From contig JAIRRY010000001.1 in the NCBI GenBank assembly GCA_031255735.1, positions 1 through 34,296 on the forward strand: a DNA stretch of 34,296 bases, written 5' to 3'. Made by a program: the position numbers and the translations under genes. Below, in pieces: positions 1-34,296 of the stretch (positions within the stretch are counted from its first letter, which is position 1; each line of letters begins with the position of its first letter). The notes below the pieces were generated by a model. It saw only the letters and a program-made list of their open reading frames with translations, was not told where the DNA came from and searched no databases. The DNA is from Candidatus Nomurabacteria bacterium. GTDB lineage: Bacteria > Patescibacteriota > Saccharimonadia > Saccharimonadales > Saccharimonadaceae.

Positions 1-236
1 TTGGTTCTGTTCACTTCCAGAAATCTGTTCGCTTCCAGAATTCTATTCACTTCCATAAATAGCTAACCGTGATTAAGTTCCGGTTGCTTCTAGAAGTAGG
101 TTACTCACCATGACTCGAATCTAGTTACTTCCAAAAGAAGTCAACCCTAACTCAAACCTAGTTGTTTCCAAAAGAAGTCAACCCTAACTCAAACCTGGTT
201 ACTTTTGTAAGTAGGTTGCCCACCCTAATTCATAAT
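1..236. repeat. Degenerate tandem repeat array, probably non-coding
   Basis: Seven related units run off the left edge. Three are 18 nt (6-23, 24-41, 42-59), each a variant of TCTGTTCACTTCCAGAAA. Four are longer: 80-120 (41 nt), 121-157 and 158-194 (37 nt, 35 of 37 identical) and 195-236 (42 nt). The shared core on minus is about TTCTGGAAGTRAMYAG. Within the longer units the core pairs with a following copy (GTTACTTC..GAAGTcAAC), so each can form a hairpin. Unit lengths of 37 and 41 are not multiples of three, so the array as a whole is not coding. No spacers separate the units, so it is not a CRISPR array. The minus strand at 56-1 could encode MEVNRILEANRFLEVNRT running off the window, but there is no ribosome binding site. 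Confidence 0.75.
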
Positions 237-288
237 CTTTTTTTTTAATAGACGTATTAAGTATGTTTACTGAGTTTTTTGTGAAAAC

Positions 289-422
289 AAAAAACTCCAT
301 CTAGATGGAGCAAACAATTTACACTGTTCACGCCCACCGTGATTTATTACTTATTACTTATTTATTAAACTTAATCGTCTAATATTTGTACGAATCGTTA
401 CTAATTACTTAGCTTTGATTCT
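289..422 (-). ncRNA. Candidate small structured RNA or attenuated leader, copy 1
   Basis: A consensus promoter (429-457) predicts a start near 422. The RNA opens with a hairpin GAATC..GATTC enclosing CTAA-GTAA-TTAG with a GNRA loop. An unstructured A/U stretch with TAATAAG repeats follows, then the hairpin TCACG-GTGGG-CGTGA (328-342). The last element is an intrinsic terminator: palindrome CTCCATCTAGATGGAG (295-310) followed by U6 near 289. Beyond the terminator, the U-tract is exactly complementary to the next bases, giving hairpin GAGTTTTTTGT-(4)-ACAAAAAACTC (272-297), which shares CTC/GAG with the terminator stem. TAGACGATTAAG (381-370) can also pair with CTTAATACGTCTA (261-249) in read-through RNA, with one bulge. 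I recognise no known RNA family. Confidence 0.5.
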
Positions 423-428
423 ATTGCC

Positions 429-457
429 ATTGTAGCACACATTTTGGTAATTGTCAA
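429..457 (-). promoter_or_regulatory. Consensus sigma-70 promoter for RNA copy 1
   Basis: On minus: TTGACA (452-457), 17-nt spacer, TACAAT (429-434), with TGC before the -10 (extended -10). This is the closest match to consensus in the window, and no CDS follows it. Predicted +1 is near 422. Confidence 0.8.
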
Positions 458-534
458 GAGTCTTATACTAAAATTGTGGTTGTGTATAATTTGTTGGGGG
501 AGGGGGAGGTTATTGTGATACGACGAGCTAAAGA

Positions 535-565
535 TAAAAAAGACCTTCCAAAACTTGAAAAGTCT
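535..565 (-). terminator. Terminator of the tRNA-Cys/tRNA-Leu transcript
   Basis: On minus AGACTTTTC pairs with GGAAGGTCT (9 bp with some G-U pairs, 7-nt loop) and is followed by a run of T, just downstream of tRNA-Leu. Confidence 0.7.
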
Positions 566-569
566 CTTC

Positions 570-657
570 TGGTAGGCGAGGCGGGACTTGAACCCGCAAG
601 GTTGTTTAGACCAACAGATTTTAAGTCTGTCGCGTATACCGATTCCGCCACTCGCCC
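570..657 (-). tRNA. tRNA-Leu (UAA)
   Basis: Cloverleaf with acceptor GGGCGAG/CTCGCCT, a long variable arm as expected for a class II tRNA, anticodon loop CTTAAAA (UAA), T-arm GCGGG-TTCAAGT-CCCGC and G18G19 present. CCA is encoded (570-572). It decodes UUA/UUG and lies 16 nt downstream of tRNA-Cys, probably on the same transcript. Confidence 0.97.
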
Positions 658-673
658 TGGTACACCGTAACTC

Positions 674-747
674 TGGAGGCACGTGCGGGAGTTGCACCCG
701 CCTACGCGGTTTTGCAGACCGCTGCGTAACTGCTCCGCCAACGCGCC
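674..747 (-). tRNA. tRNA-Cys (GCA) with altered D-loop and T-loop contacts
   Basis: Acceptor GGCGCGT/ACGTGCC, anticodon loop CTGCAAA (GCA), discriminator U73 as normal for tRNA-Cys, encoded CCA (674-676). The T-loop reads TGCAACT, so the nearly universal U55 is G. Aligned with E. coli tRNA-Cys the D-loop has A at position 18 instead of G. The G18-pseudoU55 tertiary pair is therefore replaced by A18/G55, while G19-C56 is kept. Stems are intact, so a functional tRNA is likely. Confidence 0.93.
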
Positions 748-759
748 ACAGTATTATTA

Positions 760-768
760 ATTGTATCA
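760..768 (-). promoter_or_regulatory. Extended -10 promoter of tRNA-Cys/tRNA-Leu
   Basis: TGATACAAT on minus, 12 nt upstream of the mature 5' end of tRNA-Cys. No good -35 is visible. Confidence 0.65.
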
Positions 769-775
769 CAGTAAC

Positions 776-805
776 TTGCGACTAGGGGGTATGTTGTGTT
801 AATAT
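776..805 (+). promoter_or_regulatory. Promoter of tRNA-Gly
   Basis: TTGCGA (776-781), 18-nt spacer, TAATAT (800-805). Predicted +1 near 812, just before the tRNA at 816. Confidence 0.6.
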
Positions 806-815
806 TTACCTACCT

Positions 816-891
816 GCGGGTGTAGCTCAGTTGATAGAGCGCTTCCTTGCCATGGAAGAGGTCCAGGGTTTAAGTCCCTGTACCCGCACCA
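816..891 (+). tRNA. tRNA-Gly (GCC) with an A19-U56 tertiary pair
   Basis: Acceptor GCGGGTG/TACCCGC, D-stem GCTC/GAGC, anticodon loop TTGCCAT (GCC), T-stem CAGGG/CCCTG, encoded CCA (889-891). The D-loop reads AGTTGATA, so G19 is A, and the T-loop reads TTTAAGT, so C56 is U. The two changes restore a Watson-Crick pair (A19-U56) in place of the nearly universal G19-C56. All stems are intact. Altered D/T-loop contacts are known in staphylococcal tRNA-Gly species that feed peptidoglycan synthesis; whether that applies here is only a speculation. Confidence 0.95.
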
Positions 892-930
892 ACTAATAGA
901 ACGCTACATGTAGCGTTCTATTAGTTTTTT
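891..930 (+). terminator. Terminator of tRNA-Gly (perfect 36-nt palindrome)
   Basis: 891-926 is a perfect palindrome whose centre is ACGCTACATGTAGCGT, followed by TTTT. It begins on the last base of the tRNA CCA. Confidence 0.85.
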
Positions 931-950
931 ATACGCTATATATAGCGTAT
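931..950. repeat. ATACGCTATA/TATAGCGTAT palindrome
   Basis: A perfect 20-nt palindrome directly after the tRNA-Gly terminator and before the mscL stop. It belongs to a family sharing ACGCTA..TAGCGT with copies near 19954, 19978, 28851 and 28881. A degenerate remnant follows at about 956-968. Confidence 0.8.
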
Positions 951-969
951 AACCACCATATGTAGTGTA

Positions 970-1437
970 TTATTTTTTAGTACCCTTCAGGCTATCACGG
1001 ATCTCTTTTAACACTTTCAGCTGCTCGCTGCCACTTTTTTCAAGATTCTTTTCTTCAACTACTTGTGGCTTTTTAACGCGTAGCTGCATATTAGTTAGCA
1101 CCTTCACGAACATAAATATAGCCGCTGCGATAATCAGGAAATCTAATATAGCCTGAATGAAACTGCCGTAACGAATTTCGGCGTCGCCAACAGTTATGGC
1201 CAGGTCGCTAAAGTTTAGCCCGCCCATTAGCGAGCCAACCATCGGCATTAAAATATCACTCACTAGGCTCGACACGATTTTACCGAATGCTGCACCAATA
1301 ATGACACCAACCGCCAGATCTACCACATTACCGCGGCTAATGAAGGCCTTGAACTCGTTAGTAAACCCTTTTGCGACCTTCAGCCTCGCTTTGGGGTCGG
1401 CTGCTTCCTTTAGTTGCTCTATGCTCGCTTTTGCCAT
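970..1437 (-). CDS. mscL: Large-conductance mechanosensitive channel MscL
   Basis: Stretch-gated channel of the cytoplasmic membrane that releases solutes on hypo-osmotic shock. Residues about 31-60 carry the hallmark RGNVVDLAVGVIIGAAFGKI of TM1, and about 90-112 form TM2. The protein has 155 aa against 136 in E. coli; the extra length is an N-terminal charged extension of about 22 residues and a lysine-rich C-terminal helix. A GAGGAG site (1444-1449) precedes the ATG. The promoter is at 1462-1490. It is convergent with tRNA-Gly and lies downstream of hisS, from which its own promoter separates it. Confidence 0.96.
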   Translation of the reverse strand: MAKASIEQLKEAADPKARLKVAKGFTNEFKAFISRGNVVDLAVGVIIGAAFGKIVSSLVSDILMPMVGSLMGGLNFSDLAITVGDAEIRYGSFIQAILDFLIIAAAIFMFVKVLTNMQLRVKKPQVVEEKNLEKSGSEQLKVLKEIRDSLKGTKK

Positions 1438-1461
1438 CAGAAACTCCTCGTTATTACCTAT

Positions 1462-1490
1462 GTTATATAGTAAAAGTGACAGATTAGCAA
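1462..1490 (-). promoter_or_regulatory. mscL promoter
   Basis: TTGCTA (1485-1490), 17-nt spacer, TATAAC (1462-1467) on minus. The leader includes the GAGGAG ribosome binding site. Confidence 0.55.
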
Positions 1491-1493
1491 GCT

Positions 1494-2789
1494 CTATGAA
1501 TCACCACAAGCGTCGAGTGGATATTCTTCACCCGTTTGCATATCTTTAATTTTCAGATTGCCAGTTTTTACTTCGCTGCTGCCCACTACCACCACATGCT
1601 GCACACCAGATTTATTGGCGTAAGCCATTTTCTTGGCGAATTTCATATCTTCGGTCAAAACATCTACATTTCTACCATCAGCCCTGAGCTTAACAGCCAG
1701 CTTGTAGCTGTAAGCAAATTGTTCAGCCGAGAATGGCAGAACCAGCACGTCGATGGAGGTTTTTGCCGTTGTGCCAACCAACCCAGCGCCTAGCAATGCC
1801 GAGAATAGGCGGGTTAAACCGATAGAAATACCCACGCCTGGATAGCTCTCACTTGAATAGTTACTGGCTAAGTTCTCGTAACGGCCACCGCTGGCAATAG
1901 AGCCAATCTCACGTTCGCGGCCATTTAAGGTGGTTTCGTAAACCGTACCTGTGTAATAGTCTAGCCCACGCACAATCGTTAAATCTATCTGCGCCGTACT
2001 CACACCCTGTTGTTCAAGCAGCTGCATAACTCGCTCAAGTTCTGCTAAGCCAACTTGGTATTCGCTGTTAGCAACCTTCAACGCCTTCAAAGCACCAATA
2101 ATATCAGAATTAGACCCCTTTAGCGCGATCAGGTTCTGCAACTTGCTAACCGCCTCACTCTCTAGCCCCAGCGCCCCTATCTGCGCCACGAACTCCTCAG
2201 GTGTAATTTTAGAGGCGCGATCTAGCACAGCTAAAATGTCGGTTAGCTTGCTGCTTGCACCGATAGACTCAACAAAGCCGCCAATCAGTTTGCGGTTGCT
2301 TATGCGCACCGTAAAATCGCCAAAGTCGAGCTTTTTATAGATAGAATCAACCAGAGCCACACATTCGGCGTCGTAGCTAATGTCTAGGTCGCCACGACCA
2401 ATAATGTCGGCGTCGCACTGGTAAAACTCGCGGTATCGCCCAGCCTGGGCGCGTTCGCCGCGGTAAACCTTGCCAATCTGGCTAACTTTGAATGGAAAAT
2501 TTAGACTGTTCTGTTTGTCAACTACGTAACGCGCCAGTGGCACTGTTAGGTCAAACCTGAGAGCCAGCTTGTTGTTGCCGCGCTCGAGTTCGTAAATCTG
2601 CTTTTCGGTTTCACCGCCAGCTCTGGCCAAAATCACCTCTTTACGGTAAATTAACGGTGTATCGATTGGCAAGAAACCACGCGCTACATGCTCAGCACGA
2701 ATCACATCTTTAATTTTGTCGAATTCCTGCTGCAAAGCAGGCGTGAGTTCCATGAACCCCGATAACGGCTGTGTAGTGACCTTATTCAT
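1494..2789 (-). CDS. hisS: Histidyl-tRNA synthetase
   Basis: Class II synthetase that charges tRNA-His. It shows motif 2 (KVYRGERAQAGRYREFYQCD, about residues 107-126), the histidine-specific LDYYTGTVYE signature (about 266-275), SGGRYENL, motif 3 around GVGISIGLTRL and a C-terminal anticodon-binding domain with LVLPF and VDVLTEDMKF. The length (431 aa) is normal. The start is the ATG at 2789: an extended -10 TGGTATACT (2797-2805) lies only 7 nt upstream and no Shine-Dalgarno site exists, so the mRNA is predicted to be leaderless. Confidence 0.97.
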   Translation of the reverse strand: MNKVTTQPLSGFMELTPALQQEFDKIKDVIRAEHVARGFLPIDTPLIYRKEVILARAGGETEKQIYELERGNNKLALRFDLTVPLARYVVDKQNSLNFPFKVSQIGKVYRGERAQAGRYREFYQCDADIIGRGDLDISYDAECVALVDSIYKKLDFGDFTVRISNRKLIGGFVESIGASSKLTDILAVLDRASKITPEEFVAQIGALGLESEAVSKLQNLIALKGSNSDIIGALKALKVANSEYQVGLAELERVMQLLEQQGVSTAQIDLTIVRGLDYYTGTVYETTLNGREREIGSIASGGRYENLASNYSSESYPGVGISIGLTRLFSALLGAGLVGTTAKTSIDVLVLPFSAEQFAYSYKLAVKLRADGRNVDVLTEDMKFAKKMAYANKSGVQHVVVVGSSEVKTGNLKIKDMQTGEEYPLDACGDS

Positions 2790-2796
2790 ATTTACC

Positions 2797-2805
2797 AGTA
2801 TACCA
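2797..2805 (-). promoter_or_regulatory. hisS extended -10, leaderless start
   Basis: TGGTATACT on minus; its last base is 7 nt before the hisS ATG. Confidence 0.65.
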
Positions 2806-2816
2806 CAAGAGGTAAG

Positions 2817-2839
2817 CAGCCCACACCACAGATGGGCTG
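2817..2839 (-). terminator. Hairpin after the surface protein gene
   Basis: CAGCCCA/TGGGCTG stem, 9-nt loop, between the stop at 2862 and the hisS promoter. There is no strong T-run, so it is a weak intrinsic terminator at best. Confidence 0.45.
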
Positions 2840-2861
2840 TTACTCTAACGCACTTATACTT

Positions 2862-3740
2862 TTAGCGTTTACTAAATCGCTTAACGGCTAGGGAGATACC
2901 CGCTAGCAGAACCACTGTGGCACTTACTGGCAAGATAGAAGCGGCCAGAATGTTCTTTGCGAAGCCGGTTTCTGGGGAATCAAGTTTAACCACGAACGTA
3001 TTACCTGCGGCAGCAGTGTAAGTAACGCCATCAGAGACCACGTTACTGCCAGCCTTAACGACAGCCGCTCCTAAAAAGCCGGCGATATTATCGCCGGAGC
3101 CATTCGGGATAGTAATGGTGCCAGTTGCCGATATAGTGCTACCGGGTTGCGCTTGGCTAGCTATAGTATCGCTCGCAGTAAGCGGTGACACGGGGTCAGC
3201 CGGGCCAAAAGTAACATCACCATCAACATTGACTGTTAATTTTTGGTTGGTATTACCAGCTAAATTTGCCAGGTAGCTGACGTAAAATAAATCGTTAGGT
3301 GTAATCTCGGCATCACCATCCACGTTTAATACAAGTTCGGGCACATTTTCCATGGCGGCCACTAGATTATCGTTTGCTGTGTTGATAGCAGCATTCGCCG
3401 TGCTCGTACCTAACTTAGTAAGTAGGCCACGAATATCATCAATTGAGCCATTGATAGTGATCGGTGAATCAGGATTGGTTGCCAGTTCACCCAATAATGC
3501 AGCATATTCTACAGTATCTAAACCGTAACCACGCTCTTCGTCCCAAACGTCGGCGTCGCAGGTAGGTGGAGTTTTGCCGCTACCAGCGCCAGCACTGACA
3601 CATACATCTTGATCGTCGCTGGCATTAATCACTATGCCATCTGTTAAGTTAATAGTTGAGGCGTAAGCAGCGGGTGCAATCGCCGCAAAGCCCAAAGCGG
3701 CCACACTAGCGGCTACGCTTATTATTTTTGATTTTTGCAT
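2862..3740 (-). CDS. Secreted surface protein with a sortase-like C-terminal anchor
   Basis: Family not recognised. Residues 1-27 form a signal peptide (KSKIIS, hydrophobic core, AYA-S cleavage). The exported part is acidic and rich in Asn, Thr and Gly, with two Cys (CVSAG..PPTC) that could form a disulfide. The C-terminus has the layout of a sortase sorting signal: SPETG, then a hydrophobic stretch of about 20 residues and the tail KRFSKR. SPETG differs from LPXTG at the first position. The protein is therefore probably wall-linked or at least membrane-anchored. A GAGAGGA site precedes the ATG and a full -35/-10 promoter lies upstream, so it is transcribed alone. Confidence 0.8.
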   Translation of the reverse strand: MQKSKIISVAASVAALGFAAIAPAAYASTINLTDGIVINASDDQDVCVSAGAGSGKTPPTCDADVWDEERGYGLDTVEYAALLGELATNPDSPITINGSIDDIRGLLTKLGTSTANAAINTANDNLVAAMENVPELVLNVDGDAEITPNDLFYVSYLANLAGNTNQKLTVNVDGDVTFGPADPVSPLTASDTIASQAQPGSTISATGTITIPNGSGDNIAGFLGAAVVKAGSNVVSDGVTYTAAAGNTFVVKLDSPETGFAKNILAASILPVSATVVLLAGISLAVKRFSKR

Positions 3741-3781
3741 TAATAATCCTCTCGCGAATTGTTAAGGTTAACATTACCTTT

Positions 3782-3811
3782 ATGTTAGCTCCTACCCCAT
3801 AGGTTAGTCAA
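3782..3811 (-). promoter_or_regulatory. Promoter of the surface protein gene
   Basis: TTGACT (3806-3811), 18-nt spacer, TAACAT (3782-3787) on minus, about 40 nt upstream of the ATG. This gene has a normal leader with an SD, unlike the leaderless genes around it. Confidence 0.6.
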
Positions 3812-3840
3812 GTACAAAATTATTACAAGCTTAAAACTCG

Positions 3841-5256
3841 CTAGGCGTAGTTATCTGTCCAGTCGTTTTGCATGAGCACAATGTCGCCAACGGCCACAAA
3901 CTTATCTAAGTTTTCATAAAAACCTAACGGATCATCCACCATGGTGAGCTTACCCGCAAAACCGGCGCGCGCCAGCTCATCAGCTATATAGCCCGTTACG
4001 GAATTTCTCATCAGCACCACTTCGTCAACCTTACCAAGTAGCAACTGCCCAATTGCGCGATGGTTTACCTCAGTTTTATCACCTTGTTCTACTAAACCTG
4101 GCGTCACATAAATTCTACGACTAGCGTGCAGCTCGTCGAGCAGTCTTAACCCAGCACGCACACCGTCCAGATTGCCGTTATAGGTGTCGTCGATGATGGT
4201 CGCGCCGTTGAGGTCGTAAGGTTGCATGCGATGCTCGAAAGGCCGAAGTTCTTTCAACCCAGCACGAATTTCACCGTCACTAAGCCCCATTTTCTGCGCT
4301 AGTTCCACCGCTGCCGAAACAATGCCGATATTATGCCTCCCCAACAGCCCAGAGTCTACTTTAAACTTACCCAAGGAGAACGTAGTGTCAAACGCGCCAA
4401 TTTTTACATTCGTTACCACATTATTCTCAGTTCCATCTTCACTATACATAGTAGTATGCTCATCATCTTCACGCGCTAACACTTCGTTGTCGCTATTTAG
4501 GTAAAGTGGCTGATTTTTCAAATAGTCTTTCAAGCTAAATATATCGTCTAGAATATTCTGTGTAGTTTTAAACGATTCCAGATGCGCGTCGTTGATACCC
4601 GTGATGAAACCAGCGTCTGGATCAACGAATTCGCACATTTTTGCAATATCGCCTGGACGGTACTCGCCTAGCTCAAAAATTAAAATATCTTCGTTGCCCT
4701 TGGTGCTCATTATGAAACGCGCCAAACCGAGTGCTTGGTTAATATTACCTGGCGTTGCTGCTACTTTGCGCCCGCCGCTTAGTACGGTTCGCAACACTTC
4801 TTTGGCACTAGTTTTGCCGTAGCTGCCCACAATCGCAATTTTGTAGCCGCCGTGACCTTTGATATATTGCTTAGCCATGTTGATAGTGTTCCATTCTAGC
4901 GGCTTCTGTACTACATAACGCCCAATCGTAAGCGGCGCAATTAGCACAAACGGCGCTAGAAGCGGTAAACACAAAATGGCCACTATGGCCAAACCATAAC
5001 TCAGAATAGTATTAACAGACATAGCCACCCAAAATATCAGCCCAGTATACACTAATACAAACAGTGCTAGGCATAAAAAAAGTAGCTGCACTTTTAAAGT
5101 TGGCACCATTTGCCCGCGACGCGCCACGGTGCGGAAATCTTTAACCCTGTGTAGCCATTTCAAGTATTGCGGGATGTCATATTCTACCTGTTGGAGCATA
5201 TATAGCAATGTGCGCTCGTAATTTAGAGTTAGCGTTGAACAGTATTTTTTAATCAT
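3841..5256 (-). CDS. Membrane-anchored Mur-ligase-like (MurF-type) protein
   Basis: ATP-dependent amide ligase fold of the Mur family. Two or three membrane segments lie at about residues 54-80 and 84-112. The Mur catalytic core follows: P-loop GSYGKTS (144-150), ELGEYRPGD with Glu195, GINDAHLESF with His225, GRHNIG (307-311), a DDTYNGNLDG box (356-365, the MurF YNANPxS position) and a C-terminal Rossmann-like domain. The N-terminal UDP-MurNAc-peptide-binding domain of normal MurF is absent and replaced by membrane helices, so the substrate is uncertain; a lipid-linked precursor is possible. The ATG overlaps the hydrolase stop (ATGA), which indicates translational coupling. Confidence 0.85.
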   Translation of the reverse strand: MIKKYCSTLTLNYERTLLYMLQQVEYDIPQYLKWLHRVKDFRTVARRGQMVPTLKVQLLFLCLALFVLVYTGLIFWVAMSVNTILSYGLAIVAILCLPLLAPFVLIAPLTIGRYVVQKPLEWNTINMAKQYIKGHGGYKIAIVGSYGKTSAKEVLRTVLSGGRKVAATPGNINQALGLARFIMSTKGNEDILIFELGEYRPGDIAKMCEFVDPDAGFITGINDAHLESFKTTQNILDDIFSLKDYLKNQPLYLNSDNEVLAREDDEHTTMYSEDGTENNVVTNVKIGAFDTTFSLGKFKVDSGLLGRHNIGIVSAAVELAQKMGLSDGEIRAGLKELRPFEHRMQPYDLNGATIIDDTYNGNLDGVRAGLRLLDELHASRRIYVTPGLVEQGDKTEVNHRAIGQLLLGKVDEVVLMRNSVTGYIADELARAGFAGKLTMVDDPLGFYENLDKFVAVGDIVLMQNDWTDNYA

Positions 5257-5978
5257 TTCAGAAAATCCGCAATTAAGTCTGCTACTTCATCGGATTTATC
5301 TAAAAATACGTAGTGCCCGGCGTTAGGCAGGATGTGCAATTTAGAGTTCGGAATTTTGGCCTCAAAAATCTTGGCGTCCGAAATCGGGGCTTCGGTGTCG
5401 TTTTCACCCCAAACCAGCAAGCATGGGAGCTTGATTTTAGGCATGTACGCCGTTAGGTCTTCACTAATAACCTTCTTGAACACTTCACGTATCACGCCGT
5501 TAGTGGCCGCGTAGTCGCTAGAACGCATTCTTGCCGCTACGTTTTTGAACCCTGGCAGTTTAGCGAATGGCCTGCCGAGCTTCAATAACCTATGTTTAGC
5601 GCTCATCTGTGGTTTCACGCCTGCTGAGCCTAAAAAGACCAACTTTTCGGCCTTAAACTTTCCCTCGCCCACACCTTTTAGTATGATACGGCCACCGAAA
5701 GAGTGCCCAACAATCGCGTAGACGTTTTCTAGCCCCAGCTTCTTAGTAAACTCAGCTACAAAATTGGCATAACTGGCTACATCCCAGGCGGTTTTTGGCT
5801 CGTCGCTACCACCAAAACCAGGAAGATTTAGCCCGACTACACGGTACCTACTCTTTAGCTCAGCAAACAAACCATCGAAAGCTGCGGCATTCGACCCCCA
5901 ACCGTGCAAAAACAACAACACCTTACCCTTACCAATATCTGTATACTCGGTCATCAATCCGTCAACAACAAGTTTCAT
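5253..5978 (-). CDS. Alpha/beta hydrolase
   Basis: Serine hydrolase of the alpha/beta fold, 241 aa, probably cytoplasmic. Oxyanion motif HGWG (25-28), nucleophile elbow GHSFGG (Ser93), acid Asp194 in GENDTEAP and His222 in NAGHYVF complete the triad. The substrate cannot be told from sequence. The ATG at 5978 is chosen because TGTTATAAT lies 6 nt upstream and matches the leaderless pattern; a longer reading frame extends to 6029 but would run through the promoter. It forms a two-gene operon with the Mur-like ligase through an ATGA overlap, which suggests an envelope-related job. Confidence 0.88.
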   Translation of the reverse strand: MKLVVDGLMTEYTDIGKGKVLLFLHGWGSNAAAFDGLFAELKSRYRVVGLNLPGFGGSDEPKTAWDVASYANFVAEFTKKLGLENVYAIVGHSFGGRIILKGVGEGKFKAEKLVFLGSAGVKPQMSAKHRLLKLGRPFAKLPGFKNVAARMRSSDYAATNGVIREVFKKVISEDLTAYMPKIKLPCLLVWGENDTEAPISDAKIFEAKIPNSKLHILPNAGHYVFLDKSDEVADLIADFLK

Positions 5979-5993
5979 GCTAGAATTATAACA
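5978..5993. promoter_or_regulatory. Divergent overlapping -10 elements for two leaderless genes
   Basis: Only 14 nt separate the two ATGs. Plus: TGC-TAGAAT (5978-5986), 6 nt, ATG of rarA. Minus: TGT-TATAAT (5993-5985), 6 nt, ATG of the hydrolase. The -10 hexamers overlap by two bases and each TG extension lies inside the opposite start codon region, so RNA polymerase cannot occupy both at once. Confidence 0.75.
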
Positions 5994-7165
5994 TGCAAAG
6001 AGTACCACTGGCGGAACGGATGCGCCCAACTAAACTGAGTGAGGTTGTTGGCCAATCACACTTGGTTGGCGATGGCCAGATTTTAAACCGAATAGTTGAG
6101 CATGCCGAGCCGGTCAACCTAATATTCTGGGGGCCACCTGGCACAGGCAAAACCACTTTGGCGCGCATCATAGCTAGCGAACTTAAAGCCGATTTCGTAG
6201 AAATTTCGGCCGTCACCAGTGGTAAAAAAGATGTCGAGAAGATTGTTGAGCACGCTCGTCAAAATTGGAATCTGCAAACCCGCACGGTTTTATTTGTCGA
6301 TGAAATTCATCGCTTCAACAAGGCGCAGCAAGACGCATTTTTACCGCATGTTGAAAGTGGCTTGATCACTTTAATTGGCGCTACCACTGAAAACCCCAGC
6401 TTTGAAGTTATTGCACCACTACTCAGCCGTTCACGCGTATTAGTGCTCGAACCACTTAGTAAAGAAGCCACCTTGGGCGTCTTAAAACGAGCTTTGAAAG
6501 AGCTGAAGGCCACGAAACGCGTTGGTAAAACTGCACTCGATTACCTAGCCGAACTATCTGGCGGTGATGCGCGCGTGGCGCTAGGCAACCTAGAACTCGC
6601 CCTTGGCCTAGCTAGCAAAGTAGACGTTGAAATCGTTAAGCAAGCCGCCCAAAAAGCTGTGCCAGGCTACGACAAAAAAGGCGAAAACCATTACAATATC
6701 ATCTCAGCTTTTATAAAAAGTATGCGCGGTAGCGATGTGGACGCGGCGCTTTATTACCTCGCCCGCATGGTGCAAGCTGGCGAAGACCCTAAGTTTATTG
6801 CCCGCCGCATGGTGATTTTTGCTAGCGAAGACATTGGGCTGGCTGGCAACGGTGCGTTAGGGCTAGCACTCAACGCCTTTATGGCCGTAGAGCGCATCGG
6901 CATGCCCGAAAGCGGCATCATCTTAAGCCACGTGGTAGTGGCGCTAGCTAAAGCCAAAAAATCCCGACAAAGCTACGACGCCTGGGCCAAAGCGCAAACC
7001 CTAGCTGCCCGCACGCCAAACTTACCCACGCCCATCTGGCTACGCAATGCGCCCACCAAGCTCATGAAAGATCTCGGCTACGGCAAGGGCCAAAAGTGGG
7101 AAGCTGGCTTCCATCTAGATAAAAATTATCTACCAGATGCTATAAAAGACGAGCGACTCTTTTAA
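5993..7165 (+). CDS. rarA: Replication-associated recombination protein RarA (MgsA) AAA+ ATPase
   Basis: AAA+ ATPase of the clamp-loader clade acting at stalled replication forks. Walker A GPPGTGKTT (47-55), Walker B VLFVDEIHRF (99-108), sensor 1 GATTENPSF (129-137), sensor 2 in SGGDARVALGNLE, and the MgsA C-terminal domain with SAFIKSMRGSDVDAALYYLA and ASEDIGLA. The length (390 aa) is close to the usual 400-450. No SD is present; the start follows an extended -10 by 6 nt. Its stop lies 4 nt from the convergent obgE stop. Confidence 0.97.
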   Translation: MQRVPLAERMRPTKLSEVVGQSHLVGDGQILNRIVEHAEPVNLIFWGPPGTGKTTLARIIASELKADFVEISAVTSGKKDVEKIVEHARQNWNLQTRTVLFVDEIHRFNKAQQDAFLPHVESGLITLIGATTENPSFEVIAPLLSRSRVLVLEPLSKEATLGVLKRALKELKATKRVGKTALDYLAELSGGDARVALGNLELALGLASKVDVEIVKQAAQKAVPGYDKKGENHYNIISAFIKSMRGSDVDAALYYLARMVQAGEDPKFIARRMVIFASEDIGLAGNGALGLALNAFMAVERIGMPESGIILSHVVVALAKAKKSRQSYDAWAKAQTLAARTPNLPTPIWLRNAPTKLMKDLGYGKGQKWEAGFHLDKNYLPDAIKDERLF

Positions 7166-7169
7166 ACGC

Positions 7170-8453
7170 CTATTCAAAGAATGTGAACTGCTTACCAGCT
7201 ATCTCTACCACCGAATCGGTTTCAGCACCCAGGTGCGTTAACTCGGCGGCAATACCCATTTTTTTCATGATGTCGCGCAAACGGTTCACACTATGTACAT
7301 TAGTAAGGTCGGTGCGCAGAGCAAAACGCTCAATTCTACCACCCTTCGCCTCAAACGTGCCGTCTTCGCGGCGTAGCACTTCCCAAGCGTTGTTATAGTC
7401 CTTATCTGTTAGCGTAATGACTGGAATGCCAGATTCTGCAATATTTTCGTCATTTTGGCTAGCTTTTTGCTCCCTGGCAGCGTTTACAGCCCCTACCAGA
7501 GCTCGAAGTAGCTCTTTAGTACCATGGTGCGCACTTGAACTAATAGCAAAAATAGGGCTTTTAGTGGCCTTAGAGAGGTCGGTGCTCTGCATGGCGATAA
7601 TCTCATCGTCTACCGCATCCACCTTAGTAAGCGCTACTATCTCGGGGCGCGTGGTGAGCTCTGGACTATACTTTTCAAGCTCTTTACGGATTTTAGTATA
7701 ATCGCCCGCTACGTCGTTAGAGAGCGAATCGATCAGGTGCAAAATCACGCTGGTACGCTCCACATGGCGCAAAAACTGGTAACCCAGCCCCTTACCTTCA
7801 CTCGCGCCTTCAATTAGGCCAGGAATATCGGCAATCAACAGGCTAGTTTCGTCTACGTCTGCCACACCTAGGTTGGGTGTTAAAGTTGTAAATTCATAAT
7901 CCGCAATTTCGGGGCGAGCGTTGCTGACCACGCTAAGAAACGTAGATTTACCAGCGTTAGGCAGCCCAACCAGGCCGATGTCGGCCAACAACTTAAGTTC
8001 TAATTCAGCCTCAAACTTTTCGCCTGGCTCACCAACTTCAGCAATGCGTGGTGTTTGGCGCACCGAGCTCTTGAAATGAGCATTACCAAAGCCGCCGCCG
8101 CCGCCTTTAGCAATAGTCACTTCCTGCTCGTCGTGAGTAAAATCGGCAACCACTGCGCCGTTACGAGTTACAATCGTGCCAACTGGCACCCTCACCACTA
8201 GGTTTTCGCCGCTCTTGCCTGCCATATTTTGCTTGCCACCAGCTTTGCCTGACTTAGCCTTTAACTCGGGTTGGTAACGAAAATCTAAGAGGGTATTTAA
8301 GTTTTTAGTAGCTTTAAAAATCACATCACCACCACGACCGCCGTCGCCGCCATCTGGGCCACCTTTAGGAACATATATTTCATGGCGAAAACTGACAGCA
8401 CCATCGCCGCCCTTACCCGCCTCAACAAACACCTTAGCTACGTCTACAAACAT
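7170..8453 (-). CDS. obgE: Obg family GTPase (CgtA)
   Basis: Ribosome-associated GTPase for large-subunit assembly and stress control. The glycine-rich Obg fold spans about 1-158 (KGGPDGGDGGRGGDV). The G domain has G1 GLPNAGKST (163-171), G3 DIPGLIEG (209-216) and G4 TKVD (276-279). The C-terminal OCT domain spans about 350-427 (RFALRTDLTNVHSVNRL). Full length at 427 aa. The ATG lies 6 nt after the extended -10 TGTTACAAT and has no SD. Confidence 0.98.
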   Translation of the reverse strand: MFVDVAKVFVEAGKGGDGAVSFRHEIYVPKGGPDGGDGGRGGDVIFKATKNLNTLLDFRYQPELKAKSGKAGGKQNMAGKSGENLVVRVPVGTIVTRNGAVVADFTHDEQEVTIAKGGGGGFGNAHFKSSVRQTPRIAEVGEPGEKFEAELELKLLADIGLVGLPNAGKSTFLSVVSNARPEIADYEFTTLTPNLGVADVDETSLLIADIPGLIEGASEGKGLGYQFLRHVERTSVILHLIDSLSNDVAGDYTKIRKELEKYSPELTTRPEIVALTKVDAVDDEIIAMQSTDLSKATKSPIFAISSSAHHGTKELLRALVGAVNAAREQKASQNDENIAESGIPVITLTDKDYNNAWEVLRREDGTFEAKGGRIERFALRTDLTNVHSVNRLRDIMKKMGIAAELTHLGAETDSVVEIAGKQFTFFE

Positions 8454-8459
8454 ATAGCC

Positions 8460-8468
8460 ATTGTAACA
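8460..8468 (-). promoter_or_regulatory. obgE extended -10, leaderless start
   Basis: TGTTACAAT on minus, 6 nt before the obgE ATG and 2 nt after the stop codon of the LysM-CHAP gene. Confidence 0.7.
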
Positions 8469-8470
8469 GA

Positions 8471-9664
8471 TTAATGGATTATATTATACGTTGCAGCCGT
8501 AGCGGTGCTCATCTCGCCGTAGTCTACTCGATTCCAGCCTGAAGGACCGTTCATTTCAGAATACTTCACAACACCGCCAGATACGCTCTCGATATACATT
8601 ACGTGATTGCCTTTTTGCAAGATTGCGCCTGCCTCTGGTGAATGATCAACACGGTAGCCCTGACCTGCTGCGCTGTATGCCCACGAGTAGGCATTGCCCC
8701 ACATACGCGGAATCGGGTTACCAGTGTAAAAGCGCCTCTCGGCCACCCACCAGGTGCACCAACCATATGCATAGCTATTATCGCGATTAGGATAAGGATT
8801 AGGATTGCCACGACCAGTGTAGTTTAATTTACCACCACTTGATGTGCCGTAGTTGTAAGTTATAACTGGTGGCGGTGGCACATAACCTGGGCGCTCAGTT
8901 TCAGGTAGTTCACCCATAGGGATCACGATACGTTGGCCAACCGCCAATCCATCTACCTCGAGATTATTAAAAACGACTATGCGTTCCGTGTTAGCTTTGT
9001 ACCTACTGGCCAAGCTGTCTACTGTATCACCCGACTTAACGGTATAAACCACGCCATCAACCGATGGGATAATAATATCTTGCCCCACATTTACGCCAAC
9101 GTCAGCCTTCATGTTATTGGCCCAGCGGATAGTTTGAGTAGACACGCCATGCTTTGCTGCCAGGCTGTCTACTGTATCGCCAGGCTGTACCTTATAACCA
9201 ACCACACCTGTTGGTAACGAGCTATTATTAATGATTTGCGGCTTAGACACTGCTGAAATATCGTCTGTTTGCAAAACATCGTGCTTAATAGCAAGTGAGG
9301 TTAACATATTAGCCACGTTAGTAGCAACAGGCAGGTTAGCAGTTTCAGCTAATCTAGCCACTACTGAAGTTTCAACGATCTGGTCAATAGTTGGCCTTAG
9401 CTCGGTGCTGGTCATAGTATCTAGCATTGAGGCACGTACGCGAGCTTCATCAGAAATCTCAGTGCTGACGGCAATACCCGAAACAATAGCAATAAACGCC
9501 ACTGCGTAAAGAGCCGCCTGGCGAATCTTGCGCAGCCGCTTACCGTGCTTCGAGTTAGGTTTCTTAACACCTTCAACGACGACCTTTTTCAAAGCCGCTA
9601 TGTCACTCTGAGCAATGCTCTCTCTTGATGATGTTTTACTAATCGATATTCTCCTGCTCTGCAT
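8471..9664 (-). CDS. Membrane-anchored LysM-CHAP peptidoglycan hydrolase
   Basis: Cell-wall hydrolase, probably an amidase or endopeptidase that splits cross-links during growth or division. A basic cytoplasmic N-terminus (1-48) leads into one membrane segment (about 49-67). LysM domains (157-200 and 207-249, each with GDTVDSLA) bind glycan; a proline linker follows, then a CHAP domain (about 295-397) with Cys303 in YGWCTWW, His354 in GNHVMYIES and Glu370/Asn372 in YSEMNG. The ATG lacks an SD. A GGAG at codons 4-5 lies 7 nt before an in-frame ATT (codon 8), so a later non-ATG start is possible. A structured leader and a strong promoter precede it. Confidence 0.92.
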   Translation of the reverse strand: MQSRRISISKTSSRESIAQSDIAALKKVVVEGVKKPNSKHGKRLRKIRQAALYAVAFIAIVSGIAVSTEISDEARVRASMLDTMTSTELRPTIDQIVETSVVARLAETANLPVATNVANMLTSLAIKHDVLQTDDISAVSKPQIINNSSLPTGVVGYKVQPGDTVDSLAAKHGVSTQTIRWANNMKADVGVNVGQDIIIPSVDGVVYTVKSGDTVDSLASRYKANTERIVVFNNLEVDGLAVGQRIVIPMGELPETERPGYVPPPPVITYNYGTSSGGKLNYTGRGNPNPYPNRDNSYAYGWCTWWVAERRFYTGNPIPRMWGNAYSWAYSAAGQGYRVDHSPEAGAILQKGNHVMYIESVSGGVVKYSEMNGPSGWNRVDYGEMSTATAATYNIIH

Positions 9665-9787
9665 TACTGCAAAGCTCTACCCTTAACCCTTTAGCCATAT
9701 CACGAATGGTGTTAGGTAGTGCTACCCCTTACAGGAAACCCACCCACGCCGTTAAACGTAGTAGACCCATAACTGATAGGCTTTACC
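9665..9787 (-). promoter_or_regulatory. Long structured 5' leader of the LysM-CHAP gene
   Basis: About 117 nt between the predicted +1 (9781) and the ATG, very long for this genome. It contains GGTAG-CA-CTACC and CCAT-(7)-ATGG hairpins and several G-runs that could pair with the upstream AACCC-type segments. A frame shifted from the main ORF stays open from the GTA after TAAGGG to TAG in the coding start, including an ATG reading MAKGLRVELCSNAEQENID. Cell-wall hydrolases are often controlled by c-di-AMP riboswitches, but I could not match that consensus here. Confidence 0.45.
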
Positions 9788-9816
9788 ATTTTAACAAAAT
9801 GTGGGGTTATGGTCAA
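9788..9816 (-). promoter_or_regulatory. Promoter of the LysM-CHAP gene
   Basis: TTGACC (9811-9816), 17-nt spacer ending in TGT, TAAAAT (9788-9793). It has both a good -35 and an extended -10. Confidence 0.75.
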
Positions 9817-9858
9817 GTTTGATCCACTAATATTGAGACGGGGCGTTAAAGGCAGTAG

Positions 9859-10920
9859 CTACAAAATCTGGCACTTCTGCTGACAGTGATCGCTAATATT
9901 GCGCTCGTGTTCGGCCTCAGTGCGGGCAAAGTAGGTCTTGTCATCATCGCCACTTAGAAAATATAGATAATTAGTGTCAGATGGTTCTGCCAATGCAAGT
10001 AGGGCACGCTTACCCGGCGCACTAATTGGGCCAGGAGGTAAACCTGGGTAAACACGTGTGTTGTAAGGGTTATCGAGCGATGGATCACGCGGCACGCCCA
10101 ATTTATCCGCGGCATATTGGTAGGTCACGTCACTGCCGAGCGTCATGCCGGCGTTTAGGCGATTTAGGAATACGCTGGCCACGCCTGGTAGGTCGTCGCC
10201 GCCTTCGCGCTGGATGATGGATGCCATGATGATACCTTGGTAGAGGTTTAGCCCCTGCGCTTGGAACTTCGCCACTAGGTCGTTCTCTTGCACGACTTTA
10301 TATAGTTCGTCGAGGACGGTCCAGATAATGGTTTTTAGCGGCGCGTCTTTATAGAACTCGTAGGTTTCGCCGTAGATATAGCCTTCGAGGTCGGCACTCT
10401 CGGGCTTATCAGCTAGCACAGGGTGGTCATACTGAGCAGTAAACGCCGTGTCAATATCAGCTTCTTTGTAGCCAGCTTCAAGCAGCGTCTTTTTCGTGTT
10501 AGCTAAGGTTTCGCCAGGCCGAAACGTCAAACGGAAAGTTTCAACCTCCGAGTTGCTCGAAACAACTTCCACAATTTTCGCCACTGAATCAGTTGGATAA
10601 ACCGTATGCCTGCCCGCTTTGATCGTCTTGTCGCCACCGTGCAGCTTAAAGTAAATCTGGAACGCTAGGCTACTTTTGATGATACCTTTTTCTTCCAACA
10701 TGTCCGCTATATCACTTACAGCCATGCCGCTTTCTATGGTAATTTGACCACCTTTTTCGCAGCCTGTTGGCGTGCTATCTTTGCGACAATCGCCACTCTG
10801 CAATGACTTAATCGCGCTATTAAACCACAAAACGCTAGCCATGACGGTGGCGATCAAAACCACAACAGCCGCACACACAATTATCAAAACGATCTTCTTG
10901 CGCTTAGTAAAAGTTTTCAT
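9859..10920 (-). CDS. mltG: Endolytic murein transglycosylase MltG (YceG family)
   Basis: Membrane-bound lytic transglycosylase that cuts nascent glycan strands and so sets their length. One membrane segment (about 9-33), a LysM-like region, then the YceG catalytic domain with Glu239 in ASIIQREGG and SDVTYQYA, IDNPYNTR-like (LDNPYNTRVYPGLPPGPI) signatures. 353 aa is typical. Cys45 and Cys54 just outside the membrane could form a disulfide. GGAGG precedes the ATG, and the start overlaps the ruvX stop as ATGA. It is the last gene of the operon starting at 14263. Confidence 0.96.
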   Translation of the reverse strand: MKTFTKRKKIVLIIVCAAVVVLIATVMASVLWFNSAIKSLQSGDCRKDSTPTGCEKGGQITIESGMAVSDIADMLEEKGIIKSSLAFQIYFKLHGGDKTIKAGRHTVYPTDSVAKIVEVVSSNSEVETFRLTFRPGETLANTKKTLLEAGYKEADIDTAFTAQYDHPVLADKPESADLEGYIYGETYEFYKDAPLKTIIWTVLDELYKVVQENDLVAKFQAQGLNLYQGIIMASIIQREGGDDLPGVASVFLNRLNAGMTLGSDVTYQYAADKLGVPRDPSLDNPYNTRVYPGLPPGPISAPGKRALLALAEPSDTNYLYFLSGDDDKTYFARTEAEHERNISDHCQQKCQIL

Positions 10921-11321
10921 GAATTTTCCTCCAAATAGTCTTGCAAAATTATCACCGCCGCTTCGGTGTCTATATCACCTTTGCTGTATGGCTTGCCATA
11001 GCTCTTCAAACGCTTTTCAGCTTCCACGCTAGTTAGTGATTCGTCTTGAAACGCCAGGTTGTCTACCGATAGCTCAAGCTGCTTCGCGAATTCACGCACA
11101 AAGTTGGTTTGAGCTGTTTCTTCGCCCTGCGAGTTGCGCGGCAAGCCAACAACCAACGTGTCCACACTTTCACTAACAATCACGTTGTTAATCTCTTTTA
11201 GCTCGTTGCCATCAACCTCTATAAAGCCAAATGGGATAGCAATTCTCACCACGCCATCAGCTAGCGCCACGCCAATACGCTTTTCACCCACATCAAGAGC
11301 CATAAACTGCTTGCTAGTCAT
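10917..11321 (-). CDS. ruvX: Putative pre-16S rRNA nuclease / Holliday junction resolvase (YqgF/RuvX)
   Basis: RNase H-like fold protein (134 aa) involved in 16S rRNA 5' maturation. N-terminal MALDVGEKRIGVALAD carries the first catalytic Asp, LVVGLPRNSQGEE the middle motif, FQDESLTSVEAEK the Glu, and DTEAAVIILQDYLE the last Asp. Its start shares one base with the upstream stop (TAATG) and its stop overlaps mltG (ATGA), so it is translationally coupled both ways. Confidence 0.95.
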   Translation of the reverse strand: MTSKQFMALDVGEKRIGVALADGVVRIAIPFGFIEVDGNELKEINNVIVSESVDTLVVGLPRNSQGEETAQTNFVREFAKQLELSVDNLAFQDESLTSVEAEKRLKSYGKPYSKGDIDTEAAVIILQDYLEENS

Positions 11322-12991
11322 TATTTCGATTCGAATTTTACAGTTATTTTCGCGTCGTTATTCGGCACAGTAGCCACCCAGAAGAACGAAAACTTAACAT
11401 CTACGCTCTCTACGCCACTGATAGATTCCAATTCACCCTGCACTTCGCCGTAGCGCTTGCCTTTTGAAACATCGCGCACATATTGTTCGTCAATCTTGGG
11501 GCCAATTTCAGCCGTAGCACGCAGGCGAGCAGTTAAACCGCCATCAGCATCTACAAACTGAGTTAAGTAAGCACCACTTGCGCCTTCAGTGTACACTTTT
11601 TGCTCGTCTTTACTATCCAGGTTGTCATTAGCTTTTGCCACCAAGAACTCTTTTATCTGCGATCGATCAGCACCATAAACTGTGTAAACCGTTTCAACCG
11701 TTAACTTGGCTTTTGCACCATCTTTAATTTCTTGGTCGAGCGCTGGCACCGATACTGCGTCTTTCGCTTCAGCCTTCAAACTCGATTCTATAAAGATGAA
11801 ATCACCAGTAAGCAAGCTGGTTAGCTCTCGTTTAATCTCGGTTTCATTAGCCGACTTCAGGCCTTCCCGAGCTTTATCTATATCGCCCTGGTTTACCACT
11901 TTAGCTTTATGCTTTTCGCCACCCGTCATAGCAGAACCGTAAGCGTAAACGTCTGGCATACCCGTTGAATATTGCAAGCCGTTTTGCAGGTTATATTCAT
12001 CGCCGATATCTGCCGCTTGCACTTGCACTGTGCCCGTGCCTGCGCCTGCGCCGCTATTTCGACAGGCTGAGTGCGAGCCGCTAAAACCGCTGACTGTAGC
12101 TGCGGCCGTGCTCACAAACGCATATCCGTTAGCCGAAAATTCAGTTCCAACTGGAATAGTAAAAGAACTAGTGCTATCACAGTTATTAATTTCTAGCCTA
12201 CCAGTGGCCTTCGCGCCAACATACTTTTCGCCAGTAGCGACAAATTCCACCTCGGCCTTTTTGGTGACTTGCTGTTTCTTGGCTAGTAATACACCTTTTT
12301 TGGCGTCAGTTTTAACCTGCTCAGTAGTAAGCGTCACGGCTTCAGAAATATTCTGTTTGGCTATTTTGGTTTTAATAGTAATTGTGGCCTTAGGCGCAAA
12401 CACGAATGCCCAAATCATCAAGCCCGTTAACGCCAAAACCGCTGCAACCACCACAAACAACTTTTTGCGGAACTTGTCAAAGTTGGGGATGGCGCTTTTG
12501 CCTTTACCTTTTTTAGATTTTTTAGACTTATCGTCGTCGCTATCGTCATCTTGGTCGTCAAGATCTATACCGCTGAGAATCTGATCGTTCATATCGTCGC
12601 TGGGCGCATCGGCCTTCACGGTTTTCGCCGCGTCATCCAACTCACCCACACTGGCAGGCACTTTTTCGCCCTCAATAACATCAATTTCGCCAGTTTCATC
12701 TTCCAGAGCTGCCACAGTAGGAATTTCAGGCTTGGTTTGCAAAGTTCTGGCTATAGGTATCTTAGCTACAGCCGCCAGTGGCTCAATAGCACGATTGCCA
12801 GTAATCAGCACTACGGCCTTATCGTCAGCCTTGGCGCTTTTCGCAAGCAACTTCAAGTTAACCGCACTTTGCAGAGCGCCGACCCTTTTTGGTGGCACAA
12901 TAGCCACAATCTTTTCCTTGCTGGCCTTAACTTTGCCGATTATATCGGTAATATCATCTTCAGCATCTACATAAACGACGTCTTTTGACAC
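11321..12991 (-). CDS. Membrane-anchored protein of the baseplate-J-like CPR type
   Basis: Partly recognised. Residues 1-85 look like a small alpha/beta domain (IVAIVPPKRVGALQ, AVVLITGNR). An acidic then lysine-rich linker follows (118-166, DDQDDDSDDD), one membrane segment (about 178-199) and a large extracytoplasmic region with repeated beta-type segments, including VPVGTEFSANGYAFVS-like stretches seen in proteins annotated baseplate J-like in CPR genomes. It starts with GTG directly after the stop of the FtsA/PilM-like gene, with GAGGA upstream. The pairing with an actin-like ATPase resembles PilM/PilN-type arrangements, so a role in an envelope-spanning assembly is possible (inference). 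Confidence 0.75.
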   Translation of the reverse strand: MSKDVVYVDAEDDITDIIGKVKASKEKIVAIVPPKRVGALQSAVNLKLLAKSAKADDKAVVLITGNRAIEPLAAVAKIPIARTLQTKPEIPTVAALEDETGEIDVIEGEKVPASVGELDDAAKTVKADAPSDDMNDQILSGIDLDDQDDDSDDDKSKKSKKGKGKSAIPNFDKFRKKLFVVVAAVLALTGLMIWAFVFAPKATITIKTKIAKQNISEAVTLTTEQVKTDAKKGVLLAKKQQVTKKAEVEFVATGEKYVGAKATGRLEINNCDSTSSFTIPVGTEFSANGYAFVSTAAATVSGFSGSHSACRNSGAGAGTGTVQVQAADIGDEYNLQNGLQYSTGMPDVYAYGSAMTGGEKHKAKVVNQGDIDKAREGLKSANETEIKRELTSLLTGDFIFIESSLKAEAKDAVSVPALDQEIKDGAKAKLTVETVYTVYGADRSQIKEFLVAKANDNLDSKDEQKVYTEGASGAYLTQFVDADGGLTARLRATAEIGPKIDEQYVRDVSKGKRYGEVQGELESISGVESVDVKFSFFWVATVPNNDAKITVKFESK

Positions 12992-14263
12992 TTAAATCCT
13001 CAAAATTTTGCTTAGTTTATCTTTAATACTATCGCCCGTGTCGACTGTACTAATTGTATCATAACCCACACGCAGTAGTCCCATAGCGGTTATGAATGTG
13101 TGGTCAAGTTTGTGTTCGCTATCAGTTTTGTCTACCACGCCAATAACCTCACTGGGCTGGATAAGTTGCACATGCGGCCTTTTAGTAAATGGCAGACTTT
13201 CATACCAATTGGTCTGGGTGAGTGCCTCTGTAATCTGTTTGAGGCTAGCGCCACCGCCGCACATCAAGATGCGACTAGGTAGGTGGTCAACGGTTTTGAA
13301 TTCGTCTAGCGCTAGCTCCACGCCGCTCATCCATACATCAAGCGTGCGCTTCAATGCTTCATCTACTCGAGCTTCAACCTCTGGTTTCATATTACCTTTA
13401 CCTAAGTTCACCTTCAGTTTCTCGGCGTTTTCGTAAGTTAAATTCAATTCGTTGGCTATTTGATGCGTAAAACTACGACCACCAATACCAAACATTTTAG
13501 TGCCCTCCACGCCGCCATCGTCAATCACCGCGATATCGGTGGTACCGCCACCAATATCAGCCAAAATCGCCGTAAAATTACTGCTAACATCAGTGCCAAT
13601 TACGCTACGCGCCACTGCAAACGGCTCAGCCGCCACGGCAATCAGCTCTAGGCTTAGTTCATTCGTAACGCGTTCAATAGCGCCAATGTGCACCATAGGC
13701 GCAAAAGCTGTATAAATCTGCACCGCCACATCTTTGCCCTGAAAACCAATCGGATTACTAACCTTGTAGCCATCAATATGAATGCTAACTAACGCACTGT
13801 TTACCAGCTTAACCTCAACTTCAGGGTTGCTGGTTTCTACCGCCACCTGGCGCTGCGCCTTCATGCGGGCACGATCTTGCACTTTTTCGATAATGAATTC
13901 CATTTCACGCTCGCTGAGCGGTAAGTCGGGCTGTGGCCGACGATAACGAATGGTACTAGTAGTGCCTTTTACTAACTCGCCAGCTATACCTACAATTACG
14001 TTCTTAGCCTGAAAACCAGCTTGCTCTTCAGCGTCAGCCAAAGCGACTTCGCAATTTTTCACCACGCCGTCAATATCGGCAATTGCACCACTGTGCATGT
14101 CACCTAAAGTTTGGTGTTTGCGACCCACGCCAATAATCTGTAATTCATCGCCCTCAACTTGAGCAATCAACGCCTTAACGTATTCCGTACCAATATCTAG
14201 CGCCAACACGGCGTCCCGAGCGTCTACTTTGGGTTTTTTCATCTTTAGTTTAGACAATGCCAT
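12992..14263 (-). CDS. FtsA/PilM-family actin-like ATPase
   Basis: Cytoplasmic actin-fold ATPase. Phosphate-1 motif ALDIGTEYVK (21-30), SHS2-type insert (about 85-190), phosphate-2 motif ADIGGGTTDIAV (235-246) and adenosine motif CGGGASL (335-341). The C-terminus (about 409-423, GDSIKDKLSKILRI) is an amphipathic helix like the membrane tether of FtsA. FtsA proper recruits FtsZ; PilM drives type IV pilus assembly. No ftsZ is adjacent, so the exact role is open. First gene of a four-gene operon. TGCTAAAAT lies 10 nt before the ATG, so the leader is at most a few bases. Confidence 0.88.
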   Translation of the reverse strand: MALSKLKMKKPKVDARDAVLALDIGTEYVKALIAQVEGDELQIIGVGRKHQTLGDMHSGAIADIDGVVKNCEVALADAEEQAGFQAKNVIVGIAGELVKGTTSTIRYRRPQPDLPLSEREMEFIIEKVQDRARMKAQRQVAVETSNPEVEVKLVNSALVSIHIDGYKVSNPIGFQGKDVAVQIYTAFAPMVHIGAIERVTNELSLELIAVAAEPFAVARSVIGTDVSSNFTAILADIGGGTTDIAVIDDGGVEGTKMFGIGGRSFTHQIANELNLTYENAEKLKVNLGKGNMKPEVEARVDEALKRTLDVWMSGVELALDEFKTVDHLPSRILMCGGGASLKQITEALTQTNWYESLPFTKRPHVQLIQPSEVIGVVDKTDSEHKLDHTFITAMGLLRVGYDTISTVDTGDSIKDKLSKILRI

Positions 14264-14273
14264 ACTGGTTATG

Positions 14274-14282
14274 ATTTTAGCA
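14274..14282 (-). promoter_or_regulatory. Extended -10 of the ftsA/pilM-like operon
   Basis: TGCTAAAAT on minus, 10 nt before the ATG at 14263. Divergent from the DUF167 promoter at 14312. Confidence 0.6.
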
Positions 14283-14311
14283 TATTTCGATAAGTGTTAC
14301 AAAGAAAGAGC

Positions 14312-14317
14312 TATAAT
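14312..14317 (+). promoter_or_regulatory. DUF167 -10, leaderless start
   Basis: TATAAT with 6 nt to the ATG at 14324. No TG extension. Confidence 0.65.
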
Positions 14318-14323
14318 GTAGTT

Positions 14324-14542
14324 ATGGAAGTTCGTATTTTGGTAAAGCCTGGCAGCTCGCGCGGCGACAAAGTTGAAGAAACACCCGATGGTTTGGTGGT
14401 TTATTTACACGCCAAAGCGGTGGACGGCGCAGCAAATGCGGCGCTAGTTAATGTACTAGCCAAACACTACGATGTACCAAAAACACGCGTGCATATCAAG
14501 CGTGGCGCGGTGGCGCGACACAAGACTATTGTCATAGATTAA
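14324..14542 (+). CDS. DUF167 (YggU family) protein
   Basis: Small cytoplasmic protein (72 aa) of the DUF167/YggU family, function unknown. It shows VRILVKPGSSRGDKVEE, the family pattern LHAKAVDGAANAALVNVLA (Asp-Gly-x-Ala-N) and the C-terminal IKRGAVARHKTIVI. An ORF extends upstream to 14294, but TATAAT lies exactly 6 nt before the ATG at 14324, which fits the leaderless rule of this genome. Monocistronic, with a terminator at its stop codon. Confidence 0.92.
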   Translation: MEVRILVKPGSSRGDKVEETPDGLVVYLHAKAVDGAANAALVNVLAKHYDVPKTRVHIKRGAVARHKTIVID

Positions 14543-14569
14543 AGGAGCCCTTAGAAAGAACTCCTTTTT
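14541..14569 (+). terminator. Terminator of the DUF167 gene
   Basis: AAAGGAG (14541-14547) pairs with CTCCTTT (14561-14567), 13-nt loop, followed by TT. It overlaps the stop codon. Confidence 0.75.
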
Positions 14570-14578
14570 GATGCATAG

Positions 14579-15124
14579 CTAGGCGCCGCTTTCGGTTTGC
14601 CTATCAGCCTGCTCCATCTGTATCTGAGCACGAATCTCCATCCAGAGTTTACCGAGCATATTCTGCCCGTTGCCGTCTGGCCCGCGGCCCCAAAAGGCAT
14701 CCTTCGGAGAATCTTCGACGATCTCTGCGTCGCCTGTGGAGCACAGGTCGTGCAACACAAAAGTTGAGTTAGAATCGCGCACTTTGGCCCACAGCAGCTG
14801 ACGCATAATGTCGACTTTAGCATCATCCCAATCAGGGCGCACCACCGTCAGTGCCTGTGGCGTGTGAGCCAAAGCTTTAGCTATGCCTGGATCGGATGCT
14901 GTTCGAATCATTTTACGATACGATTCTTTGATCTTGTACTCCTCTGGCGTACGCGTTTCACCCGGGCCCATCTCAAACTTCGCCGCTTGGTAGGCATGCT
15001 CCACCGTCGGCCAGCCGTTAAACGACGTAGCCGCAAAATTGTCGAGTCGCCACCACTTGCTCATGTAGAACTTAACTTGTGCCATTTCTGTCGCCTCGCT
15101 TTCAAAATAAAAAGGACTATCCAT
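14579..15124 (-). CDS. NADAR-family (YbiA/DUF1768) protein
   Basis: NADAR proteins are N-glycosidases; YbiA acts on damaged riboflavin precursors and others remove ADP-ribose from guanine, so they can serve as antitoxins or phage-defence parts. Signatures are FYMSKWWRLDNFAATSF (about 23-39), WPTVEHAYQAAKF and DAFWGRGPDGNGQNMLGKLWMEIR. Length 181 aa. The ATG at 15124 is used; a downstream ATG at MAQVKFYMSKW with GAGG upstream, or a TTG at 15136, are alternatives. TGCTATAAT lies at 15149-15157. No DarT-like toxin is adjacent, so a house-cleaning role is the simpler reading. Confidence 0.9.
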   Translation of the reverse strand: MDSPFYFESEATEMAQVKFYMSKWWRLDNFAATSFNGWPTVEHAYQAAKFEMGPGETRTPEEYKIKESYRKMIRTASDPGIAKALAHTPQALTVVRPDWDDAKVDIMRQLLWAKVRDSNSTFVLHDLCSTGDAEIVEDSPKDAFWGRGPDGNGQNMLGKLWMEIRAQIQMEQADRQTESGA

Positions 15125-15148
15125 AAGTCCACCCAAGAATCTAGGTTC

Positions 15149-15157
15149 ATTATAGCA
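15149..15157 (-). promoter_or_regulatory. Extended -10 of the NADAR gene
   Basis: TGCTATAAT on minus; predicted start near 15142, giving a leader of about 18 nt to the ATG. Confidence 0.6.
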
Positions 15158-15177
15158 TGCGCCAACATGGTTGAAAC

Positions 15178-16611
15178 TTAACGCAAGGCACTTTTAACAA
15201 GCCTAGCTTTTTCGGTGCCAATTACGGGCACTAAGTCTGGCTCACTGGTAACGCGAAGCTTAGCCACCGAGCCAAACTTTTTTAGCAATTTTGCCTTGGT
15301 TCTTGGCCCAATGCCAGGTATGTCATCTAGTGCACTACGTTTCACTGCCTCACGTTTCAAAACCGTGTGATAGCTAACCGCAAAACGGTGAGCTTCTTCG
15401 TCGATACGTGCGAGTAACTTGACAATATGGCCATCTTGTGCTACACTTAAAGTATGGAAGCCCCCACCTGTCGGGTTTGGGGCTAGGGTTTGAGTTGTAG
15501 CATTGCGCCCATGATTACCACTTTTATTTCTCCCCATAAAGGGGATTTTTTTAGCGCTTAATAGCTCAGCCACCGCGCCAAGCTGCCCTGCGCCGCCATC
15601 AATTATCACTAGGTCGGGCTTACCCCAATCATCCAGATGTTGCAAACGCCGAGTTATAACTTCACGCATGCTAGCCGTATCGTCGTTGCGTTGCAACTTT
15701 ATCTTGAATTTGCGATAGTCAGCCCGACTGCTAGCGCCATTTTTAAACACCACCATGCTGGCCACCACATTTTTCCCGCCCTGATGGCTAACATCAAAAC
15801 CTTCAATTCGAGCTGGCAGCTTAGTTAAGCGCAGTAAGTCACGTAGCTCTACTAGCGCCTGATCTTTGCTAATGTCTAGAAACTCTTTATCGCCAAACAA
15901 AATCTGCTTTTGCAAAGCCTGAAGATTACGAACTTGGTTGCGTAAAGCCGCCGCCCGCTCAAAGTTTTGCTCTTTCGCCGCCGCCTTCATGTCGTGCTCT
16001 AGCTCACGCAGAATGGCCACTCGCCCACCTTGAATCACCTTTACCAACTTACGTAAGTTTTGCTTATATTCCGCAAGTGTAGTGCGCCCAACCTCAACGC
16101 CTGGTTCAAGCCCCAGCTGACGTTCTAATTGCGAATGTTTCGCATTTGGCAGCTGCAAGTAATACGGGAAAACCCGTCGCAACTGCCGCATAGCCTTTTT
16201 AATGGGCGCGCCACCGTAGTATGGGCCAAAGTACTCAGCACCATCATCCAGTGGTTCACGCGTATAGCCAATAGTCGGCAGCGGGCTCTTCGTATCAATC
16301 CGCACGTAAGTGTGCGATTTATCGTCGCGCAGCAAAATGTTCCACTTTGGCATGTAGCGCTTCACCATTTCGCTTTCCAAAAACAGCGCGTCTAGCTCGG
16401 TTTCAACTTCAACCCAATCAGTTGTAGTAGTCTCGGCCACCAAAGCGCGAGTTTTGGTGTCGCTATGCTCGCGGTTAAAATACGACCGCACGCGATTGCG
16501 CAAGTTAGCCGCCTTGCCAACATAAATCACCTCGCCTGTAGTATTCTTGTGAAAATACACCCCAGGCGTGTTGGGCAACGTTTTTAATTTAGCTTCGAGT
16601 TTTTTATTCAC
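15178..16611 (-). CDS. uvrC: Excinuclease ABC subunit C
   Basis: Dual-incision nuclease of nucleotide excision repair. GIY-YIG domain at the N-terminus (GVYF, VIYVGKA, NLRNRVRSYF, Glu in ESEMVKRYMPKWN), UVR motif (EHDMKAAAKEQNFERAAALRNQ), RNase H-like endonuclease domain (FDVSHQGGKNVVA, LVIIDGGAGQ) and helix-hairpin-helix end (DIPGIGPRTKAKLLKKFG). About 477 aa against 610 in E. coli. The GTG at 16611 is chosen because TATAAT lies 6 nt upstream, while the upstream ATG at 16647 falls inside the preceding gene. An unusual insert (GRNKSGNHGRNATTQ) sits between IIDGGAGQ and the DEEAHRFA motif. Uvr partner uvrA is at 20817. Confidence 0.96.
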   Translation of the reverse strand: MNKKLEAKLKTLPNTPGVYFHKNTTGEVIYVGKAANLRNRVRSYFNREHSDTKTRALVAETTTTDWVEVETELDALFLESEMVKRYMPKWNILLRDDKSHTYVRIDTKSPLPTIGYTREPLDDGAEYFGPYYGGAPIKKAMRQLRRVFPYYLQLPNAKHSQLERQLGLEPGVEVGRTTLAEYKQNLRKLVKVIQGGRVAILRELEHDMKAAAKEQNFERAAALRNQVRNLQALQKQILFGDKEFLDISKDQALVELRDLLRLTKLPARIEGFDVSHQGGKNVVASMVVFKNGASSRADYRKFKIKLQRNDDTASMREVITRRLQHLDDWGKPDLVIIDGGAGQLGAVAELLSAKKIPFMGRNKSGNHGRNATTQTLAPNPTGGGFHTLSVAQDGHIVKLLARIDEEAHRFAVSYHTVLKREAVKRSALDDIPGIGPRTKAKLLKKFGSVAKLRVTSEPDLVPVIGTEKARLVKSALR

Positions 16612-16617
16612 CCACCT

Positions 16618-16623
16618 ATTATA
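16618..16623 (-). promoter_or_regulatory. uvrC -10, leaderless GTG start
   Basis: TATAAT on minus with 6 nt (AGGTGG) to GTG; the spacer itself resembles an SD but is too close for canonical use. Confidence 0.6.
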
Positions 16624-16627
16624 TCTG

Positions 16628-17164
16628 CTAGGCGTTATCTTGTACAAAATCTAAAAACGAATTAATAAAACTCTTGAAATAAGCGCGTTCAGTAGCATCA
16701 ACTTCACCGTTAGTATCAAACATTTTATCTGCGCCTGAAAGATAGAGTTCTGGTGTAACCATGATGCGCGCGTTCAGAAAGCTCAAGATTCCGCGCAGAT
16801 GATCTTGTGCCAAAGCCGTGCCCACTAGCCCAGGCGTTGCGCCCGCAATTGCCACCGGCTTGCCACGCCATGAATTATTGCCATCTGGGCGACTCACCCA
16901 ATCAACAGCATTCTTCAAAGCACCTGGCATACCACGATTATACTCAGGCGTTGTGATCAACACGCCATCTGCCGCTTCAATACTGCTTTTTAAAACCTTG
17001 GCCGCATCTGGAAAAGTGGGCTCTAAGTCTTCGTTAAACAACGGCAAGTTTATACTTAGGTATTCAAATTCGGCTTTACCCTCGGCCAACGCCACCAGGT
17101 TTTTAGCCAACTTTTTGTTAAGTGAGTCGCGCCGCAAGCTCCCCACGATAACTGTTATTTTCAT
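16628..17164 (-). CDS. NADPH-dependent FMN reductase family flavoprotein
   Basis: Flavodoxin-like oxidoreductase (178 aa), cytoplasmic, probably a quinone, azo or chromate-type reductase. The FMN phosphate-binding loop GSLRRDSLNKKLA (8-20) and PEYNRGMPGALKNAVDW (about 78-94) are the family signatures. The specific electron acceptor cannot be told. AGGAGG precedes the ATG and overlaps the stop region of the PfkB-like gene, so the two form an operon. Confidence 0.93.
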   Translation of the reverse strand: MKITVIVGSLRRDSLNKKLAKNLVALAEGKAEFEYLSINLPLFNEDLEPTFPDAAKVLKSSIEAADGVLITTPEYNRGMPGALKNAVDWVSRPDGNNSWRGKPVAIAGATPGLVGTALAQDHLRGILSFLNARIMVTPELYLSGADKMFDTNGEVDATERAYFKSFINSFLDFVQDNA

Positions 17165-17171
17165 ATTCCTC

Positions 17172-18116
17172 CTAATTGCCTTCTTGCCAAATTTTTACTT
17201 CGTGAGTTTTGTCAACAATGCGCCCATCTAGCCAGCCCACCGTGCGAGCGGCTTCTAGGTCGGCGTTTTCTACGCCATATTTCGCCAGCAACAAGCATTC
17301 GTGCAAAGGCCTGCCCAGCACATATCCGCCCAGAAAATTCGCACCTATCAGCGAATCTTCGGTTAAGTCGGTAAACAAGTTGCGCTGTTCGTGTTCGTCG
17401 AGTGCCCAGGCCACTTTCAACAGTTGCTTTTTATCTGAAGCATAGATACTACCGCCATCCACCACCACAACTGTGGCTGCGCCTAGATTATGAAACTTAT
17501 CTATAGTTTTAATAGCGCTTTCCTCAGTGGACGGCAGGCCAAGGTCGGCGATATCTACTATTACCACTTCAACGCCACCAAGCCCATCTGTGTAATCTGG
17601 CAATTTCAACGTGCCGCTATTCGCCCACAAAGCCAGTGCCACTCGCTGATTTTCTTTCAGATACCTAATAATCTCATCGCGCTGCCGCAAGTTGAGCGTG
17701 CAAAAACGATCAAGATAAACCACATTCGGCACTTTCGCGGGGCGCTCCCAAACTGTTAAGTCTGCGCCGCTCGGTGCGAAAATGGCGGGTTTATCGCCGC
17801 TTACTAAAATATAGCGATACAGCGCGCCCAATTTAGATTCAGCACTTAGGTCATATTCATTTTTGAACTTTAGCTGTGCGCCCGCAACCAGCGGAGTTAA
17901 GCCAAAGCGCCTAAACACATCAACGCTTACCGCGCTGCCGCCAAACACACTTTTACGCTTTGTGTAGCGCAAAATATCTCTATTAAACGGAATACTCAGC
18001 CAGTCAACACCATTCTCATCGGCATAAGTTTTGTGCCGATCCGCGTCGAGCTTTAAATACACATCTTTCGTAATGTTACCCACAACATAAATGGTTTCGC
18101 CCACGCTTTTAGTCAT
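17172..18116 (-). CDS. PfkB/ribokinase-fold protein with degenerate active site
   Basis: Sugar-kinase fold (314 aa): N-terminal VVGNITKDVYLKLD, VFGGSAVSVDVFRRFGL (the GGxxxN-like substrate region, Asn replaced) and a C-terminal segment DLTEDSLIGANFLGGYVLG at the place of the PfkB DTTGAGDxFxxG motif. The Asp is retained but the GAG anion-hole glycines are lost (TEDS), so kinase activity is doubtful. Two ATGs are adjacent; the second (18116) lies 7 nt after TATTAT and is preferred. Divergent from the ABC transporter and in operon with the FMN reductase. Confidence 0.75.
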   Translation of the reverse strand: MTKSVGETIYVVGNITKDVYLKLDADRHKTYADENGVDWLSIPFNRDILRYTKRKSVFGGSAVSVDVFRRFGLTPLVAGAQLKFKNEYDLSAESKLGALYRYILVSGDKPAIFAPSGADLTVWERPAKVPNVVYLDRFCTLNLRQRDEIIRYLKENQRVALALWANSGTLKLPDYTDGLGGVEVVIVDIADLGLPSTEESAIKTIDKFHNLGAATVVVVDGGSIYASDKKQLLKVAWALDEHEQRNLFTDLTEDSLIGANFLGGYVLGRPLHECLLLAKYGVENADLEAARTVGWLDGRIVDKTHEVKIWQEGN

Positions 18117-18123
18117 CATCTCT

Positions 18124-18132
18124 ATAATATCA
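18124..18132 (-). promoter_or_regulatory. Extended -10 of the PfkB-like gene
   Basis: TGATATTAT on minus, 7 nt before the second ATG and 4 nt before the first. Confidence 0.5.
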
Positions 18133-18142
18133 CAAGAAAATG

Positions 18143-18151
18143 TGTTAAAAT
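18143..18151 (+). promoter_or_regulatory. Extended -10 of the ABC transporter gene
   Basis: TGTTAAAAT with 8 nt to the GTG at 18160. Confidence 0.6.
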
Positions 18152-18159
18152 ATATCGTT

Positions 18160-19950
18160 GTGAAAAATATACAAGAACAGATGCCGACCGCTGGCCGGAC
18201 TCTACAACACTATTTCCGAGTTTTGAAAACAAAAAAGCGGTATGTTATACCGATATTATTAATACTGCCAACCGTTACGGTTATTGGGTCGTACATTAGC
18301 CCGCTGGTTGTTGCTAGTATCATCAACCGCATTACCACCGAAACTTTTGCGCCCGAGCAGTTGCTGCCAATTTTCGGCCCGCTGATTGCGTTATTTATTG
18401 GCCTGCGTGTTATTAGTGAGCTGATTTTGTGGCGCCTGGCTGTTTATCTGGATTGGAAACTTGAAACCCTAGTACGTAACGACTTAAGCCTAATTTGCTT
18501 CGACAAGCTCGCTGAGCAATCCATGCATTTCCACAGCAATCGCTTTGGCGGTTCGCTGGTTAGCCAGGTTGGTAAGTTCACAGGTGCTTACTCTAGTATT
18601 TGGAATGCTTTGGTTTGGAATATTCTAACCCTCGTAGTTTCATTCGCGGCAATTTTCATAATATTAGGGCCGCAGCTGCCATGGTTTACGTTGGCGCTAG
18701 CTGTCATGTCGGCGATATTTATTATAGTGGCGTGGTTTAGTTTTAAAGCTGCTCGGCCGCTCAGTGAAAAAGAAGCTGAGGCTAGCAATAAAGCCAGTGG
18801 GCGCCTAGCGGATGCTATCACGAATATATCGGCCGTTAAATCACATGGTCACGAAGCCTACGAAAAGCAACGTTACGCTAAAGTTAATAAAAAAGCTGTA
18901 AATGCCATGATGAGTGTTATTAAAGCTGTCACTAAACGCGACATTGGTTTTGGTTCAGTACTAGTAACTATCAATGCGCTGTTTATTATCGTGCTGGTGT
19001 TTGGTAACGCATGGTTTGGCGCTGGAATCGGCACATTAGTGTTAGCTATGATGTACGGCCAATCGCTGGTTAGCGAGCTTTGGGGAGTAAACCGCATTTT
19101 TCGTGATATTAACCGCGGCTTTGGCGATGCTAGCGAAATGACCATGATACTTGATGAGCCAACTGGCGTGGTAGATCAACCAGGTGCTAAAAAACTCCAA
19201 ATAGCGCATGGCGCGGTTGAGTTCAAGGATATTAACTTCACACACGCTGACGGTAAAGACGCCGTGTTTGAAAACTTTTCGCTCAAAATCAAACCTGGTG
19301 AAAGGGTTGGGCTGGTAGGGCGCAGTGGCTCGGGTAAAACTACGCTCACCAAGTTGCTGCTCCGCTTTGCCGACGTGCAAAACGGAAATGTATTGGTTGA
19401 CGGCCAAGACGTCTCAAAAGTAACACAAGAATCTTTGCGCAAAAACATTGCTTACGTGCCACAAGAAACTCTGCTATTCCATCGCACCATCCGCGAAAAC
19501 ATCGCCTACGGCAAGCTAGACGCCAGCGACGAAGAAGTGGTTAAGGCCGCCAAGCTGGCTAACGCTTGGGAGTTTATCAAAGGCTTGCCATATGGGCTGA
19601 AAACTCTTACTGGTGAGCGCGGTGTTAAACTAAGTGGCGGGCAGCGCCAACGCATCGCTATTGCTCGCGCTATTTTGAAAGACGCGCCAATTTTAGTACT
19701 CGACGAAGCCACCAGCGCGCTAGATAGCGAAAGTGAAAAACTAATTCAAGACGCCCTGCAAAAGCTTATGAAAAATCGCACCAGCATTGTGGTGGCACAC
19801 CGCCTCAGCACCGTGGCTGGGCTCGACCGCATTGTTGTGTTGGCCGACGGCAAGGTTGTTGAAGATGGCCCACACGCCGAGCTAGTAAAGAACGATAAAG
19901 AGTACGCTAAGCTTTGGAATCGCCAAAGTGGTGGTTTTATAGAAAACTAA
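18160..19950 (+). CDS. ABC exporter, fused membrane and ATPase domains
   Basis: Type IV (MsbA/multidrug-like) half-transporter of 596 aa; substrate unknown, likely a lipid, peptide or drug. Six membrane helices fill about residues 25-320. The nucleotide-binding domain has Walker A GRSGSGKTT (about 387-395), Q-loop YVPQET, signature LSGGQ (about 491-495), Walker B ILVLDEATSALD and the switch His in VAHRLST. GTG at 18160 is used: an ATG-initiated frame extends to 18091 but would start inside the divergent gene, while TGTTAAAAT precedes the GTG by 8 nt. A homodimer is expected since no partner gene is near. Confidence 0.95.
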   Translation: MKNIQEQMPTAGRTLQHYFRVLKTKKRYVIPILLILPTVTVIGSYISPLVVASIINRITTETFAPEQLLPIFGPLIALFIGLRVISELILWRLAVYLDWKLETLVRNDLSLICFDKLAEQSMHFHSNRFGGSLVSQVGKFTGAYSSIWNALVWNILTLVVSFAAIFIILGPQLPWFTLALAVMSAIFIIVAWFSFKAARPLSEKEAEASNKASGRLADAITNISAVKSHGHEAYEKQRYAKVNKKAVNAMMSVIKAVTKRDIGFGSVLVTINALFIIVLVFGNAWFGAGIGTLVLAMMYGQSLVSELWGVNRIFRDINRGFGDASEMTMILDEPTGVVDQPGAKKLQIAHGAVEFKDINFTHADGKDAVFENFSLKIKPGERVGLVGRSGSGKTTLTKLLLRFADVQNGNVLVDGQDVSKVTQESLRKNIAYVPQETLLFHRTIRENIAYGKLDASDEEVVKAAKLANAWEFIKGLPYGLKTLTGERGVKLSGGQRQRIAIARAILKDAPILVLDEATSALDSESEKLIQDALQKLMKNRTSIVVAHRLSTVAGLDRIVVLADGKVVEDGPHAELVKNDKEYAKLWNRQSGGFIEN

Positions 19951-19953
19951 TCC

Positions 19954-19973
19954 ATACACTAGATATAGCGTAT
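19954..19973. repeat. Imperfect ATAC..GTAT palindrome
   Basis: ATAC-a-CTA-gata-TAG-c-GTAT, 4 nt after the ABC stop. A degenerate member of the ACGCTA/TAGCGT palindrome family, paired with the strong copy at 19978. Confidence 0.65.
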
Positions 19974-19977
19974 CAAA

Positions 19978-20011
19978 ATACAATACACGCTATATCTAGC
20001 GTGTATTGTAT
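19978..20011. terminator. Bidirectional terminator between the ABC transporter and rplY
   Basis: Arms ATACAATACACGCTA and TAGCGTGTATTGTAT (15 bp, loop TATC) between convergent gene ends. The core is the recurrent ACGCTA..TAGCGT element. Confidence 0.8.
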
Positions 20012-20027
20012 AAGTTTTGTGTTCAAA

Positions 20028-20717
20028 CTATTCAGCCTTTTCTTCGGCTTTTTCTGACGTGCCGCCGTGCTCAGACGGCACTTCCTCGGCTGCACCATCA
20101 GCTTCTGCAGCTGCTTCTTCAGCTTCCTCAGCCTCAAGCTTAGCGGCTTCTACGGCTGGGTCGTAGACGTTAGCAATCACTTGGTTTAAGTCTTCTGCAG
20201 CATCAGCAAATACTACGCCATCAGGCAACTTGATATCACCTAGCGTGATCTTATCTTCCACGACAGCCAAGCCAGTTACATCAACTTCAATGGCAGGCGG
20301 TAAGTCGGCAGGCTTAGCTTTAACTTCAATATTTTCTAGCACCTGCGAAATCATTAGCGAAGCCTTCTCAGCTGCGCTTTCACCTAAACCAATCAAGTGA
20401 ATTGGGGCCTCGGCCGTTACAGCGTCTGTGGCTTTAATGGCATGAAATTCCACATTAATTATGCGGCGCTTAACTGGGTCGATGGCAACATTTTTCACCA
20501 TGGCCAACTTTTTATCGCCGTCAATCTCGATATTAACTGGCGAGTGATAGCCCGCCTCATTAACCAATTTTTCGGTAGCGTTATAATCGCTCTGCGTTAA
20601 AATCGGTTCCATTTCTGCACCATAAATAACACCTGGCACTAGACCTGCCTTGCGCACCGTAGCTACTTTTTTGCCACTCACCTCTCGAAGGCTTACTTTT
20701 AACTTCAAGTCGTTCAT
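20028..20717 (-). CDS. rplY: Ribosomal protein bL25, long CTC form
   Basis: Binds 5S rRNA in the large subunit. The L25 domain (1-90: LREVSGKKVATVRKAGLVPGVIYG, VKNVAIDPVKRRIINVEFH) is followed by the CTC C-terminal domain (about 95-185) and an Ala/Glu-rich acidic tail (about 190-229). The second of two adjacent ATGs (20717) is used because AAGGAG lies 5 nt upstream; the first is too close. It lies about 100 nt downstream of uvrA, with a hairpin between them. Confidence 0.95.
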   Translation of the reverse strand: MNDLKLKVSLREVSGKKVATVRKAGLVPGVIYGAEMEPILTQSDYNATEKLVNEAGYHSPVNIEIDGDKKLAMVKNVAIDPVKRRIINVEFHAIKATDAVTAEAPIHLIGLGESAAEKASLMISQVLENIEVKAKPADLPPAIEVDVTGLAVVEDKITLGDIKLPDGVVFADAAEDLNQVIANVYDPAVEAAKLEAEEAEEAAAEADGAAEEVPSEHGGTSEKAEEKAE

Positions 20718-20762
20718 CATACTCCTTAGCAATTTACTTTCCCTATTTTACTACGCAGCGAG

Positions 20763-20791
20763 AGAAAAATTAACTTTCTGTTAATTTTTCT
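20763..20791 (-). terminator. Hairpin between uvrA and rplY
   Basis: AGAAAAATTAAC pairs with GTTAATTTTTCT (12 bp, 5-nt loop) after the uvrA stop. The T-run lies within the stem, so it works in either direction. Confidence 0.6.
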
Positions 20792-20816
20792 GAGCGAGGA
20801 CGTAAAACAGTTTTTA

Positions 20817-23648
20817 CTATTTTAACACATCTTTCAGATATCGACCAGTGTGCGATTCTTTGTTCTTAGCCACTTCTTCGGGAGTTCCCGTAATAACCAC
20901 CATACCGCCATTCGCACCGCCCTCTGGGCCTAAGTCGATAATGTGATCAGCAGTTTTAATAACGTTCAAGTTGTGTTCAATAATTATCATGCTGTTGCCA
21001 CCCTCAACTAGCCTATCCAGGATTTTCAGCAAGCGCTTCACATCGTCGGTATGCAGGCCTGTGGTTGGCTCGTCGAGAATATAAAGTGTGCGGCCAGTGC
21101 TACGCCTGGCTAGCTCAGTTGCTAACTTAATACGCTGAGCTTCGCCGCCGCTAAAAGTGGTGGCAGGCTGGCCAAGCTTGATATAGCCTAAGCCAACATC
21201 CACCAAAGTTTGCAGCTTAGCGCTAATCGTGGTGAATGTAGCGAAAAACTCCGCAGCCTCGTTGATTGTCATGTTCAAAATGTCGGCAATAGACTTGCCT
21301 TTATACTTAATCTCTAAAGCCTCGCGGTTGTAACGGCGGCCATGGCACTCCTCGCAAGTAACGTAAACATCGGCTAGAAAATGCATTTCGATTTTTATCA
21401 CGCCCTCGCCCTGGCAATTCTCGCAACGACCGCCCTTAACATTAAAACTAAAACGGCCTGGCTTGTAGCCGCGAATATTGGCTTCTGGAGTGCTAGCAAA
21501 AAGTTCGCGGATGGCGGTGAACACACCCGTGTAAGTAGCTGGGTTAGAGCGCGGCGTGCGACCAATCGGCGATTGATCTATCACAATAACTTTATCCAGC
21601 TGTTCAATGCCGTCAATTCGATCGTGCGCACCTGGCACAGTTTGAGCGCGGTGCAATCGAGCCAAAAGTTCATTCGCCAAAATATCGTTCACCAGCGTAG
21701 ACTTGCCCGAGCCAGAAACGCCAGTCACGCAGGTCATCACACCCAGTGGAAAATCTACATCGATCTTCTTCAGATTATTCTCGCGTGCGCCTAGCACCTG
21801 CAAAACTCTATTTTGCTGCACAGAGCGACGCTTCTTCGGCACGTCAATTTTTTTCGTGCCGCTTAAGTATTGCCCCGTGATACTCTTCTCGTTTTTAGCT
21901 ACTTCAACGGGCGTGCCAACCGCCACTACGCGACCGCCGTGTTCGCCCGCACCTGGCCCAATATCTATCAAGTAGTCGGACTGCCCAATAGTGTCTTCGT
22001 CGTGTTCTACCACTAGCACCGTGTTTTTCAGATCGCGCAGATGCTTAAGTGTAGCAATCAAACGATCGTTATCACGCTGATGCAAGCCAATGCTCGGCTC
22101 GTCGAGCACGTAAAGCACACCCTGCAAACCGCTGCCGATCTGCGTGGCCAGGCGGATACGTTGCGCTTCGCCGCCACTCAAAGTATTGGCCGCGCGGCTT
22201 AGCTCTAGGTAATTTAGCCCCACGTCTTTCATAAAACCAACTCGCGCTTTAATCTCTTTTAGAATTGGTTCGGCCACCAAGCGGTCGTTTTCGCTAAACT
22301 TCAAGTCGCCATTCAGTGTTCTTAGGGTTTCGTCTACGTCCATGCTAGTCATATCTACAATATTCAGCCCGTTAATAGTAACCGCTAGCACCACTGGCTT
22401 CAAGCGAGTGCCGTTGCAATCCATGCACTTTTTCTCGCGCATGAAACGCTCAATATCCTTGCGCATAAAATCGCTGTCGGTTTCACGGTGACGACGCTCT
22501 AAGTTTGGTATAACACCTTCGTAGGTTGAGGCGTAATCGTAGCCATTGGAAAGTTTCACGGTGTATTTTTGTTCGCCCGTGCCATACATGACCTTGTGAA
22601 CGGCCTCTTTGCTCATTTTTTTAACAGGCGTATTCAGGTCGAAACCATGCGCTGCGGCTACCGTTTCTAACCGCCTACGCCACCAAGCGTCGGTGTTCAT
22701 GCGGTTATATGGGCGAATCGCCCCTTCAGCAATGGTTAGATTCAGGTTTAATACCAACTCGGGGTCAACTTCAAGCCTAATGCCTAGCCCCGTACAAGTT
22801 GGGCAAGCACCTTGCGGCGCGTTGAAGCTGAACAAACGCGGTTCTAACTCGGGGATAATTTCGTCTGGGTGGTATACGCAGGCATAGCGCTGCGAAAACG
22901 TCACCACCTCATCGTTTGCAGGTACGGTACCTGCAATTAAGACCTCCACCAGGCCAGCCGCCATGTCGAGCGCCTGCTCTACAGATTGCGCCACTCGCCC
23001 GCGCACTTCTTCGCTTAGCACCACGCGGTCAACCACAATCTCGATAGTATGCTTCTTCTGTTTTTCCAGCTCAGGAAATTCATCCAGCGCATAAATTATG
23101 CCATCAACACGTGCCCGCGAAAAACCTTTCGCCAGGTACTGCTCTGAAACGTGCAAAAACTCGCCTTTTTTGGCCGTTACGATAGGCGCTAAAATCATCA
23201 GCTTACTGTTTTCGGGCAACTTCACCACTTCGTCCACGATGTCCTGCACGGTTCGACGATGTACTGCACGGTGACAAACTGGGCAATGCGGCACGCCAAT
23301 ACGCGCAAACAACAAGCGCAGATAATCATAAATTTCCGTCACAGTGGCCACGGTGCTACGTGGGTTGCGCGAAGCCGATTTTTGATCAATCGAGATTGCT
23401 GGGCTGAGCCCTGTTATCATATCCACATCGGGCTTATCCATGATACCTAGGAATTGGCGAGCATAACTCGAGAGGCTCTCAACATACCTGCGCTGGCCTT
23501 CAGCATAAACCGTATCGAACGCTAGCGAAGACTTGCCAGAGCCAGAAAGCCCCGTTATCACCACGAACTTATCGCGCGGAATTTGCACATCAACATTTTT
23601 CAGGTTGTGCTCACGCGCTCCGCGAATATCAATAAAGTCACCATCCAT
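20817..23648 (-). CDS. uvrA: Excinuclease ABC subunit A
   Basis: DNA-damage sensor of nucleotide excision repair, tandem ABC ATPase, 943 aa. Walker A1 GLSGSGKSS (33-41), Walker A2 GVSGSGKST (about 640), two LSGGEAQRI signatures, [12 protein letters not shown] and [12 protein letters not shown]. Zinc-finger cysteines are present ([23 protein letters not shown]); in the first finger the usual CPxC is CVYH, so one ligand is His. Residues about 238-244 (AGTVPA) are encoded by a 21-nt palindrome also found in alaS. TATAAT lies 9 nt before the ATG, so the leader is nearly absent. Confidence 0.98.
22916..22936. repeat. Exonic 21-nt palindrome, uvrA copy
   Basis: Arms TTGCAGGTAC and GTACCTGCAA around a central G. 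Identical over all 21 nt to 32096-32116 in alaS. On minus it encodes AGTVPA in a variable stretch of UvrA. Confidence 0.85.
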
Positions 23649-23657
23649 AAGCCGTTA

Positions 23658-23663
23658 ATTATA
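23658..23663 (-). promoter_or_regulatory. uvrA proximal -10
   Basis: TATAAT on minus, 9 nt before the uvrA ATG. Confidence 0.55.
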
Positions 23664-23717
23664 CCTTGTTTGGCTGCTTTTTTCAAGACAGGTAACTCTA
23701 AGCGCAACCATAAGTGG

Positions 23718-23747
23718 CTAACAGCAAACAAGCCTGCAGCCAAGCAT
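23718..23747 (-). CDS. Possible 9-codon leader peptide MLGCRLVCC upstream of uvrA
   Basis: TGATATAAT (23755-23763) is followed after 7 nt by ATG and nine codons (three Cys) to TAG, matching the leaderless pattern. The coding region contains TTGGCTGC, which is complementary to GCAGCCAA further downstream before uvrA, so the peptide and RNA folding could interact. The ORF is too short to judge by composition. Confidence 0.25.
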   Translation of the reverse strand: MLGCRLVCC

Positions 23748-23754
23748 CTCTTAC

Positions 23755-23763
23755 ATTATATCA
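23755..23763 (-). promoter_or_regulatory. Extended -10 at the end of the HD gene (distal uvrA promoter)
   Basis: TGATATAAT on minus. Its TGA is also the stop codon of the HD-domain gene, so promoter and stop are merged. Confidence 0.5.
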
Positions 23764-24429
23764 AACTTCTTGTGTTTTGTCAAGGTCAGCAGGGGCAAGC
23801 GGCGCAGCATTCATTATCTTACTTTGGGAACGCAGCAACTCTAGTTGGCGCGCTCCAGCATACTCTGGGTCGTGCGCTTCTAGGTCGGCCACCTGTAGTT
23901 CAAATAATATTTCAAGTTCTTCATCACTAAACATGCCACGAACTTCGCTAGCTAGTTCGTCTGCCAAAAGCTCGTCGCCCCAATGATCGTGAACACGCAC
24001 CAGCTTGCACACCAACTGCGTGGTTTCGCGCGGGGCATCTAGCATTAACAGGCAATCGCAGGCTAATTCTGCACCAATCTGTTGATGATTAGGATGTTTA
24101 TAGACCCACTCTTCGCCAAGCGCAGGGTTGGGGTTTATGTTCGGCTCTTTTACCTCATCAATAACCTTACCCCAGTCGTGCATAAGCCCAGCAATACGCC
24201 CTACAGGGTGATTTATGTTGGCCGCCACCGCTAAGCTATGGTTGAAAAGGCTATCTTTATGCGTGGGGTGAAACATTTTGTAGTTTTTTACCGTCTCAGC
24301 CACGGGCAGTAAGCTAAATAATTCACGTTCATCAATACTTGAGATGCGCCCAATTAGGTTCTCGAACTGGCGAAACTTAGCGCCTGGTTCGCTCTCAAAC
24401 CCAACATCTTCAAGCTCAGTGTTATTCAT
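23761..24429 (-). CDS. HD-domain phosphohydrolase
   Basis: Metal-dependent HD hydrolase, 222 aa, cytoplasmic; substrate unknown, likely a phosphate ester or nucleotide. Metal ligands are visible in order: His64 (LFNHSLAVA), His84-Asp85 (GLMHDWGK), His112/His115 (KHPNHQQIGAE), His147 (RVHDHW) and Asp182 (LQVADLEAHD). The arrangement resembles the HD domain that is attached to CCA-adding enzymes, but no nucleotidyltransferase domain is present. TGTTAAAAT lies 9 nt before the ATG. Confidence 0.85.
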   Translation of the reverse strand: MNNTELEDVGFESEPGAKFRQFENLIGRISSIDERELFSLLPVAETVKNYKMFHPTHKDSLFNHSLAVAANINHPVGRIAGLMHDWGKVIDEVKEPNINPNPALGEEWVYKHPNHQQIGAELACDCLLMLDAPRETTQLVCKLVRVHDHWGDELLADELASEVRGMFSDEELEILFELQVADLEAHDPEYAGARQLELLRSQSKIMNAAPLAPADLDKTQEV

Positions 24430-24438
24430 AGTGAGTAG

Positions 24439-24447
24439 ATTTTAACA
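24439..24447 (-). promoter_or_regulatory. Extended -10 of the HD gene
   Basis: TGTTAAAAT on minus, 9 nt before the ATG. Confidence 0.6.
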
Positions 24448-24464
24448 TTTTTAAACCGTTTTGT

Positions 24465-26051
24465 CTAGTAGTCGCAACTACCAGCCACGTTTTCAAGCCA
24501 TAATTGCAATTCTTGCAAAATAAATTGCTGCTTCTTACTAGCAGTGGCAGATAACTTTTGTAGGTCACTCACAAAACGCCCCGACTGCGCCGCAATGTGC
24601 TCACCGCGCCATTTTTCCCACTGTTTGGCTTCATCTTCGCTCAGCGCCTTGGGGTAATTGCGCGCTTTAAAGTGCACCAGTAGCTCGGGCAGGCGTTCGT
24701 CGGTAAAATCGGGGTTGAAATCGGCTAGCTGATCTTCGGTGGCATTCCGCACGGCTTCAACACGCACCTTGTCGCGGTCGCTCACAAAACTATCGTAAAG
24801 CTGCGCTTCGGGGTCTTTACCACTCGTAAACTCGGGGCGAGATTCAAAAACTTCACGCACTCGCTCAGCAAAGTCGGGCGCAGCTAGCAGTTTCTGCTTA
24901 TTTTCAGCCACTATTTTCGCCGTAAGGCCAATTTTCGCCCAACCGTCGCCTTGTTCTAGCACACCCAGTGGCGCTACCGCGGGGCAGCGGTTATATTGCA
25001 GCTCTTTAACGGCCGGCCTAGGCAAACTGCGATGGTCTTTTTCTGAATCGTAACCTTTCGAGCGAAGATCCGATGGAGCTGCCATAGAGGCGGAGTCTAC
25101 GCCAGCTTTAGCTGGCATGGAGGTGCCTCTAGGTGCAGATCGCTCGGATTGAGCCGAAGATGTGGAAAAAGAACCATGCAGTTTGTCAGCGTTGTCCTTG
25201 CGTGAGGAATTTGCGGTTGGGGCATAAGAAAACAAAGCGTCAGCAAGCTGCTTCTTGTCCATTTTAATAAACTCACTCGGATCGTGGCGCAGGTCGTAAA
25301 CCACCACGTTGCCGTTCCTGCCTGCCGTCAGCGGGAACGCCACCGTGGTTTTATTAAACTCGGCGTCGTAGCGGCCGCTCGAATACACAAACTCGTGCTT
25401 GCCATCAAGATTAACTAACTTCTTGACTTCGTTTTTATCACGCAGCTTAAACAGCCAGTCGAAAAGTTGCGGCTGCTTGTTTTTCAAGAGCCGCGCCACG
25501 TCAATCAGCGCCGTCACGTCGCTCAAAGCGTCGTGCGCCGCCTGGTGGCTGATGCCGTTCACCTTAGTGAGCAACTCCAACTTATTCACCGCTTTGCCAT
25601 CCACTACTGGCCACTCAATGCCATCTGGCCGAAGCGCTCGCGTCATACGCACCACGTCAAGCAAATCCCAGCGGCTACGGCCCTGGCTCCAAGCCCATTC
25701 GTAAGGGTCGTGGAAATTACGCCACAGGTGGTAGCGCAAAAACTCATCGTCAAACCTAATATTGTTATATCCCACCGTGATCGTATCAGGGGTCATGAAT
25801 TCGTTATAAACCGCCTTGGCAAGCTCTGCTTCTTTTACGCCGTCTTGCACGGTTTGCTGCGGAGTAATACCAGTCACCATCAAGGCATACGGGCTAGGCA
25901 AAGTGTCGTCGCTTAGGCGCACCAACAGATTAACTGGATCGCCCACGAGATTTAAACCCATATCGGTGCGCTGACCCGCAAACTGCATAATACGGTCTTC
26001 GCGTGGGTTTAATCCGCTGGTTTCTAAGTCATAAAAAAAGAAGGTTTTCAT
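24465..26051 (-). CDS. sbcB: Exodeoxyribonuclease I (SbcB family) with palindromic insert
   Basis: 3'-5' single-strand DNA exonuclease, 528 aa. DEDDh domain: Asp8 and Glu10 in FYDLETSG, Asp in YNNIRFDDEFLRYHLW, His and Asp in HQAAHDALSDV; the SH3-like and helical ExoI domains follow. Residues about 280-345 are a low-complexity Ser/Ala/Lys-rich stretch not expected in the family (475 aa in E. coli); about residues 302-331 of it are encoded by an 88-nt imperfect palindrome. TGATACAAT lies 7 nt before the ATG; the spacer AGAAGGG resembles an SD but is too close. Confidence 0.94.
   Translation of the reverse strand: MKTFFFYDLETSGLNPREDRIMQFAGQRTDMGLNLVGDPVNLLVRLSDDTLPSPYALMVTGITPQQTVQDGVKEAELAKAVYNEFMTPDTITVGYNNIRFDDEFLRYHLWRNFHDPYEWAWSQGRSRWDLLDVVRMTRALRPDGIEWPVVDGKAVNKLELLTKVNGISHQAAHDALSDVTALIDVARLLKNKQPQLFDWLFKLRDKNEVKKLVNLDGKHEFVYSSGRYDAEFNKTTVAFPLTAGRNGNVVVYDLRHDPSEFIKMDKKQLADALFSYAPTANSSRKDNADKLHGSFSTSSAQSERSAPRGTSMPAKAGVDSASMAAPSDLRSKGYDSEKDHRSLPRPAVKELQYNRCPAVAPLGVLEQGDGWAKIGLTAKIVAENKQKLLAAPDFAERVREVFESRPEFTSGKDPEAQLYDSFVSDRDKVRVEAVRNATEDQLADFNPDFTDERLPELLVHFKARNYPKALSEDEAKQWEKWRGEHIAAQSGRFVSDLQKLSATASKKQQFILQELQLWLENVAGSCDY
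25059..25146. repeat. Imperfect palindromic element inside the sbcB coding sequence
   Basis: Nested arms: CGAGCG-aag-ATC (25059-25070) with GATCGCTCG (25138-25146); TAGAGGC (25085-25091) with GCCTCTA (25125-25131); GCCAGC (25101-25106) with GCTGGC (25111-25116), loop TTTA. It is read through in frame and encodes low-complexity protein. Confidence 0.75.
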
Positions 26052-26058
26052 CCCTTCT

Positions 26059-26067
26059 ATTGTATCA
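26059..26067 (-). promoter_or_regulatory. sbcB extended -10, leaderless start
   Basis: TGATACAAT on minus, 7 nt before the ATG at 26051. Confidence 0.65.
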
Positions 26068-26076
26068 GAAACGGTG

Positions 26077-26108
26077 AACCCGCGCTTGGCCGAAGCCTCG
26101 CGCGGGTT
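26077..26108 (-). terminator. GC-rich hairpin with UUCG loop after the small membrane protein
   Basis: On minus AACCCGCGC pairs with GCGCGGGTT (9 bp), then a GA/AA internal loop, GGC:GCC and a UUCG tetraloop. It starts 8 nt after the stop at 26116 and has no T-run; it may act as a processing-stable 3' end. Confidence 0.55.
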
Positions 26109-26115
26109 AGCGATT

Positions 26116-26577
26116 TCACCGTGCGCCTGTGACGGCGCCTTTGCGACGCGGCGGCCGCACTAAGACCGACACCTTATCGGTGTAATCTATAGTGCGGCGT
26201 AACACCTTGATGTCTTCGTCGCGCAGGTGTTCTGCGCTGAGCCAATTGGCCCAGTCCATCACACTCCGCACGACAAATACATGCAGGGACGCCGGCGCGC
26301 CTAGGGCTAATATGTACATTAGCCCTACTTCGTCGGCCGGGTCGGCCGGATTGCGCATCCACTCAACGAGTGGATGCAGCAACCATCCGGCCGTCACAGC
26401 AATGGCCACATAAAGCAGCCATTGTATCACCCTGATTGCAGGTGATACAAGTACGACCAGCTTGAATTGGTCGTACCCCTTAACGCGGGCCCAGCGGGTC
26501 GGGAAAAAGTACCCAACCACGAAGGAACCCATGACGGCCAGCAAGGCCTCAATAACGAATATAAGAAATATTATCAT
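26116..26577 (-). CDS. Small membrane protein, unknown function
   Basis: No family recognised. 153 aa with three hydrophobic segments: about 2-25, 43-68 and a weaker one near 85-105, then a basic C-terminus (RPPRRKGAVTGAR). The central WMRNPADPADEV loop is acidic and proline-rich. GGAGG (26586-26590) gives a clear start. The ATG overlaps the stop of a short upstream frame (ATGA). The gene has its own strong promoter and a structured leader, unusual in this genome and a sign of regulation. Confidence 0.75.
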   Translation of the reverse strand: MIIFLIFVIEALLAVMGSFVVGYFFPTRWARVKGYDQFKLVVLVSPAIRVIQWLLYVAIAVTAGWLLHPLVEWMRNPADPADEVGLMYILALGAPASLHVFVVRSVMDWANWLSAEHLRDEDIKVLRRTIDYTDKVSVLVRPPRRKGAVTGAR

Positions 26578-26672
26578 TCATTGTACCTCCTTATTTTTGT
26601 TGTTTTATCCGCCACTTCAGCGACTTCAGACGAGGTCACCAAAACGGCGGACAAAACCAGGAGGTATTGCAC
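26574..26672 (-). CDS. Possible 32-aa leader peptide coupled to the membrane protein
   Basis: GTG at 26672 followed by codons for a hydrophobic start (MQYLLVLSAVLV) and a polar tail (SSEVAEVADKTTKIRRYNE), ending in TGA that overlaps the downstream ATG as ATGA. The SD of the next gene lies inside it. No SD precedes the GTG, so initiation is uncertain. The frame also contains the arms of the leader inverted repeat. Confidence 0.35.
   Translation of the reverse strand: MQYLLVLSAVLVTSSEVAEVADKTTKIRRYNE
26602..26657 (-). promoter_or_regulatory. Inverted repeat in the leader of the membrane protein gene
   Basis: GTTTTATCCGCC (26602-26613) and GGCGGACAAAAC (26646-26657) form a 12-bp stem with one mismatch, 32-nt loop, ending 12 nt before the SD. 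Folding could modulate access to the SD or translation of the small ORF. Confidence 0.5.
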
Positions 26673-26694
26673 GGTAAAATACTTAAACGTGCTA

Positions 26695-26714
26695 TAGCCT
26701 AAAAATATAGGCTA
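26695..26714 (-). promoter_or_regulatory. 5'-terminal hairpin of the same leader
   Basis: TAGCCTA and TAGGCTA (7 bp, 6-nt loop) lie at the predicted transcript start, as in mRNAs protected at the 5' end. Confidence 0.45.
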
Positions 26715-26721
26715 CACTGTC

Positions 26722-26750
26722 ATTCTAACATATGCGTAATAAAAAGTCAA
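26722..26750 (-). promoter_or_regulatory. Promoter of the small membrane protein gene
   Basis: TTGACT (26745-26750), 17-nt spacer ending in TGT, TAGAAT (26722-26727). It has both -35 and extended -10. Confidence 0.75.
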
Positions 26751-26789
26751 TAGTTCGTAGTTACGGCCAAAATGCGCCGTGGCAGGCGT

Positions 26790-27620
26790 TTACTTCCCGC
26801 CACAAACCACGCTGTTAGCGTGCGCCCAACCATCTATTGTGCCACCGTCAAGGTATTCGCCTGTAATTTGCACCACGCGCATAGGGTTGTTTTTGGCATA
26901 TTCAGTTATAGGGTCGGTTATTAGATATTCGCCGTCTGCACCAATCTGGTTGTTTTCCACGTAGCTACGCACCATCTGGAGCAATTTAGGCGACATGATG
27001 TATTTGCTGATATTAATCAGATTGCTTGGCGCTTCCTTAGGCTCGGGCTTTTCGACTATCTCTTGCAGCAATCCGTCGTCGCCCACTTTGAACACGCCGT
27101 AAAGCGAAATGTCTTTCTCGGCTACAGGCGAGCCTAAAACTACGCTATCATCAGCGCCTTGCACTGCGGCAATCATGTTGCATACTTCGCTGCCACCCTT
27201 GGCCTTATAGATAAAATCATCGCCACCAAGCACCGCCACTGATTCGTCAATATCGAAAGCTTCTAGTGCCCTATGCACCGCAAAGGCCGTGCCGTAGCGG
27301 CCATCATCAGGCTGAACCACATAGTGAAAATTAACATTATCGGGCACGCGCACTAACTCTAGTTTGTCCACCTTACCACGCTCTATCAGATAGCGCTCTA
27401 GTTTAGCGTTGGGCTCGTAGTACGCCTTCACCTGGCTTGGTTCTACTTCGCTAATCACAAAATAAATATCTTTGATGCCCGCTAAGATGCAGTCTTCCAC
27501 CACATAGTCAACAATCGGACGATTGCCTACTGGCAGCATACTTTTTTCTATCACCTTTGTAATAGGTAGCCTACGCGTGCCCCACCCCGCTATGGGGATA
27601 ATTGCCTTACTAACTTTCAT
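26790..27620 (-). CDS. galU: UTP--glucose-1-phosphate uridylyltransferase
   Basis: Makes UDP-glucose for surface glycans, 276 aa, cytoplasmic. The nucleotide-binding start KAIIPIAGWGTRRLPITKVIEKSMLPVGNRPIVDYVVED, VQPDDGRYGTAFAVHRA, VLGGDDFIYK and the EKPEPKEAPSNLINISKYIM region follow the GalU pattern; the usual AGxGTR is AGWGTR. AAAGGA precedes the ATG. It lies 25 nt downstream of tRNA-Val with no obvious promoter between, so it may be transcribed with the tRNA. Confidence 0.95.
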   Translation of the reverse strand: MKVSKAIIPIAGWGTRRLPITKVIEKSMLPVGNRPIVDYVVEDCILAGIKDIYFVISEVEPSQVKAYYEPNAKLERYLIERGKVDKLELVRVPDNVNFHYVVQPDDGRYGTAFAVHRALEAFDIDESVAVLGGDDFIYKAKGGSEVCNMIAAVQGADDSVVLGSPVAEKDISLYGVFKVGDDGLLQEIVEKPEPKEAPSNLINISKYIMSPKLLQMVRSYVENNQIGADGEYLITDPITEYAKNNPMRVVQITGEYLDGGTIDGWAHANSVVCGGK

Positions 27621-27645
27621 ATTATCAATCCTTTATAAACTAATC

Positions 27646-27722
27646 TGGTGGACGCTGAGGGGCTTGAACCCCCGACCTCCTCGGTGTAAACGAGGCGCTC
27701 TAGCCAACTGAGCTAAGCGTCC
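27646..27722 (-). tRNA. tRNA-Val (UAC)
   Basis: Acceptor GGACGCT/AGCGTCC, D-loop AGTTGGCTA with G18G19, anticodon loop TTTACAC (UAC), T-loop TTCAAGC, encoded CCA (27646-27648). Canonical tertiary residues, unlike tRNA-Gly and tRNA-Cys here. Confidence 0.97.
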
Positions 27723-27731
27723 AGCCCCTTA

Positions 27732-27760
27732 AGGTTACCAAACTAGGCCCGATTATTCAA
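27732..27760 (-). promoter_or_regulatory. Promoter of tRNA-Val (and possibly galU)
   Basis: TTGAAT (27755-27760), 17-nt spacer ending in TGG, TAACCT (27732-27737) on minus. Confidence 0.55.
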
Positions 27761-27795
27761 GCCTGAAACACAGCCTACAGAGAGCGCTGTAAGCG

Positions 27796-28827
27796 CTAAA
27801 TATCTTCCTTGGCTTCTAGTTTGACCTTTTTACGTGCTTGCTTTGGCTTTGCGCCACTCTTTTTGCGACGTTTCAGCGCAACCAGCACAACCGCGGTAAC
27901 TATAAGTAGAACTAACGCCACGGGCGCCGCAACTAGCAGCCAGATTGGCACAATCAAGACAACCTGCGTAATCTCGTGACCTTTATTCATCACTCGAACC
28001 ACCTGTTTAACCTTGAATAGCCCTATGGCTGGGCTGTCTTCCCAGATAGCCACAATTTTGCGCTCAGTGCCAGGAAGCACGTCCGCCTGAATGGTCTTGG
28101 TTTTCGCAACCTCTTTGTAGTTGAATACGCTATAAATCAATAGCTCAGTTTCAACCTTAAGATCCACATTGCCACTATTTTTTACTACGGTTGCGCCCTG
28201 CACAGGCTGCTGATTTTTACCATTGTCATACTTTGGCAACTGAAAGTTATCAATCGTCACGCTTTGCACCTTAGCCTCTTGGTGAATTTCACCGCTCACT
28301 CTAGCGTAAACCCAGGTTAGCGCACTACTAGCGGCTAGCTCTGCCTGATCTTTCGCTTGCTCGCCAGCTACGATGGGCACAGCTGCGATTACCGCATATT
28401 GCCCACCAGATGGCGGGTCTGGCGGCACCGCTACCCTAAACGGGACCTCGACGGTTTCGTTCGCGCCAATCGTATATTGGCTTTTGTCAAAAACTATCCA
28501 GCGCGACAGCTGCGTACGCAGGGTTTCTTTCTGAAAATCGAACTTATCATACGTAGCGTTCGTAACGTTTAGCGGCCTAGCTTGCATACCAATAGTCATC
28601 GGCTTTTCGCTTGTGTTGCTAACGTGCAGCACAAACGCACCGCTAGCATCAGCAGTGTAAGTATCGTCTGGGTCAACAGTTATGCGCCTTTCGGCAGGAG
28701 CGATGCTCAGCGAACCGCTCGTCGTTGCACCATCAGCGGCATGTGTAGCAACTTGGCTAAGGCCAAAAGTGATGGCCAGTAAAAGCGCAGCGGGTAAAAA
28801 ATTGCCTAAAGTTTTTTTCAATTTCAC
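27796..28827 (-). CDS. Secreted Ig-like surface protein with C-terminal membrane anchor (DUF916-like)
   Basis: 343 aa. Signal peptide about 1-31 (LKKTLGNFLPAALLLAITFG..THAA), then SLSIAPAERRITVDPDDTYTADASGAFVLHVSNTSEKPM-type beta-sandwich (split here as family-like segments) and a second domain, VEVPFRVAVPPDPPSGGQYAVIAAVP, similar to DUF916/WxL-associated proteins. One C-terminal membrane helix (about 294-318) and a long Lys/Arg tail inside the cell follow. GTG at 28827 is used because TGGTACAAT lies 6 nt upstream; an ATG at 28845 is upstream of the -10 and unlikely. Family assignment is tentative; topology is clear. Confidence 0.8.
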   Translation of the reverse strand: MKLKKTLGNFLPAALLLAITFGLSQVATHAADGATTSGSLSIAPAERRITVDPDDTYTADASGAFVLHVSNTSEKPMTIGMQARPLNVTNATYDKFDFQKETLRTQLSRWIVFDKSQYTIGANETVEVPFRVAVPPDPPSGGQYAVIAAVPIVAGEQAKDQAELAASSALTWVYARVSGEIHQEAKVQSVTIDNFQLPKYDNGKNQQPVQGATVVKNSGNVDLKVETELLIYSVFNYKEVAKTKTIQADVLPGTERKIVAIWEDSPAIGLFKVKQVVRVMNKGHEITQVVLIVPIWLLVAAPVALVLLIVTAVVLVALKRRKKSGAKPKQARKKVKLEAKEDI

Positions 28828-28833
28828 CTTGAT

Positions 28834-28842
28834 ATTGTACCA
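28834..28842 (-). promoter_or_regulatory. Extended -10 of the surface protein gene, leaderless GTG
   Basis: TGGTACAAT on minus, 6 nt before the GTG at 28827. Confidence 0.65.
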
Positions 28843-28850
28843 CATTCAGA

Positions 28851-28870
28851 ATACGCTATATGTAGCGTAT
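28851..28870. repeat. ATACGCTA/TAGCGTAT palindrome
   Basis: 8-bp arms around TATG, a member of the ACGCTA..TAGCGT family, upstream of the surface protein promoter. Confidence 0.8.
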
Positions 28871-28880
28871 AAAATAACAA

Positions 28881-28902
28881 AAAACGCTATATATAGCGTT
28901 TT
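28881..28902 (-). terminator. Terminator of tRNA-Leu(GAG), palindrome family member
   Basis: Perfect 22-nt palindrome with core ACGCTATATATAGCGT, followed on minus by further T, 6 nt after the tRNA-Leu CCA end. Confidence 0.8.
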
Positions 28903-28907
28903 AAGAT

Positions 28908-28995
28908 TGGTGCGCGCGACTGGACTTGAACCAGCACAGGATTGCTCCCACAGCCACCTCAAGGCTGCGTGTCTACCAAATTCCACCACGCGCGC
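28908..28995 (-). tRNA. tRNA-Leu (GAG)
   Basis: Acceptor GCGCGCG/CGCGCGC, D-loop with G18G19, anticodon loop TTGAGGT (GAG), long variable arm, T-loop TTCAAGT, encoded CCA (28908-28910). Decodes CUC/CUU. Confidence 0.96.
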
Positions 28996-29006
28996 AGGTT
29001 TAGTAC

Positions 29007-29015
29007 ATTTTAGCA
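29007..29015 (-). promoter_or_regulatory. Extended -10 of tRNA-Leu(GAG)
   Basis: TGCTAAAAT on minus, 11 nt upstream of the tRNA and directly after the stop of the peptide-binding protein. Confidence 0.65.
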
Positions 29016-29018
29016 CGA

Positions 29019-30782
29019 CTACGGAGTTTTATAAACGTCGGCTTTGCTGGCCGCCCAGTAGGTCACATCTGTGAAACGATCAAGTGCCGATACTAAGCGA
29101 ACATCTTCGCTGAAAGTGCGCACATTTTTGTTGTAAAAATACTGCATCTGCACTTGGTAAAGCCCAATGGCGGGCGCATCCTTGTACCAGCGCTCCACAA
29201 ATGCCTTGTATTTTGCCTTCCTTAAAGCCTGGTTATCGGTGGTGCGAGCGCTTGAAAGGATGTCGTCTGTTAGAGCGTCGGAATAGTTAGATAAATTCAG
29301 CCCGTTGCCGCCCATCTGCGACGAATGCCAGTAAGCAAATGTGTCTGGGTCAGCACCTAGGTCGATCTCGTAAACCAAAATGTCGTAATTGCGCGGCTGT
29401 AAAATCTCTTGTAAAAAGTCTTTACTAGCGTCACCGGTGTCAAAAACCACCTTATTAATCTTTATACCCAGCTGTTCAATTTCAGTAGCCAGCGATGAAG
29501 CCACCTTTTTGTAATTCGCATCGTCGATAGTCACCAACCGCAGCTTAACTTGCTCGCCCTCTGCGTCAATCAGCTCGCCTTTCTTGTTTTTCTTGAGGCC
29601 AGCCGCTTCAAACTTCTTAACGGCCTCATTGCGATTTACCTTAACTGGCGTTGGTATGTCGATGGCTATCTGGCTTTCAAGAACTGGCATGTCTAGCGCT
29701 GGAGTGTTTGCGCCCAAGCTAATACGCACGTTGCCCGTATCAACGCCCGCTTGCAAGGCCAGGCGCACGTTTTTGTCTTTCAGTATCGGGCTGCTCATAT
29801 TCAAGAAAGCATACACGCCACGGTTAACCGACGCTTCGCGCAGGAATATTGAATCATCGGATAAGCTTTGACGATAGGTGCTTGTTAGGTCTGCGGTGGC
29901 GCTAACTTCGCCGCTTCTTAATGATTTAGCGATTTCACCACGGCTACTAGTAGAGTGAATTTGCACGCGATCTAGCTTGGCCGCACCGCCATAATATTCT
30001 GCGTTTTTCACCAGGTGTACAATCTGATCGTCGCCGCTCAAGTCTTGCGACAACTGAAACTTAAACGGCCCTGAGCCAATCGGCTTAGAGCTGAAATCGT
30101 CTTCGTAAATTTGGCCTGGCTCTATCTTGCCCAGAATATGACTTGGTAAAACTGGAAAAGTTAATAGATCTTTGAAGCCAGGATAGGCGGCGGGCAAGGT
30201 GAACTGCACTTTACCATCTCTTTTAGTTATTGTAATATCCGACCAACCCGCACGTAGAAGCGAGCGGCTACGCGTGTCTTTGATGGTCTGCACCGTAAAT
30301 ACCACGTCGTCTACCGTTACTGGTTTGCCATCATGCCACTTGGCATCGCTGCGCAGGGTAACCGTGTATATCTTACCGTTGTCAGACTTCTTCAAGCTTT
30401 TGGCTAGGTCGCCCTTAAGATTACCAGTGACATCGTAACTGAATAAGCGCGAAAAGATTAGCCTGCTGGCGGCCTTCTCAGAGCTAGTAGAAGCATAAAG
30501 CGGGTTTAGTGTACTAATTTTACCCAAAGTGGCTTCGGCATACACGCCGCCGTTTACAAAAGCTTGTTCTTTGTAAATCCCCTGATACCAGATATATTGC
30601 AAACCCGCCAAAAATAACAGGCCAGCTACCGCTAACATCCAGCTAACAATACGGTTGCGCGCAAGATAAGCGTTGTTGGCCTTTTCAACCAGCTGCTCGC
30701 TAGCATGCTTAGCAGAACGCCTAAAAACCCGCTTGGTTTTCCGCGTTAGTGTCTTAATCACCCGCCCATTACTACTAAACAC
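29019..30782 (-). CDS. Oligopeptide-binding (family 5) solute-binding protein with N-terminal membrane anchor
   Basis: OppA/DppA-type periplasmic-binding fold, 587 aa. Residues 1-45 are basic and cytoplasmic, 46-65 one membrane helix, and about 79-587 the SBP_bac_5 domain (LNPLYASTSSEKAASRLIF, LRSDAKWHDGKPVTVDDVVFT, PIGSGPFKF). There is no lipobox Cys, so it is anchored by a helix instead of a lipid. No Opp permease or ATPase is in the window. GTG start with GGAG 9 nt upstream, 11 nt after the secG stop. It probably captures peptides for import in a host-dependent organism (inference). Confidence 0.92.
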   Translation of the reverse strand: MFSSNGRVIKTLTRKTKRVFRRSAKHASEQLVEKANNAYLARNRIVSWMLAVAGLLFLAGLQYIWYQGIYKEQAFVNGGVYAEATLGKISTLNPLYASTSSEKAASRLIFSRLFSYDVTGNLKGDLAKSLKKSDNGKIYTVTLRSDAKWHDGKPVTVDDVVFTVQTIKDTRSRSLLRAGWSDITITKRDGKVQFTLPAAYPGFKDLLTFPVLPSHILGKIEPGQIYEDDFSSKPIGSGPFKFQLSQDLSGDDQIVHLVKNAEYYGGAAKLDRVQIHSTSSRGEIAKSLRSGEVSATADLTSTYRQSLSDDSIFLREASVNRGVYAFLNMSSPILKDKNVRLALQAGVDTGNVRISLGANTPALDMPVLESQIAIDIPTPVKVNRNEAVKKFEAAGLKKNKKGELIDAEGEQVKLRLVTIDDANYKKVASSLATEIEQLGIKINKVVFDTGDASKDFLQEILQPRNYDILVYEIDLGADPDTFAYWHSSQMGGNGLNLSNYSDALTDDILSSARTTDNQALRKAKYKAFVERWYKDAPAIGLYQVQMQYFYNKNVRTFSEDVRLVSALDRFTDVTYWAASKADVYKTP

Positions 30783-30793
30783 TTGGCGCGCTC

Positions 30794-31027
30794 CTAGCTA
30801 ATATTCGGTAAAAACAAGCCAGCCAGAATTGACAGTATGAAGATAGCCACAAAGATAATTGTAGCGTTAAACAAACTCTTATCTAAACCTCGGCGCGTAG
30901 TGTAGAGCTCGCCGCTGCCGCCAAAGCCAGCGCCCAAGCTTGCGCCGCGCTGCTGCATAATAATTAACAACACTGATAAAGCAGCTGATGCAACCGTCAC
31001 AACTTGCAAAAATGTATTAATATTCAT
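30794..31027 (-). CDS. secG: Preprotein translocase subunit SecG
   Basis: 77-aa membrane subunit that supports SecYEG export. Two hydrophobic helices (about 5-24 and 54-73) flank the conserved QQRGASLGAGFGGSGELYTTRRG loop segment (QQ-G-LG-FGG). TGTTACAAT lies 7 nt before the ATG although the gene sits within an alaS-led cluster, so it probably has its own leaderless promoter. Confidence 0.93.
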   Translation of the reverse strand: MNINTFLQVVTVASAALSVLLIIMQQRGASLGAGFGGSGELYTTRRGLDKSLFNATIIFVAIFILSILAGLFLPNIS

Positions 31028-31034
31028 CTCACCA

Positions 31035-31043
31035 ATTGTAACA
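31035..31043 (-). promoter_or_regulatory. secG extended -10
   Basis: TGTTACAAT on minus, 7 nt before the ATG. Confidence 0.6.
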
Positions 31044-31062
31044 CAGATTACACCAGTTCGCT

Positions 31063-31437
31063 CTAGTTTGTGGTCTGTTTATAGTTGCTGGTTATAACAT
31101 TAATAGAATAGTTGGCAATACTCATAATGATGCCCGACCAAACTGCGCCCCAAAAGCTCATTGCTAAACCTGGCGCAAGCGAAATCGCCAGCCACACCAT
31201 CAGGCCGTTAATTATCAGTGTGAACAACCCTAAGGTGACCAGAATAAATGGCAACGACAAAACCGTAATAATTGGCTTTAGCGTAGTGTTAATAATCGAG
31301 AATATTAAGCCTGCCACAAAGAAAGTGAAGATGTCGTTGCGCGGCACTGCGCTCTCGCCGAATAGCCAAACGCAAACATAAAGTGCCAGCGTGCTAACTA
31401 CTAAGCGAATTAAAAAGCCGACGAATTGTTGTTTCAT
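31063..31437 (-). CDS. Phage-holin family IV (4-TM) membrane protein
   Basis: 124 aa with four membrane helices. NDIFTFFVAGLIFSIINTTL and LKPIITVLSLPFILVTLGLF are typical of this widespread family (PF04020-like), which is chromosomal and not proof of a prophage; its function is unknown. The ATG overlaps the alaS stop (ATGA), so it is translationally coupled to alaS. Confidence 0.88.
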   Translation of the reverse strand: MKQQFVGFLIRLVVSTLALYVCVWLFGESAVPRNDIFTFFVAGLIFSIINTTLKPIITVLSLPFILVTLGLFTLIINGLMVWLAISLAPGLAMSFWGAVWSGIIMSIANYSINVITSNYKQTTN

Positions 31438-33329
31438 TGTAAAACCGCCTTAATGCGGCGCACGCCCGCCGAGCTTGCTTCTTCTTTTGTGATCTTGTAC
31501 TTTTTGTCACCTTCGCCAATTACGCTTGTGCGCTCAACATGCGGCCCGCCGCAGATCTCACAACTGGTGGGGTTTTTAGTGTCGCCTATGGTGTAAACCG
31601 TAACTCGGTCGCCGTAACGCTCGCGGAATGAACCGTGGGCGTGCAAAGTATCGAAAGCGTAATCAGTGTCGTATTCGTCGTAAGTAATAGGCAGGTCGGC
31701 TTCAATCCAGGCGTTCACTTGATCTTCTACGGCCTTAGTCTGGCTTGGCGTTAACTTCTCTGGCCAGCTAAAGTCGAAACGTAGGCGCTCAGCCGTGATG
31801 TTACTGCCCTTTTGCTGCACCTCGCCACCTAGCACTTTCTGCAAAGCCGCCAAGGTTAAGTGCGTAGCCGTATGATACTTGGTTGACATTTCGCTGTGAT
31901 CTTTCAGGCCGCCCTTAAACGTGCCCTTAGCCGCCGTTTGGCTGCGTTCGCGCTGTTCCTTCATGGCCGCGTCGAATTCATCACGCCAATTTTTACTCAG
32001 CGCTATATCTTGCTTAAAAGCTTCCTCGGTGGAAAGCTCCACAGGAAAACCGTAAGTGTCGTAAAGCATAAAAAGCTCTCTGCCACCCACTTCTTTTGCA
32101 GGTACGGTACCTGCAAGACGCGTGAGCTCCTTCAGGCCTTTTTGCAGAGTTTTACGAAAAGCCTTTTCTTCGCGTTCTAAAACTTCCACTACCTCAGCCT
32201 TATTTTGCGCCATCACAGGGTAGAAGTCGGCATAAATATCAGCCAGCACTGGCACTACTTCACCTAAAAAGTTCTGCTCCACGCCCAGTTCAAACGCCTT
32301 GCGCACCGCACGGCGCAGCAGGCGACGCATCACATAGCCCTGTTCCTTGTTGCTTGGCGCTAGTCCTTGGCTGGCCAGAAAAGTTGCGCCTTTTATGTGG
32401 TCGGCGATTACGCGCATGCTACCAACGTGAGCGTCGTACTTTTTACCGCTAAGCTGTTCTAATTTCTCGATCACAGGCATAAACAAACTAGTTTTGAACA
32501 CGTCTGGGGTGTCTAGCGCCGCCGCCGCGATACGCTCTAAGCCACCGCCAAAATCTACGTTTTTGTTCTTTAGCGGTTCAAAGCTGCCGTCTTCCAGCCT
32601 GCGATATTGCATAAACACTTGGTTGCCGATCTCAAGAAAACGGCCTGAATCTGAGGCTGGGTGAGCTTTGCCAAAGCTAGCATCGTGAGCTTTTTCACCA
32701 AAATCATAAAACACTTCGCTATCTGGGCCACAAGGGTCGCCAATTGGTGTTGAATCTAGCCCGCCTCCGCGACTCCACCAGTTCTCGCGGTCATCATAGA
32801 AGAAAATGCGTTCATCTGGGTTGATGCCGCGCTCATCTCCGTTACTGGCCGCGCCGATCTCGACAATTTTGGCCTCAATACCAGCTTCTTTGAATACTTT
32901 TTGCCATATGAGGGCCGCTTCATCGTCGCGCGGTATACCATACGCCTTCGACCCCTGGAAGCAACTGACATAGATTTTAGAGGCTTCTAGACCTATTTCG
33001 TGCGTCAAAAACTCGAAAAACCAGCGAATTTGCTCTTCTTTGAAATAATCGCCCAAACTCCAGTTACCAAGCATTTCGAAGAATGTTGTGTGACGGTTAT
33101 CGCCCACGTCGTCGATGTCTTGAGCGCGAACACAGGGCTGGCTATCTGTTAAACGCGTGCCTTTAGGGTGTTTTTTACCCAACAAGTACGGCATCAACGG
33201 CTGCATGCCACTACCTGTGAATAACGTAGTTGGGTCGCCCTCTAAAACCAAAGCGGCGGGCGCAATCTTAGTATGACCGTGTGAAACGTTAAAATCGATG
33301 TATTTTTGCCTAATAGTGTTTGCGTCCAT
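31434..33329 (-). CDS. alaS: Alanyl-tRNA synthetase, short form without C-Ala domain
   Basis: Class II synthetase that charges tRNA-Ala, 631 aa against about 875 in E. coli. The catalytic domain (RQKYIDFNVSHGHTKIAPAALV, FTGSGMQPLMPYLLG), tRNA-recognition helices and editing domain with zinc ligands His486, His490, Cys590 and His597 (HTATH, CEICGGPH) are present. The protein ends just after the editing domain, so the oligomerisation/tRNA-elbow domain C-Ala is missing. Residues about 405-411 (AGTVPA) are encoded by the palindrome shared with uvrA. TGTTATAAT lies 8 nt before the ATG. Confidence 0.96.
   Translation of the reverse strand: MDANTIRQKYIDFNVSHGHTKIAPAALVLEGDPTTLFTGSGMQPLMPYLLGKKHPKGTRLTDSQPCVRAQDIDDVGDNRHTTFFEMLGNWSLGDYFKEEQIRWFFEFLTHEIGLEASKIYVSCFQGSKAYGIPRDDEAALIWQKVFKEAGIEAKIVEIGAASNGDERGINPDERIFFYDDRENWWSRGGGLDSTPIGDPCGPDSEVFYDFGEKAHDASFGKAHPASDSGRFLEIGNQVFMQYRRLEDGSFEPLKNKNVDFGGGLERIAAAALDTPDVFKTSLFMPVIEKLEQLSGKKYDAHVGSMRVIADHIKGATFLASQGLAPSNKEQGYVMRRLLRRAVRKAFELGVEQNFLGEVVPVLADIYADFYPVMAQNKAEVVEVLEREEKAFRKTLQKGLKELTRLAGTVPAKEVGGRELFMLYDTYGFPVELSTEEAFKQDIALSKNWRDEFDAAMKEQRERSQTAAKGTFKGGLKDHSEMSTKYHTATHLTLAALQKVLGGEVQQKGSNITAERLRFDFSWPEKLTPSQTKAVEDQVNAWIEADLPITYDEYDTDYAFDTLHAHGSFRERYGDRVTVYTIGDTKNPTSCEICGGPHVERTSVIGEGDKKYKITKEEASSAGVRRIKAVLQ
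32096..32116. repeat. Exonic 21-nt palindrome, alaS copy
   Basis: Identical to 22916-22936. It encodes AGTVPA between the tRNA-recognition helices (KELTRL) and the LYDTYGFP segment, a variable place in AlaRS. Confidence 0.85.
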
Positions 33330-33337
33330 AGTAAGTA

Positions 33338-33346
33338 ATTATAACA
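33338..33346 (-). promoter_or_regulatory. alaS extended -10, near-leaderless
   Basis: TGTTATAAT on minus, 8 nt before the ATG. Confidence 0.65.
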
Positions 33347-33438
33347 CGACGAGCCCGAGCGAGGTGAAGGCTTACATTTCAAATATCTTTTGTTATATAA
33401 ATTACGTACGCAATTATGATCTGCGAGAAAGATAATTC

Positions 33439-33469
33439 ATAAACTTTGTTCCGCAAAAATAAAGTTTAT
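33439..33469. other. Inverted repeat in the alaS upstream gap
   Basis: ATAAACTTT and AAAGTTTAT (9 bp, 13-nt loop). The rest of the gap 33347-33495 is AT-rich, with a near-palindrome around ACGTACG at 33405-33412. No gene seen. Confidence 0.5.
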
Positions 33470-33495
33470 AACGATTTATACTCTATGAATATATA

Positions 33496-33522
33496 GACCC
33501 CCGGCATACTGCGCCGAGGGTC
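33496..33522 (-). terminator. Terminator-like hairpin after the orphan ORF
   Basis: On minus GACCCTCGGC pairs with GCCGGGGGTC (10 bp with one G-U, 7-nt loop), followed by TATATATT. About 25 nt after the ORF stop. Confidence 0.55.
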
Positions 33523-33546
33523 AAGCCGAGGTCCTGAATGAGATTA

Positions 33547-33963
33547 TTAATTATTATTAATCTCGTTCAGGATCATACTAACCGTCTCTCCGTCACCACC
33601 GTTGAGCATGGCGACATATGTCACCAGCACTCCAACGGTGCGAATAAAGGCCATCATACTGGAGGAATCATATTGATCACCTCTAGACGATAGCCTCATT
33701 ACATCAGCAAACAATTCTCGATGATGCTCGAGAATTGCCGTTCTAATACCCCCCTCTTGATAATAAAAGAGGGATGATTGCCTACACCTTGATGTACCGC
33801 TGCACCGGGTGTATTCACTGGGTTGAGGATCCCAGACTATAAAGGATGCCTTATCCTTTTCTCTCAACTCAGCCAACTCTAGTTTCTCTAGCGTCTCTTT
33901 GATCGTTAGAAAAACCTCCTGAGTTATTAAAGTATTTGGACCAATACCAATGCAACCTTCCAT
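33547..33963 (-). CDS. Orphan protein of unknown function
   Basis: Not recognised. 138 aa starting MEGCIGIGPN, with an acidic helical segment (FLTIKETLEKLELAELREKD), a Cys pair (RCSGTSRC), SLFYYQEGGIRTAILEHHRELFADVMRL and a hydrophobic stretch (FIRTVGVLVTYVAML) near the C-terminus, ending NEINNN. No signal peptide is seen. The start at 33963 is chosen because GGAGGTG lies 7 nt upstream, the best SD in the window; an ATG at 34026 lacks one. Its neighbours are AT-rich non-coding DNA, an inverted repeat and RNA copy 2, so it may be a recent arrival or a regulated accessory gene. Confidence 0.7.
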   Translation of the reverse strand: MEGCIGIGPNTLITQEVFLTIKETLEKLELAELREKDKASFIVWDPQPSEYTRCSGTSRCRQSSLFYYQEGGIRTAILEHHRELFADVMRLSSRGDQYDSSSMMAFIRTVGVLVTYVAMLNGGDGETVSMILNEINNN

Positions 33964-34008
33964 CTTTTTCACCTCCAAGAATAATTTCATTTTTCCCAGG
34001 CGGTTATT

Positions 34009-34081
34009 CGCCATAGGAATAATCAATAAAATTAATTAATTAATTAAATTAAATTAAATTAATTGACTATATACTATGGCG
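34009..34081. other. Inverted repeat around an A/T-only tract
   Basis: CGCCATAG (34009-34016) and CTATGGCG (34074-34081) flank a tract of TTAA/ATTAA repeats (about 34030-34064), directly upstream of the orphan ORF. It could be a regulator operator, a DNA-unwinding element or a scar. No DnaA boxes were seen. Confidence 0.55.
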
Positions 34082-34159
34082 GATTATTTAATAAGAAAGT
34101 TTGTTTTTAGAGTAGGTTATTAAAGTACAAGACAATTAAGGAGATGTGAGTTTTTCTTT

Positions 34160-34239
34160 AAAAAGAAAAACTCTGTGTACACAGAGTTTAAAGATTTCCG
34201 TGAACACCTTGTCACTTATGTAATTGATTTCTCAATTAC
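34160..34239 (-). ncRNA. Candidate structured RNA or attenuated leader, copy 2
   Basis: On minus from the predicted +1 (about 34239): hairpin GTAATTGA-GAAA-TCAATTAC (34220-34239), hairpin GTGA-(8)-TCAC (34200-34215), then terminator palindrome CTCTGTGTACACAGAG (34171-34186, extended by AAA/TTT) and U5CU5. As in copy 1 the U-tract is followed by its complement: GAGTTTTTCTTT (34148-34159) pairs with AAAGAAAAACTC (34162-34173). The stems differ in sequence from copy 1 but keep the layout. The orphan ORF begins about 200 nt downstream on the same strand. Confidence 0.45.
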
Positions 34240-34245
34240 ACTATC

Positions 34246-34273
34246 ACTCTATCACAAAAATGATGGAAATCAA
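34246..34273 (-). promoter_or_regulatory. Probable promoter of RNA copy 2
   Basis: TTGATT (34268-34273), 16-nt spacer, TAGAGT (34246-34251) with a TGA extension on minus. Weaker than the copy 1 promoter. Confidence 0.4.
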
Positions 34274-34296
34274 TGGATTGGTGGGCGAAAAAATAT

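Follow-up and report, generated by a model that had tools for sequence, protein, structure and literature searches.

The window analysed here is an entire contig (C4, 34,296 nt) of Candidatus Nomurabacteria bacterium, whose 652-kb genome is assembled in 29 contigs. At its low end, on the minus strand, a promoter and a leader of about 130 nt span positions 272–457, with a palindromic terminator at the end of the leader; we refer to this as copy 1. The sigma70-type promoter (429–457, TTGACA-17-TACAAT) has TG ahead of its −10 element and 11 of 12 consensus matches, and a transcript start near position 422 is plausible from the sequence. Genes for tRNA-Leu and tRNA-Cys adjoin the leader at 570–747. 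Because they have a terminator-like hairpin of their own before the copy 1 promoter (about 529–560, recognized by eye), the leader would be a separate short transcript. It is predicted to begin with a 5′-terminal hairpin, P1 (392–422, minus strand; GAATC..CTAA-GTAA-TTAG..GATTC), which is found in the predicted fold of every copy in this genome and is retained with altered bases in copies C17a, C6, C17b and C12a.

The terminator (T; 289–310, minus strand) consists of the palindrome CTCCATCTAGATGGAG at 310–295 followed by U6 at 294–289, and is supported by the sequence itself, a terminator scan and covariation. The first-pass annotation had called it a textbook terminator. The palindrome and U-tract are indeed there, but the description is generous for a weak stem of 6 bp, with −5.6 kcal/mol for the 16-mer. 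Read 5′ to 3′ on the minus strand, CTCCATCTAGATGGAG is followed by T6, GTTTTC and then ACAAAAAACTC at 282–272, so the complement of the U-tract is present as claimed but starts six bases beyond it, not immediately next. GAGTTTTTTGT (297–287) and ACAAAAAACTC form a perfect 11-bp stem with the loop TTTC. We call the corresponding RNA structure, GAG-U6-GU/AC-A6-CUC with the loop UUUC, the U-tract hairpin (AU; 272–297, minus strand); it rests on sequence, covariation and folding. It has GAG (297–295) and the entire U-tract in common with the terminator, which upholds the claim that the two hairpins are mutually exclusive.

Three further elements of copy 1, all on the minus strand, were derived from predicted pairing. 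An upstream strand, AUCACGGUGGGCGUGAACAGU (323–343), which the first-pass annotation had not noticed, is predicted to act as the 5′ strand of an antiterminator (AT) by pairing with 318–299, a stretch covering the palindrome's 5′ arm, its loop and part of its 3′ arm; energy and shuffle tests support this. A candidate anti-antiterminator hairpin (TCACG-gtggg-CGTGA, 328–342) overlaps the AT 5′ strand and appears in folds where the terminator state is forced; its conservation in other species is not clear. Finally, a long-range helix had been proposed as a second switch, with TAGACGATTAAG (370–381) as its 5′ strand and CTTAATACGTCTA (249–261) as its 3′ strand. This pairing exists, with one bulged base, but its support is no better than weak to moderate: P was about 0.02–0.03 against shuffles in copy 1 and its twin, with lower support elsewhere.

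No ORF follows leader 1 within the window. Between the leader and the contig start lie 37-nt and 18-nt direct repeats (1–217, no strand assigned), a tract that runs on, with orphan ORFs after it, in contigs C26, C15 and C1. Contigs C15 and C1 carry a similar hairpin and ORF, linked by the repeats to leader 1 and its 94% twin; a join of C4 to C15 is inferred. Tandem repeats of 37 and 18 nt are also seen in L021 (227–492), and both tracts belong to the long leader that follows copy 1 and its twin. An open frame common to the repeat tracts (window 1–217; L021 227–492) was not found.

The first-pass annotation had also reported that the design recurs with different bases at 34148–34186, and we confirmed this as copy 2, again on the minus strand. 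Its layout (34186–34148) is that of copy 1 in other bases: CTCTGTGTACACAGAG-T5, then GAGTTTTTCTTT/AAAGAAAAACTC. The promoter-like site, TTGATT-16-TAGAGT (34246–34273), is weak and was identified by eye, without a score. Folding gave P1 with a GAAA loop (34218–34241), and folding together with a swap test gave the AT 5′ strand, GUGU-u-CACGGA (34197–34207). The terminator (34166–34186) comprises CTCTGTGTACACAGAG at 34186–34171 and U5 at 34170–34166, and the U-tract hairpin, GAGUUUUUCUUU/AAAGAAAAACUC, occupies 34148–34173 by sequence and fold. Downstream lie a conserved segment, CCTTAATTGTCTTGTACTTTAA (34114–34141; family motif CTTGnACCTTAA), and a 138-aa ORF (33547–33963) whose control by copy 2 is inferred. 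That ORF matched no Pfam, NCBIfam, PHROG or PADLOC family, and convincing relatives were not found among 151 genomes of the family.

Related Leaders Elsewhere in the Genome

A DNA search of the same genome with positions 249–422 as the query led to about a dozen other places, and their genomic context was read as stretches around the matches. At least 11 distinct loci of the device were recognized, nearly all upstream of unrelated orphan ORFs, and the promoter of copy 1 recurs at 11 leaders. The order of parts is promoter, 5′ hairpin, palindrome, T-tract, complement and the segment CTTAATTGTCTTGnACTTTAA; after that, most loci have another long hairpin, a ribosome-binding site and an ORF. Not all parts are visible in each, as some loci end at contig ends. 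Several matches lie there because the assembly broke in repeats, with contig-end overlaps of 119 bp and 114 bp. One palindrome is common to most of these loci.

The ORFs that follow the leaders are about 120–306 aa long. Searches against Pfam, NCBIfam, PHROGs and PADLOC returned just weak zinc-ribbon hints, and the idea that the ORFs form one family found no support in these family searches. Viral contigs and phage records yielded no match to the leader or the ORFs. In a same-genus genome (G001; EF-Tu 98% identical), the region upstream of tuf contained no cassette, so the cassette at that place is accessory.

A chance origin of the layout is excluded. The exact arrangement GAGT6-N4-10-A6CTC-N10-GAG occurred just 7 times in 257 Gb of other species' genomes, scattered and without the remainder of the leader, against at least 11 device copies in this one genome.

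Several other features were noted at these and similar loci. Four orphan ORFs (L077 on the minus strand, L078, L024 and L026) have a long, covarying-looking hairpin (GTTCGTnGTG..CACnACGAAC..GACGTCC..GACGGGC) directly ahead of the ribosome-binding site, and a different hairpin, CCGCCATAG..CTATGGCG, takes the corresponding position at copy 2 of the window and at L023, L028 and L033. Tandem duplication of the palindrome/T-tract/A-tract unit, apparently independent in several genomes, is seen at L028 (2016–2088), L030/L032, L083, L111, L112, L141 and L154. The loop of the U-tract hairpin at L024 (2119–2140) is the reverse complement of that in sister copies (GTGAAAC vs GTTTCAC), as if the spacer had been inverted. 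Other genera contain relatives of a 170-aa zinc-ribbon ORF (L033 3061–3573) that measure about 130 aa and come without the leader (L053, L054, L055); their C-terminal motif resembles PAVPxxNDxFWxYTxVPxxGxxWWxxLP. The notion that ORF relatives keep the leader was rejected, since relatives of this ORF in genomes G024, G073 and G078 lack it.

Competing RNA Folds

We folded the leaders, cut at the U-tract, with RNAfold, which models equilibrium folding and not folding during transcription. All 11 leaders of this genome were predicted to have two near-equal states at that point, about 0–4 kcal/mol apart, one with the terminator intact and one with it broken by an AT in which the upstream strand pairs with the palindrome's 5′ arm, loop and part of its 3′ arm. 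The AT of copy 1 pairs AUCacGGUGGGcGUGAACAGU with AUUGUUUGCUCCAUCuaGAU; that of copies C5 and C25 is AUC-a-AGAUGG...CCAUCU-a-GAU, and that of copy 2 is GUGU-u-CACGGA...UCUGUG-u-ACAC. When the complement was added, AT and AU together were better than a forced terminator by 7.2–11.5 kcal/mol in all nine complete copies, and the terminator was absent from the minimum-energy folds of 26 loci, save one truncated before the complement.

When upstream strands were swapped, that of copy 2 gained 7.1 kcal/mol with its own palindrome vs 1.1 with the other, and that of copy 1 gained 8.4 vs 4.1 kcal/mol. At 25 loci in other genomes, the energy gained by the AT exceeded that of dinucleotide shuffles of the upstream sequence, with a combined P of about 2e-12; this value counts related loci as independent, and tandem duplication inflates a few entries (at least one). 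The AT was individually unremarkable at 6 of the 25 loci (P 0.29–0.70), and support was weak when the upstream strand was tested simply for duplex formation with the terminator arm.

A constitutive terminator or processing signal might produce a short, stable leader RNA without any regulated switching, in which case AU would restructure only rare read-through and might serve as a ribonuclease III site or a 5′ protecting structure. The predicted short RNA (about 75–140 nt) has the 5′ hairpin and the 3′ terminator hairpin with U5–6 that this would need, no ligand pocket is visible, and the placement of AU near the terminator resembles lambda int retroregulation. Such a signal would have no need for AT strands that fit each palindrome, however, and an ORF with a ribosome site comes after almost every leader whose downstream region is readable. 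We consider this explanation unlikely.

The terminator loop was self-complementary in 26 of 26 loci (CTAG, GTAC, ATAT, AATT, TATA, AGCT or CATG). These loci were delimited by eye, and selection bias in the count is possible. An RNA hairpin does not need a self-complementary loop; this feature is not explained by an attenuator model.

Conservation Within the Family

The first-pass annotation had suggested a selected RNA device, with structural homologues and covariation in relatives as the preset test, and both were found. Whole-leader DNA BLAST against 60 relatives gave no convincing match, and it was covariance models that did succeed. A model of AT and AU built from this genome's own copies (R1) recovered this layout, made up of other bases, in further genera of the family. 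The relatives' palindromes include CTCTGTATATACAGAG, CTCTGTAATTACAGAG, AGCTGTATGTACATACAGCT, GGTATGCAGCTGCATACC and GCCTACATATGTAGGC, each with U5–6 next and then the complement of its own 3′ arm. A second model (R2), which adds the downstream motif, matched 20 of 394 genomes of the family, in 12 of 61 genera, with a few of these doubtful; 15 genomes were left under stricter criteria (perfect palindrome, perfect complement and promoter-like site). Every match in an order-level sample fell within this family.

Most of the relatives' matches that were read show a promoter-like site and a 5′ hairpin, followed downstream by an ORF that has a ribosome site. Promoter, leader, terminator and ORF stand in the same order as in this genome. 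Among the ORFs of the relatives are an HD-domain hydrolase and what may be a SprT-like protein. The motif CTTGnACCTTAA, located 15–30 nt beyond the U-tract hairpin (alignment A5, last third), is conserved across genera, and the ACCTT within it looks like an anti-Shine-Dalgarno sequence.

Some candidates did not belong to this group. Matches in other families of the phylum (L129–L133) were weak and lacked a leader, and two tRNA-terminator matches (L086, L090) were rejected because the leader was absent. As a separate observation, L042, L046, L086 and L090 are single post-tRNA terminators of other bacteria with the U-tract complement next, lacking leader or ORF context.

Unguided RNAalifold on a 17-sequence alignment recovered the terminator, with double-sided changes in 6 of 6 pairs. 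For the terminator core and AU together, 8 pairs gave 24 cells with double-sided changes; none of 500 shuffles reached 24 cells, and slid-structure controls gave 1–8. One of the 3′-arm pairs of AU (helix 2) had double-sided changes, a low count that is partly due to misalignment of some rows there; the matching arms are directly visible in individual loci. In single-palindrome copies, the 2–4 bases of the 3′ arm, GAG, AGG, GAGC, TACC and GGAG, are matched downstream by CTC, CCT, GCTC, GGTA and CTCC. This conservation of both predicted folds, which are mutually exclusive, is the strongest argument for a switch.

The same downstream matches bear on the proposal that the terminators are convergent (bidirectional), with AAAAAACTC a remnant of a second terminator on the opposite strand. 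In the tandem duplicates C26b, G031, G301, G488, G826 and G015, a T-tract and an A-tract do separate two facing palindromes. Most copies have a single palindrome, yet they keep the 3′-arm complement downstream, which is the very condition that would refute the proposal, and generic terminators would not be expected to keep to a single family and to this promoter. We find this proposal very hard to sustain.

Distribution and orientation bear on another possibility, that the palindromes act at the DNA level in mobile promoter-gene cassettes of a REP/BIME-like or attC-like kind, as their cruciform or recombination sites, and that RNA pairing is incidental. Many features are of the kind expected for such elements: copies are dispersed, with common segments that reach upstream of the promoters; contigs break at them and their distribution is patchy; one same-genus locus has no cassette; the palindrome-T-A unit is tandemly duplicated in several genomes; copy C6 has an inverted AU loop; and the palindromes stay perfect across the loop. 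Against this, the unit keeps a constant orientation with the promoter and lies upstream of an ORF wherever the context is readable, on the transcribed strand the T-tract comes after the palindrome, and viral contigs gave no match. Covariation links the AT with the palindrome, and DNA cruciforms would have no need of that. A purely DNA-level role is improbable in our judgment.

Discussion

A conserved family of attenuators is, in our view, real, and its mechanism is well supported by comparative sequence analysis, without experiment. Specifically, each copy probably serves as a bistable attenuator, acting in cis on transcription of the accessory orphan gene whose 5′ leader contains it, and AU would lock its read-through form. 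Termination at T in vivo, antitermination by AT and locking of the read-through RNA by AU are all inferred. The weakness of the terminators in this genome's copies (−5.6 kcal/mol) counts against this reading.

RNA polymerase would start at the strong promoter and the 5′ hairpin would then be made. In the OFF state, the palindrome would fold as the terminator and transcription would stop after U5–6, about 75–140 nt from the start. In the ON state, the upstream strand would take the palindrome's 5′ arm and loop, blocking the terminator so that polymerase goes on. Once the complement is present in the read-through RNA, AU would capture the terminator's freed 3′ arm and U-tract. AT and AU are predicted to be compatible and jointly to exclude the terminator, which would leave the ON fold strongly favoured and effectively irreversible. 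In this scheme AU would be a lock, not a sensor. The complement of the U-tract is made only after polymerase has passed the terminator, so AU cannot stop termination there; as it forms after the termination decision, its benefit must be indirect. It may keep polymerase from backtracking into the terminator, rid the mRNA of a structure that resembles a terminator or is prone to nuclease attack, or give the mRNA protection.

What would set the switch is less clear. No conserved aptamer pocket was found in the leaders. A ribosome on a short leader ORF could choose between T and AT, and in two loci of genome G022 an ATG and a Shine-Dalgarno-like sequence do sit right at the AT 5′ strand. Of the 22 loci examined, though, the majority, including all eight of this genome, lack a Shine-Dalgarno-like start whose frame crosses the terminator, and the loop lengths vary out of frame. 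The defining feature of a leader-peptide attenuator, a conserved short ORF across it, is thus missing, and we give this version almost no credence. With neither an aptamer pocket nor a leader peptide, the signal of the attenuator is less likely to be a metabolite than a protein, elongation kinetics or physical conditions.

Rho-independent transcription attenuators with a mutually exclusive antiterminator are an established class (reviewed in PMC2965389; defined in PMC3369936). The leaders described here show the two of its features that sequence analysis can address: on one strand, an intrinsic terminator separates the promoter from the ORF, and a conserved alternative fold excludes it, on the evidence of folding and covariation and not biochemistry. 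They share with that class the promoter, the leader, the terminator before the ORF and an upstream strand competing for the 5′ arm. They differ in adding a hairpin that captures the U-tract after read-through, in a terminator that is a perfect palindrome through the loop, and in being common to many unrelated orphan genes. In the retroregulation of lambda int by sib, RNase III cuts an extended version of the terminator's own stem, and it does so downstream of the gene. There, too, sequence past the terminator pairs only in read-through RNA and alters its fate, whereas in the present leaders the new hairpin replaces the terminator and lies upstream of the gene.

BIME/REP palindromic repeats can also serve as attenuators (PMC2965389), and like the present copies they are dispersed palindromic repeats ahead of several genes. 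Unlike them, the present copies hold a promoter, 5′ hairpin, AT and U-tract in a single orientation, and their leaders keep pairing across species while the bases differ. Palindromes independent of promoter and orientation, which would characterize REP/BIME, are not what we see: T and AU always come after a promoter-like leader, in one orientation, where this is readable.

Riboswitches, T-boxes and ANTAR antiterminators resemble these leaders in having a T/AT expression platform, but no conserved aptamer, specifier or T-box sequence, or paired hexaloop hairpins were seen. An Rfam search of the leaders at gathering and E-value thresholds gave no match. The leaders do not qualify as metabolite riboswitches, as the stretch between P1 and AT varies in length and sequence among this genome's own copies where an aptamer should be conserved; nor do they qualify as T-boxes, for want of a T-box sequence, specifier stem or Rfam match.

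The attenuator family is apparently undescribed, as far as a limited literature search and the lack of an Rfam match can tell. The Patescibacteria papers that we found mention riboswitches only as engineering tools (PMC11665869). A survey of RNA candidates from the human microbiome (PMC8040213) does not name the group in its main text, and an unnamed candidate in its supplement is not excluded.

A more far-reaching idea is that dozens of unrelated orphan genes across the family are joined in one system by the self-locking attenuator. Since every terminator is self-complementary through its loop, trans pairing is possible, and terminated leaders may pair with nascent leaders of the same sequence, so that leaders sense their own abundance or each other. 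We offer this only as speculation with a small chance of being right.

If the attenuator reading is correct, these leaders would be a conserved family of RNA switches in a group without regulatory RNA of this kind in the literature searched. They would also reveal a use for the sequence just past a terminator, as a hairpin that removes the U-tract and makes read-through irreversible. The at least 11 copies in this genome are natural replicates and its relatives supply compensatory mutations, which makes the terminator/antiterminator model directly testable. For the organism and its family, the leaders would group orphan genes of unknown function into candidate regulons and give a handle on their roles.

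Follow-up and report, generated by a model that had tools for sequence, protein, structure and literature searches.

The window analysed here, a stretch of 34,296 nt from an assembly of 652 kb in 29 contigs, contains a pair of divergent genes whose start codons are separated by 14 nt (Table 1). The rightward gene, rarA (mgsA), encodes a replication-associated recombination AAA+ ATPase with matches to the AAA, AAA_assoc_2 and MgsA_C domains, whose nearest named relatives are mostly from Candidatus Saccharibacteria, and the leftward gene encodes an alpha/beta hydrolase that is likely in one operon with the MurF-like ligase gene. The domain matches establish both rarA and the hydrolase as real genes, in agreement with an earlier sequence-only reading of this DNA, and both start codons agree with the N-termini of relatives (MNRIPLAE.. 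for RarA; MKLVVDG.., MKIVVNN.., MKVLVDG.. and MHCIVDG.. for the hydrolase). In the ligase only the middle and C-terminal Mur domains match; its N-terminal part is hydrophobic-looking by eye and perhaps membrane-anchored.

Table 1. Features of the rarA/hydrolase locus in window coordinates
Feature	Position	Strand	Remarks
MurF-like Mur ligase	3841..5256	-	middle and C-terminal domains matched; 4-nt overlap with hydrolase stop
alpha/beta hydrolase, 241 aa	5253..5978	-	Abhydrolase_1 match
near-palindromic 20-bp unit CATGCTAGAATTATAACATG	5976..5995	.	carries both start codons and both extended -10s; reads CAT + GCTAGAATTATAAC + ATG
predicted start site, A of hydrolase ATG	5978	-	from 6-nt distance (leaderless)
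extended -10 of rarA	5978..5986	+	TG 5978-5979, TAGAAT 5981-5986
14-nt spacer GCTAGAATTATAAC	5979..5992	.	between both ATGs
extended -10 of hydrolase	5985..5993	-	TG 5993-5992, TATAAT 5990-5985
predicted start site, A of rarA ATG	5993	+	from 6-nt distance (leaderless)
rarA/mgsA, replication-associated recombination AAA+ ATPase, 390 aa	5993..7165	+	domain matches

Geometry of the 20-bp unit

The two ATG codons diverge across exactly the 14-nt gap given by the sequence-only reading, and each is preceded by an extended -10 element (TGCTAGAAT for rarA, TGTTATAAT for the hydrolase) that carries a TGn ahead of its hexamer (TGC and TGT) and ends exactly 6 nt before its own ATG, within the spacing of about 6-7 nt expected of leaderless genes. 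The hexamers overlap by 2 bp (5985-5986), as do the -10 elements of bidirectional promoters, confirming the proposal of overlapping extended -10s on opposite strands; the term "face-to-face" used for them is a misnomer, however, as it normally denotes convergent promoters and these are divergent (back-to-back). The elements are further interlocked through the start codons: in either TG, the T is the base-pairing partner of the A in the opposite gene's ATG (the hydrolase ATG for the rarA-side TG, the rarA ATG for the hydrolase-side TG). The layout as a whole obeys the palindrome CATGnTAnnATnnTAnCATG. A skeleton of this arrangement, CATNNTANNATNNTANNATG, which is looser than the full layout, is found once in the window, and since even this looser form is absent from all 100 dinucleotide shuffles of the window, the layout is not a product of chance. 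Scoring for sigma70-type -35/-10 pairs gave none at the 5976-5995 unit. The -10 positions place the predicted start sites of the two genes 15 bp apart, and the 20-bp region, both start codons included, may be about the smallest possible control region for two genes.

Predicted leaderless starts and conservation at the rarA locus

In a 215-kb sample of the genome (190 long ORFs, 493 candidate ATGs), strong -10 hexamers (at least 5/6 match, TA...T) peak at 6 nt before candidate ATGs, with 25 occurrences at this distance and 12 at 7 nt compared to a mean of 3.5 over the remaining 23 distances. A simple rule classes 34 of the 190 ORFs as leaderless-looking, 66 as having an SD-like motif only and 90 as having neither; TGn accompanies 23 of the 34 leaderless-looking ORFs, and a -35-like hexamer 10 of them, the latter a count without a control. 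Among rarA relatives, 130 of 137 loci were kept after those with poor start alignment, duplicates or short upstream sequence were dropped, and a strong -10 lies at exactly 6 nt in 74 of these 130 distinct relatives and at 5-8 nt in 100, while the remaining 30 loci lack one at 5-8 nt and count against a leaderless-promoter reading. Because a -10 at these distances is so common among the 130 loci, the rarA start would be, as judged from sequence composition only, an ordinary leaderless start for its lineage. The genome-wide peak at 6 nt and the 100 rarA relatives thus lend support to the idea of two leaderless genes sharing a minimal region. In genus g12 (L010-L034 in part) rarA often lacks a -10 at its start and seems to lie downstream of a co-oriented gene, so that its leaderless promoter may have been lost there.

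The gene pair, the spacer length and both -10 elements are kept in L003, the only other genome of the genus searched. Its spacer (GTTAAAATTATATC) is identical to GCTAGAATTATAAC at 11 of 14 positions, and all three changes fall outside the TA..AT..TA bases. Over the same comparison the RarA proteins are 89% identical (52% at rarA third codon positions) and the hydrolases 49% (61% for the DNA), such that 11 or more identities in 14 would be expected by chance with P 0.04 at 52% and P 0.14 at 61%. Base identity in the spacer, being only mildly unexpected, is therefore weak evidence when taken alone, and the maintained spacer length and register would be the stronger point.

Conservation of the 14-nt spacer in relatives, which the sequence-only reading had offered as a check, holds for this one congener but does not extend to other genera, where the hydrolase/rarA pair is kept with spacers of 22, 24 and 40 nt; in one of the relatives (L183) no hexamer resembling a -10 is seen at the position expected for the hydrolase. 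Further divergent rarA cases have spacers of about 34 nt (L178) and 53 nt (L153), and in L179 rarA faces a ddl-like gene across a spacer of 20 nt with TATACT positioned 6 nt before both ATGs. The FGGES-motif gene divergent from rarA in this and other genomes (e.g. L114, L131) is presumably a D-Ala-D-Ala ligase. At the 103 rarA loci with a -10, the divergent partner is ddl-like by motif in 28, the hydrolase in 5 and another gene in 38, with none within 160 nt in 32. The partner of rarA thus varies between genera while its own -10 is mostly retained, which argues against a switch dedicated to rarA and the hydrolase, and such a switch was rejected as the default interpretation.

Recurrence and spacing of facing -10/ATG layouts

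The same set of 101 family genomes was searched at several spacers for facing ATGs that each have a TAnnnT hexamer 6 nt upstream, with the reversed pattern as control. Spacers 14, 15, 16 and 20 are directly comparable, since each fixes 12 bases (10 are fixed at 17 and 22), and gave 39 sites against 10 in the control, 9 against 3, 5 against 4 and 39 against 10, respectively. Spacer 22 is also enriched (142 sites against 80), and spacer 17, the equivalent of the 18-bp start-site distance of E. coli, gave 102 against 75. Totals for spacer 22 were typed in and then summed by calculation; those for the other spacers and for the phylum scan below were tallied by eye from tables.

Sites were scored as lying between two ORFs when both divergent ORFs reached 80 aa, or 60 aa if running off the stretch. 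This holds for 17 of the 39 sites at spacer 14 (the other 22 are not between two long ORFs), 1 of 9 at spacer 15, 0 of 5 at spacer 16 and 27 of 39 at spacer 20, and for 0 of 20 sampled sites at spacer 17 (hand-picked from the listing with their ORFs unseen beforehand) and 6 of 30 at spacer 22 (those retrieved for the test). The ORF-flanked share at spacer 14 exceeds that at spacer 17 (Fisher P 0.0002) and that at 15 and 16 together (P 0.02), with the qualification that sites within one genus are not independent; a pooled Fisher value, which combines completely and incompletely sampled spacers, was disregarded. At spacer 14, TG is present on both sides in 15 of the 17 ORF-flanked sites compared to 5 of the 22 others (P 7e-5). 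The canonical 18-bp E. coli layout was rejected as an explanation, given the spacer-17 count and the absence of ORF-flanked sites in the spacer-17 sample. A uniquely favoured spacer of 14 was likewise rejected, as spacer 20 equals or surpasses it and spacer 22 shows enrichment too. The spacer-20 class (L338-L376, in family genomes) has a shared AGTATACT or ATTATAAT core, and several of its gene pairs recur between genera.

Across the phylum the extended palindrome was found at 22 sites in 18 of 379 genomes, with no control sites; 17 of these sites lie outside the family, 11 of them between two ORFs. Thirty genomes outside Patescibacteria had no sites, yet gave just 3 control matches, so that a restriction to the lineage is only suggestive. 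A second spacer-14 site in the genome that contains the window is CATGTTACAATTGTAAGATG (L250, G000:C26:8837-8856), which lies between a gene for a VTT-domain protein and an 81-aa ORF.

The gene pairs joined by spacer-14 sites are mutually unrelated and mostly housekeeping: DNA polymerase I/GmrSD_C-domain protein, class II tRNA synthetase (GlyRS by our own reading)/ABC transporter, TsaE/Mur ligase, triosephosphate isomerase/HAD hydrolase, RNase HII/unknown, SmpB/glycosyltransferase, seryl-tRNA synthetase/DprA and thymidine kinase/uracil-DNA glycosylase. The RNase HII pair persists in three genomes (G021, G073, G096), and the 16 genomes of genus g2 contain 19 spacer-14 sites, 11 of them between ORFs, with the tRNA synthetase/ABC transporter pair in 3 of the 16 and the TsaE/Mur ligase pair in 4 (repeat pairs beyond the scanned copies were matched by N-termini only).

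These data bear on two further explanations. The unit is a near-perfect 20-bp dyad and some copies are perfect (CATGGTATAATTATACCATG, CATGCTATAATTATAGCATG), as would be expected if the palindrome were an operator for a dimeric regulator, instead of or in addition to a promoter. However, the start codons and -10 elements already account for all conserved bases, the cores differ between sites (TATAATTATA, TACAATTGTA, TAAAATTGTA), the gene pairs are unrelated, and a further cluster of real pairs, at spacer 20, is built on another core, making an operator highly improbable. Alternatively, two ordinary leaderless promoters may have come close by chance, their interlock bringing no benefit. The other plausible divergent pairs in the genome sample, selected for a -10-like hexamer 4-9 nt upstream of each ATG, have wider spacers of about 31 to 58 nt, which would make 14 nt the short end of a range, but the count at spacer 14 is far above those at 15 and 16 for an equal number of fixed bases and the pairs in genus g2 persist, so we regard this explanation as unlikely, if less so than an operator.

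A possible reason for the recurring spacings emerges when two ideal TGnTATAAT-6 nt-ATG promoters are laid facing each other at spacers of 0-32 nt and checked for base conflicts. With the TG included, every spacer from 4 to 29 except 14 produces a conflict (at spacers 0-3 each promoter falls wholly inside the other gene). The full-consensus sequence at spacer 14 is CATGnTATAATTATAnCATG, in which AT is common to both -10s and the TG of either promoter is the complement of C(-1)A(+1) at the opposite gene. Without the TG, spacers of 11, 12, 14, 20, 22 and at least 24 fit and those of 15, 16, 17 and 19 conflict; spacer 14 is unique only for the full consensus with TG on both sides. The rule was derived after the counts for spacers 14, 15, 16, 17 and 22 were in hand, and the count for spacer 20, the only one made afterwards, agreed with it. 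The calculation thus suggests that avoidance of base conflicts explains the 14-nt spacing.

A probable shared bidirectional promoter for two leaderless mRNAs

Taken together, we consider it probable (roughly 80%) that the unit is a shared bidirectional promoter of the sigma70 type serving two leaderless mRNAs, those of rarA and the hydrolase. RNA polymerase would recognize one of the two extended -10 elements (TGnTATAAT-like) with no need for a -35, melt the same short stretch in either direction, and initiate at the first base of a start codon, that of rarA on one strand or that of the hydrolase on the other, so that both transcripts would start with AUG and be translated in leaderless form. 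With 14 nt between the ATGs, the -10s would interlock through the self-complementary AT that they share. At either start site A(+1) would supply the T, and C(-1) the G, of the opposite TG, so that the start codons would double as promoter bases. Occupancy would be exclusive from moment to moment, with both genes probably constitutive and largely independent.

Bidirectional promoters have been described in bacteria by Warman, Grainger and colleagues as divergent starts 7-25 bp apart around overlapping -10s, enabled by -10 symmetry (PMC10268837; this and the other papers are represented here by part of their text). The rarA/hydrolase unit resembles them in its overlapping divergent -10s and in its predicted 15 bp, which lies within this range. 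It differs in that 15 bp is not among the common E. coli distances of 18, 10 and 23 bp, reported as a preference and not a limit (PMC12825309), and in that both predicted starts are at start codons with each TG built from the opposite one. Leaderless genes of Deinococcus-Thermus, in which a -10 hexamer just upstream of the ATG drives a leaderless mRNA (PMC12340547), and those of a bacterial survey (PMC3160421) share with the present locus a -10 adjoining the ORF, but here two such promoters are interlocked.

The E. coli work also bears on regulation. Simultaneous binding is sterically excluded at bidirectional promoters (PMC12825309), and the 2-bp overlap of the -10s would make it impossible here on the same principle, supporting the earlier claim that polymerase opens one direction at a time. 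Strong activation of one direction can repress the other in E. coli (PMC12825309), so that competition for the shared -10 could in principle act as a mutually exclusive switch with anti-correlated expression of rarA and the hydrolase. However, all five E. coli bidirectional promoters tested were too weak at the basal level for competition, losing one direction barely changed the other, and interference arose only once one direction was activated (PMC12825309). The absence of a scored -35 partner suggests modest promoter strength at the rarA/hydrolase unit, for which we know of no activator, the partner of rarA differs between genera, and the layout joins mostly unrelated housekeeping genes. 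The claim of mutually exclusive expression is thus unsupported and such a switch is very unlikely, whereas independent constitutive expression from the shared promoter is the simpler expectation, as no -35 partner was scored and the partners of rarA change.

Bidirectional promoters and leaderless -10 promoters are each already known, and the rarA/hydrolase unit would be a compact combination of the two. The words "divergent" and "bidirectional" do not occur in the accessible main text of PMC12340547 or PMC3160421, and no description of an interlocked leaderless bidirectional promoter was found in the open literature, including the accessible parts of PMC10268837, PMC12340547, PMC12641178 and PMC3160421, nor was any start-site mapping in Saccharibacteria; subscription papers lay mostly outside this search, leaving absence unproven. 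More broadly, we would give about even odds that interlocked leaderless bidirectional promoters have evolved repeatedly in Patescibacteria and form separate classes, with compatibility of the two consensus elements determining the spacing. One class would be the 20-bp CATGnTATAATTATAnCATG unit, with a 14-nt spacer, in which each start codon supplies extended -10 bases for the opposite gene; the other, 26 bp long, would have a 20-nt spacer and share a core of AGTATACT or ATTATAAT.

If this is correct, coding start and promoter would be under joint selection, with few bases fixing the expression ratio of two genes. A simple rule, that facing consensus elements have no base conflicts, fits which spacers recur, and the geometry of gene starts may allow leaderless expression to be tested in bacteria that have not been cultured. 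These units would also offer a natural system in which to ask if two-way promoters couple their genes or are just economical of space.
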